Source: Pantoea eucrina (lineage in GTDB: Bacteria > Pseudomonadota > Gammaproteobacteria > Enterobacterales > Enterobacteriaceae). Taken from it: a DNA stretch of 64,000 nt. The notes below the pieces were generated by a model. The model made no database searches. It saw only the letters and a program-made list of their open reading frames with translations, and was not told where the DNA came from. Of this stretch, positions 1 to 64,000 are shown in pieces. Each line of letters starts with the position of its first letter. Position 1 is the first letter of the stretch. The stretch covers positions 1 through 64,000 of the forward strand of contig NZ_MIPP01000018.1 in NCBI RefSeq assembly GCF_002095385.1, in the 5' to 3' direction. Made by a program: the position numbers and the translations under genes.

Positions 1-2
1 CC

Positions 3-40
3 TGCGGGAGCCCCGCGCCGGCAGGCGCTGGGCTCCCGCA
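3..40. other. Long GC-rich hairpin at the left edge
   Basis: Arms 3-13 (TGCGGGAGCCC) and 30-40 pair perfectly. The interior GCGCC/GGCGC (15-19 with 24-28) extends the stem after one mismatch and leaves the 4-nt loop GGCA. No U-tract follows, so a simple terminator is unlikely. It sits upstream of the first leading-region repeat and could be part of a single-strand structure or the end of a gene to the left. Bases 41-190 show no gene. Confidence 0.5.
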
Positions 41-190
41 CCCACTGGTGAGTCTGTCTCACAGCGCTGATGATGCAGTTAAGCCGGTTTTTATGCAGCG
101 AACCAGGTTTTTGAGTCGGTTTTTTCACAAACCGGCTGCTGTTTTCGTTTGCTGATTCAGTCAGAGAGCAAACCAGAAAACTGACTTTGC

Positions 191-640
191 GCCCCCTTCG
201 GCTCCCCGGCAGGCCGGGTCGTCAAGCCCTATGTCGCTAAGCGGCAAGCCGCCAAGCGCCACCGAACCCCTGCGGGTTTCGGCCGCAAGCGGTTTCGGTC
301 TGATGTCCAGGTTCAACGGCTGCTGCCGGCTTCGCCGTTGCTTTCACCGTCCCGGCAAACTACGCCGGGCCTTTAAAGCCAGCCCGCGGGGCGGTCTGAA
401 ACATCCCTTCTGACGCTCCTCTGCCTTCCGGCCAGACCTTGCGCGGAGGGCTGGTCGTAGCACCGCCGGCTCAGGCAAAAAGGGGTGAAATGCACGCCGC
501 CAGAAACTTTTCGCCAGGGGACGCAAAAACTTTCAGTCGTCGCCCCTTTCTGCCCTCACTTCGTCGTTGCTCCTTTGCCCTTTGCCGCGAAAGGCCAGAC
601 CGGGAAGAAGAAACCCGCGTCAGAGAAAGTCTTTTTCGGG
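191..640 (+). repeat. Leading-region direct repeat, copy 1 (ssi/Frpo-like candidate)
   Basis: This non-coding GC-rich block matches 3974-4427 in the same orientation. The right-hand 260 bp (about 366-626) is nearly identical between copies, while the left third is looser. It contains several short hairpins and ends about 50 bp before the RadC-like gene that leads into psiB and psiA. In F and ColIb-P9 plasmids, repeated leading-region elements fold in single-stranded DNA and act as promoters (Frpo, ssi). Position, repetition and downstream genes fit that role, but the secondary structure was not computed. The ORFs that cross it are not conserved in frame between the copies and are judged non-coding. 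Confidence 0.7.
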
Positions 641-688
641 TCCGCAGCGCGAGCTGCAATTACTCAGCCGGATTTAAGGAGCCATGCC

Positions 689-1330
689 ATGCAAAACACA
701 CTCGTAAACGTCACCCCGGATTCAATCGCCGCCCGTGCGGCCGTTGAGATGATGTCCAGTCAGAACGAGCAGAACGCTGCCGACACTGCGACCGAATCCC
801 CCGGGCTTTGCCTGGAGAGCGTCAGTGATAACGTCCGTTTTTTCACCCGCCTTCAGATCCGTGATGCGCAGGGAAATTACGTTATGGCCACAGAGAGCCA
901 GATCCTGGAAGAAGCCGCGCGTGCTATCGATCATCGCTATCCCACCGGGACATTTTTTTCCTCATCTGAAGTATCTGCGGCTTTTTTCAGCGCAAAACTT
1001 GCCTGGCGCGAACGGGAAATTTTTGCGGTCGCTTTTCTGAATAATCAGCATCAGCTGCTTGCCTACGAAGAATTGTTTCAGGGATCTGTTTCAAGCGTCG
1101 AAATTCATCCTCGGGAGGTGGTGTACAGGGCGCTACAGCTTAACGCGTCGGCGGTTGTCGTGAGCCACAATCACCCCTCGTTTAAGAATGAACCATCCCG
1201 GGCAGACATCACGATAACCGGACGCTTGCAAAAGGCCCTTGAGCTGGTCGCTGTGCGCCTGATTGACCATATCATTGTGGCCGGGAACGAAACTGTTTCA
1301 CTGGCTGAGCGGGGGCAACTCAACGGGTAA
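689..1330 (+). CDS. RadC-like JAB/JAMM domain protein
   Basis: A 213-aa protein. The ATG at 689 is chosen because AAGGAG (676-681) sits 7 nt before it and the longer reading frame runs into the repeat. The C-terminal half carries the RadC/JAMM metal-binding signature SHNHPS followed by EPSRAD, with an upstream EELFQG segment. The N-terminal 60 residues are polar and not recognised. RadC-like proteins are frequent on plasmids and mobile elements; despite the name a direct repair role is not established, and the motif predicts a metalloprotease or isopeptidase fold. It is the first gene after repeat copy 1 and lies upstream of psiB and psiA. Confidence 0.85.
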   Translation: MQNTLVNVTPDSIAARAAVEMMSSQNEQNAADTATESPGLCLESVSDNVRFFTRLQIRDAQGNYVMATESQILEEAARAIDHRYPTGTFFSSSEVSAAFFSAKLAWREREIFAVAFLNNQHQLLAYEELFQGSVSSVEIHPREVVYRALQLNASAVVVSHNHPSFKNEPSRADITITGRLQKALELVAVRLIDHIIVAGNETVSLAERGQLNG

Positions 1331-1343
1331 CCGTTGCACCCTG

Positions 1344-1397
1344 GCTGGCAGGTTTTCCCCTGCCAGCGCCTCTTCCGGCCCGATACCCGGGCCGGAT
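1344..1397 (+). other. Two hairpins between the radC-like gene and psiB
   Basis: GCTGGCAGG (1344-1352) pairs with CCTGCCAGC (1359-1367). A second GC-rich hairpin, CCGGCCCG with CGGGCCGG, follows at about 1376-1397. Neither has a U-tract. They may slow transcription or stabilise the processed mRNA before psiB. Confidence 0.4.
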
Positions 1398-1425
1398 CTA
1401 TGCCCCTGAGACAGAGCTGAATCCC

Positions 1426-1872
1426 ATGACTCAAGAAGAAAAATTTACGCTTAACACCCTGCAGGCTTTCACCGCCTGCGATTTTGAAGCCTACCGCGAT
1501 CGGGGCGAAACCTTCCGTCAGCGCCTGACCGGGGCCGTTCTTTACGTGCTACAGCTGCCGGACTGCTGGCGCACTGACTGCGAGATGCGCGGCGAGTGGG
1601 GCGGGGCGTACCCGGTTCACCTGCGATTGACCCGCGCCGATGCGGCTGGACTTGCCGTCGAGCTGGTGAGTCCGTCGGCGACTTCGCCGCTGTGGAGTGT
1701 GGTACTTAACGATCTCCGCACCCGGTCCAGTGTACGGCTGTGCGTCAGCTACCGGTTTGAACCTGCGGTGATGCACGCCACGCTCAAAAAAATCACAGAG
1801 TACACGCGGGCGGGCTTCACTGGTGCCGGTGAGCTGGTCGCCGCGCTTCGGATGGGAGGGCACGCCGCATGA
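1426..1872 (+). CDS. psiB: PsiB, inhibitor of SOS induction during conjugation
   Basis: A 148-aa protein. PsiB binds RecA in the recipient and blocks its loading on the incoming single strand, preventing SOS induction. The N-terminal FTLNTLQAF, the central WGGAYPVHLRL and the overall length (F-plasmid PsiB is about 144 aa) match the family as remembered. The ATG at 1426 is 95 bp after the RadC-like gene. It overlaps psiA by 4 bp (ATGA), the usual psiB-psiA coupling. Its presence marks this part of the window as a conjugal leading region. Confidence 0.85.
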   Translation: MTQEEKFTLNTLQAFTACDFEAYRDRGETFRQRLTGAVLYVLQLPDCWRTDCEMRGEWGGAYPVHLRLTRADAAGLAVELVSPSATSPLWSVVLNDLRTRSSVRLCVSYRFEPAVMHATLKKITEYTRAGFTGAGELVAALRMGGHAA

Positions 1873-2621
1873 TCCCGAAATCACACGCACTGGTTACCCT
1901 GCTGCCTGAGCGTCAGGCCGCGCTTCAGGCCATTGCACTGGTCGAGCACGCGCAACAGCGCGGCACCCGGCTTGCTCGTCATCCTTACGCCGCCGCGTTT
2001 ATGAAGCAACTGAGTGGCAGGAGCCGCGTCAGTGTGCACGCACTGAACCGCATCCGGGGCATTTACCTGCGCCCGCGCGAAAAACGCGCGCCGCTGCCGG
2101 AGTGGGAAAGCGCCCTGGATGAGTTTCTCTGTTCGGCGGGTGAAGTGTGTCCGCTGCCATTGCCGGGCGAGCTGGCAACCGTTCTGTTTCCGGAGGCGGT
2201 TTTCCGCCGGGCAGAGCGTGCGAAACATGCTGCCGATAAGAGCGTTAACCACGTCACCCGGCGCGAACGGCAGGCGGCTGACTACCGGGAGCGCCAGCTG
2301 GAGAACCGAATCCGGCAGGCTGAAACAGAGCTGGCCTTCCGCACGCCGGACACGCTGCGCGGCTGGTTCGCCGCCTGGTGTGACAGCGTGCCGGAAAATG
2401 ATCTGAAGAACATGATCGCCGCGTGGGCGCGCCGGTTTCCGTCGCTGAACGGTCTGGAAACCCTGCAGCCGTACGCCGGAGACGTTGCCTGTGAGGTGGC
2501 GGGCGAAATTCACCTGCGGTCCCTGCACATGGACAGGGCGCAGAAAGACATGAACCGCTGGCTCATTCCTAACAAGCTGGCGGCAATATCTGTACCGGGT
2601 TTCATCAGGGATAATCGTTGA
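1869..2621 (+). CDS. psiA: PsiA, leading-region protein encoded with PsiB
   Basis: A 250-aa basic protein whose ATG overlaps the psiB stop in ATGA. SHALVTL near the N-terminus, HPYAAAF at about 38, GEVCPLPLPGE at about 92, and the ELAFRTPDT...WFAAWCDSV stretch resemble PsiA of F and IncI plasmids (about 240 aa). PsiA's biochemical role is unclear; it is always co-expressed with PsiB. A coiled, Arg/Gln-rich segment spans about 130-160. The stop lies just before the toxin-antitoxin promoter, so the toxin-antitoxin genes form a separate unit. Confidence 0.82.
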   Translation: MIPKSHALVTLLPERQAALQAIALVEHAQQRGTRLARHPYAAAFMKQLSGRSRVSVHALNRIRGIYLRPREKRAPLPEWESALDEFLCSAGEVCPLPLPGELATVLFPEAVFRRAERAKHAADKSVNHVTRRERQAADYRERQLENRIRQAETELAFRTPDTLRGWFAAWCDSVPENDLKNMIAAWARRFPSLNGLETLQPYAGDVACEVAGEIHLRSLHMDRAQKDMNRWLIPNKLAAISVPGFIRDNR

Positions 2622-2663
2622 ATCGTCCCCAACTAAGGGATATAATATCCCTTAGTTGGGGAC
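2618..2663 (+). promoter_or_regulatory. higBA promoter with embedded perfect palindrome
   Basis: Bases 2625-2663 form a perfect inverted repeat: 18-bp arms (GTCCCCAACTAAGGGATA at 2625-2642) around a 3-bp centre. A sigma-70 promoter overlaps it: TTGAAT at 2618-2623, a 17-bp spacer, then TATAAT at 2641-2646. The -10 box is at the dyad centre, so binding by the antitoxin would block RNA polymerase directly. The toxin ATG is 11 bp downstream of the palindrome. Confidence 0.85.
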
Positions 2664-2674
2664 AGGGAAAAACC

Positions 2675-3019
2675 ATGCACGCGACATTTATTGAGCTTTC
2701 CAGCTTTCAGAAATACCGGGCTGACTACCTGAACGACGATCAGTTCAGGCTGTTTCAGAATATGTTGCTGGCTGACCCCGAAAAGGGCGACGTGATCCCG
2801 GATACGGGTGGCCTGCGTAAAGTCCGGTTCAGGGACGAGCGCCGGAACAAAGGCACACGAGGCGGGATCAGGGTTATCTATTACTGGACGAACGAAAAAG
2901 GCCAGTTCATCCTGTTTACCATCTACGATAAGGATCAACGCGACGATCTGACCAAACAGCAGCGCGACGCCCTGGCGGAGGCGCTTAACGTGATTAAAAA
3001 GGGGCTGAGACATGACTGA
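2675..3019 (+). CDS. higB: RelE/HigB-type toxin (HigB-2-like)
   Basis: A 114-aa protein. The ATG at 2675 is the first after the operator, preceded by AGGGAA; an upstream in-frame start would translate through the operator. It matches the RelE/ParE-superfamily HigB-2 type: LRKVRF, a GGIRVIYYW strand and FTIYDKDQRDDLT near the C-terminus. Such toxins are ribosome-dependent mRNA endonucleases. The toxin-first order with an HTH antitoxin downstream is typical of higBA. The two genes overlap by 8 bp, so they are co-translated. Its role here is probably plasmid addiction. Confidence 0.85.
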   Translation: MHATFIELSSFQKYRADYLNDDQFRLFQNMLLADPEKGDVIPDTGGLRKVRFRDERRNKGTRGGIRVIYYWTNEKGQFILFTIYDKDQRDDLTKQQRDALAEALNVIKKGLRHD

Positions 3020-3326
3020 ACGTGACATTTTCAGTGAGCTGATGACGGGCATGCAGGAGCTGAGAGATCACCAGGACGGGAAAATCACGCTCAAGACTTA
3101 CAAGGTCAGCAAGCGTGCACCTGTCACTATCGAGCCGCAGGAGCTGCGCGACGTGCGCGAAAAACTTAACCTGTCACAGGCGGTTTTCGCACACTATCTG
3201 CATACGGGCGAGACCACCTATCAGAACTGGGAGCAGGGCAGAGCCAAGCCTAACGCTCAGGCCGTCCTGCTGATCCGCATGGTTCAGCAGAACCCGGACA
3301 CGCTGCGGACGCTCGCGCAGCTGTAA
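3012..3326 (+). CDS. higA: HigA-type antitoxin, XRE helix-turn-helix
   Basis: A 104-aa protein. Residues about 50-95 form an XRE/Cro-type HTH: RDVREKLNLSQAVFAHYL, then TYQNWEQGRAKPN. The N-terminal 45 residues should wrap the toxin. It should neutralise the RelE-like toxin and repress through the 39-bp palindrome at 2625-2663. The start overlaps the toxin stop by 8 bp. Confidence 0.85.
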   Translation: MTERDIFSELMTGMQELRDHQDGKITLKTYKVSKRAPVTIEPQELRDVREKLNLSQAVFAHYLHTGETTYQNWEQGRAKPNAQAVLLIRMVQQNPDTLRTLAQL

Positions 3327-3404
3327 CGCGGATCCATACGATATTCCCGGCATCTGCATAAGACGATATTGGCGCTGCCTGACCGCGCGGCGCGAGAGAA
3401 GACG

Positions 3405-3803
3405 ATGATGAGTTTTTTAATGCTGGGTCCCCTGCTAAGCCTGGGTTATGCGCTGGTTTTTCAGTTCCTGGCGCCGGGCGAGACAGGCAGCCTGACATAC
3501 TGGTGCGGCTACGCGATGTGCTTCGTGGTGGCGCGCTTGCTGGCCGCAAAGCACCCGCAGCCAGCGGGTGACTGGTTAGTGATGAAACTTCTTGCGATGA
3601 TCGTTCCTGCAGGGGGCGTATTTCTGTGCGTCTGGGGCGGTATGAACCTGCTGGCTGACCCGGCGGCGGGCGGACAGGAAGACGCTGACATCATGCTGTA
3701 CTCTGCATCCCACGGGCTGCTGCTGCCGCTTTTTTCCATGATAATGGGTGCGGCCATTGTGGCGGTTTCGCTGTACCGCATAAGATTGCGCGCGCAGGGA
3801 TAA
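3405..3803 (+). CDS. Small inner-membrane protein of unknown function
   Basis: A 132-aa protein, using the ATG-ATG at 3405/3408 after GAGAGAAGACG. A start at 3369 would add 12 polar residues. Hydrophobic spans occur near residues 3-20, 30-45, 58-80 and 105-125, so four membrane helices are likely. No family is recognised. It follows the toxin-antitoxin genes by about 80 bp and precedes repeat copy 2. A leading-region accessory role is only positional inference. Confidence 0.55.
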   Translation: MMSFLMLGPLLSLGYALVFQFLAPGETGSLTYWCGYAMCFVVARLLAAKHPQPAGDWLVMKLLAMIVPAGGVFLCVWGGMNLLADPAAGGQEDADIMLYSASHGLLLPLFSMIMGAAIVAVSLYRIRLRAQG

Positions 3804-3973
3804 CATTCGCGGCTATGCCGGTAAAAACCTGAGCTGACGCACCGGCTTTCTTCCGTCGCATGCGCTTACTCATATGAGACAGGCGTCTCTCTGTCCTGCT
3901 CTCTTTATTCCTGCTGTTGTGCTTCTGCCATTTCTCTCCTGAAATAATACACACCCGTACGTTACGGGCCATG

Positions 3974-4427
3974 GCCCCCTTCGGCTCCCCGGCAAGCCGG
4001 GTCGTCGAGCCCCACTCCGCTAACCGGCAAAGCCGGCAAGCTCCGCCGGACCGCAAAGGACCGCGTTCCGGGCCTGACGGCTAGGGTCTGATGGCAAAGG
4101 TCAACGGCAGCTGCCGGCTTCGCCGTCGCTTTCACCGTCCCGGCGAACCCCGCCGGGCCTTTAAGGCCAGCCCGCAGGGCGGTCTGAAACGTCCCTTCTG
4201 ACGCTCCTCTGCTTTCCGGCCAGCCCTTGCGCGGAGGGCTGGTCGTAGCACCGCCGGTTCAGGCAGAAAGGGGTGAAATGCACGCCGCCAGAAACTTTTC
4301 GCCAGGGGCCGCAAAAACTTTCTGTCGTCGCCCCTTTATGCCCTCTCTTCGTCGTTGCTCCTTTGCCCTTTGCCGCGAAAGGCCAGACCGGGAAGAAGAA
4401 ACCCGCGTCAGAGAAGGGCTTTTCGGG
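3974..4427 (+). repeat. Leading-region direct repeat, copy 2 (ssi/Frpo-like candidate)
   Basis: This is the second copy of the block at 191-640. In the last 130 bp only a handful of substitutions separate the two. It again ends about 50 bp before an ATG with a good ribosome site (4476). Near-identity of non-coding sequence, while the genes downstream differ, argues for selection on the DNA or RNA structure itself. The 170 bp before it (3804-3973) hold no gene. Confidence 0.7.
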
Positions 4428-4475
4428 CACCGCGCGGCGGTCAGCCGGATCATTAATTTCAGACAGGAGCACATC

Positions 4476-5015
4476 ATGACTTCAACCCAGAACGGCACCA
4501 CCACTGAAATGCGCTGCGTAGCGGCGCTGGGTGACGGCGCATTTACGCGCGAGCAGGCCAGAAACATCGCGGCAGCCTTCACCAACGTCTTCATTGAAGA
4601 CGATCAGGGCAGCCATCTTCGTCTGGTCGTGCGCGAGCCGTCAGGCAGCCTTATCTGGCGCGCTTTCAGCTTTGAGCATGACGCCGGTTACTGGCTGCGC
4701 AAATACATTAACAGCCGGGGCATGCGTCAGCCTTTGCATGATCAGCTGACGAAGCTGACTGATCTGAATGACGTTCCGATGACGCTCAAACAGCGCCGTG
4801 AATTTATGACGCATATCATCAGTAAATTAGCTGAGTCGGTGGCGCATCAGGTGCCGGAAAATTCAGTAGTGCTTCCGGCTGAGCTGTCAGAAGTCTGGGC
4901 GGAGGCGGGCCGTATTTCGCTGAAATATTTCGGGCTTCATGGTGAAAAGGCGTGGCTCAGGGCGAGCCAGTGGATGACCACTGAGCTGGAGCAGGGCGGC
5001 AACGCACAGGCGTAA
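4476..5015 (+). CDS. Leading-region protein of unknown function
   Basis: A 179-aa protein. The ATG at 4476 follows ACAGGAGC at 8-nt spacing; the longer upstream frame crosses repeat copy 2 and is rejected. The sequence is soluble and mildly acidic, with no signal peptide or membrane span. [18 protein letters not shown] at about 52-70 and a helical C-terminal half are visible. No family is recognised with confidence. Its position directly behind a second ssi-like element suggests early expression in the recipient, as for antirestriction or anti-SOS proteins. A terminator follows immediately. Confidence 0.7.
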
Positions 5016-5042
5016 AAAAAGCAGGGTAGCCCCTGCTTTATT
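5016..5042 (+). terminator. Rho-independent terminator
   Basis: AAAGCAGGG (5018-5026), loop TAGC and CCCTGCTTT (5031-5039) form a 9-bp hairpin flanked by A5 and followed by a short T-rich tail. It begins right after the stop codon of the preceding gene. The A/T flanks are symmetrical, so it could act in both directions. Confidence 0.75.
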
Positions 5043-5100
5043 CACGGCGGCCAGTTCGGGCTGGCTGCCTTATCAAAGACCAGATACATAGGATAGTAAT

Positions 5101-5325
5101 ATGATTTTCGACCCGCAAATCGTCGCACATGCGCTGCGTTTTGTAAATGCCTTACGCACCGGCCAGCTGGCGCACGTGCCCGCCATGCCTTTTGCCCTGT
5201 GGCAGCAGTTTATGACCACAGTAAACACCCTGATGGAGGCGCAGCATGAGCATCACAACGCCCCTGAATCTGCCTTTAGCGCTGGAAACTGTAACACAGA
5301 ACGAGATCATCCGCGTGCTGGGTGA
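5101..5325 (+). CDS. Possible small plasmid protein overlapping the next gene
   Basis: A 74-aa frame. The N-terminal 45 residues (QIVAHALRFVNALRTGQLAHV, then FALWQQFMTTVNTLMEA) look like a genuine amphipathic helical protein. The last 27 residues overlap the next gene out of frame, where the composition becomes less protein-like. The ribosome site (AGGATAG) is weak. Either it is a real short gene with an 80-bp overlap, or a protein whose true stop has been lost. Function unknown. Confidence 0.45.
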   Translation: MIFDPQIVAHALRFVNALRTGQLAHVPAMPFALWQQFMTTVNTLMEAQHEHHNAPESAFSAGNCNTERDHPRAG

Positions 5326-5818
5326 GTACACCTTTATCCGCCTGGATAACGGCGATGAAGCGTTTTATCACCACGGAAAGTGGATCACCGGCGCAGACGC
5401 GAGCTGCGGCGAGCCTTCCGTATTAGGGCTGGCGAAAAGCATGGCGCGGGCGGGATGTAAGTCTCTTCGTTCCCTCGAATTGCCTGTCCCGGATGATAAG
5501 GAGTGGGGCTGGGACGACGTGGTAAAGCAGCTGGTTTGTGCGTCTTATCCGCGTAATGTACGCGGAGAACTGATCGTCACGGTTAGCGAAAATACCCGAT
5601 ACGGTCGCGGCATGCACGTCTGCTCAGATCCGCTGCTGAGCGGGATTAACAGTAACCTCTGGTTTCCGCTGAACGCGGAAGAAGACTGGCACGCAGGCAT
5701 AGAGCGAGTGCTGACCATGAACGGCGTTGCAGAGAACGTGGTGCGGCTGGAGCCATTGCGGGACGGTCCTGAATACACTGATTTTAAGGTGATTTACAAC
5801 CGCAAAGTCTGCGCCTGA
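5246..5818 (+). CDS. Leading-region protein of unknown function
   Basis: A 190-aa protein starting at an ATG preceded by GGAGG at 5235-5239. Recognisable segments are IRVLGEYTFIRLDNGDEAFY near the N-terminus and VSENTRYGRGMHVCSDPLL in the middle. No membrane segment or signal peptide. The mid part (WGWDDVVKQLVCASYP) suggests an alpha/beta fold, but no family is recognised. Base composition matches the neighbouring leading-region genes, and it shares their orientation. Confidence 0.7.
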   Translation: MSITTPLNLPLALETVTQNEIIRVLGEYTFIRLDNGDEAFYHHGKWITGADASCGEPSVLGLAKSMARAGCKSLRSLELPVPDDKEWGWDDVVKQLVCASYPRNVRGELIVTVSENTRYGRGMHVCSDPLLSGINSNLWFPLNAEEDWHAGIERVLTMNGVAENVVRLEPLRDGPEYTDFKVIYNRKVCA

Positions 5819-5906
5819 TGCGCAGAGGGGCCGGAGTAAATCTGGCCCCATGACGTTGTTTTTCCTGTCGCATTCTGAACATCACAGCATTACAGAGGTC
5901 TTCACA

Positions 5907-6254
5907 ATGAAATCTGAATCCATCAACTTACTGACCGCTTCAACTTCTAAAAATATATTCACAATCCTTGATTTACAGGCACTTTCACAACGGGCAGAAG
6001 CTTCTGAAAAGGTAAACGATAAAGCCCGGCGCATCAGCCTGGCTGCATCCGCACTGCTGAATTTTGCAGACCAAACGGGGATCGGAAACAGTACCGAACC
6101 GGCAGAGACTGCTGTCACCGATCTTCTGACAGACTTTATGCACTTATGTGCGCATTGCTGGCCGGAAGAAAATAAAATATCTTTTGACAGCGCACTGAAA
6201 ACCGCCCGTATGCACTTTGCTACAGAATCCGATGAAACCGCACAGTGGGACTGA
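5907..6254 (+). CDS. Small plasmid protein of unknown function
   Basis: A 115-aa protein. The ATG at 5907 is preferred over 5850 because AGAGG lies about 10 nt upstream and the extra 19 residues are not protein-like. It is Ser/Thr/Ala-rich and helical, with DFMHLCAHCWPEE near residue 78. It is slightly more AT-rich than the genes before it. It is the last intact rightward gene before the oriT region. Function unknown. Confidence 0.6.
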   Translation: MKSESINLLTASTSKNIFTILDLQALSQRAEASEKVNDKARRISLAASALLNFADQTGIGNSTEPAETAVTDLLTDFMHLCAHCWPEENKISFDSALKTARMHFATESDETAQWD

Positions 6255-6259
6255 ATAAA

Positions 6260-6461
6260 ATGAAAATTACCATCATGGATATTTCGGAAGCTATGAACAG
6301 TTAACCCGAAGGGTAAGCCGATCTTCTGGCAAGGTTCAACGTCTGCCATTGATATTGAGAAATTCCGGCAGGTAATCGTAATACCGGCCGGATATTTTCA
6401 TGAGAGAGGTTGGTTATCCTGCGATGTAGTTTTTTGCTGTGCCGGATCAGACTTACGCTGA
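6260..6461 (+). pseudogene. Possible decayed small gene
   Basis: An ATG at 6260 opens MKITIMDISEAMNS and stops. In another frame from 6303 the sequence continues plausibly as GKPIFWQGSTSAIDIEKF to a TGA at 6459-6461. Together they look like one small protein broken by an indel. The 3' part overlaps the opposite-strand gene at 6398-6721. Evidence is weak and the family is unknown. Confidence 0.2.
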
Positions 6462-6721
6462 AGTCGTTTTTTCTTGCCACTTCCCTCGTTTACCACAGCA
6501 GAAATTGCTTTCTCACTGAAACGAAAGTTCATGGCATCCAGTGCCGACTTGATATCCGCTACCGTATAACCTTTCTCTTTTGCCAGTACCAGAATGGTGT
6601 CTTTAAGATTTTCCAGTGCGCCCTCTCTCGTTATGCGCTGAGGCGTTAAATCGGGTAGATTTTCCAGCTTTCTGCGCGCCTCATCCAGTTCCTGCTGCGT
6701 GAAAACATTACGTGCCGCCAT
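6398..6721 (-). CDS. oriT-adjacent small protein, leftward
   Basis: A 107-aa basic protein. The ATG at 6721 has an AAGGAA ribosome site; a start at 6775 would add 18 residues. The N-terminus QQELDEARRKLENLP is helical. A central segment LAKEKGYTVADIKSALDAMNF looks like a DNA-binding helical pair, and the tail is Lys/Gln-rich. It is transcribed leftward from the oriT side, divergent from nikA. A regulator or relaxosome accessory is plausible from position, but no family is recognised with confidence. Confidence 0.65.
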   Translation of the reverse strand: MAARNVFTQQELDEARRKLENLPDLTPQRITREGALENLKDTILVLAKEKGYTVADIKSALDAMNFRFSEKAISAVVNEGSGKKKRLQRKSDPAQQKTTSQDNQPLS

Positions 6722-6847
6722 TTCAGTTTCCTTCTTATTGGTAAAGGGCCGATTTTGCTGGATTTTTATTACCATTTCCAGCCTATCATTCCGTATGACG
6801 CCGGTTTACTTCTGAACAGGCAAGTGGCAAAATACCTTTTACAGTTT

Positions 6848-6894
6848 AAAACATCGGACAGGAAATGTTTTGTGACCACCGCCAGCATGCTGGC
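6848..6894. other. Candidate oriT nic region
   Basis: AAAACAT (6848-6854) and ATGTTTT (6865-6871) form an inverted repeat around a 10-nt loop. Read on the minus strand, the loop and right arm give TTTCCTGT, close to the MOBP nic consensus YATCCTGY; cleavage would fall between 6859 and 6858. A perfect palindrome, GCCAGCATGCTGGC, lies at 6881-6894. The site is between the divergent small gene and nikA-nikB, as in IncI1. Nicking on the minus strand would send 6850 to 1 into the recipient first, consistent with psiBA lying there. Confidence 0.5.
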
Positions 6895-6962
6895 AGTGAT
6901 TCTCAAAACGACCTGCTCAGGGCTTCCGCCCCGAGACCCGGATAATGCGCAGAGGTTGGGTT

Positions 6963-7304
6963 ATGTCGAAAAGCGAAAAGCGTCAGAGGGAAAAACTGGT
7001 TAAATGCCGCTGCAACGAAGCAGAGTATGAAGCCATCCTGAAAAAGGCTGCAGCAGCGGGACTTACAACGTCTGAGTACCTGCGCCGCACCGCTCTGAAC
7101 CGCCGCATTACGGTGCGTACGGATATCCGGATGATGAACGAACTTCTCCGCCTGGGAGGTCTGCAAAAGCACCTCTATACCCAGATGAAGGACAACATGA
7201 CAACCGAACTCAGCCAGCAGTTTTCCGGCGTACTGACCAGCATCACTCACGCCATCAATGCGCTTGATATGGCGCCGGTTCCTGCAGAGGACATTAAGGA
7301 CTGA
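6963..7304 (+). CDS. nikA: NikA/MobC-type relaxosome accessory protein
   Basis: A 113-aa basic protein. The ATG at 6963 follows AGAGG; an ATG at 6945 is also possible. The N-terminal ribbon-helix-helix region (CRCNEAEYEAILKKAAAAGL, then TTSEYLRRTALNRRI) and the RTDIRMMNELLRLGGLQKHLY stretch resemble NikA of IncI1 plasmid R64. NikA binds oriT and recruits the relaxase. The stop overlaps the start of the relaxase gene (TGATG), so the two are co-translated. Confidence 0.8.
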   Translation: MSKSEKRQREKLVKCRCNEAEYEAILKKAAAAGLTTSEYLRRTALNRRITVRTDIRMMNELLRLGGLQKHLYTQMKDNMTTELSQQFSGVLTSITHAINALDMAPVPAEDIKD

Positions 7305-9264
7305 TGAACGTCATCATCCCGCCAAAACGTCGCGACAAAAAGACCAGCTTCAGAAAGCTCGTTGAATACGTCAGCACGCGCGAAGAAAACAAAAATGCCG
7401 AACAGGTGAAGCCTGAATCTGCGCATACTTCGGATGCCGGTCCTGCAGCGACTCCCGGGTTTGGCCAGCTGGTTGACTACGTGGGCCGTAAGAACGCATC
7501 ACCCGCTTCTGAAATTATCAGCATTTCACCTGAGGGCATTCAGCGCGTGCTTTCAGGTGAAGTGCTGTGCGAAACCAACTGCTTTTCGCTTGAAGCCGCA
7601 GCGTCAGAAATGAACATGACCGCGATGCAGAACCGCCACTGTAAGGATGCGGTTTATCACTTTATTCTCTCGTGGCAGAGCGACGAAAATCCTTCTCCTG
7701 ACGCCGTCTTTACCTCAGTGCGCTACAGCATGGCGCAGCTGGGGATGGCAGATCATCAGTACGTTGCCGCGATTCATAAAGATACCGATAACGTTCACTG
7801 TCACGTGTCCGCTAACCGCGTTCATCCGGTCACGTTCCGCGCACAGAATATGTGGAACGATGCAGACACGCTGCAGAAAGCCTGCCGCGTGCTGGAGCGC
7901 GATTTAGGCTTCAACGTGGACAACGGCAGCTGGGAAATGAGCGGGGACGGCAGCCTGTACCGCACGCGTCGTGCGCTGCCTTCAGCGCCGCGCGGCGCAG
8001 CTAAAAGAGAAATCTTTTCCGATAAGGAAAGCCTTCACGCTACGCCGTTCGCGAGACGCGTCAGATGATCAGCGACCTGTCCGAAGAGGGCAGTCTCAGC
8101 TGGCCGCTGCTTCACAACGTCATGTATACACGCGGGCTTGGCGTGCGGGAACAGAACGGCGGCCTCGCCGTTTTCGATCTGCTCAATCCTGACAGCATCA
8201 GCGTGAAAGCATCAGACATTCATCCGGCTATCGGTCTGCAGGCGATGGAAGCAAAGCACGGCAGTTTCCTGCCCGCACCGCCCGCATCCGACCCGGAAAA
8301 TCATGAGGCCGGCATGCTCATGGTTGATAAGTTTTATCTGCCGCAGCTGCACGTCCGTGACGGAGAGGCCCGCCGTGAACGTCGCGAAGCGAGAGCCGTT
8401 GCCCGCGACATCCTGCGCACGCGCTATGATGCTTATCGCGCCGGCTGGGAAAGACCCGACCTGCGCGCGGGCGAACGCTTCCGGCAGATATCCGCTCACT
8501 GCGTGGCTACGAAGGCGAACGTGCGTCAGGCCGTCCGGGATCCGCTGATGCGCAGGCTGATGTATCGGGTTGCTGAGTTTGAGAAGATGAAGGCAGCAGC
8601 AAAGCTGAGACTGCAGCTGCGTGAAGAGCGGCAGACGCTGAAAGAAACCGGACAGGCGCGTCACCTGACCTGGAAGTCGTGGGTTGAACAGGAAGCGCTT
8701 AACGGCGACGTCGCCGCAATCAGTCAGATGCGCGGATGGGCCTATCGTGAAAAGCGTGCAGCGTCGAAACGTCAATCTGCCTGGCCGGAGCCAAACGCTG
8801 TTATTCATTTCGGGCCGGCTGAAGACGTACCGACATTCAAATCCAGCGCGCATGACACAGCGTTATTACGAGACGGTACGGTGACCTATCTGCGCGACGG
8901 TAAACCTGCAGTAACCGACTTTGGCAACAGGGTTGAGGTTTACGCAGCCGCTGACGCAGCGTCTGACCGTCATAACAACGATCTGGCTGCCGAACTGATT
9001 GCCTGGCGCAGCGGTGAGAATACTGTTTTACAGGGGGACCCGGCTGCCGTTAACCGCGTGCTTTATGCCGGCGCGGTGAGAAACGTCACGAAACGGGACG
9101 AACATTCTTTCAGCGTCAGCGATCAGCAGCACATGGCAAACGTGCGCGCAACTGAGCGTCATCTGAGCGGTCAGGACGTCAGGGCGGAAGCAAGTCATAC
9201 TGAATATCAGAGCAGGATGGACGATGCAGTCCGTCCGTTACCTAAAGATTTACCACGACCGTGA
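7304..9264 (+). pseudogene. nikB: NikB-like MOBP relaxase, interrupted by a frameshift
   Basis: The first frame (7304-8068) encodes the N-terminal relaxase domain, with KRRDKKTSFRKLVEYVS near the start and the histidine motif HKDTDNVHCHVSANRVHP, expected for metal-dependent oriT cleavage. The match to R64 NikB continues to FSDKESLHA, then the frame shifts. From about 8041 the protein resumes one frame over as YAVRETRQMISDL and runs to 9264, including RRERREARAVARDILRTRYDA. One missing base at about 8039-8041 explains it. Restored, it would be about 653 aa, shorter than the roughly 900 aa of R64 NikB, which has an extra central segment. It may be a true pseudogene or an assembly error. No coupling protein or type IV secretion genes are visible. 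Confidence 0.82.
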
Positions 9265-10206
9265 GGAGAGTAATAGCGAAGACATAACTCAAACTGAAGT
9301 ACTTAGTCGCTGATTGCACAGGCTGAACCCCTCTACAACCAGCTAACCATTACAACCTGTTGAGGAGCTGCCATGGCTGCCGTGGATCCTATTCATTTGA
9401 AGCTGTTTACAAGTTATTTCCTAGCGTTATTAAAAATTAGGTTACTAAAATAAACCGGTATTGTGCAGGAGCTAATTTTTTTATGCTGGTAAGTCTAAGA
9501 TGTAGCGCCAATATATTAATATTTCCCGATGCTTAATGGTGTTTTTAATATTTTCGATCTCTAATCAATTAGGGTGTTATCAAATGGCTTAATTTTTTTC
9601 TCGCCGATAAGTTTGAATTATTAGGGGGTTGGGTTTTTTGTTTTTTTGTCAACATCTTGCTGTTCTTGATATTTTTTTGATTTTTTTATTCGTCCCATCA
9701 GTTATAGGTTTTTTTTATTTTTTATTTATTTTCAATGTGCTGAATCCTAATATCCAAGCCTTGTTCCTATATACATTATTATAAAGTGGTTTGGTTTTTT
9801 TTAATTTCTTACTAATTTCAATGGTGTTAATAATAAACATGAAGATCAATAAAGCGCTTGGTTAGTTTTGTTGTTATATATTTTATTTGGCTTTATGTTT
9901 ATTATGGTTTTTATTTTAACTTATTGAAATTCTGTAAAGCTAAGGGGGTGGCAGAAATTACCTTTAAAATGGAGTTATTAATTATGAATTCAATCATAGA
10001 AGTGCGTAGGTAAAAGGATGTTTTATTAACTCACGTGTTAAGTTGAAGGTGGTTTGAATTTATTTATGATTGGTGGCGGCATCATATCTAATTATAATGT
10101 TTTAAGTGCTGCCATTGCCATTATGAAATTTCCCCCTTTATGTTAGCGAAATTGAATTTATCAAGGCGATAGTTCATTCTCGCCTTGATACCTGTACCAG
10201 TTGTTA
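9265..10206. other. AT-rich gene-free stretch
   Basis: About 940 bp, strikingly T-rich on the plus strand from about 9400, with no convincing coding frame on either strand, no terminal inverted repeats and no tandem array. It separates the mobilisation module from the accessory genes. It could be decayed foreign DNA, an H-NS-bound spacer or a recombination scar. The only GC-normal part is 9265-9390. Confidence 0.6.
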
Positions 10207-11142
10207 TTAACTTAATAAACGGGGATCTTTGAGCAAATGCTTCTTTGCCGGCGCGGTAATAATGCCGAGGCAGACGACGATCAGACTGACACCTGCCCAG
10301 CCGGCAAAGGGCAGCCTTTCACCCACCAGCAGAACCGCCAGCAACGCCGCAATCACCGGTTCGAGCAGGGTGATGGTGGTGGCCATGCTGGCGGGGATAC
10401 GCGCCAGGCCATAGCCGTAGCAGAGATAGCCGACAAACATCGGGATCAGGGCCATGTAGATCCCGACAGCCGCAGTGTTCCAGCTCGCCAGTAGCGGAGC
10501 ACCCGTCATAAACAGTACGGGCATCAGCAGGATGCCGCCCGCACCAAACGTTGCTCCCATGGCCGCGCCGGATGCCACACCCGCCTGCATCAGGCGTCGC
10601 GCCGACCACGAATAGAACGCGTAGGTAAACCCTGCCAGCAGACCCAGAGCGATACCGCTCAGGGCGTGTTCGTTGCCGGCAGCCTCAGCCTCTCCGCTGC
10701 TCTGCGCCAGGCAGAGCAGTATCATTCCGGCGATCCCCGGCACTGCGCCGCACAGCCACTGCTTTGTCAGGCGCCCGCCGTCGAAGCGATACTCAATCAG
10801 AGCTGAAAGAAGCGGAGCCGAACCAATCGAAATCACCGTGCCAGTTGTGACGCCGGCATAACGCATTGAGGCATAGAAGGCAAGGGGATACACGGCAACC
10901 GCGAGCGCGCCGGTGACCAGAAAGTGCCACTGTGCGGCAATAAGCCGGCGCTGACGAAGAAGTGTGCCAGCCGCAATAAGCCCCTGTAATAAACCGCCGA
11001 TGCCCATCGCTACGGCCCCAATCGCCAGCGGACTCAGCTCAGGGGCGAAGGTAGCCGCCGTGCCGGTGGTACCCCAGAGGATGGCGGCCACCAGCACGCC
11101 CGTTATGCCGCCCAGCCGTTGTCCCGATGAAAGCATCAGCAC
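10207..11142 (-). CDS. EamA/DMT-family exporter
   Basis: A 311-aa inner-membrane protein with ten predicted helices in two EamA repeats. Typical repeat signatures are AAILWGTTGTAATFA near residue 18 and SMATTITLLEPVIAALLAVLLVGERL near 250. Drug/metabolite transporters of this type export amino acids or small metabolites; the substrate cannot be read from sequence. It overlaps the upstream TetR gene by 7 bp, so both are one transcription unit under the palindrome at 11741-11774. Induction by the exported compound is the likely logic. Confidence 0.85.
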   Translation of the reverse strand: MLMLSSGQRLGGITGVLVAAILWGTTGTAATFAPELSPLAIGAVAMGIGGLLQGLIAAGTLLRQRRLIAAQWHFLVTGALAVAVYPLAFYASMRYAGVTTGTVISIGSAPLLSALIEYRFDGGRLTKQWLCGAVPGIAGMILLCLAQSSGEAEAAGNEHALSGIALGLLAGFTYAFYSWSARRLMQAGVASGAAMGATFGAGGILLMPVLFMTGAPLLASWNTAAVGIYMALIPMFVGYLCYGYGLARIPASMATTITLLEPVIAALLAVLLVGERLPFAGWAGVSLIVVCLGIITAPAKKHLLKDPRLLS

Positions 11143-11735
11143 GCCTCCATCATCTGTTCAGCCATCGCGCGGGCCTGTGCCACACAGTGACTGCTCCCTT
11201 CCAGGCCTGCCCGGGAGATGCTGCCTTCCAGCAGGAAGGCGAAATGCTTTGCCACCAGGCCGGCATTTTTTTCCTCTCCGTGTATCAGCTCAGCCAGATG
11301 CGAAGCCAGAATCGCTTCAACTTCCTCTTTGTGTTCACGTACAGCCTGGCGTCCCGGTGCTCCGGCAGGCAACTCTGCAGCGGCATTCAGCAGCCCGCAG
11401 CCGCGAAAGCCGTGTTCATAAGCATACTCAGCGTGATCTTCATACGCTTTAAAGACGGCCAGAACCCGCTCCCGGGGCGTCGTAGCGATCTGACGCCGCT
11501 TTTCATACAGCGCCAGCCACTCTTCATGCCGCACCCTGAGATAAGCCGCTACCAGTTCATCTTTAGAGGCAAAGTTGTTGTACAGGCTTTTCTTTGCGAC
11601 GCCAGCCCGTTTCACAATCGCATCAATGCCTGTGCCGCCTATTCCGTGGTTGTAAAAAAGAATGCGTGCGGCGTTGAGCAGCTTTTCATAAGCCGTTTCT
11701 GAATCAGCAGACTGTTGCGTCATTGTCAGCCCCAA
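11136..11735 (-). CDS. TetR/AcrR-family repressor of the DMT exporter
   Basis: A 199-aa protein. The N-terminal HTH is clear: ILFYNHGIGGTGIDAIVKRAGVAKKSLYNNFASKDELV at about residues 20-60. The C-terminal ligand domain is of the type seen in TetR regulators of efflux. A 34-bp perfect palindrome starts 6 bp upstream of its start codon, so it should autoregulate and repress the exporter translated from the same message. Confidence 0.88.
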   Translation of the reverse strand: MGLTMTQQSADSETAYEKLLNAARILFYNHGIGGTGIDAIVKRAGVAKKSLYNNFASKDELVAAYLRVRHEEWLALYEKRRQIATTPRERVLAVFKAYEDHAEYAYEHGFRGCGLLNAAAELPAGAPGRQAVREHKEEVEAILASHLAELIHGEEKNAGLVAKHFAFLLEGSISRAGLEGSSHCVAQARAMAEQMMEAC

Positions 11736-11740
11736 TGGCG

Positions 11741-11774
11741 TTGTGAGTAGGTAGACTAGTCTACCTACTCACAA
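11741..11774. promoter_or_regulatory. 34-bp perfect palindrome, TetR operator
   Basis: Arms of 17 bp (TTGTGAGTAGGTAGACT at 11741-11757) are perfectly repeated in inverse at 11758-11774 with no spacer. It sits immediately before the TetR-family start codon. The inner GTAGACTAGTCTAC resembles TetR-family operators. Confidence 0.85.
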
Positions 11775-11856
11775 GTGTATGGCAACCCCAGGAGGCATTC
11801 AGCGGAGTGAATGACTTTTTTATCCCGTTAACAAAGGGCAGGCGGAAAAAAGTGAA

Positions 11857-11882
11857 TACAAAACAGCCCGCAAAAGCGGGCT
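11857..11882 (-). terminator. Terminator for the leftward ycgZ-like gene
   Basis: AGCCCGC (11865-11871), loop AAAA, GCGGGCT (11876-11882). On the minus strand the stem is followed by GTTTTGT, and it lies 20 bp beyond the stop of the 79-aa gene. Confidence 0.65.
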
Positions 11883-11901
11883 GGCAGCATGATTAATGTT
11901 A

Positions 11902-12141
11902 TTAACGGCCAAACAGCATAGCGAGCAGCTCGCGCAGATGCGCAGCCTCTACGGCATCCTCGGTGCTGTCCAGCCAGCCGATCAATTTAAGGCACACTGC
12001 AGTTCGGGTAAGACGTCGCTCCTGACGAAGGATTTCGACAGTGATCCTGCCCAGCATTTCAATCTGGCAGGGGTGCGTTACCCTGCTGAAGTAGCCAGTC
12101 AGCCCGATTGTATTTTCAGAAGGCAGTCCGTCCTGGCGCAT
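11902..12141 (-). CDS. YcgZ-like small protein (paralogue 1)
   Basis: A 79-aa protein in the YcgZ/YmgA/AriR family. LTGYFSRVTHPCQIEMLGRITVEILRQERRLTRTAVCLKL follows the same pattern as the YcgZ-like protein at 12575. In E. coli these small proteins are blue-light/cold induced through BluR-BluF and act on the Rcs phosphorelay, raising colanic acid and lowering curli. It is divergent from its paralogue across a 430-bp regulatory region and carries its own terminator. The function here is inferred from the family only. Confidence 0.75.
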   Translation of the reverse strand: MRQDGLPSENTIGLTGYFSRVTHPCQIEMLGRITVEILRQERRLTRTAVCLKLIGWLDSTEDAVEAAHLRELLAMLFGR

Positions 12142-12574
12142 TGAAATACCTGAAAGTTAATAGAGGGGTCGTGCGCAAAGTAAACGATGCGTAGCGATGT
12201 GTACAGCGTTGATTTGTAAGAGCGGCCGCAGACTGGTCTGGATCTAATAAATATCTATAAGTTACAGTCACCTATACAATTTATTTTTCTGATGATTAAC
12301 AATTCATGCAGGGATAGCATCCTCTTTCTGAAGACAAAGCATTGCCTACAAGCTTTCTGCATCAGTTACTGCTTTTTTATCGAAGCTGCTGATATAGCTG
12401 TACAACTTACTTATCCTTATTTTCATTTATAACCCCATGATAAATAGTGCTTAGCATTTTTTGCAAAAAAATCAAGCCAGGGGATATACACAATCGCTGT
12501 ACAAGTTTATCAATGTTGTATAACTTTACGCTCATTGAGCGATGAGTATATTTCAACCATTACAGAGGTTCCCC
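12142..12574. promoter_or_regulatory. Divergent regulatory region of the ycgZ-like genes
   Basis: An AT-rich 430-bp non-coding region between two divergent ycgZ-like genes. The right part, from about 12240, is strongly AT-rich with several possible -10 boxes. No perfect long palindrome was found, and no reading frame is credible. It must hold the promoters for both genes. Confidence 0.5.
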
Positions 12575-12817
12575 ATGCGCCAGGACATTGCGAACTATCC
12601 AACTACAGCAAATGATATTGCCCATTACTTCAGCAAGGTTTCCGTACCGGGACAGCAGGAAACGTTGGGCCAGATTGTGGTAGAAATCCTGCGTGCGGGT
12701 AAAAATCTTAATCGCAAAGCGATCTGTTCAAAGCTCTTACGTCGTCTGGAGGTCGCAGCGAGTGTGGAAGAAGAGCGTCACTACCAGGCGCTTATCGGGC
12801 TGCTGTTTGATCGCTGA
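12575..12817 (+). CDS. ycgZ: YcgZ-like small protein (paralogue 2)
   Basis: An 80-aa protein. The ATG at 12575 (MRQDIANYP) has AGAGG 7 nt upstream and gives the usual YcgZ length; an ATG at 12542 would add 11 residues. ITHYF-like DIAHYFSKVSVPGQQETLGQIVVEIL and the terminal YQALIGLLFDR closely follow E. coli YcgZ as remembered. It begins a rightward set ycgZ-ymgA-ariR in the same order as the E. coli BluR-controlled operon. Such proteins are connectors to the RcsCDB system. Confidence 0.82.
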   Translation: MRQDIANYPTTANDIAHYFSKVSVPGQQETLGQIVVEILRAGKNLNRKAICSKLLRRLEVAASVEEERHYQALIGLLFDR

Positions 12818-12924
12818 GACGCCTTCAACCGCGTGTTCAGTTTATCCTGCAGCACTTTCAGGGCTGTCCGGACTGGCAGCCAGATATCACTGCCGGAGCA
12901 GGCACGCAAATATAAGAAGCGGGT

Positions 12925-13191
12925 ATGCAACGAAGTAACCTGGAAAGACTGACTGATATCGTTATCGGCGAAGCAGTAACATTACTGCTCGGTGATGCCG
13001 GCCGTATCAATTCAACCGCTCTGGTTGCTACTCTGAAGCGAATGGCAGCGCTGGAGTCACATCCTGAACGGCTGGCGGCACTGCAGTGTGCACTGGATGA
13101 AGTAGCAAAAGAGTTTCCGCGCGCGCGGCAGACTCAGGATATGCCGGTGATGGCGCTACAGTCGGTTCAGGCAGGCAGTAAAAAGCATTAA
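12925..13191 (+). CDS. ymgA: YmgA-like small protein
   Basis: An 88-aa protein. IVIGEAVTLLLGDAGRINSTALVATLKRMAA matches the YmgA/AriR helical pattern. It is second in the rightward ycgZ-ymgA-ariR set, 107 bp after ycgZ, and is followed by a terminator. The ribosome site (AGAAGCGGGT) is modest. The Gln/Lys-rich tail after residue 68 is unlike E. coli YmgA. Confidence 0.72.
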   Translation: MQRSNLERLTDIVIGEAVTLLLGDAGRINSTALVATLKRMAALESHPERLAALQCALDEVAKEFPRARQTQDMPVMALQSVQAGSKKH

Positions 13192-13237
13192 GAGATATAT
13201 TCGCGCAAGCGAAGTGTGGCAATAAGCCCGCAGGATG

Positions 13238-13266
13238 CGGCCATCTGCGGATGGCCGTCTTTATTT
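13238..13266 (+). terminator. Rho-independent terminator after ymgA
   Basis: CGGCCATC (13238-13245), loop TGCG, GATGGCCG (13250-13257), followed by TCTTTATTT. It lies between the ymgA-like gene and ariR, so ariR probably has its own promoter or depends on read-through. Confidence 0.8.
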
Positions 13267-13319
13267 CAGGCAGTTAGCCTGGTAACTCAGCCGCTGGTGC
13301 GGAATTAAACGGAAAGACT

Positions 13320-13589
13320 ATGCAGCAAGAAATGCAGCACACCCAAACGACCGAAGCCGACATCATTCACCATTTTCGTCACGCTGGCGAGAAGCTGGCT
13401 GCTGAAACAGCCGTGCTGGATGCGGTCATCCGCGATATTGTTGTGCACGGCAAACGCGTCACCAGCAAAACCATTATCCTGTATCTTATCGCCGAGCTGG
13501 AAAGCACATCAGACATTGTACACCTTGATGTACTGCGTAATGCGCTGGAGATAGTGGTCGGACGCACACCGGACGACGAAGGTATTTAA
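13320..13589 (+). CDS. ariR: AriR/YmgB-like regulator
   Basis: An 89-aa protein. Closest to E. coli AriR (YmgB): HHFRHAGEKLAAETAVLDAVI, then VTSKTIILYLIAELESTSDIVHLDVLRNALEIVV, the pattern of the Hha-like helical dimer solved for YmgB. AriR affects biofilm and acid resistance in E. coli. The ATG at 13320 follows GGAAAGAC. It is convergent with the 41-aa secreted peptide gene, the stops being 5 bp apart. Confidence 0.85.
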   Translation: MQQEMQHTQTTEADIIHHFRHAGEKLAAETAVLDAVIRDIVVHGKRVTSKTIILYLIAELESTSDIVHLDVLRNALEIVVGRTPDDEGI

Positions 13590-13594
13590 GATTT

Positions 13595-13720
13595 TTATTC
13601 CTGCTGCACGCTCTGTGCGGCAGGAATGGCTGCTGAGGTCTCAAAACCACCCTTTGAAGCCCATACTGAGCAGCTCGCTGCAGCGATCAACGTAATAGCA
13701 ATCCACACCTTCATCATCAT
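13595..13720 (-). CDS. 41-aa predicted secreted small protein
   Basis: Read directly from the minus strand: ATG at 13720 (three consecutive ATG codons), strong ribosome site AGGGAGAGA, stop at 13595-13597. The product begins MMMKVWIAITLIAAASCSV and has a classic signal peptide with a likely cleavage after VWA at residue 21, leaving a 20-residue mature peptide rich in Ser, Ala and Gln. A weak lipobox (AASC) is an alternative. It is embedded in the AriR-family cluster. No homologue is recognised. Confidence 0.6.
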   Translation of the reverse strand: MMMKVWIAITLIAAASCSVWASKGGFETSAAIPAAQSVQQE

Positions 13721-13843
13721 TCTCTCCCTATCAGTAACGGCTTTAACGTTAAATAAGCCTGGCACGGATTACGCGATCTGCCTGGAGCAGATGAGACAAA
13801 AGGATAATTCCGATGTGAGTTTTTGCAGCTAAGGCCCGCTGCC

Positions 13844-14101
13844 TTAATGCACGTTATCTTCTGCCGTGTGAGATGCAGCGCTATCAGCCTCAACAGCTGT
13901 TGTTAACTGCATTTCGCGTCTGATGCCGTCAATAACATGTAATGCTGCGCGCAGATAGGTTTCATCAGCGTTGCTGCTGACTTTGTCATACAGCCGATCC
14001 AGCAGCATTTGCAGGGATATAGTAGTGCCAGCATCAAGCAGCTCCGTTACTGTTTCGCCGATAATTATTTCTGCCAGTTTTTCTTCTAGGTCACTTTTCA
14101 T
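13844..14101 (-). CDS. YmgA-like small protein (second copy)
   Basis: An 85-aa protein from the ATG at 14101; a GTG at 14140 would give 98 aa. LAEIIIGETVTELLDAGTTISLQMLLDRLYDK matches the IVIGEAVTLLL...INSTALVATLK pattern of the YmgA-like protein at 12925. It is the fifth member of the family in 2.2 kb, on the opposite strand to ycgZ-ymgA-ariR. It lies upstream of the 41-aa peptide in the same direction with a 120-bp gap. Confidence 0.68.
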   Translation of the reverse strand: MKSDLEEKLAEIIIGETVTELLDAGTTISLQMLLDRLYDKVSSNADETYLRAALHVIDGIRREMQLTTAVEADSAASHTAEDNVH

Positions 14102-14163
14102 TACGCGGTCCGGCTGCAGGTTTCCCGGCGAGTCTATCACAGGGCATTGAGGCGTTGTCAGGC

Positions 14164-14409
14164 TCAGTCAGCCATCTCATTTTCATCAAGACGATAAAGA
14201 TTGATATCGTTTCTTTCACGATAACGGGGCGGAAATACCATGGCGCCGTTACCATCCCCCAGATATTGCATACCCAAAGGCTCGATAATGGCATAGGGCT
14301 CTGCCAGTGCGCGGCGATAACGCAATATTTCGCGCGCCATTTCAACGGCTTCTGGGGAATTATTATCAGGGTTACCTGCTATATATTGCAGGCGTTCGTC
14401 GCTAAGCAT
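14164..14409 (-). CDS. Small protein of unknown function
   Basis: An 81-aa protein with an excellent ribosome site, AGGAGG, about 8 nt before the ATG at 14409. NNSPEAVEMAREILRYRRALAEPYAII resembles a segment common in phage Ea22-like and related small proteins of enterobacteria. It has no membrane span. It precedes the ymgA-like gene in the same direction by about 60 bp. Function unknown. Confidence 0.6.
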   Translation of the reverse strand: MLSDERLQYIAGNPDNNSPEAVEMAREILRYRRALAEPYAIIEPLGMQYLGDGNGAMVFPPRYRERNDINLYRLDENEMAD

Positions 14410-14731
14410 CGCTGCCTCCTGTGTTGCTCTGACGCTTTACGGCTCTACCTACGTCGTGACTGGATGTCATCATAGCCAGAAGCGTGGCGGAAACCAAAGC
14501 CTGCGTTACGTTGTGATGCACACAGCAGGATGTTGTGAAGCGTAAAAGCAGCAGATCTATTAAATGAAAAGTCGGATTCTGCCATTGGACTTTTCAGAGG
14601 CCGGAGTAGCGGGAGAGGATTCTGTCAGGAGAGTCGAAGGATATTATCGATTGGATCGTGAGTTCTTTTCGTATCAGAAGCAATGCTTTTTGAATCAGCC
14701 GGTATTGGGCTCTTCACACGTGTAAAAACCA
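14410..14731. other. Intergenic region without a recognised gene
   Basis: About 320 bp between a leftward small gene and the terminator of the DUF2171 gene. It contains a GC-rich segment at about 14440-14520 and a Purine-rich tract near 14600-14640. Frames crossing it are short and not protein-like. Confidence 0.5.
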
Positions 14732-14755
14732 GACCGCAGCAGGGCTGCTGCGGTC
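14726..14755 (-). terminator. Terminator for the DUF2171 gene
   Basis: GACCGCAGCAG (14732-14742) pairs with CTGCTGCGGTC (14745-14755). Reading leftward the stem is followed by a TGGTTTTTAC tail. It lies 10 bp beyond the stop of the gene at 14766-15002. Confidence 0.75.
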
Positions 14756-14765
14756 CGACAACAGA

Positions 14766-15002
14766 TTATGCGCTCTGCCACTCGGCTTCAACGTCATCCT
14801 TTGATTTGGAAAGAATGACTTTATTATCATCAACTTCTTTAACCCAGCTGAATGGGATGATGTGGTGCTTACCGCCCGCTTCCGGATCGCTTTTCGCCAG
14901 TTTGATTTTATCTTCGCCTTCGAAGTGATCGACAATGCCCACGTGCTCACCGTTGACGTCAACAACCTGTGCGTGATCCAGGATTTCTGATTTGCTTACC
15001 AT
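14766..15002 (-). CDS. DUF2171-type small cytoplasmic protein
   Basis: A 78-aa acidic protein. DHAQVVDVNGEHVGIVDHFEGEDKIKLAKSD, then HHIIPFSWVKEVDDNKVILSK is the PRC-barrel-like DUF2171 pattern. Members are small stress-associated proteins of unknown function. It is a single-gene unit with its own terminator. The ribosome site GGAGGC lies 6 nt upstream of the ATG. Confidence 0.8.
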   Translation of the reverse strand: MVSKSEILDHAQVVDVNGEHVGIVDHFEGEDKIKLAKSDPEAGGKHHIIPFSWVKEVDDNKVILSKSKDDVEAEWQSA

Positions 15003-15213
15003 ATTGCCTCCGTTCTGTGAATGTAAATGCAGCAGTTCTGCTGCCGGACTGCTTAAGTCTGGTTATTAATCCGCAGATTTCCAGTAATTTACAGAATGAA
15101 ATATTTAGGCGAACCGTGACGCGACCAATTCTGCTGCGCCGACTATGATTTCCTGTAGCCGCTGGCGGCACGCGCTGCCAGCCTCCTCTCTGTTCATAAC
15201 GGGAATTAACAGC

Positions 15214-16014
15214 ATGCAGATATCACTGGAGAAACAGGTTGCGCTGGTTACCGGCGCCAGTTCAGGGCTTGGCTACGCCTGCGCCGAAGCGCTGGCTGCG
15301 GCGGGTGCAGCGGTGGTAGTCAACTATAACAGCCAGCAGGAGCCTGCCGAGGCGCTGGCAGAAGCGATCCGGCAGCGCGGCGGTAAGGCGGTGGCGGTAG
15401 GGGGTGATGTCTCTGATGAAAAAGCCGTAGAGGCGCTGTTTGCTGAAACCATCAACCATTTTGGGCGGCTGGATATCCTGGTCGCGAACTCCGGACTGCA
15501 GCGCGATGCGCCAGCCAGCGAGATGACGCTGGAGGAGTGGAACAAAGTTATCCAGGTTAATCTCACCGGTCAGTTTCTCTGTGCCCGGGCAGCGCTGCGT
15601 CAGTTTCGCCAGCAGGAGAAACGTCTGGACGTGAGCCGCGCTGCCGGAAAAATCATTCATATGAGTTCGGTTCATCAGCTCATCCCTTGGGCTGGCCATA
15701 TCAACTATGCCGCCTCTAAAGGGGGTGTCGATCTGCTGATGCGTAGCCTGGCGCAGGAGGTGGGTGAGGAGCGCATTCGCATTAATTCGATTGCGCCGGG
15801 GGCCATCAGAACCCCAATCAATACCGAAGCCACGGAGGGCGACGCGGAGAAAAAGCTGCTGCAGCTCATTCCCTATGGCCGGGTAGGCGATCCGGAAGAT
15901 GTGGGTAATGCGGTGATATGGCTGGCCAGCGATTTATCCGACTACGTGCATGGCACCACGCTGTTTATTGATGGCGGGATGAGTCTCTATCCTGGCTTTC
16001 GCGATAACGGTTAA
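15214..16014 (+). CDS. Short-chain dehydrogenase, glucose 1-dehydrogenase type
   Basis: A 266-aa SDR. The ATG at 15214 gives the normal length; the frame open from 15145 is not needed. The NAD(P) motif TGASSGLG is near residue 14, the NNAG equivalent appears as ANSG, and the active site is MSSVHQ...YAASKGG (Tyr-x3-Lys). APGAIRTPIN follows. The pattern is close to glucose 1-dehydrogenase (GDH-like) proteins of this family. The substrate is not proven. It is a single gene followed by a hairpin. Confidence 0.85.
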   Translation: MQISLEKQVALVTGASSGLGYACAEALAAAGAAVVVNYNSQQEPAEALAEAIRQRGGKAVAVGGDVSDEKAVEALFAETINHFGRLDILVANSGLQRDAPASEMTLEEWNKVIQVNLTGQFLCARAALRQFRQQEKRLDVSRAAGKIIHMSSVHQLIPWAGHINYAASKGGVDLLMRSLAQEVGEERIRINSIAPGAIRTPINTEATEGDAEKKLLQLIPYGRVGDPEDVGNAVIWLASDLSDYVHGTTLFIDGGMSLYPGFRDNG

Positions 16015-16031
16015 GCACTTACCAATTACGC

Positions 16032-16060
16032 TGTCGCAATCAGTCGATTGCGACACTTTC
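16032..16060 (+). terminator. Hairpin after the SDR gene
   Basis: TGTCGCAATC (16032-16041), loop AGTC, GATTGCGACA (16046-16055), then CTTTC. It has a perfect 10-bp stem but only a weak T-tract. Confidence 0.6.
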
Positions 16061-16125
16061 ACGGCTAATGAGTTGCGTCGCCGGGCCGATATAACTAACT
16101 CTCCACCTTCAACCGGAAGTTAATT

Positions 16126-17664
16126 ATGTCGCTGAAAAAATCCTCACTGCTGGTGTTCCTCACGATGCTGGTACTGTTTCTGGCCAGCGTGGCCATCAGC
16201 AGCTGGCTGCTGGTGCGCAGTAACGCCTCGCTGACCGCCGTTAACAAAGAGATCCGCGTAGTGCTCTCCGTTATCGATCCTATCAACCACAGCCGTACGC
16301 TGCGCGTCAGGGTGATGGAATATATGAAAGCGAGCGAGGGGGACGATACCGCATCAGCAGCGTCACTTGAGAGTGTTAAAGCGGTGGCTGTCAAAGCAGA
16401 CGCGGCATTTCAGGCCTATATGGATGCCCCGCGTCTGGCCGGTGAGGCAGCAGAAGCAGAAGCTTACCGGCAGGCTTATCTCAGCTATCGCGATGAAGGG
16501 ATCCGGCCGCTGGTGGCGGCCGCTGAAGCGCACGATCAGGCACGCTTTAAAGCGCAAATCCCGACCGTCGTCCGTCTCGATCGCCAGTATGAAATTATCC
16601 TCGATAAGGTACTGGCGCAGCATGAAGCTTATGCACGCCAGCTCAATGATGACGCACAACGTCACTTTCACTCCGGCCTGATGCTGCTGGTGCTGTTTGG
16701 TGCGCTGTTTGTCGGCATCATTGTTGTGATTTCACTGCTGATGCATCGCTTTGTGCTGCTGCCGCTCAGCATGGCAAAACAGCATTGCGATTTGATCGCC
16801 GCCGGCGAGCTTAACCGCCCTGTTCCGGCAAAGGGCGCGTCGCGCAGTGAAATTCAGAGTCTGATGGGCTCGCTGGAAGCGATGCGTCTCGCCCTGACAC
16901 AAATCATTATGCAGGTACGTGACTCCGCGCATTCGGTCTCCACCGCCTCGGGCGAAATCGCAGCCGGAAACGTTGACCTGGCCTCGCGCACTGAGCAGCA
17001 GGCTGCGGCGCTGACGGAAACCGCGGCCAGCATGGAACAGCTGGGTGCTACGGTGAAGCAGAACACTGACAACGTCTTTGAAGCCTGCCGCCTGACAGGC
17101 GAGGCGGTGCAAAATGCGGAAATAGGTGAAAAAGTCTCGCGTGAGGTGATTGTGTCGATGGACCTGATCAACGCCAGCTCGAAAAAAATCGAAGAGATCA
17201 TCTCGGTGATCAACGGGATCGCGTTTCAGACCAACATCCTTGCGCTGAACGCCGCTGTGGAAGCAGCGCGAGCGGGTGAGCAGGGCAGGGGGTTTGCAGT
17301 GGTTGCCGGAGAGGTCCGCAATCTGGCACAGCGCAGCGCGCTGGCAGCCAAAGAGATAGAGACGCTGATTGCAGAGTCGGTAGCGATTATCCACACCGGC
17401 TCGGAGCAGGTCAGCCGCACCGGGGAGGCGATGAGCGCTATCATCGCGTCGGTAAGCCGCGTTAACCTTTTGATGGAGCATATTTCCGTGGCGTCAGGTG
17501 AACAGAGTCGCGGCATCGGTCAGATTGAGAAAGCGGTGACTGAAATGGACTCTGTCACGCAGCAGAACGCTGCACTGGTACAGGAGTCAGCGGCTGCGTC
17601 AGCATCGCTTGAAGAGCAGGTACAGTATCTGACCCGTTCAGTTTCCACTTTCCATCTGGCATAA
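16126..17664 (+). CDS. Methyl-accepting chemotaxis protein
   Basis: A 512-aa Tsr/Tar-type chemoreceptor. TM1 is at about 8-30 and TM2 at about 188-212, flanking a periplasmic four-helix-bundle sensor of about 155 residues. A HAMP domain follows TM2. The signalling hairpin carries the conserved tip [34 protein letters not shown]. The C-terminus ends SVSTFHLA without the NWETF CheR/CheB tether, so its adaptation depends on other receptors. The ligand is unknown. There is no adjacent che gene, so it must feed into the chromosomal pathway. Confidence 0.92.
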
Positions 17665-17979
17665 GCGCCCCGTGCCGGCTCTTTTTAAGGGGCTGGCAAT
17701 CTCTCAGACCACAATACAGAACCTTTTGTGAACACTGCTTCACTATTAATGATTAAAAGAGCACATCTGAAAATTCATCTATAAAAAGCTACTATTTCAA
17801 TGCATTAGAAATAGTGGTGCCTTTTTGACAAATTTATTTTCTTCAAAGCGTAAATTTATCTTACGCTTTGCCGATATTCCTCCCTGCCACCTTAGCGCAA
17901 ACCGGTACGTTTGCGCCTGTTTTACAGGTGTGCTGCGGGCAAGAGTGCGCCGCAGTTAATTCTTCTCAGGGAGCAGTAA
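17665..17979. other. Intergenic region with a hairpin upstream of traT
   Basis: 315 bp without a gene. CAAAGCGTAA (17844-17853) pairs with TTACGCTTTG (17861-17870) around a 7-nt AT-rich loop. With no T-tract after it, it may be a weak terminator or an operator for the TraT-like gene. Confidence 0.5.
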
Positions 17980-18711
17980 ATGAACCATCGTAAACCCCTG
18001 GTGGCGGCCGTCGTCGCCTCCTGCATCGTTCTTTCCGGCTGCAGCGCCATGACTACCGCCATCAAAAAGCGCAATCTTGAAGTTAAAACGCAGATGAGCC
18101 AGACGGTATGGCTTGAGCCTTCCAGTCAGAAAACGGTCTATCTGCAGGTGCGTAATACCTCTGACAAAGATATGAGCGATCTGCAGTCGCTGCTGGCGCA
18201 GGACCTGCAGGCTAAAGGGTATACTGTCACATCCTCGCCCGATACCGCGTTCTACTGGATTCAGGCTAACGTGCTGAAAGCGGAAAAAATGGATCTGCGC
18301 CAGTCGCAGGGCTTCCTGGCGACCGGCTATGAAGGCGCGGTTACCGGTGCAGCGCTGGGTGCCGGCATTACGGCCTATAACGGTAACTCGGGTGGTGCGA
18401 TGCTTGGCGTCGGTCTGGCCGCAGGCCTGGCAGGAATGGCAGCCGATGCGCTGATTGAAGATGTTAACTTCACCATGGTGACCGATCTGCAGATCTCCGA
18501 ACGCAGTAAAAACGCCGTGACCACTGACAACATTGCCGCACTGCGTCAGGGCACATCGGGCATTAAGTTGCAGACCAGCAGCGAAGAGGGCAACCGCATG
18601 AAGTATCAGACGCGCGTGGTGTCCAACGCCAACAAGGTCAATCTCAAGTTTGAAGAAGCGAAGCCGGTGCTGGAAGCGCAGCTGGCGAAATCCGTGGCAG
18701 GCATCATGTAA
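17980..18711 (+). CDS. traT: TraT-like outer-membrane lipoprotein
   Basis: A 243-aa protein. It has a lipoprotein signal with lipobox VLSGC (Cys21). The body follows plasmid TraT closely: [42 protein letters not shown], and a Gly-rich hydrophobic stretch with [22 protein letters not shown]. TraT mediates surface exclusion and serum resistance in F-like plasmids. Here it is an orphan, about 9 kb from the mobilisation genes with no traS or transfer genes beside it. Such stand-alone copies probably act in envelope protection. Confidence 0.9.
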
Positions 18712-19134
18712 TCACGGGTGCCGCTGGTGCTTTCCGGCCGGCGGCAAATCACAACTGCATAACTCTGAATATATGCCCTGAATAGTTACAGCATCCCTTA
18801 ACATGAAACACTAACCGGTGCTGGTCTGACGCATATTGCCCCTCTCTGACCTTTTCAACCTCAGGCGCAGATCTGAAACAGGGTTGCCCCTCCTGACCCG
18901 CCGCCGCGCCCGGCCCGCAGGGCCGGAATGAGTTGAACAGGTAAAAGAGTGCTGTAACTAAAATTCCAGCAGTACGGGTGAAATAGGACAAACGGCAGCC
19001 TGACAGCGCAAGGATAAAATATTTAGCGCCGGTTTTAATCCTTAATCAGAGCCACGGCCTTTCTGCCTCTCAGTCAGGCGAGCTTTAAACTCTGGATACG
19101 CTTTTGATAAGTTTCGATAATCATCATCGCCGTT
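18712..19134. other. Intergenic region, nothing recognised
   Basis: About 420 bp between the rightward traT gene and the leftward HAD gene. It contains a GC-rich cluster at 18890-18930 with CGGCCCGCAGGGCCG-type inverted repeats. The 80-aa minus-strand frame (18749-18991) lacks a ribosome site and protein-like composition and is not called. Confidence 0.5.
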
Positions 19135-19818
19135 TTACGCTTGTCTATCAACTGCAATGATCTGTTCTGCTATTGCCTGTAAATCATCACCGCAGATATC
19201 GGGCTGTTTGCCCAGCAATAGCGGCGCGTTACCGGAGCGGGTAAGCAGGGCACCTTTCCAGCCACAGGCCATAGCGCCAATAATATCCCAGGCGTGCGTG
19301 GCTATCATTCTGAGCGCAGCAGGAGGCTGATCCAGCGCCTGACTGACACTCTGATAAGCGGCAGCGGCAGGTTTGAAACAGCCGCTCAGCTCAACGGAGA
19401 ACTGCTGTGAAAAAAATGGTGCCAGTCCGGATTGCGCCAGCACTTTTTTGCCCGCTTCTGCCGATGAGTTCGTGAACGTCACCATTTCAAAACCTGCAGT
19501 ACGAAGTTTTTCCAGCGCGGGCAGCGCATCAGGATGAGCGGGTAATGCCGCCATCTCCTCCTGAAACCGCGTTATCTGTGCTGGAGTGAGCGCTGTATTG
19601 CGGATAGTGGCTACCATTTTCAACACGGCAACCGCCAGTTCACCAAATGGCACATAGCGACCGCTTAAGGTGAGCGTCTGGGAGTAGAGGATCTGTTCTG
19701 CAAACCACTGACGCATCACCTGCGTATCGCCAAACGTGTCCAGAAAAAAATCATCCAGAGACGTCAGATCGAGCAGCGTTTCATTGACATCAAATACCAG
19801 CAGGGTGCTCTCTTTCAT
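19135..19818 (-). CDS. Haloacid dehalogenase type II-like HAD hydrolase
   Basis: A 227-aa protein. HAD motif I is FDVNETLLDL (nucleophile Asp10); motif II is FTNSS; the motif III Lys is in SGCFKP; motif IV is ATHAWDIIGA. Type II cap organisation and length match L-2-haloacid dehalogenases, although many members act on phosphoesters or other substrates. It lies downstream of amyA in the same direction, but an 84-bp gap with a hairpin separates them. The role is unknown. Confidence 0.85.
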   Translation of the reverse strand: MKESTLLVFDVNETLLDLTSLDDFFLDTFGDTQVMRQWFAEQILYSQTLTLSGRYVPFGELAVAVLKMVATIRNTALTPAQITRFQEEMAALPAHPDALPALEKLRTAGFEMVTFTNSSAEAGKKVLAQSGLAPFFSQQFSVELSGCFKPAAAAYQSVSQALDQPPAALRMIATHAWDIIGAMACGWKGALLTRSGNAPLLLGKQPDICGDDLQAIAEQIIAVDRQA

Positions 19819-19868
19819 TATTGTCTGCGTACCTTTTTTGCATAAAACGTATTGCTGCAGAGCACAAC

Positions 19869-19897
19869 GTGCGGGCTGCCAGAGGCGCAGCCCGCAC
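19869..19897 (-). terminator. GC-rich hairpin after amyA
   Basis: GTGCGGGCTGC (19869-19879) pairs perfectly with GCAGCCCGCAC (19887-19897) around a 7-nt loop, starting 5 bp beyond the amyA stop. There is no clear T-tract, so it may end transcription poorly. Confidence 0.5.
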
Positions 19898-19902
19898 GGA
19901 TA

Positions 19903-21381
19903 TTACTCAATAACCCAGACGCTGACGCTGCCGCCGTTGCAGGTGAATACCGCTTCACCCTGTTCACTGGTGGTGATCGTCTCGTCGCGATTGCCAAGGA
20001 AATCGCGCCAGTTTTTGCCGGCGTAATTTTCTCCCAGCGTCAGCGTTTTCTCTCCGCTGTCGCCGTTGGACATCACGACCACGCAGCCTGGCTCATCTTC
20101 CGTGCCGCTGCGGCTGAATGCGATGCAGTTAGGGTGATCAAACCACAGCGTCTGCACCCCGTGTGCAAAACGCTGGCGCGCAATCATCAGCCGATCGAGC
20201 TTGTCGATCACCGGCATCTCAACGTGATGCGTTTCGCCATCGCTGCCGGTATCCTCGTAGCTGGCGCCGTAGAGATCCGGATAGAACACGCACGGCACAC
20301 CGTTTTCACGCAGCAAAATCAGCGCATAGGCGAGCGGCTTGAACCAGGCCTCTACCGGCGCTTCAAGCGCCTGCAGCGGCTGTGTATCGTGGTTAGCAAC
20401 GATAGTAACGGCGTGGAACGGATCGGCTTCTACCAGCGTACCGGAGAAAATCTGGCTCATGTCGTAACTGCTGCCCTGCTTAGAGGCTTCATGAAACTTC
20501 ATATGCAGTGGCGCATCGAAGAGCAGCGTTTTGCCCTCAACCTGATTGATATACTGCTGCAGTTTATCCAGCTCAAACGACCAGTACTCCGCCACGATAA
20601 ACAGCGGCTTTTCAGAGACCTCCTGTACATGGTCAATCCACTCTTTGTAGAACCAGGCCGGAATATGTTTAACCGCATCCAGGCGGAATCCGTCGCACTG
20701 GGTGGTTTCCATCATCCAGCGCGCCCAGTATTTGATCTCTTCCGTCGCCGAGCGGTTGCGGAAATCGATATTGGACCCCATCAGATAATCAAAGTTACCC
20801 AGTTCATTATCAACCTGATCGTTCCAGCCCTCGCCGGTATAGTCGTTCACAATCTTAAACACGCCATCTTCATCGGGATTTTCGATGTGATCAACGCCGC
20901 TGAAGCACTTGTAGTCCCAGATAAACTTTGAATACTTTCCGGCACGAACCGGGAAGGTGTAGCGCGTCCAGGCATCACACTCCACCACCTCTTCGTGGAT
21001 TTGTGAGCGATCCTGCTCGTCGACCCGGTTGACCAGAATGCGTTCTTTCTCATCGGCGCCCATTTTGTGGTTAACCACCACATCCATCAGCACCGCAATC
21101 TGATGCTGATGGAGCGTATCAATCGCCGCATGGAGCTGCGCTTTGTCTCCATATTTAGTGGCAACGGTGCCTTTCTGATCAAACTCACCCAGGTCAAACA
21201 GATCGTAAGTGTCATAGCCGACTGAACTGCCGCCTGAAGCACCTTTGTAGGCTGGTGGCAGCCAGATCATATTGATACCAGATTCGCTCATATGCGCTGC
21301 CCGTTCGGCCAGCTCAGGCCAGAGCTGGCCGCCTTCGGGGTAATACCAGTGAAATGCCTGTAACAGGGTTGGATTTTTCAT
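19903..21381 (-). CDS. amyA: Cytoplasmic alpha-amylase AmyA
   Basis: A 492-aa GH13 enzyme. The ATG at 21381 ([18 protein letters not shown]) matches E. coli AmyA; the 24-residue extension is rejected. The catalytic residues are visible in order: Asp in GFRLDAVKH, Glu in IVAEYWS, Asp in [21 protein letters not shown] near residue 105 is the first conserved region. There is no signal peptide, so it hydrolyses intracellular maltodextrin or glycogen. It is monocistronic. Confidence 0.96.
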
Positions 21382-21581
21382 CGCCGGGCTCCGTTTATAG
21401 TCAAAAGAATTATGGAGCGGGAATGGAAAAGCGCGCGAATATTCAGCGGCCACCGCACTTTTTGCTGTTGCAACAGCAGGACCGGCATGGGATGTGCATT
21501 ACTCTTAAAAACAGGCCAGCCGCTTTGCAGCGGCGTTTTTTAATTTATGCTGACCCCGCCATTTGCTAATGCGGAACGCAC

Positions 21582-22150
21582 ATGACCCGATATTTCTCTT
21601 TCTGTTCGCTTATTGTTCTCGCCTCTCTTTACGCAACGCAGGGAGTGCATGCGGATACGCCCGGGACGCCGCTCGTTGCCGGCTACGGTAAGCTTTATGA
21701 CACTCCTGACGCGGCTTTTCAGCCCGACAGGACGCAGCACTACAAGCTGGTTTTTAAAGTGAGCGAGGCGGCCAGCAATGCCGCGGATATTAATCCCGGC
21801 CTGAATGAAGTGGCGCGCGTCATCAATCTTTACGGTCGTTCCGGCGTGCCGGCTAATCAGCTGGACGCGTGGTGGCAGTTAACGGCGGCGCCACGCCCGC
21901 TATGCTGGATGAGCAGCACTACCGGAAGCTGTTCGGCGCGGCTAATCCTAACCTGCAGCTGATAAAAGCGCTGAACGATGCGGGCGTAAAAGTGACGCTG
22001 TGCAGTCAGGCGCTGGCGTGGCATCATTACGATCCGCGCTGGGTCGCTTCATCCGTTATCACTACCCCCTCAGCGCTGACCACGATGACCGTGCTGCAGA
22101 ACCAGGGCTACGCGCTACTGGATACGCAGGGGGCCGGAAAGGTTGAATAA
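21582..22150 (+). pseudogene. DsrE/DsrF-like periplasmic protein, frameshifted
   Basis: The first frame opens with a signal peptide (MTRYFSFCSLIVLASLYA, cleavage near GVHA) and continues with the DsrE pattern HYKLVFKVSEAAS...GLNEVARVINLY to about 21865. The protein resumes in another frame as VVAVNGGATPAML, then VKVTLCSQALAWHHYDP with the typical conserved Cys, and ends at 22150. Insertion of one base at about 21864-21868 restores a 189-aa protein. DsrE-family periplasmic proteins are linked to sulfur or redox metabolism. It may be an assembly indel. Confidence 0.8.
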
Positions 22151-22198
22151 TCCCTGCTGATTGATGCTGGAGATGAATTATGCAGAGAAAATAGAGAT

Positions 22199-22636
22199 TC
22201 AGGTACGCTCAATGCTGGCCTGACAGGCGACTACCTCAATCAGCTCAAACTCTGCAGCCACCAGCTCCATACGTTCATCAAAAACGCCACTGCTTTCAAA
22301 GAAGCGCTGGTGCTCCTGACGCCAGTAGCGGAGGCTCAGATCGCCTTCACCCTCTTTACGGGCAAACGCTTCGGTGACGTCGCAGAAGCGTATCAGCTGC
22401 AGACTGACGATGCGGACTACGCAAACCGGTTGATTGCGGCCGTCGAGGACGATGCTGTAGCGGCCGACAGATGGTGCTTCAGCATCATCCTGAAAAGCAG
22501 CCAGCGAACTGCAGGTAGCGGTTTTCCTGCCCTCTGTAATCAGTTTCGCCAGGGTATCTGCCAGGGCAGGGGAATCACCAAACGTCCAGCTCAGCGCCTG
22601 CGGGTATTTCGCTTTAAGTGCAGTTATCTTAGTCAT
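22199..22636 (-). CDS. ASCH-domain protein
   Basis: A 145-aa protein. The ATG at 22636 (MTKITALKAKYPQALSW) is chosen; the frame open upstream overlaps the DinB gene. WTFGDSPALADTLAKLITEGRKTATC, then PVCVVRIVSLQLIRFCDVTEAFA and GDLSLRYWRQEHQRFF give the ASCH/PUA-like signature. ASCH proteins bind RNA or act as nucleoside amidohydrolases; the closest relatives are YqfB-like. It overlaps the preceding dinB-like gene by 8 bp, indicating co-expression. Confidence 0.85.
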   Translation of the reverse strand: MTKITALKAKYPQALSWTFGDSPALADTLAKLITEGRKTATCSSLAAFQDDAEAPSVGRYSIVLDGRNQPVCVVRIVSLQLIRFCDVTEAFARKEGEGDLSLRYWRQEHQRFFESSGVFDERMELVAAEFELIEVVACQASIERT

Positions 22637-23114
22637 TATGATCTCGCAAAAAGACCGCCAGCACATCCTTCGGTGGCGTAACGCCGCATTCTGATAAGAG
22701 CCAGCCCACAGCACCGCGATGGTAGGTGCCGTGAAACAGCATATGGTTGATCATCTCTTCAGCCTGCATTTCTCCGGCGCCACCATCCACAAAACGAAAG
22801 CGGATCGCCTGAGCGAGATCGGCTTCATTAAGCGTGGCGACATGCTTCAGGTACCAGCGAGTGGTCTCCGACAGAGCGTGCATCAGTTCTTCAACGGCAG
22901 GCGTTTCAGGGGTATTCAGTGCGGTGTAACCGTGTTGCTCACCGGTGAGGTTGGCTTTGAAAATAGCGTCCACGACATAGACGTGGTTCATCAGGCGCAA
23001 TGCCAGATGACGTTTTTCCGCAAACTGTGCGGCATCAATGTCAGAAATTGCCTGCAGGGTGGCGGCATCTATCCATAATTTATAGCGGAGAAGGGTGGTC
23101 AGGGTGCTGCTCAT
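22629..23114 (-). CDS. DinB-family (YfiT-like) protein
   Basis: A 161-aa four-helix-bundle protein. The ATG at 23114 (MSSTLTTLLRYKLWID) is chosen. The metal-binding histidines are HLALRLMNHVYVVD at about 40-50 and the pair in INHMLFHGTYHRGAVGWLL near the C-terminus. The latter is the DinB signature. Members are metal-dependent, often thiol transferases, and the name reflects a DNA-damage-induced Bacillus gene. It is co-transcribed with the ASCH gene. Confidence 0.88.
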   Translation of the reverse strand: MSSTLTTLLRYKLWIDAATLQAISDIDAAQFAEKRHLALRLMNHVYVVDAIFKANLTGEQHGYTALNTPETPAVEELMHALSETTRWYLKHVATLNEADLAQAIRFRFVDGGAGEMQAEEMINHMLFHGTYHRGAVGWLLSECGVTPPKDVLAVFLRDHND

Positions 23115-23171
23115 GGTTTCATCCTGAAAAAGGCAGAGGCCCATCATAGCAGCAAAAAAAATGGCCGAACA

Positions 23172-23199
23172 ACAAAAAAGAGGAGCCAGGCTCCTCTTT
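23172..23199 (-). terminator. Terminator after betT
   Basis: AAAGAGGAGCC (23177-23187) pairs with GGCTCCTCTTT (23189-23199). Read leftward it is followed by TTTGTTGTT, and it lies 16 bp beyond the betT stop. Confidence 0.82.
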
Positions 23200-23214
23200 G
23201 GTCATGCAGTCACA

Positions 23215-25209
23215 TTAACGCACAATGTGCAGGAAGTACAGGTGCTTCTCATACTGGTCGAGGATATCGTTAATGATCTGCTCCTGATTCCAGCCCATCA
23301 CGTCATAATCCTGGCCGCCCTCTTTGAGATAGACCACCGCACGGTAATATTTCTGCTCTTCTGCCTTGTCGCTGGCTGACATACCCGCCAGCGCAAAAGC
23401 GGGCTGCAGATAGGGGCGCGCGCGAACTTCGTAAACGAAGTTAAGCTCCTGTCCCAGATCCACCTCAAATCGCACGCGATCGTCTTCATCGGCCCGGGTA
23501 TGCGACGGGGTGTTTTGCTTTGCCAGCTCCTGCTCGACCATCTCCATCGCCGGGTAGATCACCTCAGTCATAAAGCGCTTTACCTGCGAGCGTTTCGGGA
23601 AATAGGCGATATTACGTAAACGACGCTGCCACGGGATCGGGTTACGTGCAGCCGTGGGCGCGATGGTGGCAATCTGTTTGCTCTCTCGCTTCCAGGCATC
23701 AATGCGAAGCGCTTTAAGCAACCCATACATCGACATCAGCAGGATGATGGCAAACGGCAGGGCGCTGGCGATGGTCACAACCTGCAGCGCTTTCATGCCG
23801 CCAGCTAACAGTAAGGTGATGGCCACGACGCCCATCAGCGCGGACCAGAAAATACGCTGCCAGACTGGCGTTTGATCGATGCCCCCTGAAGCAAGCGTAT
23901 CGACAACCATCGCCCCGGAGTCAGCGGACGTGACAAAAAAGACCACTACCATGGCGACGGCAATGCAGGAGAGGGCAAAACTGAATGGAAAATGCTCCAG
24001 AAAATTAAATAGCGCGAGCGTTTGATCGCTCATCACTATCTGTGCCAGATCGGTGGCGCCCTGCTGCATAATCATCCAGATTGCGCTGTTACCAAAGAAG
24101 GTCATCCAGAGCAGCGTAAAGCCCGCCGGCACAAACAGTACGCCGGTGACAAATTCACGGATGGTACGACCGCGCGATACGCGGGCAATGAACATGCCGA
24201 CAAAGGGTGACCAGGCCAGCCACCATCCCCAGTAGAACAGCGTCCAGCCGCCCAGCCACTTACTCGATTTAGGCTCATAGGCATACAGATTGAACGTTTT
24301 CGTTACCAGTTCGGAAAGATAGCCGCCGGTATTCTCCACAAACGACTTCAGCAGCAGCACCGTTGGCCCCAGCGTGCCGACCAGGATCAGCAGCAGCACC
24401 GCCAGACCGAGGTTTATTTCCGATAAAATACGGATACCTTTGTCCAGCCCGGAGACAACGGACAGTGTCGCCAGTGCAGTAATTACCACAATCAGAATCA
24501 CCTGCATGGTAGCGCTGACCGGTAAACCAAACAGATGATTAAGGCCGGCGTTAACCTGCAGCACGCCGTAGCCCAGTGAGGTGGCCACACCCAGCACCGT
24601 ACCAATCACCGCAAAAATATCTACGGCATGCCCCATCCAGCCATAAATGCGGTCACCGATAATCGGATAGAGCGCTGAGCGCAGCGTCAGCGGTAATCCA
24701 TGACGATAGCTAAAGAACGCCAGGATCAGCGCCACAATCGCATATATCGACCAGGCGTGCAGGCCCCAGTGGAAGAATGTGATACGCAACGCTTCCCGCG
24801 CCGCATTGACGGTTTCCGGCTCGCCTGACGGCGGTGCCATATAGTGCATCACCGGCTCAGCTACGCCGAAAAACATCAGCCCTATTCCCATACCGGCAGA
24901 AAACAACATGGCAAACCAGGAGTGATAACTGAAGTCAGGTTCGGCGTGATCGGGCCCGAGTTTAATATCACCATAGCGCGATACCCCCAGGTAGATCACG
25001 GTCAGCAAAATCAGCGCAACGGCGAGAATATAAAACCAGCTGGCATTAGCAAACAGCGACGTCTGCAGGGCGGTGAGCTGGGTATCCGCCTGTTCAGGAA
25101 AGAGCGCGGCAAAGGCGACCAGGATAAAAATCAGGGCGGCTGAAGTGAAAAAGACCGGCGGGTTGATGTGGCTTCGCTTTTTTTGGATGTCCGTTTCTGA
25201 TGTTGGCAT
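23215..25209 (-). CDS. betT: BCCT-family choline transporter BetT
   Basis: A 664-aa inner-membrane protein with 12 helices. The BCCT core is visible: GMGIGLMFFGVAEPVMHY at about 108, WGLHAWSIYAIVALILAFFSYRHGLPLTLRSALYPIIG, and the substrate-site Trp-rich segment FYWGWWLAWSPFVGMFIARVSRG. The long hydrophilic C-terminal domain of about 150 residues (VRFEVDLGQELNFVYEVRARPYL) is typical of BetT rather than BetP/CaiT. BetT imports choline with protons for glycine betaine synthesis. No betIBA genes are adjacent. Confidence 0.93.
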   Translation of the reverse strand: MPTSETDIQKKRSHINPPVFFTSAALIFILVAFAALFPEQADTQLTALQTSLFANASWFYILAVALILLTVIYLGVSRYGDIKLGPDHAEPDFSYHSWFAMLFSAGMGIGLMFFGVAEPVMHYMAPPSGEPETVNAAREALRITFFHWGLHAWSIYAIVALILAFFSYRHGLPLTLRSALYPIIGDRIYGWMGHAVDIFAVIGTVLGVATSLGYGVLQVNAGLNHLFGLPVSATMQVILIVVITALATLSVVSGLDKGIRILSEINLGLAVLLLILVGTLGPTVLLLKSFVENTGGYLSELVTKTFNLYAYEPKSSKWLGGWTLFYWGWWLAWSPFVGMFIARVSRGRTIREFVTGVLFVPAGFTLLWMTFFGNSAIWMIMQQGATDLAQIVMSDQTLALFNFLEHFPFSFALSCIAVAMVVVFFVTSADSGAMVVDTLASGGIDQTPVWQRIFWSALMGVVAITLLLAGGMKALQVVTIASALPFAIILLMSMYGLLKALRIDAWKRESKQIATIAPTAARNPIPWQRRLRNIAYFPKRSQVKRFMTEVIYPAMEMVEQELAKQNTPSHTRADEDDRVRFEVDLGQELNFVYEVRARPYLQPAFALAGMSASDKAEEQKYYRAVVYLKEGGQDYDVMGWNQEQIINDILDQYEKHLYFLHIVR

Positions 25210-25287
25210 AAGTATCCTGCATAACGTGAATGAAGACCAAATGTAACAATCAGTATGGAAGAGTAAAAGCGATACGCCAGCAGGTGC

Positions 25288-26562
25288 TTAAAAACCAGGC
25301 TGACCGCATGAGGTTTTTCCCGAACTCGCCCAGATGGCTGCACGCTCCACGGCGATTTTATCTGCTTCACAGCTCATGACCCTATTTGCGCGTGCCAGTG
25401 CAAGCCTGGAATGGCGCTGTGCATCAGCGGCGTAACGGTGCGGCGCGATCAGCGCCAGTGCCTGAAGCGATTTCTGCAGACGAATTTGTACCTCAGCCAG
25501 TCCTGCGCCATCGCGCCCGACAGCGGTGAACACATCATCAAACATATCGCTGATTTGGGCGGGCCGGATAAACAGGCGCGGCCAGGCGACTTCATCAGAA
25601 GCCGGAGGAACAGGATGGCCGAATAGCCTGACAGCACGGCCAATAATATCTATGGCAGTGCCGGGATCGTTAACGGCTGGGGAAAGTGCGCGTGAGGCGA
25701 TTTCTGCGAGCACGCAGAGGCCAAAGCGCGGGTCCTGCTCATAAGAGCGCTGCTCACCAGAGGTAAATGCACTCTGCAGATGATCCTGATCTTCTGCAGA
25801 TATCGGCTGGGTGCACCACAGCAGGGGCGATCCCGGATGAACAAAGCTGCCGGGCTGAGCCGCCAGATAGAGGCGCACCTGCTGCTGTTCAGCCCAGTCG
25901 CTGAGCCGTTGCAAATCGATATGCTGCAGGTATCCAATAGCTTCCGGCAGAAGCGGATGGGGCAGTGCCGCTGCGGGCAGCTCACCCTGCCAGGCTGAGC
26001 CACCCATGCTGGGGTTCTGTAATCGTTCAGTCAGCGCCGCGCGGGTTGCCTGCTCAACGCGCTGAGAGGTTTCGCCCAGGCTGCCAAAGTTAGCGAGATG
26101 CTGGATCCAGCGCAGCAGGGTGATCACAATCATGGCGATCACCAGCAGCGTCACAAAGAACAGCACCACCCGCCCCTGTGTGCCGTATGCGCCCATACCC
26201 AGCGCGATGATCCCCACCAGGCTGTAGAGAAACGAGCCGATGAACGTCGCCAGCACATTCTGCGTGGTGCGATCTTCCATCAGCAGACTGGTGGCACGCG
26301 GCGTCACGCTGCTGCTCGCGGAGTTATAGGCTGTCACCATGATATTCAGCGAAAACGTTGTGACTGCCAGCATACTGGAAGCGAGGATAGCCAGAATCTC
26401 ATCCACGGCCTCACTGCCAATCAGACCCGATACGGAGGCAGGAATAAACGGTTTCACCGCGATAGCCACCAGCGCGGTTATCACCGCCAGTACCGCAAAC
26501 AGCGAGCTGCGAAACCAGAGCTGTTTAGTCAGCTGGCGCAGTAACCATTGTGTTTTGGACAT
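25288..26562 (-). CDS. DUF2254 inner-membrane protein
   Basis: A 424-aa protein. Four hydrophobic segments lie in the N-terminal 165 residues, including SSMLAVTTFSLNIMVTAYNSASSSVTPRAT, a hallmark of DUF2254. The C-terminal 250 residues are soluble and contain GLCVLAEIASRALSPAVNDPGTAIDIIGR, the other conserved region. The family is of unknown function. It is upstream of and collinear with betT but separated by 78 bp; a link to osmotic or envelope stress is only suggested. Confidence 0.9.
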   Translation of the reverse strand: MSKTQWLLRQLTKQLWFRSSLFAVLAVITALVAIAVKPFIPASVSGLIGSEAVDEILAILASSMLAVTTFSLNIMVTAYNSASSSVTPRATSLLMEDRTTQNVLATFIGSFLYSLVGIIALGMGAYGTQGRVVLFFVTLLVIAMIVITLLRWIQHLANFGSLGETSQRVEQATRAALTERLQNPSMGGSAWQGELPAAALPHPLLPEAIGYLQHIDLQRLSDWAEQQQVRLYLAAQPGSFVHPGSPLLWCTQPISAEDQDHLQSAFTSGEQRSYEQDPRFGLCVLAEIASRALSPAVNDPGTAIDIIGRAVRLFGHPVPPASDEVAWPRLFIRPAQISDMFDDVFTAVGRDGAGLAEVQIRLQKSLQALALIAPHRYAADAQRHSRLALARANRVMSCEADKIAVERAAIWASSGKTSCGQPGF

Positions 26563-26772
26563 CGTATTCTCTGTGGTTATAGACCGATCGTCAGGCGCAC
26601 CTCAGACGGCATCAGGAGGCTTGCCGCAGCACAGGCGGATAGCACTGATGATCCTGGAAAAAGTGAGCCCGCGGATGACATCGTCGCTTTGAGTGTGCGA
26701 TAAAACACCATAGTCGATATATACGCAGCGTGCATAACTGTCCGGCAGCCCAGAGAAGGAAAATCACAAGCA

Positions 26773-27465
26773 ATGAAAACCATCGGTATTCTGGGCGGAA
26801 TGTCTGCTGCCTCAACGCAAACCTACTATCGTCAGCTATGCGAGCTGACGCGCCAGCAGCTGGGTGGCCTGCACTCGCCGGAGCTGCTGATTCGATCGCT
26901 CGACTTTGCGCGCATTGAGCAGCTGCAGGCGAGCGGGCAGTGGGCGGCGGCCGGGGAGATCCTCAACGCAGAGGCGCACGCGCTGGCACGCGGCGGCGCA
27001 GATTTTATCGTGCTGGCCACTAATACCATGCACAAACTGGCTGACGTCATGATGAAAGATGTCGCTGTTCCGCTACTGCATATCGCCGATGCTACCGCTG
27101 AGCGCATCGTGGCGTCGGGACTGCGCGCGCCGGGCCTGATCGCCACCGCCTTTACCATGGAGCAGCAGTTCTACCGTCAGCGGCTGGAAGCGGCCGGACT
27201 GCAGCCGCTTATCCCGGATAGCGGCGATCGCGCCAGCGTGCACCACATTATTTATGATGAGCTGTGCAAAGATATCACCACTACAGCCAGCCGCGAGGCG
27301 TTTGAGCAGGTGGCTGAACGGCTGGTCGCGCAGGGCGCGGATTGCATGATCCTCGGCTGTACCGAGGTCGGGATGCTGCTTAATCCGCGTAATGTGTCAG
27401 TTCCCGTCTTTGATACCACGCAGATCCACTGCGAAGCGGCGCTGGCGTTAGCGCTGGCCCCCTGA
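26773..27465 (+). CDS. Aspartate/glutamate racemase, YgeA-like
   Basis: A 230-aa protein with the GILGGMSAAST start. The catalytic pair is Thr83 (ATNTMHK) and Cys196 (LGCTE). Thr in place of the usual first Cys is as in E. coli YgeA, an L-aspartate/glutamate-specific racemase, so activity on L-substrates would be expected. It is convergent with the TetR gene, overlapping 18 bp at the 3' ends. The role may be D-amino-acid supply or broad-spectrum racemisation. Confidence 0.9.
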   Translation: MKTIGILGGMSAASTQTYYRQLCELTRQQLGGLHSPELLIRSLDFARIEQLQASGQWAAAGEILNAEAHALARGGADFIVLATNTMHKLADVMMKDVAVPLLHIADATAERIVASGLRAPGLIATAFTMEQQFYRQRLEAAGLQPLIPDSGDRASVHHIIYDELCKDITTTASREAFEQVAERLVAQGADCMILGCTEVGMLLNPRNVSVPVFDTTQIHCEAALALALAP

Positions 27466-28044
27466 GGCCGGCTGCAGCGCCAGCCGGATGAACGCGGTGA
27501 TATCCCTCATCGCCTGCCGATGCTTCTCTGCTGAGGGAGTGATGCTCAGCACCTCAGCGTAACCATTGAGCATAGCGCTGAGCTGGCGGGTCACCCGGGC
27601 TGCATCAGCGGTGTGAAAGCGCTGCTGCTCCACTCCCTGCTGAATCATGCCGCCAATCAGTGCGCTCCAGCTGGCGATATTCTTTTCAGCGAGTGCGGCC
27701 CAGGCGTCATTGTTCGCCGCCATCTGCCAGAGTGAATCGTAGAGCTTCCACGTTGCATCCACACTATCGGGCAGGTAGATCTCTGCCAGCCGGAGAAGCT
27801 GCTGCTCCGGCGCCAGTTCTTCAGCTTCGCGCGTGAACTGTGCGATCTCCTGCGCCATAAAGCGCTCAAGCGCCGCCAGCGAGAGCGCCTGCCAGTTACT
27901 GAAGTAGTGGTAGATATGGCTGCGCGACAGCCCAAGTTGCTCAGTGACGTCACGGGTCGTGACGCCGGCAATGCCTTTTTCAATAAACAGCGCCACAGCG
28001 GTATCAAGAATACGGTGCTTTAACTCGTCGGTATTTTTCTTCAT
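27448..28044 (-). CDS. TetR-family regulator
   Basis: A 198-aa protein with N-terminal HTH: ALFIEKGIAGVTTRDVTEQLGLSRSHIYHYFSNWQALS at about 17-55. The C-terminal domain resembles BetI-type ligand domains. The target is not evident: the divergent sequence is a FIST remnant, and the tandem operators at 28827-28877 lie 0.8 kb away and may be its sites, which is inference. Confidence 0.85.
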   Translation of the reverse strand: MKKNTDELKHRILDTAVALFIEKGIAGVTTRDVTEQLGLSRSHIYHYFSNWQALSLAALERFMAQEIAQFTREAEELAPEQQLLRLAEIYLPDSVDATWKLYDSLWQMAANNDAWAALAEKNIASWSALIGGMIQQGVEQQRFHTADAARVTRQLSAMLNGYAEVLSITPSAEKHRQAMRDITAFIRLALQPASGGQR

Positions 28045-28117
28045 CTGCGCTTTTGCATTCCGGCCACAATACAGGGCGCATGGTAGCAGATATGCCAGAG
28101 ATTGCCGCGTTTAATCA

Positions 28118-28621
28118 TTGGTGTGGTCTATAACAGCAATTGCTGAAGATTGTGCCGGGCAGGAGGGCAGCTGGCTCTGGCTGCCTGATTCACTGGTCGC
28201 TGAACATGAAACACATATCGTCGATTTGCATCTGGAAGATACGCACAGCGTTATCGACCGTATCAGCGCCATCCAGCGCGACCTGGCCGCCCTTCAGCTG
28301 CGTATGCCGCTCTCTGCCGATCGCACCTTTGCCATGATCTACTGCGACGGCTTATCTGCCTCAGAAGGCTTTTTTATGCAGGCCTGGTATAACAGCGGCC
28401 GCTTTCCCTGTCTGGCCATCGGTGGCTCTGCAGGCGGGCGCGTGACGTTTGATGGTACGTGGATAGGTGCGGGTGGACGGGTGCTGCAGGGGAAAGCGGT
28501 GGTGTTCTGCCGCATGGCGGCCGGTAAATCATTTGCGCCGTTCAAAAGCCAGAATTTTACGCCGCTGGATAAAAGCTGGCTGATCGCAGCCTGCACGCGG
28601 CGTCTGCTATCGCAGCCATGA
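28118..28621 (+). pseudogene. FIST-domain protein remnant (5' truncated)
   Basis: A 167-aa frame. It opens inside the domain without a usual start (TTG at 28118 or GTG at 28121, no ribosome site). FAMIYCDGLSASEGFFMQA, then CLAIGGSAGGRVTFDGTWI and GKAVVFCRM are typical of the FIST-N sensory domain. The first strands of the domain and the whole FIST-C part are missing. FIST proteins are often N-terminal sensors of chemotaxis transducers. The stop overlaps the next small frame as ATGA. Confidence 0.65.
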
Positions 28622-28758
28622 GCCAGCAGACGCGCAGTGAACGGGCTGACATTTCACAACATCTGCAAAGCCTGCGCACGATGACGGCCGGTATGGATGC
28701 GATGCAGGCCGCCGTTGACGAACTGAACGTGCTGCAAAAGCTTTCGGCCGAACGTTAA
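28618..28758 (+). pseudogene. 46-aa helical tail, probable chemoreceptor remnant
   Basis: ATG at 28618 overlaps the stop of the FIST frame (ATGA) and encodes 46 residues ending at 28758. The sequence QHLQSLRTMTAGMDAMQAAVDELNVLQKL is a heptad-like helix. It could be the end of a FIST-MCP transducer whose middle was deleted, or a small coupled partner. I favour the remnant. Confidence 0.4.
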
Positions 28759-28821
28759 TCTGTCTTCCCCGGGCGCATGACTGGCTGCGCCCGATTCTTC
28801 CGGTTTCAGCCTGACAACAGA

Positions 28822-28877
28822 TTGACTTTGAGCAACTGCTCAAATAGACTCGATCTCAATTTGAGCAGCCGCTCAAA
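28822..28877 (+). promoter_or_regulatory. Promoter with two palindromic operators
   Basis: TTTGAGCAACTGCTCAAA (28827-28844) and TTTGAGCAGCCGCTCAAA (28860-28877) are inverted repeats with identical arms, spaced 33 bp centre to centre (three helical turns). A possible promoter, TTGACT (28822-28827) and TAGACT (28845-28850) with a 17-bp spacer, encloses the first operator. A dimeric repressor binding cooperatively is implied. They control the ABC membrane-domain gene at 28902. Confidence 0.75.
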
Positions 28878-28901
28878 TATTTAATAACCTCAGATGAATC
28901 T

Positions 28902-29795
28902 ATGAAAATCCTCAGTGCAAAACATCCTCAGCAGGCTCCGACAGGCGCGGCCGCCATGCTTAAAATGCTGGGAATGCGCCACAGTAAAAAACTGATTATT
29001 ACACTCGGGCTGGTAGTTGCCGAAAACGCACTCTATCTGCTTTACCCGTTACTGGCGGGGTTTGCCGTCAACGCCATACTGGCGGGTAACGCGCTGCATG
29101 CGGTGCTTTATGCCGTGATGGTGCTGGTTATGTGGCTGATTGGTGCCGCACGACGCAGCATTGATACCCGTACCTTTGCCCGCATTTATGCAGAAATGGC
29201 CGTACCGGTGATCCTCGCTCAGCGTCGTGAAAACAATCGCGCTTCCATGGTGGCCGCCCGGGTGACGCTGTCACGTGAGTTTGTCGACTTTTTTGAAAAG
29301 CATCTGCCGGTGCTGATCACCTCAGTAGCCTCCATCGCTGGTGCGGCGGGTATGCTGCTGCTGATTGAGTTCTGGTCAGGCGTGGCGTGCCTCGGCATTC
29401 TGCTGTTTTTTGCGCTGTTTCTGAAAGGATTCACACGTAAGAATGAGCAGCTGTTTCTGCGCCTGAATAACCGGCTGGAAAAAGAGGTCGATCTGGTGAG
29501 TCACGCGCCCGCCTCACCGCTGGTACGGCACTATCGCGTCCTGGCCCGGCTGCGGATCTGCCTCTCCGATCGCGAAGCGTTCGGCTATCTGGCCATTGGC
29601 AGCGTAGCCGCGCTGCTGTTTGGCAGCACCATCCTGGTGATGAGCCTGAGAGGTGGCGTGGAGGCGGGGCACGTCTACTCTGTCATGACCTATATGTGGA
29701 TGTTTGCCATGAGCCTTGATGACGCCCCTCAGCTGCTGGAAAAATATTCTCAGCTGAAGGATATCGGACGCCGGGTAAACAGCGGTCAGGTCTGA
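28902..29795 (+). CDS. ABC transporter six-TM domain protein without an ATPase domain
   Basis: A 297-aa protein. It has the exporter-type transmembrane domain (about six helices: 33-55, 58-85, 135-180, 225-250, 255-280), but the frame ends before any Walker A or signature motif. No ATPase gene follows; the next gene is convergent. It is therefore either a stand-alone membrane domain, as in an annotated family of this size, or a truncated exporter. Transcription should be controlled by the tandem operators just upstream. The substrate is unknown. Confidence 0.8.
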   Translation: MKILSAKHPQQAPTGAAAMLKMLGMRHSKKLIITLGLVVAENALYLLYPLLAGFAVNAILAGNALHAVLYAVMVLVMWLIGAARRSIDTRTFARIYAEMAVPVILAQRRENNRASMVAARVTLSREFVDFFEKHLPVLITSVASIAGAAGMLLLIEFWSGVACLGILLFFALFLKGFTRKNEQLFLRLNNRLEKEVDLVSHAPASPLVRHYRVLARLRICLSDREAFGYLAIGSVAALLFGSTILVMSLRGGVEAGHVYSVMTYMWMFAMSLDDAPQLLEKYSQLKDIGRRVNSGQV

Positions 29796-29799
29796 TGCG

Positions 29800-30681
29800 T
29801 CACCCTTCGCTGACCAGGCTCAGCAGATGCAGCACGCTTTTGCTGGGGTGATTACGCCGCCAGGCAAACGCGATATCCGTAAACAGCGTATTGTTCTCAA
29901 TCTCGCAAAACCGCAGCTGCGGATTGCTGATACAGCAGAGTGAAGCGGGCACCAGCGCAATGCCGCTGCCGGCCGCGACCATGCCCAGCGAAGAGGCGAT
30001 CTGCGGGGCCTGCTGAAAGCGACTGGCGCAAAAGCCGGCGCGCAGGCAGGTACTGACAATCAGCTCATAGAGGCTGGGCGCCACCTCGCGTGGAAACATA
30101 ATCAGCGTCTCTTCCGCCAGCTGCGTCAGTGCCAGGCTTGCCTGCTGGCTCAGCGCATGCCCGGCCGGCAGCGCAATCATCATACGTTCAGTCGCGATAA
30201 CCCGCAGATTGAAAGCTTTGCTGCTTTCGCACGGCAGACGGATAAACGCAGCATCCAGCAGGCCGTCACGCAGATCCTGCATCAGCAGCGCCATATTCTC
30301 TTCGCGGGTGATAAGCTCCATCGCCGGATAGCGCGCCCTGAAGCGCCCGATAAGTTCAAACACCGGCGAACCAAACGCAACGGAGCTGGCAAAACCCAGC
30401 GACATCTGACCGCTCATTCCCCGCGCCACGCCGCGCGCTTTCTCCAGCGCGTGGTCTGCCAGCTGCACAATCTGCAGCGCATCAGGCAAAAATGCGCGTC
30501 CCGCTTCCGTCAGCTCAACGCCGCGCGTGAGGCGTTTCAGCAGCGGCGTCCCTATCTCATGCTCCAGACGCTGGATCTGCTGACTTAGCGGTGGCTGAGA
30601 AATACCGAGCATCTCAGCTGCACGGGTAAAGTGCAGCGTTTCGGCAACGGCAACAAAATAACGCAGATGGCGCAGTTCCAT
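29800..30681 (-). CDS. budR: LysR-type regulator of the butanediol genes (BudR/AlsR-like)
   Basis: A 293-aa LysR protein. The N-terminal HTH is MELRHLRYFVAVAETLHFTRAAEMLGISQPPLSQQIQRLE, followed by the periplasmic-binding-like effector domain. It is divergent from budA with a 104-bp shared region, the arrangement of budR-budABC in Klebsiella and Raoultella. BudR/AlsR activates the operon in response to acetate under acidic fermentative conditions. The symbol rests mainly on context. Confidence 0.82.
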   Translation of the reverse strand: MELRHLRYFVAVAETLHFTRAAEMLGISQPPLSQQIQRLEHEIGTPLLKRLTRGVELTEAGRAFLPDALQIVQLADHALEKARGVARGMSGQMSLGFASSVAFGSPVFELIGRFRARYPAMELITREENMALLMQDLRDGLLDAAFIRLPCESSKAFNLRVIATERMMIALPAGHALSQQASLALTQLAEETLIMFPREVAPSLYELIVSTCLRAGFCASRFQQAPQIASSLGMVAAGSGIALVPASLCCISNPQLRFCEIENNTLFTDIAFAWRRNHPSKSVLHLLSLVSEG

Positions 30682-30785
30682 ATCAAAAACGTCTCAAAGC
30701 TGGCAGCTTTCGCTATTGGATTCTGTGAGCAGGCTGGCTCATTCTGATATTAACACGGCTTAACTATCAGTTTGCGAGGCAGTAA

Positions 30786-31568
30786 ATGTATGATTTTGTA
30801 TCTGCTTGTTCATGTGAAGAACAGCTCAGGAAAACCGCTGATCAGCTGGCCAGTCAATCAGCAGAAAAGGTTATCTATCAGACCTCGCTGATGAGCGCAC
30901 TGCTGCACGGCGTCTATGACGGTACGACAACCGTTGCCCGGCTGCTGGAGAAGGGCGATTTTGGTCTCGGCACCTTTAATCAGCTTGATGGCGAACTGAT
31001 CGCCTTTGATCGCCAGGTCTGGCAGCTACGTGCTGACGGCAGCGCCCGTCCGGCCCATCCGGATCAGCAATCCCCGTTTGCGGTCATGACCTTTTTCACC
31101 CCGGAACACCAGCACCATTTCAGCGAAAAATGCAGTCGTGAAGAGGTACACCGCGTCATCGATAGCGTGATTACCTCGGATAATCATTTTTGCGCGCTGC
31201 GTATCAGCGGCGACTTTGTCTCGGTGCAGACGCGCACCGTGCCCTGCCAGTGCCGCCCCTATCGTTCAATGCCTGACGTACTGGGCAACCAGCCCACGTT
31301 TGATTTTCGTCAGCGCACCGGCGAACTGATCGGTTTTCGCACGCCGCAATATATGCAGGGCATCAATGTCGCGGGTTATCACGAGCATTTTATTACCGAT
31401 GACCGGCAGGGCGGTGGCCACATTCTCGACTATGTGCTGGCGCAGGGCACGCTGACCTTTGGCGCAATCAGCAAACTGGTGATCGACTTACCGCAGGATC
31501 GCGACTTTCTGCAGGCCAATCTGACCCCTGACAACCTGGATGAAGCTATCCGCTCCGTTGAAAGTTAA
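30786..31568 (+). CDS. budA: Acetolactate decarboxylase
   Basis: A 260-aa cytoplasmic enzyme that converts alpha-acetolactate to acetoin. The Zn-binding His residues are visible in [24 protein letters not shown] near residue 195-215. [33 protein letters not shown] is the typical N-terminal segment. First gene of the bud operon; 11 bp before budB. The ribosome site GAGGCAG precedes the ATG. Confidence 0.95.
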
Positions 31569-31579
31569 TAACCGAGGTA

Positions 31580-33262
31580 ATGATGAAAGAAATTAAAACC
31601 CAAACGAGCTGGCGCAGCGGGGCAGATCTGGTCGTTGCGCAGCTGGAAACCCAGGGCGTAAAGCATGTGTTTGGCATTCCCGGTGCGAAAATCGACAAGG
31701 TATTCGATTCGCTGGTGGATTCGCGCATTGAACTGATCCCGGTGCGTCATGAGGCAAATGCCGCTTTCATGGCTGCAGCGGTCGGGCGGCTCACCGGCAA
31801 CGCAGGCGTCGCGCTGGTCACCTCCGGGCCTGGCTGTTCCAACCTGGTAACCGGTATGGCAACCGCCACCAGCGAGGGCGATCCGGTGGTGGCGATTGGC
31901 GGCGCGGTAAAACGGTCGGACAGCGCAAAACAGGTTCACCAGAGCATGGATACGGTACCGATATTTCGCCCGGTCACCCGATTTGCCGTCGAAGTCACCG
32001 ACGCGTCTGCCCTGGCAGAATGCGTGTCTAACGCGTTTCGTCACGCGGAAAACGGGCGCGGTGGCGGGGCGTTCCTTAGCCTGCCGCAGGATATCGTCGA
32101 TCAGCCGGTGACCGGCAGCCTGCTGCAGCATAAGGCACGCGTTACGCTGGGCGCCGCGCCAGACTCGCTGGTGGATGCGGTAAGCCGCGAAATTGCCCGC
32201 GCAAAAAATCCGGTGATCCTGCTGGGACTAATGGCGAGTCAGCCGGAGAACAGCGCGGCCATCCATGAGCTGCTGAGCAGAAGCCATATTCCGGTGACCA
32301 GTACCTATCAGGCGGCGGGCGCGGTACGGCAGGAACATTTCTCGCGCTTTGCCGGGCGAATCGGCCTGTTTAATAATCAGGCGGGCGATCGTCTGCTGCA
32401 GCAGGCTGACCTGATCATCACCATCGGCTACAGCCCGGTAGAGTATGAGCCGGCGATGTGGAACCGCGGCAACGCGCTCCTGGTGCATATCGATGTGCTG
32501 CCCGCCGAGACCGATAACCGCTACCTGCCCGATGCGGAGCTGGTAGGGGACATTGCACAAACCGTACGCAACATTGCGGCACGTATTGACTCGCCGCTAC
32601 AGCTCAGCACCGCTGCAGCAGCCATTCTTGATGACCGGCAGCATCAGCGGCAGCTGCTGGCACTGCAGGGCGCAAGCCTTGACCAGTTTGCGCTGCATCC
32701 GCTGCGTATCGTGCGTGCAATGCAGGACATCATTAACAGCGATGTCAGTCTGACAGTGGATATGGGCAGCTTTCATATCTGGATCGCCCGCTATCTTTAC
32801 AGTTTCCGCGCACGGCAAATCATGATTTCTAACGGCCAGCAGACTATGGGCGTTGCGCTGCCGTGGGCGATTGGGGCCTGGCTGGTTGATCCTGCCCGTA
32901 AAGTGGTGTCGGTCTCCGGCGATGGCGGCTTCCTGCAATCCAGCATGGAGCTTGAGACGGCGGTGCGGCTTAACGCCAATATTCTGCACATTATCTGGGT
33001 GGATAACGCCTACAACATGGTGGCCATTCAGGAGGAGAAAAAATATCAGCGCGTTTCCGGGGTGAACTTCGGCCCGGTAGATTTCAAAGCCTACGCTGAG
33101 GCGTTTGGCGCTGCCGGCTTCTCCGTTAACAGCGCAGCAGAGCTGGAGCCAGTGCTGCGCCGGGCCATGGACGTGAACGGTCCGGCCGTGGTCGCCATTC
33201 CGGTTGACTACAGCGATAACCCGCTGCTGATGGGTCAGCTGCACCTCAGCCAGCTGCTTTAA
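31580..33262 (+). CDS. budB: Catabolic acetolactate synthase
   Basis: A 560-aa ThDP enzyme that condenses two pyruvates to alpha-acetolactate. The N-terminal Glu that activates ThDP is in [11 protein letters not shown]. The ThDP-Mg motif is [30 protein letters not shown]. No FAD-binding insert is expected for the catabolic type. [15 protein letters not shown] matches BudB/AlsS. Second gene of the operon; 21 bp before budC. Confidence 0.95.
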
Positions 33263-33265
33263 TAA

Positions 33266-34056
<791 letters not shown>

Positions 34057-34120
34057 GACCTGAGAGGCGTCGCGCCGTGCGGCACTGACGGCGCGGCGCT
34101 CCCTTCTATGCGCGGCTCAC

Positions 34121-35905
34121 TCAGCGACACTGTTCACGCAGCTTCCACAGCAGCCACGCATCCAGTTCCCGATCGGCCATGGGCCTGGCGTAAAAGTATC
34201 CCTGCGCCTGATCGCAGCCATACTCCGTCAGGGTATCGACGGTTTCCGCATTCTCGACACCTTCTGCCAGTACCACATAGTCCAGCTCTTTCAGCATGCT
34301 GATAATGCTGCGGGCGATGATACGCGATGCCATATCTGAAGAGAGATCGCTGATCAGAGAGCGATCGAGCTTGATGACATCCAGCGGCATACGCCGCAGA
34401 TAACTGATATTGCTGTAGCCGGTGCCAAAATCATCCAGCGAAATACCAAAGCCGCGCTGTTTCAGCCGCATCAGCCCGGCCATTGCCATCGGGCTCTCAA
34501 TAATGCGTTCGGTTTCCAGACACTCAATACCCAGCAGAGAAGTCGGCAGGCGGTGGCGCTGCATTTGCTCCTCCAGCATGGCGGCAAACTCTTCACGCGC
34601 AAAATCGTTGAGGCTGACATTAACCGTGACGGGCAGCTGCGTACAGTGATTGCGCAGTCGCGCCATGCGCGCAATTGTCTGATCAATGACCCACGTGGTC
34701 ATCGCCTGCAGCAGCTCGGTCTGCTCCGCCAGCGGGACGAATGCCACCGGAGAGAGCTCGCCATGAACCGGATGACGCCAGCGGATTAGCGCCTCCAGAC
34801 CAATCGGCGCGCCGGTTTGCAGACATATTTTTGGCTGATAAACCAGATAAAGTCCGCCTTCGCTGCGCAGCGCGGCGGCGAACTCATGCATCAGGGTATA
34901 ATCACGGCTGTGCTGCACCTCTGCCGATGCGCTGTAGGCTACGGAAGGCAGGTTACGTCCGATAGCTTCATGCAGCGCGCTGACCGCACGGCGCAGAATT
35001 TCACTGCCGCTAAAGCAGCCAGCGGTAAAATCTGCCTGACCGGTATGGGTGGTCAGCGCAACGGAAAGCCCTTCGCCTAAATCAGCGCTTATTCCTTCCA
35101 TCCGCCCGGCAATCCACTCCGCGCTCAGGCGGCTGCTGGTGCGGGTGAGCAGCGCGAAACGCCCGGTTGCAACCGTATAAAGCAGTTCGCCCAGCGACGG
35201 GCGCAGGCGCAGCGGCAGCAGCGTGGCAACATCTTTCAGCAGGCTTTCCACCGGGCCGACGCCCATTGAGCGCGCCAGCTCCCAGGCGCGCGGCATATCG
35301 ACACACTCAATCAGCACCAGACGCCGGGGCGTGATATCGCCAGACGTGGCAAGATGCTGCAGATCGCGGATCAGCCGCTGCCGGTTTGGCAGGCCGGTAA
35401 CCGGGTCGGTAAAGCCCGCTGCGTGCCACGCTTCCAGGAAGGAGATCACCAGATTTGCCAGCAGCCGCAGCGTCTCCAGCTGCTCCGTACCGAAGGGGTG
35501 CGGCTCAACATCGGTGACGCAGAGGGTACCAAAGATAACCCCTTCGCGGTTTTTCAGCGGCACGCCCGCGTAAAAGCGGATCCAGGGCGAGCCGGTGACA
35601 AAACGATGCGTGACAAAGCGGGCGTCAAGCCAGGTATCCGGGATGACCATCGGGCTGTCATCATCAACCACATAGCGGCAGAGCGACTCTTCGCGGGTGG
35701 TCTGCTTCAGCGTAAAATTGCGCGCCGCACGGATATACTGGTCACGCTCATCCAGTACTGAAACAAAACATCCCGGGATCCCCAGCACCTGGCTGGCCAG
35801 CCGGGCAAATTTACCCAGTACTTCGTCACGACACTCATCCGGTTCGCGCAGCGCCTGCAGGGCACGACGGTGCAGACTCTCATCATCCGCAGAATCAATT
35901 AGCAC
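34121..35905 (-). CDS. GAF-GGDEF(degenerate)-EAL phosphodiesterase
   Basis: A 594-aa protein starting at GTG 35905, with GGAGG upstream, overlapping the stop of the preceding gene (GTGCTAA). A GAF domain spans about 20-165. The GGDEF region is reduced: the signature site reads ATGRFALL. The EAL domain (about 345-590) is complete: EALIRW, NVSLNDF, LDDFGTGYSN, IKLDRSL, LAEGVEN, QGYFYARP. It should hydrolyse c-di-GMP, with the dead GGDEF perhaps binding GTP as regulator. Translation is coupled to the cyclase upstream. Confidence 0.9.
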   Translation of the reverse strand: MLIDSADDESLHRRALQALREPDECRDEVLGKFARLASQVLGIPGCFVSVLDERDQYIRAARNFTLKQTTREESLCRYVVDDDSPMVIPDTWLDARFVTHRFVTGSPWIRFYAGVPLKNREGVIFGTLCVTDVEPHPFGTEQLETLRLLANLVISFLEAWHAAGFTDPVTGLPNRQRLIRDLQHLATSGDITPRRLVLIECVDMPRAWELARSMGVGPVESLLKDVATLLPLRLRPSLGELLYTVATGRFALLTRTSSRLSAEWIAGRMEGISADLGEGLSVALTTHTGQADFTAGCFSGSEILRRAVSALHEAIGRNLPSVAYSASAEVQHSRDYTLMHEFAAALRSEGGLYLVYQPKICLQTGAPIGLEALIRWRHPVHGELSPVAFVPLAEQTELLQAMTTWVIDQTIARMARLRNHCTQLPVTVNVSLNDFAREEFAAMLEEQMQRHRLPTSLLGIECLETERIIESPMAMAGLMRLKQRGFGISLDDFGTGYSNISYLRRMPLDVIKLDRSLISDLSSDMASRIIARSIISMLKELDYVVLAEGVENAETVDTLTEYGCDQAQGYFYARPMADRELDAWLLWKLREQCR

Positions 35906-38055
35906 AGAGCCTCCGCGCTGCCGGGCAGCAGCTGCTGAAAGGCGTCCGGACTCAGCGGTTCGCCCAGGGCATGCCCCTGAATCGTATTGCATTCAGCCTG
36001 GTTCACCAGCATTCGCTGCGCGCTGTTTTCTACTCCTTCAGCCAGCACCCTGAGCTGCAGACTCTTCCCCAGCGCCGCCAGCGCCCCGAACATCATGCGG
36101 ATACGGCTGTTTTCAGTCAGCTGCGCCGTCAGTGACTTATCCAGCTTCAGGCCGTTGACAAATTCATGCTGCAGCAAACTGATGGCACCCAGCGCGCGGC
36201 CATAGTGATCGATAATAAAACTGGCGCCGGTTTGTCTGATTGCGTTCAGGCGCGCCGGCACTTCCTGTACCAGCGCTGTCAGCATTGACTCATCCACTTC
36301 CAGATCGACAAAACCGGCGTCGCTGCCGGTGAGTTCCCGCAGCAGTTTGTCCAGCCGGATATCATCCAGCTGGCGGGGAAACAGGTTAATGCTGACGCGC
36401 AGCGCCGGATGCCGCTGCCGCCACAGGATGACCTGCTGCAGCGCGCTGCGCAGCACCCATTCACCCAGCGTTATTGAGAGCGAACTTTTCATCAGCATGC
36501 CAATAAATGCCTCAGGCAGCAGCAGGCCGCGCGTCGGATGCTGCCAGCGCAGCAGTGCTTCACAGCCCGTAAGCACATGGCTTGTTGCATCAAACTGTGG
36601 CTGATAATAGAGCACAAACTGGTGCTGCCGCACGGCGACTTCCAGCTCGCGCTCAAAGCGACGTCGCTGCTGCTCCGCCTCCAGAAACGCGGGGACGAAC
36701 TCTACGCTGCAGCCTTTACCGGCTGCTTTTGCCTGATAGAGTGCGAGATCGGCAGCAGACATCATCGCTGAGGCATCGCGACCATGCTGCGGCCAGGAAG
36801 CGATACCCAGACTGGCACCCACCACGACCGGCGTCTCCTGATAACTGAAGGGACTCTGCACCGCCTCTACCAGCTGTTGTGCGATCTGCTGCGCGGCCTG
36901 GCTATCTCCAGGCAGCAGAATCACGAACTCATCCCCGCCAAGCCGGGCAGCCATGATTGCCTGAGCGCAGACCGTGCGGATTTGTCCGGCGACGTGACAC
37001 AGCAGCGCATCGCCCGCCGCATGCCCCAGCATATCGTTGACCTCTTTAAAGCCATCGAGGTCGACCATCAGCAGCGTGAACGGAACGTCCGCCCGCGTCA
37101 GCTGCTCCAGCTGATCCATAAATGCACTGCGGCTGGCCAGCCGCGTGAGCATATCGAGTGACGCGAGTTCACACAGCCGCGCTTCACTTTCATGACGTTC
37201 GGTGACATCGCGGATGATCATGCCAACCAGGCGCTCCTGATCTTCCTGCCAGCCAGAGAACGAGACCTCTGCCGGAAACGCCTGCCCGCTGCGTCGCCTT
37301 GCCCATATTTGCACCCGGCGCGGCTGTGAGATAGCTGACCGATCGGCCATCATGCGCGCCAGCTCCTGACGATAGGCGGTCTGCGAGCGTTCTGACACCA
37401 GATCCGCGACATATTCACCCAGCATCTCCTGCGCACTGTAGCCAAACAGCCGGGTCGCGGCAGGGTTCCAGAATATGACACCCTGCCGGATATCGGTGCA
37501 GATAATGGCATCAGAGGAGGTTGAAGAGATCGCCTCCAGCCGCTGCTGACTGCTGTGCCGCAGCAGCTCCAGACGATGCACCTCCAGCTGGTCCATAACC
37601 AGCGAGGCGATAGCGGCCAGATGCCGGCGATCGGTAGCATTCAGCGCGGCGCGCGGCTGCGTATCGATCAGGCAGACGGTGCCAATGCGGTGGTCATCAG
37701 GGGTAGTGAGCGGAATACCGGCATAGAAGCGAATATGGGGATACCCCAGCACCAGCGGATTCTGGCTGAAACGCGCATCCAGACGGGTGTCCGGCACGCA
37801 GAGTACATCGTCCTGTTCAAGGGTAAAATGACAAAACGCGACGCTGCGTGAGGTTTCGCAGATTGAGAGTCCGTGACGCGATTTAAAAAACTGCCGGTCA
37901 CTGTCAATCAGCGAAATAAACGCCACCGGTACGCGAAACAGCCGCGCTGCCAGCATGGTAAGGCGGTCCAGCGCGTCAGAAGGTGGCGTATTCATCAGCT
38001 GATACTGTGCCAGCGCCTCAAGGCGTGCCGCTTCGGCGTCAGGTGTGGGTTGCAA
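35899..38055 (-). CDS. GAF-PAS-GGDEF-EAL(degenerate) diguanylate cyclase
   Basis: A 718-aa protein. The GAF domain is at about 20-165, PAS at about 170-290 (ending IIRDVTERHESEARL), and GGDEF at about 300-450 with an intact RLGGDEFVILLPG site. The EAL domain at about 465-715 keeps EALLRW and LAEGVEN, but the metal-binding DDFGTG is DHYGRA. The second Asp is lost, so hydrolysis is unlikely. It should synthesise c-di-GMP. The GAF domain resembles that of the coupled downstream protein, so one signal may control both. Confidence 0.9.
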   Translation of the reverse strand: MQPTPDAEAARLEALAQYQLMNTPPSDALDRLTMLAARLFRVPVAFISLIDSDRQFFKSRHGLSICETSRSVAFCHFTLEQDDVLCVPDTRLDARFSQNPLVLGYPHIRFYAGIPLTTPDDHRIGTVCLIDTQPRAALNATDRRHLAAIASLVMDQLEVHRLELLRHSSQQRLEAISSTSSDAIICTDIRQGVIFWNPAATRLFGYSAQEMLGEYVADLVSERSQTAYRQELARMMADRSAISQPRRVQIWARRRSGQAFPAEVSFSGWQEDQERLVGMIIRDVTERHESEARLCELASLDMLTRLASRSAFMDQLEQLTRADVPFTLLMVDLDGFKEVNDMLGHAAGDALLCHVAGQIRTVCAQAIMAARLGGDEFVILLPGDSQAAQQIAQQLVEAVQSPFSYQETPVVVGASLGIASWPQHGRDASAMMSAADLALYQAKAAGKGCSVEFVPAFLEAEQQRRRFERELEVAVRQHQFVLYYQPQFDATSHVLTGCEALLRWQHPTRGLLLPEAFIGMLMKSSLSITLGEWVLRSALQQVILWRQRHPALRVSINLFPRQLDDIRLDKLLRELTGSDAGFVDLEVDESMLTALVQEVPARLNAIRQTGASFIIDHYGRALGAISLLQHEFVNGLKLDKSLTAQLTENSRIRMMFGALAALGKSLQLRVLAEGVENSAQRMLVNQAECNTIQGHALGEPLSPDAFQQLLPGSAEALC

Positions 38056-38158
38056 CGGCGATCCCCTGTTGTGAATGCTGTGGCCGGCTTGACACAGCAG
38101 AGTGGGGACACGTTCAGTCAGACAGATAGCCTGTCGCCGGAAGAAAGGTCCTGCATAG

Positions 38159-38192
38159 CTGACTGAGCTAATTAACTCAGTCAGGCAATTTT
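38159..38192 (+). terminator. Terminator-like hairpin in the plus direction
   Basis: CTGACTGAG (38159-38167) and CTCAGTCAG (38176-38184) with an 8-nt loop, followed by GCAATTTTTTT. It points rightward although no rightward gene precedes it. It may block antisense transcription into the leftward genes. Bases 38056-38318 hold no gene. Confidence 0.55.
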
Positions 38193-38318
38193 TTTGTCAG
38201 TACGCTGCCGATAGCAGCAAACAGGAGATGTATAGCGTCATATGCCTGTTGCTACATTATCGGCATAACAGACCAGAACTTCAGGCGGAATCTGTTTTCA
38301 ACCGTAAGTAACTATTTC

Positions 38319-38705
38319 TTAACGCGGGCAGCTGAGATCGCCCTCTTCGCAGTTAAGCAGCGACTGCAACTCTTTGATTCGCTGCTCCGTTTTGTTCTGC
38401 AGACATTGCGATATCAGCATCGGATGAATTGAGCCGCCGTGCGTGGAGGAGGTCATAAAATCGCAGTCGGCATCGCGCCAGGCGATCCAGCGCCGCTGCG
38501 CAGTCTGAAGCAGCGTTTTCTGATCGCCGCTCATCCGCTTCAGTACCTGGCGATAGCTGCTGTTCAGTGCTTTATCAGCGACATTGTACGCATTTGCCGC
38601 ACACTCATTCATTTCCATCTGTGTTTCAGCCTTGTCGCACTCTGCTGCCATTATGCCAGCGGCAGGCAGCATCAACAGCGCACCAAGTATGAACTTTTTC
38701 ATCAC
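38319..38705 (-). CDS. LprI/DUF1311-family periplasmic protein
   Basis: A 128-aa protein with signal peptide MMKKFILGALLMLPAAGIMA. The mature part has the DUF1311 pattern: AETQMEMNECA, ADKALNSSYRQVLKRM, RRWIAWRDADCDF, and paired Cys residues. LprI of Mycobacterium inhibits lysozyme; the general enterobacterial function is uncertain. Single gene. Confidence 0.88.
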   Translation of the reverse strand: MMKKFILGALLMLPAAGIMAAECDKAETQMEMNECAANAYNVADKALNSSYRQVLKRMSGDQKTLLQTAQRRWIAWRDADCDFMTSSTHGGSIHPMLISQCLQNKTEQRIKELQSLLNCEEGDLSCPR

Positions 38706-38772
38706 GTTCTCTCCGTTTTATAGTGTCCTGATAGTGGCTCTGCAAGTGTAGTCAGCCATAGCGCTGAAAGTC

Positions 38773-39807
38773 TTATTGTGAAAAGTGGTTATCCATAAAA
38801 TTAACCATCGCGCCGTCATGTGCATCGATGTGACGAATATAGCGCATGACCGTTTCCGGCTTTTTCCACGTTCCTTCCTGCATGATCTGCGCCGTACTGT
38901 ATTTTTTCGCCGCCATATCGATAGCGGCCCCGACGCGGGTACTGTGACCACTCCAGCCGCGATAGCGATTTTTATTGGGGGCGGCGTCGTTGCCCGGCCC
39001 CGCCTGCTGCCAGGCGCGAACAAATATATCCTCCAGCGCGCGCGTTGACAGCGGCTTTGCACTCGCGACTGCGGCGCGGTTAGTACGATGAACCGGGCCG
39101 AAAAGATAAGCATCTGGCTCATTAATTAAGCCGGAGAGTTGCAGCCACGTCGTAAGCCGTTCTGAAGAGAGCTCCCCCAGTGCTTTAATCAGGCCGCCGG
39201 TCATCACAATAGTTTTGGTCCAGCCCACATCAAGGATAATGCGTCCGTCAGCCGCGCGCGTAATATCTCTGACGCGTAACCGGCCCACTTCACTGATACG
39301 CAGCAGCGTGGCGTAAGCAACGTGCAAAAAAGCGAGATCGCGCACCTGCTGAAGACGCTCTGAACCTGACCAGAGTCTGTCCAGCGTCAGCAAATCTGTT
39401 ATGCGAAACGGTACCGCCTGACCCGCGCGCTCCCCCTGAATCACCGCAGTACGGTTGATCTTTTTAATGGCACGAAACACCTGCGGGGCGCTGTTAGGCG
39501 GCATCAGACCCGCGTTACGGTGTAACATTGAGATCAGCGCCGCGTGCGTTGCGATAGTGGAAGAGGCTCTGCCGCTGCTCTGCAGCCAGAGCAGATAATC
39601 CCGGAGGCAGGCAGGAGACATGGGTAAAAATGAGCGGCCATGCTCACTGGCCCAGCGGCTGCAGCTGCGCATCACGCTCAGCAGCTGACGCCACGTGTTG
39701 TCAGAAAAAGCATCTTTATCGCTGACAAACTCTTTCAGCCGCTGCGTTATGTCGTCATCGGCCGCAGTAATGAAGCCTGCAGCCGGGATGATTTCACTCA
39801 TAATCAC
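38773..39807 (-). CDS. Cre-like tyrosine recombinase
   Basis: A 344-aa protein, the length of phage P1 Cre (343). The active site is complete: Arg170 (LLRISE), Lys198 (WTKT), His288 and Arg291 (GHSTRVGAA), Trp314, Tyr323 (MRYIRH), at nearly Cre numbering. AFSDNTWRQLLSVMRSCSRW, the DYLLWLQ segment and TLLRISEVGRLRVRDI track Cre directly. On a large low-copy plasmid its probable role is dimer resolution at a lox-like site. A dyad at 39832-39888 lies just upstream. No phage genes accompany it. Confidence 0.9.
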   Translation of the reverse strand: MIMSEIIPAAGFITAADDDITQRLKEFVSDKDAFSDNTWRQLLSVMRSCSRWASEHGRSFLPMSPACLRDYLLWLQSSGRASSTIATHAALISMLHRNAGLMPPNSAPQVFRAIKKINRTAVIQGERAGQAVPFRITDLLTLDRLWSGSERLQQVRDLAFLHVAYATLLRISEVGRLRVRDITRAADGRIILDVGWTKTIVMTGGLIKALGELSSERLTTWLQLSGLINEPDAYLFGPVHRTNRAAVASAKPLSTRALEDIFVRAWQQAGPGNDAAPNKNRYRGWSGHSTRVGAAIDMAAKKYSTAQIMQEGTWKKPETVMRYIRHIDAHDGAMVNFMDNHFSQ

Positions 39808-39831
39808 TCTTTCTGCTCAGATTAACGGCAA

Positions 39832-39888
39832 CGCTACGCGATTTTTGCAGGGGATTACCTCCCGATAACCTGCAGAATCGACGTAGCG
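39832..39888. promoter_or_regulatory. 57-bp dyad upstream of the Cre-like gene
   Basis: Two 20-bp arms (39832-39851 and 39869-39888) match at 15 of 20 positions, with perfect outer CGCTACG/CGTAGCG and inner TGCAGG/CCTGCA blocks, around a 17-bp centre. It begins 25 bp before the start codon. It could be the recombination site or an operator. Its spacing differs from loxP (13-8-13). Confidence 0.5.
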
Positions 39889-40350
39889 ACGCCTGAATTT
39901 TGACCGATCGGGACGAATTCACAGAACCCAATCGAATGTATCTTTTGACGCTTATCTTAACGTGAACGGCACAAAGAAGATAACCTCATATAATGGGTAT
40001 TATATGAATTTATAAAAACATCTCTGTTGCGCCGATATGCAGATTTAATTTGTCCGGGATCATGCATCAGGAAACCCAATCAAAAAGCGTGACGGTTATA
40101 CGCTATATTTATCCTGTCGATGTTAACGCTAAGCTGTAATGTTCCCTGGCGATTTTCTGGGGAATTTCTCATGATCAAAGAGACAGTTACTGTTTTTACT
40201 AAGGTTATTTTAGATATTCGAAGAGCCCTCTCTTCGCACCAGTTGAACTGACAATGTCCGCTTCTGGCACAAAGCGGATTGTGATCAGCGTTCTTACAGC
40301 TATTTTTCTGACGTCCATCGTGACTTGCCCTAAGCATGTTGTAGTGCAAT
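39889..40350. other. Intergenic region between the Cre-like gene and relBE
   Basis: About 460 bp, AT-rich, without a convincing gene. TTATCCTGTCGA at 40109-40120 recurs at 40975-40986, on the far side of relBE. A short inverted repeat CCGCTT/AAGCGG lies at about 40259-40275. Confidence 0.5.
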
Positions 40351-40376
40351 AATTGTAATGACATTTGTAATTACAA
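40351..40376 (+). promoter_or_regulatory. relBE operator
   Basis: The palindrome TTGTAATTACAA (40365-40376) follows another TTGTAAT half-site at 40353-40359. From memory this is the arrangement and sequence of the E. coli relO site bound by RelB and RelB-RelE. It ends 12 bp before the relB ATG, which has AGAGGTG as its ribosome site. Confidence 0.8.
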
Positions 40377-40388
40377 GAGGTGTAAGAC

Positions 40389-40628
40389 ATGGGTAGCATA
40401 AACCTGCGTATTGACGATGAACTTAAAGCGCGTTCTTACGCCGCGCTTGAAAAAATGGGTATTACTCCCTCTGAAGCGCTTCGCCTCATGCTTGAATATA
40501 TCGCTGAAAATGAACGTTTGCCGTTCAAACAGACACTCCTTAGTGATGAAGACGCTGAACTCGTGGAGATAGTGAAAGAGCGTCTTCGCAATCCTAAGCC
40601 AGTACGCGTGACGCTGGATGAGCTCTGA
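40389..40628 (+). CDS. relB: RelB antitoxin
   Basis: A 79-aa protein. The N-terminal ribbon-helix-helix (GSINLRIDDELKARSYAALEKMGITPSEALRLML) binds the operator; the C-terminal part (LRNPKPVRVTLDEL) wraps RelE. It is almost the E. coli K-12 RelB sequence as remembered, to the nucleotide level in most places. The stop overlaps the relE start by one base (TGATG). RelB is degraded by Lon, freeing the toxin. Confidence 0.95.
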   Translation: MGSINLRIDDELKARSYAALEKMGITPSEALRLMLEYIAENERLPFKQTLLSDEDAELVEIVKERLRNPKPVRVTLDEL

Positions 40629-40915
40629 TGGCGTATTTACTGGATTTTGACGAGCGGGCACTAAAGGAATGGCGAAAGCTGGGCTCGACGGTACGTGAAC
40701 AGTTGAAAAAGAAGTTGGCTGAAGTACTTGAGTCACCCCGGATTGAAGCGAACAAGCTCCGTGGTATGCCTGACTGTTACAAGATTAAGCTCCGGTCTTC
40801 AGGCTATCGCCTTGTATACCAGGTTATAGACGAGAAAGTTGTTGTCTTCGTGATTTCTGTTGGGAAAAGAGAACGCTCGGAAGTATATAGCGAGGCGGTC
40901 AAACGCATTCTCTGA
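40628..40915 (+). CDS. relE: RelE toxin
   Basis: A 95-aa ribosome-dependent mRNA endonuclease. The catalytic features are present: Lys-rich helix KKKLAEVLE, Arg in KLRSSGYRLVYQV, and the C-terminal Tyr in SEVYSEAVKRIL. The sequence is close to identical with E. coli RelE, and the following 50 bp (to about 40970) also resemble the E. coli relE-relF spacer before diverging. Recent horizontal acquisition is inferred. Confidence 0.95.
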   Translation: MAYLLDFDERALKEWRKLGSTVREQLKKKLAEVLESPRIEANKLRGMPDCYKIKLRSSGYRLVYQVIDEKVVVFVISVGKRERSEVYSEAVKRIL

Positions 40916-41042
40916 ATCAAAGCATGAAATCTCTGTTTCGCACCGAAGGTGACACTTCTGTTTTGCGTTGACAATTATCCTGTCGACGTGCTTCAGGGCG
41001 TAGTGAAAAAACAATCACCGATGCGATAAGAAGGAGTCTGTT

Positions 41043-41348
41043 ATGGCTGAACCGGCATTTAATGGCGGTGAGTTACTTGAGTCTTTTGCCAATTCCCTGA
41101 TGCATTCAGGCTATTTAACCCCTGAACTGAAGGCAAAGTTAATGCAGGAACGGGTGATCTATTTGCCTGTGCCCGACAACGATCGCATGCTGTTTGAAGT
41201 CAGGATAGATAGCCGCGACAGGCTTCACGTCTGTACTGTGCCTGTGAAAGTGAAACCGGAAGCGGCGGATAAATGCAGAATCAGGGCTTTTCTGAACCGC
41301 TCCAGAGCGGATACAACTCGTCCGGCAGGCTATAAATTTCCAAAATAA
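41043..41348 (+). CDS. Small protein of unknown function
   Basis: A 101-aa protein with a good ribosome site (AAGAAGGAG, 8 nt before the ATG). The N-terminal helix GELLESFANSLMHSGYLTPELKAKL and a beta-rich middle (MLFEVRIDSRDRLHVCTVPVKV) suggest a compact fold. The C-terminus is basic. No family recognised. Downstream of relBE in the same direction but separated by 127 bp. Confidence 0.6.
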   Translation: MAEPAFNGGELLESFANSLMHSGYLTPELKAKLMQERVIYLPVPDNDRMLFEVRIDSRDRLHVCTVPVKVKPEAADKCRIRAFLNRSRADTTRPAGYKFPK

Positions 41349-42161
41349 TGCCATACGATATGAGCATATAAAATCTCTGATAAAGATTTTTATGCTCATG
41401 CTTTACATTATAATTAATTTATAAATAATATGTTTTCATCTGCAGGCATAGCTATCACCAGCCCTGATATTTAAAATAAATATATTTAACAAGTGAAACC
41501 GTGCATATATTATGTGATGTGTTATTAAAGAAAGCGTAAAGATATGAAATTGTTGTGAACTCATTACATGACAAATAATAACAAGTAACATTCAAATGAA
41601 GTTAAATTTATGTCATTGATTTTAGGCGTTTTATATAATCGAATTATTTAAACATCGACGATCTGTCTTTTTCCTTAGCCGCCACCAAATACTCCTGCAA
41701 TCATTTAACGCCGCTAATTTAGAGCCTTTTCTTCGGAAATAGCACCTGTCATTGCGTGCCTGACGCTGCCCCATAAGCAACAGCATATGATATGCACGAC
41801 AGCAATGCTGTTAGCCATTTAATAAAAAACAATGACTGCTATCATGCCATAATTTCAGGCCGGTTATCTTTATTTACTCCTGAATCAAATCAGGGCAATT
41901 AAGGGCGCGCAGCTTGTAAGAAAAAAATTAAAATATCCTGCATGGTGTATCTTGCATTAATTAAGCTAAGCCTCAGCGCTAATTTATCTCCTGTTTACCT
42001 GAGCACTTTATTTTCCTTCATCTATACTCAATGCGTTAGATAAACCAGCTGCTGGCTCCCGATCCGGCAGCGGCGCTATCTTTTTTTGCAGGCTATTGTG
42101 CTCAGCGTTGCGCACGGCCTGTGGGTTTACATGACGTCTTTCAACAGGGGGATCTCCTGCT
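41349..42161. other. AT-rich intergenic region
   Basis: About 810 bp without a credible gene. The left 300 bp (41350-41660) are very AT-rich; the rest is nearer average. The frame at 42086-42487 is a shadow of the sldB-like gene. The promoter of the dehydrogenase operon must lie in the right end. Confidence 0.55.
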
Positions 42162-42524
42162 ATGTTGCATTCTCAATCTTCACGGCTGGGCAGCATATTG
42201 CTGCTCATCGCAGCCGTTATTGGCTTTGGCGTAGCGCTCTGGGCCTGGCTCACGCCGCTGACCGGCGTAACCGGCACCATCGGTGCACTCGGTGTGGCTA
42301 TTGCCAGCGTGGTACTGGCGCTGCTGACTCTGCTGTTGCGCGGCAGCACCGGCGGCGCGCGCGTTTTCTGGATCGTTGTGACGCTGGCGGTGCTGTTTGG
42401 TATCGGCTTCTCCGCTGCGCTGCTGCACCAGTACATCATTACTGCAGCCATGGTGGTCGGCCTGATTGGGCTTATCGCGCTGAGTAAACAAACAGGGCGC
42501 CATGCCCAACGCGTCAGAGTCTGA
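42162..42524 (+). CDS. Small membrane subunit of a PQQ dehydrogenase (SldB-like)
   Basis: A 120-aa protein with four hydrophobic helices (about 10-30, 37-60, 67-85, 88-107). It resembles both the membrane N-terminus of Gcd-type dehydrogenases and the separate SldB subunit of Gluconobacter polyol dehydrogenase (about 126 aa). It directly precedes the catalytic gene, with 10 bp between stop and GTG start. It probably anchors the dehydrogenase and passes electrons to ubiquinone. Confidence 0.8.
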   Translation: MLHSQSSRLGSILLLIAAVIGFGVALWAWLTPLTGVTGTIGALGVAIASVVLALLTLLLRGSTGGARVFWIVVTLAVLFGIGFSAALLHQYIITAAMVVGLIGLIALSKQTGRHAQRVRV

Positions 42525-42534
42525 GGAGTCACCT

Positions 42535-44634
42535 GTGCAAAACACTAACTATTCGCCGCTGATGAAAGTCAGTATGACGGCACTTGCGCTGCTGGTGAGT
42601 TCATTTTCACTGCACGCAGAAGATAAAGCCACCGAAGCGTCGATGGGCGCGCGTCAAAAACTGGATGTGGATGCTGCCGATCAGCAGGATGCGGGAACCA
42701 CAAAAACCACCGATGATGCATCCACCGGCAAGCTTGATGGACAGAAAGTGGAATCCGCTGCTAACCCGGCTACACCACTGGTGCCGGCAGGCGCAACCTG
42801 GGACAGCTTTCACGGTCAGCTGAACGCACAGAAATATAGCCCGCTGAAGCAGATCACGACGGAAAACGTCAGCAAACTGAAGAAGATCTGGGAGTTTCAT
42901 ACCGGTGATGTCTCAGACGGAAAAGGGGATACGCCTGCCACGGTCTGGTCCGCTACGCCAATTTTTGCCAATGAGACTATTTACGTCGGCACGCCGTTCG
43001 ATCGGTTAATTGCGCTCGATCCGGGTACCGGTAAAGAGAAGTGGCATTACGATACCAAATCACCGCGTAAAGCACTGACGCAACCGGTCCTGAAAAACCG
43101 CGGCGTGTCATACTGGCAGGCTAAAAATCCGGTAGCAGGCGAAGCATGTCAGAAGATTGTTTATATGGGCACCGTTGACGCTAAGCTCTGGGCGCTGGAT
43201 GCCGACTCCGGCAAACCGTGCGAAAACTTTGCCAATAAAGGCGTGTTAGACATCGATCAGTGGAATACCGTTAACGCGAAGTATCCGCTCTCTATTCTGC
43301 AGCCGCCTACGGTTGTGGGCGATCATTTAATGATTGGCTGGGCAGGTAAAGACTGGGCATATGCAGAAGCCCCTCCAGGCACGGTCTTTACCGTAAACGC
43401 CCAGACCGGCAAGCTGGAATGGACCTTTGAAGCGATTCCGGAAAACGTTCGCGCCCGCACCGGTACCGCCAACGTCTGGACTCACATGTCAGCAGATGAG
43501 GCCAACGGTCTGGTCTATCTGCCTGTTTCATCCCCATCGCCTAACTACTGGGGCGGCAACCGCACGGAGTCTATTCCGCTGGGTACCTCAACGACCGCGC
43601 TGGATATCAAAACCGGTAAAGTTGTCTGGTCGCGCCAGTGGGTGCATCACGATGTGTGGGATTACGATATCAACTCTGCGCCGACGCTGATGGACATTAC
43701 CGTAAATGGTAAGCAGATCCCGGCGCTGGTTCAGGCCACCAAGCAGGGCTTCCTGTTTGTGGTAAATCGCCTGACCGGTGAAGATGTCTGGCCAATTGAA
43801 GAGCGCCCGGTGCCGCAGGGCGATGGTTCAGTACAGGGTGAAAAACTGGCCCCTACGCAGCCTTTCCCGACCAAACCCGCTCCGCTGCTGGATCAGTCGA
43901 AAAAGCCGGCTATCTGGAAGCTGGCTGACATCGTAGGAGCAGGTCAGTGTTCCCGCCTGTGGGACAAGCTGAGCTACGATGGCATGTATTCGCCGCCTAC
44001 AACCAAAGGCGAAGGTGTGCTGACCTATCCTGACAGCGCTGGCGGCGTACAGTGGGGTGGCGTGGCGTTCGATCCGCAGAAGCAGATCGCTATCGTCAAC
44101 ACCTCGCACATTGTGCAGTATATCAAGCTCTACAGCCGTGAAGATTATGAGAAAGCGGATAACGGCTCGGGCAATGAAAGCGGTTTTGCACCTCAGGAAG
44201 GTGCCCCGTATGGTCTGCGTCTGATGGTCGCAAACAACTGGCTGGGCATGCCGTGCTGGCAGCCGCCGTTTGGCGAAATCGTGGCGATCGATATGCATAC
44301 CGGTGACGTGAAGTGGCGTCGTCCGGTCGGTGCTTCGCAGCAGTACGGCTTCTTTATGCCAGAAAGCTGGGGCTCACCGACGATTGGTGGTCCGGCAGTC
44401 ACCGCAGGCGGCGTGATCTTTATCGGTGCCTCAATGGATGCCAAAGTCCGCGCCTACTCCGTGGACACAGGTGAAGAGCTGTGGGCCGATCAGGTAGAAG
44501 CACCTGCCGTTGCTAACCCGTCTGTCTATGAGTATAAAGGGCGTCAGTATGTCGCCTTTGTGGCGGGTGGTAATACGATTCTGAAAGATCAGGTCGGCGA
44601 TCAGGTTGTGGTTTACGCCCTTCCGGAAGAGTGA
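42535..44634 (+). CDS. PQQ-dependent membrane-associated dehydrogenase (SldA/Gcd-type)
   Basis: A 699-aa protein. GTG at 42535 is chosen for its GAGGAG site (42523-42528) and because the signal peptide then begins correctly (MKVSMTALALLVSSFSLHA, cleavage near residue 28). The body is the eight-bladed Gcd-type propeller: TWDSFHGQLNAQKYSPLKQIT, WVHHDVWDYDINSAP (substrate and PQQ site), and GGVQWGGVAFDP. It lacks the five N-terminal helices of E. coli Gcd. It should oxidise a sugar or polyol in the periplasm; the substrate cannot be fixed from sequence. No pqq synthesis genes are in the window. Confidence 0.9.
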   Translation: MQNTNYSPLMKVSMTALALLVSSFSLHAEDKATEASMGARQKLDVDAADQQDAGTTKTTDDASTGKLDGQKVESAANPATPLVPAGATWDSFHGQLNAQKYSPLKQITTENVSKLKKIWEFHTGDVSDGKGDTPATVWSATPIFANETIYVGTPFDRLIALDPGTGKEKWHYDTKSPRKALTQPVLKNRGVSYWQAKNPVAGEACQKIVYMGTVDAKLWALDADSGKPCENFANKGVLDIDQWNTVNAKYPLSILQPPTVVGDHLMIGWAGKDWAYAEAPPGTVFTVNAQTGKLEWTFEAIPENVRARTGTANVWTHMSADEANGLVYLPVSSPSPNYWGGNRTESIPLGTSTTALDIKTGKVVWSRQWVHHDVWDYDINSAPTLMDITVNGKQIPALVQATKQGFLFVVNRLTGEDVWPIEERPVPQGDGSVQGEKLAPTQPFPTKPAPLLDQSKKPAIWKLADIVGAGQCSRLWDKLSYDGMYSPPTTKGEGVLTYPDSAGGVQWGGVAFDPQKQIAIVNTSHIVQYIKLYSREDYEKADNGSGNESGFAPQEGAPYGLRLMVANNWLGMPCWQPPFGEIVAIDMHTGDVKWRRPVGASQQYGFFMPESWGSPTIGGPAVTAGGVIFIGASMDAKVRAYSVDTGEELWADQVEAPAVANPSVYEYKGRQYVAFVAGGNTILKDQVGDQVVVYALPEE

Positions 44635-44658
44635 TCCTGCATATGCAGCGGTAAACAG

Positions 44659-44687
44659 AGCGGGGCCTGAGTGCCCCGCTTTTTTAT
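44659..44687 (+). terminator. Terminator after the PQQ dehydrogenase
   Basis: AGCGGGGC (44659-44666), loop CTGAGT, GCCCCGCT (44673-44680), then TTTTTTATT. It begins 24 bp after the stop. Strong and typical. Confidence 0.9.
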
Positions 44688-44691
44688 TACG

Positions 44692-45135
44692 CTAATTCTG
44701 GCCTGCCTGACGCATCGGCATACGGTCAATCAGTAAGAGCAGGGCCTCCGCGCTTACCGGCCGGGTCTCGCGCAGTTTCATGCCACCATCTTTACCCACC
44801 AGCACAATTTCAAATCCGGCAGGATTAAGCTGCGCACGCAGCGCGCCGCCGTCCGCCGGGCGGACATCGCTCAGCACCACGATATCACGCTCCCTGAGCG
44901 CATCCTGCTGCTGTTGCAACAGCGCCATTTGCCGTATGAAATCCGTATCGCGGTCAGAAGGGGCGAAGATCACAAGCAGCCGCTTATGCCAGCGATAATT
45001 CTCCAGCGAATTCTGCGCTGGCTGCAGCGTCTGAAACAGCGGTTCTGGCTGGCGGGCAGCCTGCGCCGCACCGTTCAGCGCCAGGGTAAACAGCACAACG
45101 TTGAGGGTGAAGCGTAATCGCGATGCAGAAGGCAT
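44692..45135 (-). CDS. DUF4174 secreted protein
   Basis: A 147-aa protein. The ATG at 45135 gives a signal peptide (LRFTLNVVLFTLALNGAAQA). The rest has the DUF4174 pattern: NSLENYRWHKRLLVIFAPSDRDTDFIRQM and ERDIVVLSDV, then FEIVLVGKDGGMKLRETRPVS. The fold is thioredoxin-like without a CxxC pair. Function unknown. It is convergent with the dehydrogenase gene. Confidence 0.85.
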   Translation of the reverse strand: MPSASRLRFTLNVVLFTLALNGAAQAARQPEPLFQTLQPAQNSLENYRWHKRLLVIFAPSDRDTDFIRQMALLQQQQDALRERDIVVLSDVRPADGGALRAQLNPAGFEIVLVGKDGGMKLRETRPVSAEALLLLIDRMPMRQAGQN

Positions 45136-45228
45136 AAGCCGGCCCCTTTTTGGCAATAACAGGCTAAGTCTGGACAGAGCATTAACCACTTGCCAGAATC
45201 TGACGGTTCTTTACCTGGCTCAGCGCTG

Positions 45229-46782
45229 TCAGACCAGCCCGCACGCCCGATCGCGGCCGCTGCGTTTCGCCTGGTAAAGCGCCTGGTCCGCTTCGCGTCT
45301 GAGCTGTTCCGCTTCTGACGCTTCCCCGGCAGAGACCAGTGAATAGTAGCCTGCGCTCACGGTTACCACGCCTGCGGCGACCAGGCTGCTCTCATGGGCA
45401 ATCCCCAGCTCTCTTACGGCCTTAACCGCCTGTCCGGCGACAATTTGCGCTTCTGAAAAGTCGGTGTTCGGCAGAATGATGGCGAACTCTTCGCCACCGT
45501 AGCGCGCCACAACGTCGCCATGATAATGCACGCAGCTCTTCAGGGCCTGCGCCACATCCTGCAGGCATTCATCGCCGGCAACGTGACCGTAAGTATCGTT
45601 ATAATGCTTGAAACAGTCGACATCGATCATGATCAGCGCCACCGGATCGCCGCTTTTATATGACTTCAGCAGCACCTGGTCGAGCAGGGCGTCAAACTGT
45701 CGCCGGTTGGCCAGCCCGGTCAGACCATCCACCAGTGCCAGCGACTGCAGCGTATGGTTAATGCTGGTAAGTTCATCCCGCACAAAGGTCAGCTCAATCT
45801 GATTTCTGACGTTAGTTCCTACCTGGCGAAGCACCAGAAGCCCCATGCCGGCAATGGCAAACAGAAGCGTCAGGTTGAGCAGCAGATTAATCAGATTACC
45901 GATAAGCCACGCTTTGCGTATTGCGGCAAGGTCATACCCGGCGGTAACAATCAGCGGATAGCGCTCCAGACGCGCATAGCCGTAAACGCGCACGATGCCA
46001 TCAAGAGAGGAGCGCCAGGTCGCGTTGCCGCTGGACGCAGATTTGAGTTCAGTTTTAAACAGCGGGCTGGCGGAGAGCATTCTGCCAATATAGGCGTCCG
46101 GGAAAGGGCGAATATAGAGGGCCGATGCGTCAGCAAGAATGAGGCCCAGCGTATCTTTATTGCCCAGCGCATAGTAGCTGTAATACTGGCGGAAATAGTC
46201 CACGCGCACCGTGGCGAGCGCCACACCGGCAAAGTTCCCCTGACTGTCGTTCAGGCGTACTGAAACCGGGATAACCAGATCGCCGGTAGAGCGGCTGCGG
46301 ATAACGCGGCTGATAAGCAGATTGGTGTCATTGTGATTGCGGTGCCATAAAAAGTAGGCGCGATCAGCATTGCTGGCATTGGTCGGCACAAAGTTACCGG
46401 ATGAGGCGATCCAGTGTCCGTCAGTATCATAGACAAACAGGCCATGTAGCTGCGGCAGTTTACTCTGCTGCTCTTTGAGCTGGTGCAAAAACGCCGGCGT
46501 CGCCGCGTACTCATTGCCGCGCTGACGCAACTGCCTGACCGCATCGGCTAAGGTGATCTCAACCTGCAGAAACGAATCTTCAGCATGTTTGGCCAGCGAT
46601 ACAGAGAGATTGCGCGCATCATCTTTCTTCTCACTTATGATCTGCTGCCAGGAGTTCCACAGCGACCAGGCGTTGATTGCCACCACAAACAGGCTAATCA
46701 ATACCAGAAACAGCATCATGCTTTTTCCCAGCGAAGTTTTTAGCAGTGAAGAGCCTGAAGCGTTAAGTGAGTTTTTTCGCAT
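45229..46782 (-). CDS. dCache-type membrane diguanylate cyclase
   Basis: A 517-aa protein from ATG 46782. TM1 is near 20-42 and TM2 near 285-310, bracketing a periplasmic double-Cache sensor (FVYDTDGHWIASSG, RADRAYFLWHRNH, VVRVDYFRQYYSYY-like segments). The cytoplasmic GGDEF domain (about 345-510) has an intact RYGGEEFAIILP site; the inhibitory RxxD is absent. It should make c-di-GMP in response to an extracellular ligand. Monocistronic. Confidence 0.92.
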   Translation of the reverse strand: MRKNSLNASGSSLLKTSLGKSMMLFLVLISLFVVAINAWSLWNSWQQIISEKKDDARNLSVSLAKHAEDSFLQVEITLADAVRQLRQRGNEYAATPAFLHQLKEQQSKLPQLHGLFVYDTDGHWIASSGNFVPTNASNADRAYFLWHRNHNDTNLLISRVIRSRSTGDLVIPVSVRLNDSQGNFAGVALATVRVDYFRQYYSYYALGNKDTLGLILADASALYIRPFPDAYIGRMLSASPLFKTELKSASSGNATWRSSLDGIVRVYGYARLERYPLIVTAGYDLAAIRKAWLIGNLINLLLNLTLLFAIAGMGLLVLRQVGTNVRNQIELTFVRDELTSINHTLQSLALVDGLTGLANRRQFDALLDQVLLKSYKSGDPVALIMIDVDCFKHYNDTYGHVAGDECLQDVAQALKSCVHYHGDVVARYGGEEFAIILPNTDFSEAQIVAGQAVKAVRELGIAHESSLVAAGVVTVSAGYYSLVSAGEASEAEQLRREADQALYQAKRSGRDRACGLV

Positions 46783-46961
46783 AGAGTCGGGTTCTGAGCA
46801 GGCGGCAGAAATCAGGCAGGCATCATACATCAGCCACAATCTGTTCAGAAGTGGTTATCAATCTGGCGGGTAACTTGCTGTTCGCTTTTTCCTGTTTTCA
46901 GGCTGATTCAGGCCGGCTGATAAACGCCGGACTGTTCAGCAAATGGCCTGATTCCCGTGCG

Positions 46962-47417
46962 TTAAGACTTCTTGCCTCCCTTACCCAGATTCTGTTCAAC
47001 CAGCCACTCAATCACCTGACTGCGATTGAGATTATGGCGGTTAGCGTAAAGCTGAATTTTACGTAATACCGACAGGCGCAGGGAGAGAGAAACCGACTTT
47101 TTGGCCTCTTTGTCGAGTATCACTGACGCAGAGAGATTCTGTCCTGCACCCGCGCTGTCATGTAACGCGAGACTTTCACGCATCATTTTAACGATTTTAG
47201 GCGTCAGCGATCCGGCGCCGGTCATCTGATAGTTACCGGCGGATTTATTAAACCTGATCTCTGCCTGATAGCTGGTGCGGATTTCACGTAAATCGCGCAC
47301 AAACGTCGGTTCAGAGCACGCCATTTGCTGCAGTAAAAGCGCCTTTTCTACGGGTTTACCCGTGCTCAGCAAGGCGACCAGCTGATACTGTCTGTACTGT
47401 TTTGCGCTCAGAGGCAT
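46962..47417 (-). CDS. terW: TerW, DNA-binding regulator of the ter genes
   Basis: A 151-aa protein. The N-terminus (YQLVALLSTGKPVEKALLLQQMACSEPTFVRDLREI) is a winged-helix-like HTH. The C-terminus (AVSLSLR-like SVSLSLRLSVLRKIQLYANRHNLNRSQVIEWLVE) is a ribbon-helix-helix. This layout and the sequence match TerW of enterobacterial ter clusters. It is the last gene of the leftward operon, 30 bp after the CitE-like gene. Expected targets are the repeated CAATCATA-type operators at 52535-52709. Confidence 0.87.
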   Translation of the reverse strand: MPLSAKQYRQYQLVALLSTGKPVEKALLLQQMACSEPTFVRDLREIRTSYQAEIRFNKSAGNYQMTGAGSLTPKIVKMMRESLALHDSAGAGQNLSASVILDKEAKKSVSLSLRLSVLRKIQLYANRHNLNRSQVIEWLVEQNLGKGGKKS

Positions 47418-47447
47418 AGCACACCGTTAAAAGAGTAAAGATAGCGA

Positions 47448-48380
47448 TCACTGACGCTGGGCGTAAACCGCGCCGGTATACGCGCTGACAATACCGCAGT
47501 GTGCAGACCGCTCCAGCATAGCAGCAGCCCAGTTGCGATGCGTGGCAGGTTCGCACATTGCGCCCTGCGATTTAAATACTGCCTGTTCTGAATTCATGAT
47601 GCGCAGCGCATCTTCGTAGTCGCTCTGCTCCGCCATCAGACCGCGCTGAATGATCTCCAGCTGCGCCGGATGGATAGCCGTTTTCCCGACCAGCCCGTGC
47701 GCCACATCCAGCGCCAGCTCACGCTCCAGCAGCGCCACATCTTCGATGCGTTCACACACCGGGGCCGTTAGCGCAAACCCGCGCGACGCAAAGGTCGCCA
47801 CCAGCATTTTCACCACGTAACCCAGCGGCCCCTCATAGAGCGTAAGGTGGCGCGAGCGCCGCAGTCCCAGAGCCGACATCAGGTCGTTGCCGCCAATGCG
47901 CAGAGCCAAGATACGCTCGCGGCACGGGTGCTGTTCCAGCAGGCTTGCCAGCTGTTGCATCGCGGTACTGTCAAAAACATCGCGCGTTTCCAGCGTCGGC
48001 ATCAGCAGCAGCGACGTTGGCGCCAGCAGACGCCACCAGGAGAGTACGTTAGCCTGATTAAACTTCGGTAAAACAAACCCGTCGATACCAGACAATTCGC
48101 TATCGTGCAGCAATGCGGCAGCCATGGCTTCATCGCGCGGCCGGATAAACACCAGCGGCGGGGTATGCGTGGGGGTTTGCTGCTGAAGCTGGCGCAGTAA
48201 AGTCTGCAGGTTATCCCGCGCCAGAGTCACATCCCGCTCGCTGACGGCGTCCTCCAGGCAGATCACCAGCGAACGCAGCTGGGGGATCTTTCCATGCAGG
48301 ATCACGTCAGCCAGATCGCCGCGGGTGGCAGGCATATAGAGCGTGGCACCCAGCATCCAGGGGGAGAGTGGCAGGCTCAT
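47448..48380 (-). CDS. HpcH/HpaI aldolase (CitE-like) of the ter operon
   Basis: A 310-aa TIM-barrel lyase. LVICLEDAVSERDV, FIRPRDE, FVLPKFNQ, MPTLETRDVFDS and ALRIGGNDLMSALG are the metal- and acyl-binding motifs of CitE-like lyases. It starts one base after the stop of the PRTase gene. In ter loci this enzyme family accompanies PRTase, HAD and ATP-grasp genes proposed to make a nucleoside-like metabolite. The exact reaction is unknown. Confidence 0.9.
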   Translation of the reverse strand: MSLPLSPWMLGATLYMPATRGDLADVILHGKIPQLRSLVICLEDAVSERDVTLARDNLQTLLRQLQQQTPTHTPPLVFIRPRDEAMAAALLHDSELSGIDGFVLPKFNQANVLSWWRLLAPTSLLLMPTLETRDVFDSTAMQQLASLLEQHPCRERILALRIGGNDLMSALGLRRSRHLTLYEGPLGYVVKMLVATFASRGFALTAPVCERIEDVALLERELALDVAHGLVGKTAIHPAQLEIIQRGLMAEQSDYEDALRIMNSEQAVFKSQGAMCEPATHRNWAAAMLERSAHCGIVSAYTGAVYAQRQ

Positions 48381-48381
48381 A

Positions 48382-49467
48382 TCACGACACCTTCCTGATA
48401 ATGGTTACGGCACGATACTGCCCCAACGTATCGCCCATCTCTTTTACCTGAATATCTTTTTGCGCGGCCAGATGCATCAGCAGGGCGACATCCGGATCGG
48501 TTTTACTGCGGACTAGGACGTGATCGGGCACGCGGCGCAGCACCGCGCGCGTGGCTTCGGCAATGCCGGGTTTGATACGGTTGCGGTTAAGAATATGATA
48601 CTGCGCCGCCAGCTGGTTAATCACTGCCTGAGCAATCGCCTGCTGGTTGCGAAGGTGGGTGGCGTAAGGCACCGCTGCAGCAATCTGTGCCGTATCCAGC
48701 TGCTGCCGGAACCGGTCTACAGTGTCCACCATGCGCAAACTGCAGTCATACGCCAGCAGATGATCGCACAGCACGCAGCCGTGCAGGCCAGAGGCGCTCC
48801 ACAGGGAACGTGACACCATGCCGGAAACCGGCGCGCCCATAATGCCAAACGGGATCAGCCAGTCGTCATCGGAGGCGGCAAGCCAGGCGCAGCCCGCCGG
48901 ATCGGCCAGCACCGCCAGTCGCGGCAACGGCGGGTAGCCGGGCCGGTCGCGCAGGCTCTCAATCAGCTGGCCGGTGATGGCACCCTTACCGGTCCAGCCA
49001 TCCACAAATACGATGCCCTCTGTGCCGTGCTTCGCCTCAATCAGGCTCAGCGCAGTTTCATCAATGCCGCGATCGCGGATAATGCTGATACCGTAGTGAT
49101 ACGATACCACGCCCATATCGCGCAGCGCGCGCTGCAGCATCACGCCAGGTGGCACGCCGGCCCGTACCAGGCTAACCAGAATCACAGGTTGCCCGGCGGC
49201 CTGAGCTATCAGCCCTTTAGCCAGCGTCACAACGTCACGTGCAAGCCGGGCGCTGCCCATCTCCAGCGCGCAGTTAAATATCTCCAGATGCGCCGCAGAC
49301 GGCGCCGGCTCCTGGCTCAGCATCTCGGAATAGTGCTTCTGGCCGGACTGGATCAGGCGCTCTTTCTCATCGACCGGCGTCATCTCAAGCTGAACCGGAT
49401 TCAGCAAAAACTGCACGTCCGAGGGCAGATAGGTGCCATGCAGCTGCTGTAATTCAGGGTTTTTCAT
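48382..49467 (-). CDS. PRTase-like (StiP/PRTase_1 family) protein of the ter operon
   Basis: A 361-aa protein from ATG 49467 (MKNPELQQLHGTYLPSDVQFLL), overlapping the HAD gene by 14 bp. The region ILVSLVRAGVPPGVML...YHYGISIIRDRGID, then IVFVDGWTGKGAI, is the phosphoribosyltransferase core. Databases label this family PRTase_1 or StiP cysteine protease; the PRTase motif favours a base or ribosyl transfer. Third in the proposed metabolite pathway. Confidence 0.85.
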   Translation of the reverse strand: MKNPELQQLHGTYLPSDVQFLLNPVQLEMTPVDEKERLIQSGQKHYSEMLSQEPAPSAAHLEIFNCALEMGSARLARDVVTLAKGLIAQAAGQPVILVSLVRAGVPPGVMLQRALRDMGVVSYHYGISIIRDRGIDETALSLIEAKHGTEGIVFVDGWTGKGAITGQLIESLRDRPGYPPLPRLAVLADPAGCAWLAASDDDWLIPFGIMGAPVSGMVSRSLWSASGLHGCVLCDHLLAYDCSLRMVDTVDRFRQQLDTAQIAAAVPYATHLRNQQAIAQAVINQLAAQYHILNRNRIKPGIAEATRAVLRRVPDHVLVRSKTDPDVALLMHLAAQKDIQVKEMGDTLGQYRAVTIIRKVS

Positions 49468-50245
49468 GGGCGTCGGCCTTGTCAAAAATATGGCGGCGGA
49501 TGGCGTCAGTAAACTGGCTGCGGGCGGGCATGCCAAACCAGTCACAGTGCTGCATAAAGCTGAAATCGCTGAGGCTATCGCCCAGCCCCATTACCGGGAA
49601 TGGGCCACGCGTGTCGCGCAGCTGCTGCAACAGCCACGCCACCGCATGCCCCTTCTGAATGCAGTCAGGGATCCAGGCGATATTGTTGCCATTGGCATGG
49701 ATATAAAAGCCCCGCGTATCGAGCTGCTGCTGCATCTGCGCATTGAACGCATAGAGTTCGGCAATCTGCGTGCTGTCGCGATGTTTCATCACAAAATAGA
49801 TCGGGACACCATCATACTCGTAGTTCATGCGGCACCAGGCATTAAGGCCAGCGCGATCCAGCGCATCGCTCAGCTGCTGGCGATAGCTAACCAGCTGTGC
49901 CCGCATGGCTGACAGCTCGCTGGTAATACGATCCTGCCAGGCGCGGTTAAGGCTGCCGTCAGGTGACGCAATAACCGCGCCGTGCGTCATGACTTTCCAG
50001 GATGTAAAAGGCAGCGCCACGCGCGCCGTCTCTTCCGTACCGCGCGCGGTCACCGGGATCAGCTCTGCGCTCTGCAGCAGCCAGGAGACCAGCATCGACT
50101 GCTCCTGTGACATAAAGCTGCGCGGCTGCAGCTCGCGATCGTAGGCGCCCACTTCAACCGGGGTCTGCAGGGTTTCGGTCAGCATTTTTCTTTTCGTCTG
50201 GAACAGCGTGTCATCCAGATCGCACAGCACAACCGGCTTATTCAT
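49454..50245 (-). CDS. HAD phosphatase of the ter operon
   Basis: A 263-aa Cof/sucrose-phosphatase-type HAD. Motif I is LCDLDDTLF (DxD), motif II is VTARGTEE, motif IV is GLGDSLSDFSFM. It should dephosphorylate a sugar-phosphate-like intermediate. It overlaps the PRTase upstream by 8 bp and the next gene by 14 bp. Confidence 0.9.
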   Translation of the reverse strand: MNKPVVLCDLDDTLFQTKRKMLTETLQTPVEVGAYDRELQPRSFMSQEQSMLVSWLLQSAELIPVTARGTEETARVALPFTSWKVMTHGAVIASPDGSLNRAWQDRITSELSAMRAQLVSYRQQLSDALDRAGLNAWCRMNYEYDGVPIYFVMKHRDSTQIAELYAFNAQMQQQLDTRGFYIHANGNNIAWIPDCIQKGHAVAWLLQQLRDTRGPFPVMGLGDSLSDFSFMQHCDWFGMPARSQFTDAIRRHIFDKADAHEKP

Positions 50246-51368
50246 AAGCGATCACCTCAATGCGGGGGGCCGTCTGCTGTAATCCTGCCAGCAGGGTGGG
50301 ACAGACAGCCTCCGCGGGCGTTTCAACACAGATAATCACCCGATCAAACTGCTGATGCGCCACGTTATAGACAAAATTTGGCATGCCAAGACCGTAGTTA
50401 TCGCTGAAAGCGAGTATGGAGCTAATCGCCAGACCTTCTGAGATCGGCGAGCGCGTCAGTGAACCAAAGCGCACGCAGGCACCCTGCTGCTCCAGACGCT
50501 CTGCCAGCAGAAAAGGTGGCCAGATAAATTCTCCCGATCCCAGTACCAGAATACGTTCGCCCGGCTCAGAGTGCATATCGTCTGCAAAGCGGCAGTGAGC
50601 GTCCGCCATCCCCAGCCGTCCCCAGTCCTGACGGGCGGAGAGGGCCACTGCGCCCTGCGCCGTCACGTTTACCGCAGGCATTACCGGTACCGGTGCCCCT
50701 GCGCGTGGGGTCCAGTGCCACCGGCCCGCAACCAGTGAAACCGGCTCCACCGGCAGCGGACAGTGATGACGCACGGCATCACCGCTCCAGTCGGTGAGCG
50801 TGACGGTGACCACACGCGTCACCGCCTGCAGACCCGCTTCGCGCAGCGCCTGCAGCAGATTCAGAAACGTATTGCCCGTGGTCGCTTCATCATCAATCAG
50901 TACCAGCGTACGCGCCTGCAGCGCACGGCGGCGCAGCGTAGCGTCAGCCGGAAGATAGATAAGGTGATCGGTGGCGTGACTGTGATCCTCTTTAAATTCA
51001 CACAGCAAATCACCTTCTACCGGATGACGGGTGCTGGTGAGGAACACCGGCTCAGCGATCTGCTCTCTGGCCGCGCGGAATACGCCAGCGGCGAGACCCA
51101 CGGCGGTTTCGGCCATACCGATAAACAGCACCGGCCCCGGAAGGTCATGCGGCAGTTTTGCTGCCAGCGTCTCATAACTGGCGCGCATGATGGCCGGACT
51201 GACCGGGATATGACGTCCCAGTATTTTGCTGACAAAAAGGAATGCCCGTTTGGGATTGCGGCGTGCGGCAATATCAAACAGCGTCTCCAGTGGCGTCTCG
51301 CTCGTCGTTTCTACACGCAGCGTGCCGCCAGGCAGCTCGCGCTGATAGATCTGTAAGGCAGCGGTCAT
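50238..51368 (-). CDS. Phosphoribosyltransferase (PRTase plus TRSP domain) of the ter operon
   Basis: A 376-aa protein from ATG 51368, which has GAGGAG 8 nt upstream; a GTG at 51377 is possible. The PRPP loop is LVLIDDEATTGNTFLNLL near 155; FIGMAETAVGLAAGVF precedes it. The C-terminal third (ILVLGSGEFIWPPFLLAERLEQQG) is the TRSP-like domain that follows this PRTase in ter loci. It probably transfers a ribose phosphate to a base or amino compound. Confidence 0.9.
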   Translation of the reverse strand: MTAALQIYQRELPGGTLRVETTSETPLETLFDIAARRNPKRAFLFVSKILGRHIPVSPAIMRASYETLAAKLPHDLPGPVLFIGMAETAVGLAAGVFRAAREQIAEPVFLTSTRHPVEGDLLCEFKEDHSHATDHLIYLPADATLRRRALQARTLVLIDDEATTGNTFLNLLQALREAGLQAVTRVVTVTLTDWSGDAVRHHCPLPVEPVSLVAGRWHWTPRAGAPVPVMPAVNVTAQGAVALSARQDWGRLGMADAHCRFADDMHSEPGERILVLGSGEFIWPPFLLAERLEQQGACVRFGSLTRSPISEGLAISSILAFSDNYGLGMPNFVYNVAHQQFDRVIICVETPAEAVCPTLLAGLQQTAPRIEVIAYE

Positions 51369-52464
51369 CAGCGGCACTCCTCATCCGGGCTGGCAGACCA
51401 TGTGACAGGGTCACACTGTGCAGAGGCTGAACGGCATTGGTCGGGATGACCTGCACCGGATTAAACGCGGCACGCTGCGCAATGGCGTCCGCTGCGGAAA
51501 TCAGTTCCAGCTGACGCAGTGCAAACAGGCCGGGCAGGTTAATCCCGCTGAACGCGGTATAACCGATACCGCCAGAAGGACGCAGGTTAGCCTCCAGCAG
51601 CACCGGATGCCCTTCAGCATCGTTGCGGGTCTGGACATTAATCAGGCCATCCACATGCAGCGTCTCTGCACAGGCAACTGCCAGGCGCCAGGCGGGCGTC
51701 TCCTGTTCAAAAACCTGTACTGAGCCCTCTTTGCGCCGGGCGACGGCTGCAATGACCCGGCCATTCTCCACCAGCATATCTACCGAGCGTTCCGGACCTG
51801 CAAGCCAGGGCATGACAATCTGCAGCGGCAGCGACTCACCGGCCTGCTGTGCACGACGCAGGCTCTCAATAAGCACGTCAGGATGGATCTGGCGGCTGTC
51901 CGGGTTGTTAAAAAAGCTCAGGGTATGCGCATCGCGTCGCAGCACCCAGAACCCCATGCCATAGATGCCGTGCACCGGTTTGATACAGGGTCGATGGCCC
52001 TGCGCCTCAACCTGCGCTATCGCAGCCGCTACCTCATCCGGCGTGCGCACTTCAATTGAAGGTACGGCAGGCAGACCGTGCGCGCTCATCTCCGCGCTAA
52101 AACGGGTTTTGTTATCAGCGAGCGTAAAGGTGGCGCGCTCGCGAGCGCCTGTTACCAGCCTGACATCCAGCGCTTCAATAGCCGTTCGCTGCTGCTCCAG
52201 CAACGCTCCGCGTTTGCCGGCGTGGATGGCACGTACCCGGTGCTGCTGACAGACATGCCGGATAAAAGCGAATAGGGCACCGTCATCCTCAGGTTCCAGA
52301 TAAGCAACATCTGCTTCCGCCAGAATTTCCGGGCGGGAGGAGCGGTGAGAGGCAATCAGCACGAAATCATGCCGGCCCGCACGTCGCGCCTGCGCCACCA
52401 GCGCAAGAATATCTTTTTGGGAAGAAACCCCTTCCATAAACCAGATAGCATCCGGCTGACTCAT
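51274..52464 (-). CDS. ATP-grasp ligase of the ter operon
   Basis: A 396-aa frame and the first gene of the leftward operon. ATP-grasp features are CIKPVHGIYGMGFWVL, IVMPWLAGPERSVDMLVENG and GLINVQTRNDAEGHPVLLEANLRPSGGIGY. The start has AAGGAA. The last 35 residues overlap the next gene by about 95 bp and are unlike a protein end. One extra base near 51390 would end the protein SPDEECR with the stop at about 51369-51371, giving the usual TGATG coupling. The natural end is probably near 51369. Confidence 0.88.
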   Translation of the reverse strand: MSQPDAIWFMEGVSSQKDILALVAQARRAGRHDFVLIASHRSSRPEILAEADVAYLEPEDDGALFAFIRHVCQQHRVRAIHAGKRGALLEQQRTAIEALDVRLVTGARERATFTLADNKTRFSAEMSAHGLPAVPSIEVRTPDEVAAAIAQVEAQGHRPCIKPVHGIYGMGFWVLRRDAHTLSFFNNPDSRQIHPDVLIESLRRAQQAGESLPLQIVMPWLAGPERSVDMLVENGRVIAAVARRKEGSVQVFEQETPAWRLAVACAETLHVDGLINVQTRNDAEGHPVLLEANLRPSGGIGYTAFSGINLPGLFALRQLELISAADAIAQRAAFNPVQVIPTNAVQPLHSVTLSHGLPARMRSAADDRCLTDLSARAAWRHAACRNDERDATGDAV

Positions 52465-52534
52465 CGTGTTGTATTCCTTATTTTTGCAGCGCAGGGCCTG
52501 CTGGCGCCGTCAGGTGAACGCCAGAACATTCAGG

Positions 52535-52709
52535 CAATCATATTATGATTGAATAAACTAATAAAGCACCTCGCTTCATTTACAGATTAATGACAGTTAC
52601 CGCCTTACCAATAAAAATAGATAATTCTTTATAAAACATTACATTCACAACTGAAAGTAATCATATGATGATTGTTTTCTTGCGCAGGATAAAACTCATG
52701 TTATGATTG
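52535..52709. promoter_or_regulatory. Three operator-like repeats in the divergent ter promoter region
   Basis: CAATCATATTATGATTG (52535-52551) is a perfect 17-bp inverted repeat. AATCATATGATGATT (52659-52673) and CTCATGTTATGATTG (52695-52709) are related copies. The region is AT-rich and lies between the ATP-grasp gene (leftward) and terZ (rightward). TerW is the natural candidate to bind them. Confidence 0.7.
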
Positions 52710-52771
52710 CTGAGCTGTTAAATTGATCGGCGTTTTTACTGCAGCAGCTAACCACTCATTAAGGAGAAGTG

Positions 52772-53350
52772 ATGGTATCTTTAAGTAAGAATCAGACAAT
52801 TTCGCTGGCGAAATCCAGCAGTGCGATTTCTCAAATTCAGTTCGGACTCGGCTGGGATCCTGCCAAAAAGAAAGGACTCTTTGGCAAACTTCTCGGCGGG
52901 GGCGATAGCATTGATCTTGATGCCAGCTGCGTGCTGCTTGACGCGCACGGTGGCGTGGTGGACACCGTCTGGTTCCGCCAGCTTCGTTCAAATGATGGTT
53001 CAATAGTCCACAGCGGCGATAACCGTACTGGCGAAGGCGACGGCGATGATGAGGTGATCAAAGCCGATCTGTCGCGTCTGCCAGCCAGCATTGAAAGCCT
53101 GGTGCTGACGGTAAACAGCTTTACCGGGCAAACCTTCAACGATGTAGCGAATGCCTTCTGTCGCGTTGTTGATCAGCAGGGCAAAGAGCTGGCGAAATTT
53201 ACCCTGACCGAGCAGGGCTCGCATACGGCGGTCGTAATAGCTTCACTGCGCCGCAGCGGCGGCGAGTGGAACTTTACTGCGCACGGCAACGCTTCGCGTG
53301 CCCGCACCATTCAGGACATGATCCCCGATATTCAGGCGGTACTCTACTGA
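52772..53350 (+). CDS. terZ: TerZ, TerD-family protein
   Basis: A 192-aa protein. ATG at 52772 has AAGGAG 5 nt upstream; GTG at 52769 is in frame. The TerD fold is visible: ISQIQFGLGWDP, DLDASCVLLD, and the Ca-binding [17 protein letters not shown] loop. A Gly/Lys-rich insert (KKKGLFGKLLGGG) distinguishes TerZ. First gene of terZABCDEF. The stop overlaps terA by one base. Confidence 0.95.
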   Translation: MVSLSKNQTISLAKSSSAISQIQFGLGWDPAKKKGLFGKLLGGGDSIDLDASCVLLDAHGGVVDTVWFRQLRSNDGSIVHSGDNRTGEGDGDDEVIKADLSRLPASIESLVLTVNSFTGQTFNDVANAFCRVVDQQGKELAKFTLTEQGSHTAVVIASLRRSGGEWNFTAHGNASRARTIQDMIPDIQAVLY

Positions 53351-54510
53351 TGAACCTGACGCCAGGGGGCAATGCCCCCGTACCTAATCAATCGCTGGTG
53401 GTGCGTGTCTCCTCTGGCGTACCGGTCGATATCTCAGCGTTTCGTCTCTATGACAACGGCAAAGTGCGCGGCGATTCGGACATGGTGTTTTATGGCCAGC
53501 GCGAAAATGATGACAGTACAGTGCGTCTTTCCGCGTCCGGCAACGAAACCATGTTTACCGTTAATCTGGCAACGCTGAAAAGCGATGTGCAGAAAATAGC
53601 CTTTACCGCCACCTGTGATGCCGGCAAAACCGTTGCGTCACTGGCGCGTCTCGCCATTCAGGTCGAAGCCGGCGGAAGCGTGCTGGTGCAGTGTGATGTT
53701 GATACCACCGGACGCAGTGAGGCTGCGCTGATCCTGGGCGAGCTTTATCGTCGTAACGGCGAATGGAAGTTCCGCTTTGTCTCTCAGGGCTTTAACGGCG
53801 GCCTGCAGCCGCTGGCTGAACACTTTGGTATAGAAGTGGATGAGAGCAGCGCTGCGCCCGCACCGGCTCCGGCACCAGCACCACAGCCCGTCGTAAATCT
53901 GAGCAAAGTCAGTCTGACAAAAGAGAAGCCCTCCATCAGCCTGACGAAAAAGGATGACTATGGTCAGATCCGCGTCAACCTGAACTGGAACCAGCGCGCT
54001 GCCGGCAACAGCGGCGGCGGTTTCCTGAAGGGCATCTTTAACAATAACAAAGGTGTTGACCTTGATCTGGCTGCGTTTGTGGAGCTGAAAGATGGCTATC
54101 GCACTATCGTACAGGCGCTGGGCAACAAATTTGGCAGCTTCCGCAGCGAACCCTTCGTTGAGCTGAAGGGCGATGACCGTACCGGCGCCGTCAGCGACGG
54201 TGAGTGGATCCATATCAACGGCAGCGAATGGAAGCAGATCAAAGAAGTCCTGATCTTTACCTTTATCTATGAAGGTGTGCCGAGCTGGGAAAACACTGAC
54301 GGCATGGTGACCATTCAGGTTCCGGGACAGCCGCCGGTGGAAACCGCGCTTACTGAAGGCAACAACCGGCAAAACATGTGTGCGATTGCCCGTCTGATTA
54401 ACGACAACGGCGCAATCCGCGTAGAGCGTATCAACCGCTATTTCAGCGGCCATCAGGAACTCGATCAGGCGTTTGGCTGGGGCTTTAACTGGCGCGCCGG
54501 TTCCAAGTAA
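53350..54510 (+). CDS. terA: TerA, two-domain TerD-related protein
   Basis: A 386-aa protein from ATG 53350. Residues about 10-165 form one TerD-like domain; a Pro-Ala linker (APAPAPAPAPQP) leads to a second (about 200-385) with VDLDLAAFVELKDG. Both have reduced Ca-binding loops. TerA is thought to scaffold Ter complexes. 12 bp before terB. Confidence 0.94.
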   Translation: MNLTPGGNAPVPNQSLVVRVSSGVPVDISAFRLYDNGKVRGDSDMVFYGQRENDDSTVRLSASGNETMFTVNLATLKSDVQKIAFTATCDAGKTVASLARLAIQVEAGGSVLVQCDVDTTGRSEAALILGELYRRNGEWKFRFVSQGFNGGLQPLAEHFGIEVDESSAAPAPAPAPAPQPVVNLSKVSLTKEKPSISLTKKDDYGQIRVNLNWNQRAAGNSGGGFLKGIFNNNKGVDLDLAAFVELKDGYRTIVQALGNKFGSFRSEPFVELKGDDRTGAVSDGEWIHINGSEWKQIKEVLIFTFIYEGVPSWENTDGMVTIQVPGQPPVETALTEGNNRQNMCAIARLINDNGAIRVERINRYFSGHQELDQAFGWGFNWRAGSK

Positions 54511-54522
54511 TCAGGAGTAATT

Positions 54523-54978
54523 ATGAGCTTTTTTAACTCTCTTAAAGACAAATTTAACGCCGGCCGCGACGAGCTGACAAAACAGGTAAGCCGCTACAAA
54601 AACCGCGCCTTTCTCGAAGGCACCGTGGCCGTCTGTGCCCGTATTGCTGTTGCCAGCGACGGCGTCAGCAGCGAAGAGAAGCAGAAAATGATGGGGTTCC
54701 TGCGGGCGTCGCCGGAGCTGAGTATTTTCGACACCAATGAGGTGATCCAGTTTTTTGAAAAGCTGGTGACCTCATTCTCTTTCGATATGGAAGTGGGCAA
54801 GGGTGAAACAATGAAATATATCCTCGCCTTAAAAAATAAACCGGAACAGGCGCAGCTTGCGGTCCGGGTGGGTATTGCCGTGGCCAAAAGCGACGGTGAC
54901 TTTGACGCCACTGAGCAGGCTAACGCCCGCGAAATTATTCAGGCGCTGGGCTTTCAGCCCGCTGAATTTGGCCTGTAA
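54523..54978 (+). CDS. terB: TerB
   Basis: A 151-aa all-helical acidic protein. The TerB repeats are CARIAVASDGVSSEEKQKMMGFL and GIAVAKSDGDFDATEQANAREI, each with conserved acidic metal-binding residues. TerB associates with the membrane protein TerC. Good ribosome site CAGGAG. Confidence 0.96.
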   Translation: MSFFNSLKDKFNAGRDELTKQVSRYKNRAFLEGTVAVCARIAVASDGVSSEEKQKMMGFLRASPELSIFDTNEVIQFFEKLVTSFSFDMEVGKGETMKYILALKNKPEQAQLAVRVGIAVAKSDGDFDATEQANAREIIQALGFQPAEFGL

Positions 54979-55006
54979 CCGTTACTGACTTTTCTGGAGC
55001 TAATAG

Positions 55007-56041
55007 ATGGAATCGACCCATATCGGGTTTCCGATTGAAACGGTAGCGGTGTTTTTACTGCTCTCTGTCGGAGCTATTTTTATCGACCTGTTCATGCACC
55101 GGCATGACAAACCTATTTCGCTGAAAAGCGCGGCGGGCTGGTCAGTATTCTGGATCCTGATGGCGCTGGCCTTTGCAGGCTTCCTGTATGTCCATCACGG
55201 CGCGGAAGTGGCCAGCCTGTTTGTGACCGGCTATGCGCTGGAAAAAGTCCTGTCGGTAGACAACCTGTTTGTCATGATGGCGATCTTCTCCTGGTTTGCC
55301 ATTCCTAATAACTACCGTCACCGCGTGCTCTACTGGGGCATTATCGGTGCCATCGTGTTCCGCGGCGTTTTTGTTGCCATCGGTACAGGCCTGCTGGCGC
55401 TCGGTCCGTGGGTGGAAGTGGTATTTGCCGTTATCGTAGGCTGGACGGCTGTGATGATGCTGAAAAGCGGCGATGACGATGATGAGATCGAAGATTACTC
55501 ACAGCACTTTGCTTACCGCATGGTCAAACGTTTCTATCCAATCTGGCCAAAACTCAAAGGCAGCGCCTTTGTGCTGAGCCAGAAAGAGGTCGATGCTGAA
55601 CTCGCTAAGCCGGAGAACGCGGATGTGCAGGTAGGTCGCGTGAGCAAAGCGGCCCGCTACGCTACGCCGATGCTGCTCTGTTTAGCTGTGGTTGAACTTT
55701 CAGATGTGATGTTTGCGTTCGACTCGGTGCCGGCCGTGATCGCGGTCAGCCGCGAGCCGCTGATTGTGTACAGCGCCATGATGTTCGCTATCCTTGGTCT
55801 GCGTACACTCTATTTCGTGCTGGAAGGACTGAAGCAGTATCTGGTGCATCTGGAAAAAGCGGTGATCGTGCTGCTGTTCTTTATCGCCTTCAAGCTGGGC
55901 CTGAACGCGACCGAGCACTTCTTCCATCACGGTTACGCTATCGGCGCAACCACCAGCCTCTATGTCGTACTGGGCGTGCTGGCACTGGGGATTATCGCGA
56001 GCCTGCTGTTCCCGGGTAAAAAAGAAGAGCAGGCAGAGTAA
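55007..56041 (+). CDS. terC: TerC integral membrane protein
   Basis: A 344-aa protein with about nine helices. VLSVDNLFVMMAIFSWF and ELSDVMFAFDSVPAVIAVS hold the conserved intramembrane acidic residues of TerC. It is essential for tellurite resistance and belongs to a family linked with metal (Mn/Ca) transport. An acidic loop (SGDDDDEIEDYSQHF) faces the cytoplasm. Confidence 0.97.
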   Translation: MESTHIGFPIETVAVFLLLSVGAIFIDLFMHRHDKPISLKSAAGWSVFWILMALAFAGFLYVHHGAEVASLFVTGYALEKVLSVDNLFVMMAIFSWFAIPNNYRHRVLYWGIIGAIVFRGVFVAIGTGLLALGPWVEVVFAVIVGWTAVMMLKSGDDDDEIEDYSQHFAYRMVKRFYPIWPKLKGSAFVLSQKEVDAELAKPENADVQVGRVSKAARYATPMLLCLAVVELSDVMFAFDSVPAVIAVSREPLIVYSAMMFAILGLRTLYFVLEGLKQYLVHLEKAVIVLLFFIAFKLGLNATEHFFHHGYAIGATTSLYVVLGVLALGIIASLLFPGKKEEQAE

Positions 56042-56109
56042 GTCAGGGCGCGGCCCGGCCGCGCTATTGAATACCGCATACAGCGTATGCACGACGTGAG
56101 GAAAATAAC

Positions 56110-56688
56110 ATGGCAGTGACTCTCTCTAAAGGCGGCAACGTCTCCCTGGCAAAAGTCGACCCTTCACTGAAAAATGTGAAAATTGGTCTGGGCTGGGATA
56201 CCCGCTCCACTGACGGTCAGGATTTTGACCTTGACGCCTCCGCTTTTCTGCTCACCGATGCAGGCAAGGTGCGTGGCGATCACGACTTCATTTTTTACAA
56301 CAATCTGAAATCGGCTGATGGTTCCGTGACCCATACCGGTGACAACCGTACCGGTGAAGGTGACGGGGATGACGAATCGCTGATCGTTGAACTGGACCGC
56401 GTACCGCAGGACGTGACCAAAATTGTTTTTGTGGTCACCATTCATGATGCCGCAACCCGCCGCCAGTCATTCGGGCAGGTGGCAAACGCCTTTATCCGTC
56501 TGGTCAACAACGACAGCAACGTGGAAGCCGCGCGTTACGATCTGTCTGAAGATGCCAGCACGGAAACCGCAATGCTGTTTGGCGAGCTCTATCGCCACGC
56601 GGGCGAGTGGAAATTCCGCGCCGTTGGTCAGGGCTATGCAGGCGGCCTGGCCTCAGTCTGCGCGCAGTATGGTATCAACGCGTCCTGA
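56110..56688 (+). CDS. terD: TerD
   Basis: A 192-aa Ca-binding protein. [23 protein letters not shown] and [20 protein letters not shown] are the diagnostic sites. It is a close paralogue of terE next door (shared [30 protein letters not shown]). It is 68 bp after terC with AGGAAA as its ribosome site. Confidence 0.96.
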
Positions 56689-56757
56689 TCCGCAGTCACA
56701 TACCCATTATCTGCCCGGTCTGGCCGGGCATCAGTCACAAGCAAAGAGGATTTCACC

Positions 56758-57333
56758 ATGGCAGTTAATCTGACAAAAGGCGGTAACGTAAACCTGTCCA
56801 AAGAAGCCCCAACCATGACCAAAGCGATTGCTGGTCTGGGCTGGGACTCACGCGTCACCGATGGTCAGGCGTTTGACCTGGATGCATCGGTCTTTCTGGT
56901 CGGCGCAGATGGCAAAGTGTTATCCGATCAGCACTTCGTGTTCTTCAACAACGCCACCAGCCCGGACGGCTCTGTCGCGCATCAGGGCGACAACCGCACC
57001 GGTGAAGGCGAGGGTGACGATGAGCAGGTAAAAATTTCGCTGGCTACCGTGCCCGCCGACGTGCAGAAAGCCGTTTTTGCGGTAACCATCTACGATGCGG
57101 AAGCGCGTAAGCAGAACTTCGGTATGGTCTCTAATGCCTACATCCGTATTGTTAACGAAGACAACAACAGCGAAATCGCCCGTTACGATCTGTCAGAAGA
57201 TGCCAGCACCGAAACGGCCATGGTCTTCGGCGAGCTCTATCGTCACAACGGTGAGTGGAAATTTAAAGCGGTGGGCCAGGGCTTTGCCGGCGGCCTGAAA
57301 GCGCTGGCAGCTCAGCACGGCGTATCCGTGTAA
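56758..57333 (+). CDS. terE: TerE
   Basis: A 191-aa paralogue of Ter[24 protein letters not shown] and [19 protein letters not shown] give the Ca-binding sites. The pair terD-terE looks like a tandem duplication. A strong terminator follows, separating it from terF. Confidence 0.96.
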
Positions 57334-57349
57334 CGGACTGCTGCAAAAG

Positions 57350-57379
57350 AGCCTCTTCCCCGTGAAGGGGCTTTTTTTT
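57350..57379 (+). terminator. Terminator between terE and terF
   Basis: AGCC-T-CTTC (57350-57358), loop CCCGT, GAAG-G-GGCT (57364-57372), followed by T8. The stem is 9 bp with one T-G wobble. It should set terF below terZABCDE in expression. Confidence 0.85.
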
Positions 57380-57408
57380 GTCTGTTAACCACCCACAGGG
57401 AGTGAAAT

Positions 57409-58641
57409 ATGGAACTGACCACCGGACAGAATATTGCTCTTAATAGCACGTGTCCTGAACTCTGCCTGACCTGGAAAACCAGGCCTGGATTCAGCAGCGA
57501 CATTGATGCTTCAGCGTTTTTGCTCGGCGCAAATGAAAAAGTCCTCGGTGATTCGTCGATGATTTTTTTCAACCAGCCGCATAACGAAAACCGCAGTATT
57601 GTCATGCACAGCCATGCCGGAGAGGCGCGTTTTCAGATTCAGCTTCACGCGCTACCCGCTGCCGTCATGCGTATTGCTGTTACGCTGGTTATCGATGGCA
57701 GCGATACAGTAGGGGGTTTACAGCAGCTTACTCTGCAGTGTGGTGAACATCGCTACGATATCGCACCCGGCGATCGACGCGAGAAAGCCCTGATTGTCTG
57801 CCATCTCTATCGTCATAACGAACAGTGGAAACTGCGAGCGGTCGGGCAGGGATTTGATGGAGGCCTTCATCCGCTGGCGCTGCATTTTGGCGTGGATGTA
57901 GCAGAACCTGTGATCGCATCAGTACCCGCGGTTAGCCTGGAGAAGAAGCTTGAAAAACTGCCGCAACTGGTCAGCCTGGCAAAACCAATCCGCGTCAGTC
58001 TGGAGAAACACCGGCTCTCAGAAGTTAAAGCGCAGGTCGCCTTTGTGCTGGATGCGTCAGGCTCCATGACGGCACAGTTTAAGCGCGGTAATGTGCAGAA
58101 GGTGCTGGAGCGGGTAGCGGCGCTGGCCGTGCAGTTTGATGATGACGGCAGCATGCCGGTCTGGGCGTTTGGCGAAAAATTTCGTCAGTACGAGGATGTG
58201 TCACTGGATAACCTTGAGGGTTACATCGATCGTATTCGCAACGACGGCAGGCGGACGATGTGGGAAATCCTGCCGGGTCTGGGCGGCACGAACAATGAGC
58301 CACCGGTACTGGAAGCGATTAACAATACCTATCGCGACGCCACACTACCGGTGTATGTGGTCTTTATTACCGATGGCGGCATCAATAAAACACGCCTTAT
58401 CAAAGAGAAACTCAGAGAGTCCGCCACACTGCCAGTTTTTTATAAATTCTTAGGCCTGGGCGGCAATAATTATGGCGTGCTGGAGCGTCTGGATACCTTT
58501 ACCGATCGCCTGATCGACAATACACATTTTTTTCCGGTTGATGATGTCGGAAATATCAGCGATGAGCAGCTTTACGACTGGCTGCTGGTGGAGTTTCGTG
58601 ACTGGCTGGATGCAGCAAAGCAAAAACGTATTCTGCGATAA
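57409..58641 (+). CDS. terF: TerF, TerD-like domain fused to a vWA domain
   Basis: A 410-aa protein. Residues 1-165 are TerD-like, with [20 protein letters not shown] but no complete [13 protein letters not shown] loop. Residues about 205-400 are a von Willebrand A domain with [13 protein letters not shown] near 214 and VFITDGG near 320. vWA-Ter proteins are thought to assemble Ter complexes around metal. ATG preceded by AGGGAG. Confidence 0.94.
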
Positions 58642-58809
58642 GGTACGGCAGAGCGTTTTTCCTGCCGCTGCGGTTTACAGTCAGAACGCTGCAAGTTTTA
58701 TGCAAATCAATGTCAATACGGTATCAATTGCGGATAACTAAGCGCACAATAGGGGTTCGTCGGCAGCGTTCTGAGCTGCTGACCCACACCCGATATCGGG
58801 GGACCTGTA

Positions 58810-59556
58810 ATGAGTTTATATTCTGTCGAGGCCATCTGCGACCTTACCGGCCTTTTACCCGCCACCTTACGCAACTGGAAGCGCGCAGGCCTGATTACCC
58901 AGCCACAGCATAATGGTGAATACACCAGCGGACAGCTAACGCATATCTATAGCGTGCTGGACCTGACGGCTACCGGCAGCACGCTGCCTGAAATTTACGC
59001 CTTTCTGCAGGGCAGGTCACCGCTGCCGCAAAATCGCTGGCAATGCCGGCAGGAAGAGATGACGGACCAGCTGCGCGACAGCTCGGATTTAGCGCTGCAG
59101 GCGCGCATGCGACAGATGGGCAGCGACTACAGCGGTGATGATTTTGTTAACGCTTATCTGAAGCCGCTGAACCTGCTGCTGCGCAGTGATAACAGCGCAG
59201 ATTCGGTTATAAAGCAATCACGCTTTCATGATGCCGTGGTTTTTCACGCACGCTGTATCATGCGTGCATCGGAGCGTCGTAAAACTGTCCCTGTTTTTCT
59301 GGAAGCTATCAGCGTGACAGACGCAACCGAAATCTGGCTGGAAGCTATTCGCCTGACCGGGCAGGGCTGCCGGGTCGAGATTTCCGAGAATGTGACCGGG
59401 TTGCCGGCCACCTCAATTTATCGGCACGATCACCATATGATGTGGTGTGGAGCAGGGATCTCGCAGCTGATGCAGTGGAACTATCGTGAAAAACTGCGCA
59501 ACGATAAACCGGTGATGCTAAGCGGCCCCGATCGCACATTGCTGACTGCAGCCTGA
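58810..59556 (+). CDS. MerR-family regulator (MlrA/BluR-like)
   Basis: A 248-aa protein. The N-terminal MerR HTH is YSVEAICDLTGLLPATLRNWKRAGLI, with wing residues QHNGEYTSGQL. The C-terminal part of about 170 residues lacks the usual MerR metal cysteines and resembles the cobalamin-like effector region of MlrA/BluR only loosely. It lies 168 bp after terF. BluR-type regulators control ycgZ-ymgA-ariR in E. coli, so a link with the cluster at 11.9-14.1 kb is worth testing. Confidence 0.75.
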   Translation: MSLYSVEAICDLTGLLPATLRNWKRAGLITQPQHNGEYTSGQLTHIYSVLDLTATGSTLPEIYAFLQGRSPLPQNRWQCRQEEMTDQLRDSSDLALQARMRQMGSDYSGDDFVNAYLKPLNLLLRSDNSADSVIKQSRFHDAVVFHARCIMRASERRKTVPVFLEAISVTDATEIWLEAIRLTGQGCRVEISENVTGLPATSIYRHDHHMMWCGAGISQLMQWNYREKLRNDKPVMLSGPDRTLLTAA

Positions 59557-59736
59557 TAAAGTTTTACAGCCCGGCTGGCTGCCGGATTGTACCTGTCGGC
59601 TAGCCTTCAGCCACCCTCTGAACACTCTGCCCATCAACTTCTGCACCCATAAAATCTGGTATCACCCGCACACTTTCGCAAAAAAGTGGCCTGAACCTTT
59701 CTAACCCCCTCCGTTTGTGCATAATAATATGTTATT

Positions 59737-59752
59737 GCTAAACCGATTTAGC
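59737..59752 (+). promoter_or_regulatory. ScrR-type operator upstream of scrK
   Basis: GCTAAACCGATTTAGC is an inverted repeat (GCTAAA/TTTAGC) of LacI-family type, 21 bp before the scrK ATG. The reverse complement of this site, with one difference, occurs upstream of scrY at 63570-63585. Confidence 0.8.
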
Positions 59753-59772
59753 TTGCGATCAGGAGAAGTGAA

Positions 59773-60699
59773 ATGGTCAAACGGGTATGGTGTCTGGGCG
59801 ATGCAGTTGTGGATCTGCTGCCGGAGTGTGATAACAGATTGATTCAGTGTCCCGGCGGTGCGCCCGCCAATGTGGCGGTGGGTATCGCCAGGCTTCAGGG
59901 CAACAGCGGCTTTATTGGTAAAGTAGGCGGCGATCCCTTTGGCACGTTCCTGATTGATACGCTTAATGCCGAGCAGGTAAACACCGAGTTTATGCAGCCA
60001 GATAACACGCAGCGCACCTCGGTTGTCGTGGTGGCGCTGGACGCAGACGGTGAGCGCAACTTTACTTTTATGGTGCGTCCTTCAGCAGATCTGTTTATCG
60101 AAACGCACGAGCTGCCAGCTTTCCGGGCGGGCGAATGGCTGCACTGCTGTTCGATTGCACTGCTCAGAGATCCCTCACGAAACACCACGCTGACGGCGAT
60201 GCAGCAACTGCATGAATCGGGCGGCTTTGTGAGTTTTGACCCCAACATCCGGCACGATTTATGGGCAGATGAAGCGGAGCTGCGCGACGCGCTTGCCCGT
60301 GCGCTGGCTCTTGCTGACGTAGTAAAGCTTTCAGAAGAAGAGCTGACCTTTATCTGTAACACCAGCGATATCGCGGCAGGTATGCAGCAGCTGGCTGAGC
60401 AATATGCTATCAGGCTTATTCTGGTTACCCAGGGCCGCCAGGGCGTGCAGGCATGGTCCCGTGGCACGCTGCAGCACTATCCGACGCGCCCGGTTGTCAG
60501 TGTGGATACGACCGGCGCCGGAGACGCTTTTGTTGCCGGGCTGCTGTGGCATTTAGCCGGACAGGGTTTGCCGCAGGATGACGTGCAGCTCAGAGAGTGT
60601 CTGGAGCGCGCGCAGATCTGCGGCGGGCTGGCAACCACGGCGAAAGGCGCAATGACCGCGCTGCCTTATCTTGATCAGCTGCAGCAGCAGCTTGCCTGA
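59773..60699 (+). CDS. scrK: Fructokinase ScrK
   Basis: A 308-aa PfkB-family kinase. CPGGAPANVAVGIARLQG (N-terminal signature), GFIGKVGGDPFG, and DTTGAGDAFVAGLLW with the catalytic Asp (C-terminal signature) match ScrK. It phosphorylates the fructose released from sucrose-6-phosphate. The ATG has AGGAGAAG upstream. The scr operator lies just before it; scrY lies 2.9 kb downstream in the same direction. Confidence 0.95.
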   Translation: MVKRVWCLGDAVVDLLPECDNRLIQCPGGAPANVAVGIARLQGNSGFIGKVGGDPFGTFLIDTLNAEQVNTEFMQPDNTQRTSVVVVALDADGERNFTFMVRPSADLFIETHELPAFRAGEWLHCCSIALLRDPSRNTTLTAMQQLHESGGFVSFDPNIRHDLWADEAELRDALARALALADVVKLSEEELTFICNTSDIAAGMQQLAEQYAIRLILVTQGRQGVQAWSRGTLQHYPTRPVVSVDTTGAGDAFVAGLLWHLAGQGLPQDDVQLRECLERAQICGGLATTAKGAMTALPYLDQLQQQLA

Positions 60700-60903
60700 T
60701 TAAAGGGGGCTTGAAGGCCATTAGCACCGTGCCGGGAGCAGCAGGCCGGCCGGTAAGCAGGATGTAAGATTACAGCGAGGAAAAGCATAGCAGGGACATG
60801 TCATGTTTAATGCTGTTGTTTCAACCAGTGATTGGTTTTTTTTCATCCTGACAGGGTTATGATTTTTGCTATCCATGTACAGCACTTAAATTCAGGGGCC
60901 GTT

Positions 60904-61128
60904 ATGCTTGCTATCCGTTTATCTGATGATATTGAGTCCCGTCTGGACTCGCTGGCGAAAAAAACCGGTAGAACAAAGACGTTCTATGCACGCGAAGCTA
61001 TCCTTACGCATCTTGAAGATCTTGAGGATTATTACTTAGCAGCGGAAACAGTTGAGCGCATCAGGCGTGGAGAGGAATCCATGCATTCGTCCGAAGACGT
61101 GAGGAAGTCACTTGGTCTGGACGATTAA
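60904..61128 (+). CDS. RHH-type antitoxin of a RelE pair
   Basis: A 74-aa protein from ATG 60904. The ribbon-helix-helix is AIRLSDDIESRLDSLAKKTGRTKTFYAREAILTHLEDLEDYYLA, typical of RelB-like antitoxins of the DUF6290 type. The C-terminal part (MHSSEDVRKSLGLDD) should bind the toxin. It overlaps the toxin frame by 17 bp. Confidence 0.85.
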   Translation: MLAIRLSDDIESRLDSLAKKTGRTKTFYAREAILTHLEDLEDYYLAAETVERIRRGEESMHSSEDVRKSLGLDD

Positions 61129-61297
61129 TTACTCTGACCGTGCACTGAAAGTGTTGCGTAAAATGGATAAGCAAAATGCGCGACGGATAGTGGATTTTAT
61201 GAACATACGCATTGCTGCTTCGGTAGATCCGCGCCAGTCAGTGAAGCCGCTAAAAGGTGATTTAGGTGAGTTTACACCCGTCGCATTAGCTCCATAA
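61112..61297 (+). pseudogene. Truncated RelE-family toxin
   Basis: The frame opens at a TTG (61112) and reads VWTINYSDRALKVLRKMDKQNARRIVDFM, then KPLKGDLGEF, a normal RelE-family start. After GEF at about 61274 the expected WRYRVGDYRVICDI part with catalytic Arg residues is absent and a stop follows within eight codons. The toxin is 3'-deleted and should be inactive, leaving a solitary antitoxin. Confidence 0.85.
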
Positions 61298-61456
61298 ATA
61301 CCCGCCTTCATATTTTCATAGCTAACAGTTCATGGGTAAGCATACCCGCCCTGAATCCGCGATTTTCAGGTCCGTTTTTCAGCTTAATAATTTAGCAGGG
61401 AAACTATCCAGGGTATGATGCGCGCTGGTTAACCTTACTGCTCAAAAGGAATTGGC

Positions 61457-61756
61457 GTGGAAATCATCGGTGACAATACTCTGGTCACAAGTCTCAGAGG
61501 CACATACAAAACCGTTCAGTGTCGCGGCGAACAGCGGAAGCACTGGCTTGAGCTTCAGTTCGTGGATGAGAACAACAGCCCGGTTACCGGGCTGAACGTT
61601 AGGCTGGAGTACCATCCGCTTGCCTCTTCGGTGTTCCTCGCTCTGCAGGATATGCTGGGCATTTCGCTGATGGAAACCCGGAAACTGCCGGGCGGGGAGC
61701 ATGCCCTGGCCCGCTTTAATTTCGTTGCTGAGAAAGAAGTTAAAATTCCTCAGTAA
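61457..61756 (+). CDS. Small protein of unknown function
   Basis: A 99-aa frame beginning at GTG 61457, with AAAGGAA 9 nt upstream. KHWLELQFVDENNSPVTGLNVRLEY is a beta-sandwich-like segment of the kind found at the start of some type VI-associated effectors. The rest is unremarkable, without signal peptide. It is probably the 5' part of a larger, now truncated gene. Confidence 0.5.
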   Translation: MEIIGDNTLVTSLRGTYKTVQCRGEQRKHWLELQFVDENNSPVTGLNVRLEYHPLASSVFLALQDMLGISLMETRKLPGGEHALARFNFVAEKEVKIPQ

Positions 61757-62141
61757 AGACGTGGTTGTCGTGGTGGTTGCAACGCTGCTTACCGGATGTG
61801 ATAACCGGCCTGACAGGATGCTGACGGAGTTGTTGCTAAAACTATTTCGTTCCATCAGACTTCAAACCCTCTTAAACGACACCATTCCGCAACCCGGCTG
61901 TTTTCGCAACTGAGCATCAGGCAGCACGCGTTTATTTATCCTACCCCTTTAAAGCTGAAACGATTAAACCAAACACCACCATTTCAGCTTGATTTCTCTC
62001 TCTGTGCGTCTAAAAACGCCGTCTTAACCTCTCAAAATGTGATCTAACCCAAATTTACAGAGATTACTGACGGTATAACCGACCGAAGTGAAGCACCTCA
62101 CGGTTTCATTTTCCTCATGTTTGTACGCTTAGCTGACATTA
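61757..62141. pseudogene. Possible lipoprotein remnant and intergenic region
   Basis: Just after the preceding stop, a frame reads VVVVVVATLLTGCDNRPDRM: a hydrophobic run and an LTGC lipobox followed by a polar segment. No proper start codon with a ribosome site exists, and the frame ends by about 61913. It may be the start of an immunity-type lipoprotein that was deleted. The remaining 230 bp hold nothing recognised. Confidence 0.35.
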
Positions 62142-62157
62142 GCTAAATCAATTCAGC
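62142..62157 (+). promoter_or_regulatory. Degenerate scr-like operator before the DUF4432 gene
   Basis: GCTAAATCAATTCAGC shares the GCTAAATC half and the GC ends of the scr operators (59737-59752) in an imperfect inverted repeat. It ends 15 bp before the ATG. Control by the sucrose repressor is inferred. Confidence 0.45.
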
Positions 62158-62172
62158 AAAGGATGCATCATT

Positions 62173-63381
62173 ATGAAATTAGCATTATTGGCCGGTGTGG
62201 TCATGGCGGGGATCAGCGTTCAGGCAGCAGCACAGACATGGGTGCTGACGGATGCTGAAGCAAGTACAGAGAAGGGAAACTGGCACATCGACAGCAAAAC
62301 GCTGAAGCTGGGCGGCCAGCCGTTCAGCATCGAACAAAAAGTGCTGCATGGCGGCAAACAGGAAGGTTCGAAAGTCATTACGATTACCAGTCCGGAGGGC
62401 CTGACCATCGCGCTCAGCCCGACGCGCGGGATGGATTTACTGTACGTCAGGGGACACGGCGTGCGTCTGGGCTGGGATTCGCCGGTAGATGAAGTGGTCA
62501 ACCCGGCCTATATCAATCTGGAGAGCCGCAACGGTCTCGGCTGGCTTGATGGCTTTAATGAAATGATGGTGCGCTGCGGCTATGAGTGGACCGGGCATCC
62601 GGTCACTAAAGATGGCCGCATCTATACGCTGCACGGTAAAGCGGGCAACACACCCGCTTCGCAGGTTGAAGTCACCGTGGATGATAAAGCCCCGCATGAA
62701 ATCCGCATTCGCGGCCTGCTGAAAGAGCATACGTTCAAAAAATCGAACCTCGCCACCTGGACAGAGCTCCGTTACGTGCCGGGTACAGATGCCTTCACAC
62801 TGCATGATGTGTTAACCAACCACGGCGATTATCCGCAGGATTATCAGATCATCTATCACAGCAATTTCGGCACGCCGATTCTGGAGAAAGATGCCCGCTT
62901 TATCGCACCGCTGAAATCTGTCTCGCCTTTTAACGATTACGCGCAGAAAGGGCTGAATAGCTGGAACGTCTATGATGCGCCTGCCAGAGATTTTGATGAG
63001 ATGGTATTTAACCTGGTGCCGAAAGCGGACAGCAACGGAAAAACGCTGGCGGCGGTGGTTAACAGCAAAGGCAATAAAGGGGCATCAATCGAGTTTGATA
63101 CCCGCCAGCTGCCGGTGCTGACCATGTGGAAAAACACCGACACGCTTAAACAGGGCTACGTTACCGGTATTGAACCCGGTACCAGCTATGCCTATCCGGT
63201 CACCATTGAAAAAGAGCAGGGCAGGGTTAAGCAGCTACAGCCGGGCCAGAGCACCACGTTTGAGCTGACTTACACGCTGCTGAAAGATGCTGACGCCGTC
63301 AGCAAAACGGAACAGCGTATCGGGCAGATTCAGGGCGATGAAAAAGTCACCGTAGATCAGGCGCCGATTGCTAAAGAGTAA
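62173..63381 (+). CDS. DUF4432 aldose-epimerase-like periplasmic protein
   Basis: A 402-aa protein with signal peptide (MKLALLAGVVMAGISVQAAA). LTIALSPTRGMDLLYVRGHGVRLGWDSPVDEVVNP and the WLDGFNEMMVRCGYEWTGHP segment are typical of DUF4432, a galactose-mutarotase-like fold. The family is usually cytoplasmic, so an exported version is less common. Located between scrK and scrY, it probably handles a sugar in the periplasm. Confidence 0.88.
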   Translation: MKLALLAGVVMAGISVQAAAQTWVLTDAEASTEKGNWHIDSKTLKLGGQPFSIEQKVLHGGKQEGSKVITITSPEGLTIALSPTRGMDLLYVRGHGVRLGWDSPVDEVVNPAYINLESRNGLGWLDGFNEMMVRCGYEWTGHPVTKDGRIYTLHGKAGNTPASQVEVTVDDKAPHEIRIRGLLKEHTFKKSNLATWTELRYVPGTDAFTLHDVLTNHGDYPQDYQIIYHSNFGTPILEKDARFIAPLKSVSPFNDYAQKGLNSWNVYDAPARDFDEMVFNLVPKADSNGKTLAAVVNSKGNKGASIEFDTRQLPVLTMWKNTDTLKQGYVTGIEPGTSYAYPVTIEKEQGRVKQLQPGQSTTFELTYTLLKDADAVSKTEQRIGQIQGDEKVTVDQAPIAKE

Positions 63382-63388
63382 CCGCATG

Positions 63389-63415
63389 GAGCAGAGCCTG
63401 GCTCTGCTCTTTTTT
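63389..63415 (+). terminator. Terminator after the DUF4432 gene
   Basis: GAGCAGAGC (63389-63397), loop CTG, GCTCTGCTC (63401-63409), then T6. It starts 8 bp after the stop. Confidence 0.9.
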
Positions 63416-63510
63416 CCCTCTTTCTCCTGCTTCTCTCTCCCCCATGTATTACCCACCTGAGACGTCCCTTTGCGTTTTCCTGCACTATTTTGCGATGTAC
63501 TTCACATCAC

Positions 63511-64000
<490 letters not shown>

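Follow-up and report, generated by a model that had tools for sequence, protein, structure and literature searches.

Two non-coding repeats near the start of the window, the 64,000-nucleotide stretch of Pantoea eucrina DNA that was analysed, are very probably single-strand promoters of the Frpo/ssi class in the leading region of an IncI1-like plasmid, and we hold the account of transfer, folding and transcription given below with the same confidence. We base this on the homology, fold, covariation, orientation and gene context of the repeats. Promoters of this class let RNA polymerase start on single-stranded DNA, with stimulation by SSB, are silent when the DNA is double-stranded, and show zygotic induction. 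They determine the earliest genes that a plasmid expresses after reaching a new host, anti-SOS and anti-restriction genes among them. This kind of promoter is already known; the two-module form appears to be new. Each repeat is bipartite and consists of an Frpo-type promoter part (module B) and a separately conserved part (module A). The initial annotation, which had treated each repeat as one element, is supported on the homology, fold and orientation of a Frpo/ssi-like promoter, and is to be revised for the weak hexamers, the already described DUF905 family and the two modules.

Repeats, gene sets and orientation

Copy 1 (191-640, minus strand) and copy 2 (3974-4427, minus strand) are genuine direct repeats of about 450 bp, as first proposed. 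They form a single 456-nt blastn alignment with 88.4% identity, and an ungapped search pairs 290-589 with 4078-4377 (92%) and 191-247 with 3974-4030 (88%). The hairpin part is 95.7% identical between the copies and the upstream part 78.2%. Neither repeat contains a gene-like ORF, and the overlapping ORFs are short or continue into the downstream genes. With copy 2 as the query, only the two copies themselves were matched in the 3.89-Mb genome at E up to 0.001. Position 1 of the window is base 1 of the contig, to which the sequence 5' of copy 1 is limited.

Each copy ends 49 nt before an ATG, at 689 for copy 1 and at 4476 for copy 2, which agrees with the spacing of about 50 bp and the different gene sets noted earlier. 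The set after copy 1 lies on the plus strand and comprises radC, psiB, psiA and a toxin/antitoxin pair. The SOS inhibitor PsiB (1426-1872, Pfam E 6.4e-39) and PsiA (1869-2621, Pfam E 1.3e-44) do follow copy 1 as claimed, but the immediate first gene encodes a RadC-like JAB-domain protein (689-1330, Pfam RadC E 5.8e-40). The likely toxin/antitoxin pair (2675-3326) consists of a RelE-like protein at 2675-3019, whose Pfam match (E 0.0018) does not reach the cut-off, and an MqsA/HTH antitoxin at 3012-3326; its relatives in Pantoea sp. SS70 are annotated as toxin and MqsA family antitoxin.

The set after copy 2, also on the plus strand, starts with a DUF905 protein with a C-terminal extension (4476-5015), a relative of the DUF905 proteins of F and ColIb-P9. 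It is followed by members of two unnamed families, which are also found close to elements of this kind in other genomes, one at 5246-5818 with no family match and a low-confidence fold, and one at 5907-6254 belonging to phrog_3963 (unknown function). The AlphaFold models were poor, with a mean pLDDT of 57.6 for 5246-5818 and 50.5 for the DUF905 protein, from three close sequences each. The proteins at 4476-6254 had been suggested to be undescribed. This is not simply so: the last two belong to unnamed families, and the first to DUF905, the family of F YfjA, whose early expression is reported to depend on Frpo2 (PMC9849209). A possible remnant of a third element at 6319-6346 was rejected, as the stretch 6251-6400 aligns with ordinary DNA in relatives, leaving a gap of 419 nt against L106, and neither of our covariance models (R1 for module B, R2 for module A) matches at 6319-6346.

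The oriT region (6776-6962, minus strand) aligns with the oriT of ColIb-P9, with TCCTG/TCC in common on the minus strand, and the nick presumably falls between 6859 and 6858, going by the IncI1/IncP consensus. Next to it are genes for a NikA-like relaxosome protein (6963-7304, plus strand, PF21983 E 6.8e-24) and a MOBP-type relaxase (7304-9264, plus strand). The relaxase reading frame is broken into a part at 7304-8068 and, in a different frame, a part at 8065-9264, and this plasmid copy may therefore not transfer itself. Because of the alignment with the ColIb-P9 oriT and the nic consensus, we take the minus strand as the T-strand. The plus-strand genes point towards oriT, so the orientation proposed at the outset stands. 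Judged by its NikA and relaxase the plasmid is IncI1-like. The repeats lie in its leading region, and the transferred strand would be the template of the downstream genes.

Homology to the F and ColIb-P9 elements

With only the two window copies in it, a profile already ranks F Frpo1 first (E 9e-6) and finds ColIb-P9 elements at 3e-4 and 0.004. When the profile is iterated over related elements, with F and ColIb-P9 never included, the E values are 1e-10 for F Frpo1, 2e-5 for Frpo2, and 1e-6, 1e-6 and 1e-5 for three ColIb-P9 elements; the best control reached 1.4 in the last round and 0.38 in an earlier one. The covariance model R1 was likewise trained without F and ColIb-P9, with both window copies in the training set. 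It finds both Frpo elements of F (75.5 and 57.8 bits) and three ssi elements of ColIb-P9 (64.5, 62.6 and 61.1 bits); the E values run from 4e-13 to 1e-17, and every match lies on the T-strand. R1 had no match at E up to 1 when the search was extended by 141 kb, of which 48 kb come from F and 28 kb from ColIb-P9. Of F 68 kb and of ColIb-P9 73 kb were searched, with no other convincing site.

Pairwise blastn gives E 0.011 over 35 nt for F Frpo1 and 0.003 over 68 nt for ColIb-P9. Both miss the cut-off of 1e-6 to a known element used in PMC11541004, a detection rule and not a defining trait, which we applied against the F and ColIb-P9 elements rather than that survey's own five sequences. Rfam 15 has five weak matches at E up to 5 in positions 1-12000 of the window, none over either repeat. 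Among 11 sources, all 30 T-strand R1 matches with E below 1e-8 sit 31-119 nt before an ATG in the same direction (12 are training sequences, and five starts rest on tblastn). As R1 finds the F and ColIb-P9 elements, the fold covaries and 30 out of 30 elements precede an ATG, we regard the repeats as homologues of Frpo and ssi. A class-wide R1 search of 274 genomes with strict filters, whose listing shows just two other families of the order, matched only the window's own genome, and we therefore make no claim of spread beyond the family.

Fold and covariation of module B

Module B covers 409-624 in copy 1 and 4193-4418 in copy 2 (minus strand) and is predicted to form an Frpo-type promoter hairpin on the T-strand. 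The R1 matches are at 424-607 (193.5 bits) and 4212-4395 (198.5 bits), both training sequences. The minus strand of each copy gives a long imperfect hairpin, the z-scores being -4.6 for copy 1 and -6.0 for copy 2. In neither copy does any dinucleotide shuffle fold as well (sets of 100 and 200), so the shared stable fold expected earlier exceeds chance. For copy 2 the T-strand reaches -65.1 kcal/mol, compared with -50.6 kcal/mol and a z-score of -2.7 for the other strand.

Covariation was analysed in 27 of the 46 elements found (alignments A1/A2), leaving out near-duplicates and short or diverged elements. Over these sequences 89.7% of the cells are paired, and 132 cells are altered on both sides versus 46.9 in shuffles, none of 500 shuffles reaching 132. 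When the structure is slid along the alignment as a control, both-side changes drop to 14-39. With pairs picked without G-T pairing on both strands, the T-strand has 54 G.T and 13 A.C cells, an excess above the background transition ratio of 0.8-1.7. This asymmetry favours the minus strand as the folding strand.

The fold includes a GGAGCAAC/GGTGCTAC helix, and GGTGCTAC is unchanged in all 27 aligned elements. An extended -10-like GGTGCTACGAC, which may serve as the -10, is found in the 3' arm of the hairpin at 454-464 in copy 1 and 4242-4252 in copy 2 (minus strand). Otherwise the -10/-35 hexamers of both copies are weak, the top score being 6 (5/12 plus the extended -10 TG, e.g. TTTCTG-16-TACGAC in copy 2), against 7 for each of the five elements of F and ColIb-P9 when scanned in the same way. 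A consensus scan listed no sigma-70-like site in the repeats or in the gaps to the genes, which we count in favour of a single-strand promoter.

A second structured module

Module A is located at 190-309 in copy 1 (R2 match, 106.8 bits) and at 3973-4097 in copy 2 (122.1 bits). Both are training sequences matched on the minus strand. The module consists of three main hairpins with compensatory changes and covaries independently of module B, according to alignments A4/A5 of 31 out of 41 elements. In each copy it is 115 nt from the R1 match, on the T-strand 3' side. There are 5 G.T versus 3 A.C cells, a split that favours neither strand as the folding one, and folded alone the module has a z-score of -1.3, with 20 of 200 shuffles equally good. 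No Rfam 15 family matches it.

Module A occurs in the fetched plasmids of Klebsiella, Raoultella, Enterobacter, Pantoea, Erwinia and Serratia. Where both modules are found their order and strand are fixed, and the genome survey contains no reversed arrangement; under strict filters, 30 of 64 module A sites and 27 of 61 module B sites have no partner. Module A of copy 1 is 93-94% identical to same-position copies in other plasmids versus 78.2% to copy 2. Weak single module A-like sequences are also found outside recognisable leading regions.

The complementary-strand origin of phage G4 resembles module A in being folded single-stranded DNA with several hairpins. A priming site of the G4 or R100 oriR type was rejected, as R2 has no match in G4 or in R100 83000-94281 and blastn gives short chance matches only. 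TTAGCGG within module A resembles a hexamer of phiX174-type primosome assembly sites, at which assembly depends on PriA.

Proposed mechanism and alternatives

After nicking at oriT (6776-6962), the minus strand would enter the recipient with its 5' end leading. On the entered strand module B (409-624; 4193-4418) would fold into the long imperfect hairpin, whose tip is rich in A+T. In this hairpin the 3' arm would act as the non-template and the 5' arm as the template strand, and host RNA polymerase could then start. Transcription towards oriT would cover radC-psiB-psiA-toxin/antitoxin from copy 1, and DUF905 plus two further genes from copy 2. The transcript may prime second-strand synthesis, which would abolish the fold and turn the promoter off. 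Polymerase recognition, timing, priming and any role of module A are what we infer here. In F, early expression in recipients requires Frpo1 and Frpo2 (PMC9849209), and Frpo transcripts prime DNA synthesis in vitro (PMC7690428, PMC7736820).

For module A we tentatively favour an action on the entering single strand; it may, for instance, be a site for starting or loading the synthesis of the complementary strand. Tentatively, many enterobacterial leading-region elements could be two-part single-strand devices, in which module A is a distinct single-stranded DNA signal. Such a signal might be a loading site that starts second-strand synthesis and so silences the promoter, and copies would exchange it separately from the promoter.

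It is doubtful that the elements are mainly complementary-strand initiation sites, at which primers for the second strand would be made by RNA polymerase or by a primosome at module A, with gene expression of lesser importance. The in vitro priming by Frpo transcripts and the separate conserved fold adjoining the promoter would fit such sites, but all 30 checked elements lie a short way before a gene, and module A has no match to G4 or the R100 oriR stretch. Nor was it found in the F sequence searched, yet the F Frpo elements work.

We consider it very unlikely that the conserved fold acts as RNA, as a leader or attenuator in the plus-sense transcript, or as a terminator of double-stranded DNA transcription. 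The G.T/A.C asymmetry of module B, the 14.5 kcal/mol advantage of the T-strand fold and the requirement for the homologous Frpo1 and Frpo2 for early expression in recipients (PMC9849209) all speak against it, as does the lack of a terminator site within either repeat in a scan that sees short stems only. It would be helped by the folding of the plus strand (z -2.7), the G.T/A.C split of module A, which favours neither strand, and a terminator-like stem just outside copy 2 (3953-3969, minus strand). A further alternative is extremely improbable, namely that the repeats have no promoter function and are dispersed palindromes or recombination sequences whose likeness is maintained by gene conversion. 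Gene conversion does occur, because the hairpins of the copies are 95.7% identical while the modules A are just 78.2% identical, although copy 1 module A is closer to other plasmids than to copy 2; the lone module A-like sequences would also suit such dispersal. However, every one of the 30 checked elements lies ahead of a gene and points towards it, the survey shows no reversed modules, and the homology is to experimentally shown promoters; all of this is at odds with an absence of function.

Two published surveys look for such promoters with BLAST, using between 5 and 18 sequences, known or putative, as queries (PMC11541004, PMC12826799). One covariance model finds the elements of F, ColIb-P9 and the window together and indicates the genes of the early set. 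Module A is a deletable target for asking how the entering strand becomes duplex and how early expression is stopped. It may be an unnamed part of plasmid establishment.

Comparison with known systems

Like Frpo1 and Frpo2 of F, the repeats lie in the leading region, form a T-strand hairpin of equal length with tip sequence in common, and occur as a pair with a different gene set after each, DUF905 and psiB being in one of these sets. They differ in a pairwise identity too low for plain blastn, in the GGTGCTACG motif, which is absent from the aligned arms of F, and in module A, which a search of 68 of the 99 kb of F did not find. Frpo2 precedes ssb, whereas no ssb is recognised here between copy 1 and oriT.

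The ssi elements of ColIb-P9 (IncI1) share the promoter hairpin (61-64.5 bits) and the oriT-NikA-relaxase layout, and two of the three are preceded by module A. Their number is three, compared with two copies on this contig, and the genes that come first after them are ssb, one hypothetical gene and one DUF4942 gene instead of radC and DUF905. The IncF plasmids of Klebsiella, Raoultella and Enterobacter (L038, L041 and L039) also have modules A and B before leading genes, with up to four R1 matches in each fetched region. In contrast to the plasmid studied here they have F-type transfer systems, and module B of L041 scores just 58-62 bits.

Two non-coding repeats and their gene sets

The two non-coding direct repeats described in the initial annotation are real. 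By blastn, copy 1 (191-640) and copy 2 (3974-4427) share 88.4% identity across 456 nt, and their ungapped 300-nt core reaches 92%. Neither contains a gene-like ORF, and an ATG begins 49 nt past the end of each. A blastn search of the genome itself with copy 2 gave no matches beyond the two copies. Copy 1 is followed by RadC/JAB, PsiB, PsiA and a likely toxin/antitoxin pair, and copy 2 by DUF905 and two unnamed proteins. The RadC/JAB-domain gene (689-1330) also heads the psiB-psiA set in the Pantoea sp. SS70 and P. deleyi plasmids; its place is taken by a putative methylase in the Erwinia LA637 plasmid and by a DUF4942 gene in one of P. agglomerans.

The proteins at 4476-6254 had been proposed to be undescribed. 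This does not wholly hold: the DUF905 protein (4476-5015) is akin to DUF905 proteins of F (46%) and ColIb-P9 (51%). Family searches gave no named function for those at 5246-5818 and 5907-6254; relatives of both occur near such elements in other genomes. In F, ssb precedes the DUF905 gene, and the gene order suggests that the latter is yfjA. YfjA is expressed early in F, dependent on Frpo2 (PMC9849209). DUF905 is often close to psiB and psiA, and 74% of PsiB plasmids carry Frpo (PMC12826799). Between 6254 and 6398, near the third-element site of Pantoea sp. SS70, a 419-nt stretch of Pantoea wallisii is absent.

Comparison with Frpo and ssi elements

Frpo is a 328-bp region (PMC7690428) whose transcripts act as primers (PMC7690428, PMC7736820), and IncI plasmids have three ssi operons (PMC10104558). 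In the window, a Frpo-type hairpin (module B, 409-624 and 4193-4418) forms the downstream part of each repeat. The likeness to F Frpo and ColIb-P9 ssi was examined blind, with an nhmmer profile and a covariance model of module B (R1) both built without F or ColIb-P9. The profile from the two window copies alone ranks F Frpo1 at the top (E 9e-6), followed by two ColIb-P9 elements (3e-4, 0.004). When iterated, it finds both F Frpo and three ColIb-P9 elements with E 1e-10 to 2e-5; the best control has E 0.38 in round two and 1.4 in the final one. R1 recovers the same five elements with 57.8-75.5 bits, every one on the transferred strand (T-strand, here minus). It also gives three weak matches on the opposite strand (E 0.007-0.05), of which two fall on these hairpins and the third next to Frpo2. 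In the window it matches copies 1 and 2 only, and no match at E <=1 was found in 141 kb more (48 kb of F, 28 kb of ColIb-P9, 48 kb of a Raoultella plasmid, part of R100, phage G4); in all, the R1 searches covered F up to 68.5 of its 99 kb and ColIb-P9 from 20 kb on. We consider it very probable that the window repeats are Frpo/ssi homologues, known in kind. In a scan of the 3' arm for promoter boxes, the best score is 7 in all five F/ColIb-P9 elements, each listing a TGGACA, TGGACT or TGGACG -35 box among its top scores, and only 6 in the window copies, e.g. TTTCTG-16-TACGAC plus TG in copy 2.

By BLAST, 13,089 Frpo-homologous promoters have been found (PMC11541004), in a paper in whose main text no word starts with Pantoea, Erwinia, radC or JAB. 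A 271-nt part of copy 2 matches 20 of 246 genomes of the family, its own included. Copy 2 matches 4,212 of 72,556 plasmid records at E <=1e-5, and among the matches listed, the best 60 of the 4,212, many cover just its upstream 174 nt. All 30 T-strand R1 matches with E <1e-8, from 11 sources (F, ColIb-P9, L003, L036-L039, L041-L043 and the window), have the ATG of a same-direction gene 31-119 nt past them; twelve of the 30 are training sequences, and five of the gene starts, one of a truncated DUF905, rest on tblastn. The twelfth source, Serratia plasmid L040, has no T-strand match at this threshold. Scored without filters it gives eight matches with E <0.5, three of them on the T-strand directly before leading genes (E 0.014, 0.1, 0.3). 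Outside the training set, Pantoea wallisii has a 199-bit match ahead of DUF905 and P. rodasii one of 188 bits; there is none in Erwinia persicina, whose contig starts 58 nt before DUF905.

Fold and covariation of module B

The minus strand folds stably in both copies, as had been proposed for the entering strand. For 4189-4420 (copy 2) the energy is -65.1 kcal/mol (z -6.0) vs -50.6 kcal/mol (z -2.7) for the plus strand, and the minus-strand fold of copy 1 has z -4.6. In an alignment of 27 out of 46 elements, a 65-pair structure is paired in 89.7% of cells, and 132 cells are altered on both sides, compared with a mean of 46.9 when shuffled and 14-39 with slid partners. The helix of columns 37-48 with 145-156 is 95.9% paired and among the least variable. 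It contains the invariant GGTGCTAC, an extended-10-like motif; in most of the surrounding helices, changes are compensated. This pattern would fit a protein reading the GGTGCTAC helix, the rest needing only to pair. For a strand test, pairs were chosen without G-T pairing and are common to both strands. On the T-strand there are 54 G.T vs 13 A.C cells, or 18 vs 4 by pair (p 0.004 by sign test, although neither pairs nor sequences are independent), with background transition ratios of 0.78-1.73. On these sequence comparisons, the asymmetry favours T-strand folding of module B.

A second element upstream

Each repeat holds a second element in its upstream half, module A (190-309, 3973-4097). A profile built without F and ColIb-P9 places module A ahead of two of the three ColIb-P9 elements (E 6e-21, 4e-17) and finds nothing in F 48-68.5 kb. 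The structure was assessed on 31 of 41 collected sequences (29 distinct). Its 28 pairs hold in 94.9% of cells, and 16 pairs and 91 cells are altered on both sides, vs 25.8 cells shuffled and 0-13 slid. Folded alone, module A of copy 2 is barely better than shuffles (z -1.3; 20 of 200 do as well), and therefore covariation, not energy, carries the claim. For module A in general, the strand test gives 5 G.T vs 3 A.C cells, favouring neither strand.

The module A covariance model (R2) has 45 matches in 38 sources, 42 at E <1e-11, most being training sequences or near copies. It has no match in the F sequence searched or Citrobacter plasmid L043, and one (E 0.92) in the 141 kb more that R1 was also run on. 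Rfam has no family matching the repeats. The Serratia entomophila plasmid L040 carries clear module A sequences at 2785-2918 and 10000-10126, with 92 and 105 bits (both were in the training set). Its promoter hairpin, by contrast, is so diverged as to be barely recognisable; module A is therefore better conserved there. Weak lone module A-like sequences, scoring 33.6-49.1 bits, also occur away from recognisable leading regions, at G000:C2:131032-131140 (L101 3033-3141) and in L100, L103 and L071; by eye, that of L103 is ahead of a sorbitol-type operon, and one in L100 is beside McrC-like genes. No account of a separate module upstream was found in the literature searched, the original papers of Masai, Bates and Nasim aside; we do not claim that the module is unpublished. 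This extra conserved module beside Frpo/ssi homologues deserves follow-up.

Pairing and probable exchange of the modules

Among the 246 family genomes, R2 matches 29 and R1 28, the own genome included. An R1 site lies within 400 nt of 34 of the 64 R2 sites, on the same strand and side with a spacing of 113-180 nt, and the reversed order occurs in none of these 34. At strict filters, 30 of 64 R2 and 27 of 61 R1 sites are partnerless. A second search of twenty stretches supplied partners for six of the 30 lone R2 sites, one of them cut off at the end of a contig; the 18 examined stayed alone. Judged by eye, some of these are ahead of leading-type genes and some in apparently chromosomal genes.

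The copy 1 hairpin is 95.7% identical to copy 2 and 82.1% to the same-position hairpin of Pantoea sp. SS70, and its module A 78.2% and 93.3%, respectively. As the two modules have different closest relatives, gene conversion of the promoter module alone, from one copy to the other, would best explain why the repeats are nearly identical over their last 260 bp.

The transfer origin and the entering strand

The gene at 6398-6775 (minus strand) has the mobC position of relatives annotated MobC and no Pfam match above the cut-off; the NikA-like gene was identified by PF21983. The relaxase gene (7304-9264) is split between two frames, corresponding to residues 1-246 and 247-653 of the Erwinia homologue. 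It is therefore broken here or reflects an assembly error, and self-transfer may be impaired.

The 187-nt region between the 6398-6775 and NikA-like genes aligns with the ColIb-P9 oriT and with four further plasmids. The alignment takes in an inverted repeat and a shared TCCTG/TCC, at which L040, one of the four, deviates. By the IncI1/IncP nic consensus, nicking would be on the minus strand, and its 5' end would run from 6858 towards 1. Leading genes, oriT, NikA and relaxase follow in the same order as in ColIb-P9. The argument that the entering minus strand would be the template of the leading genes therefore holds, given this alignment, the nic consensus and the ColIb-P9-like layout.
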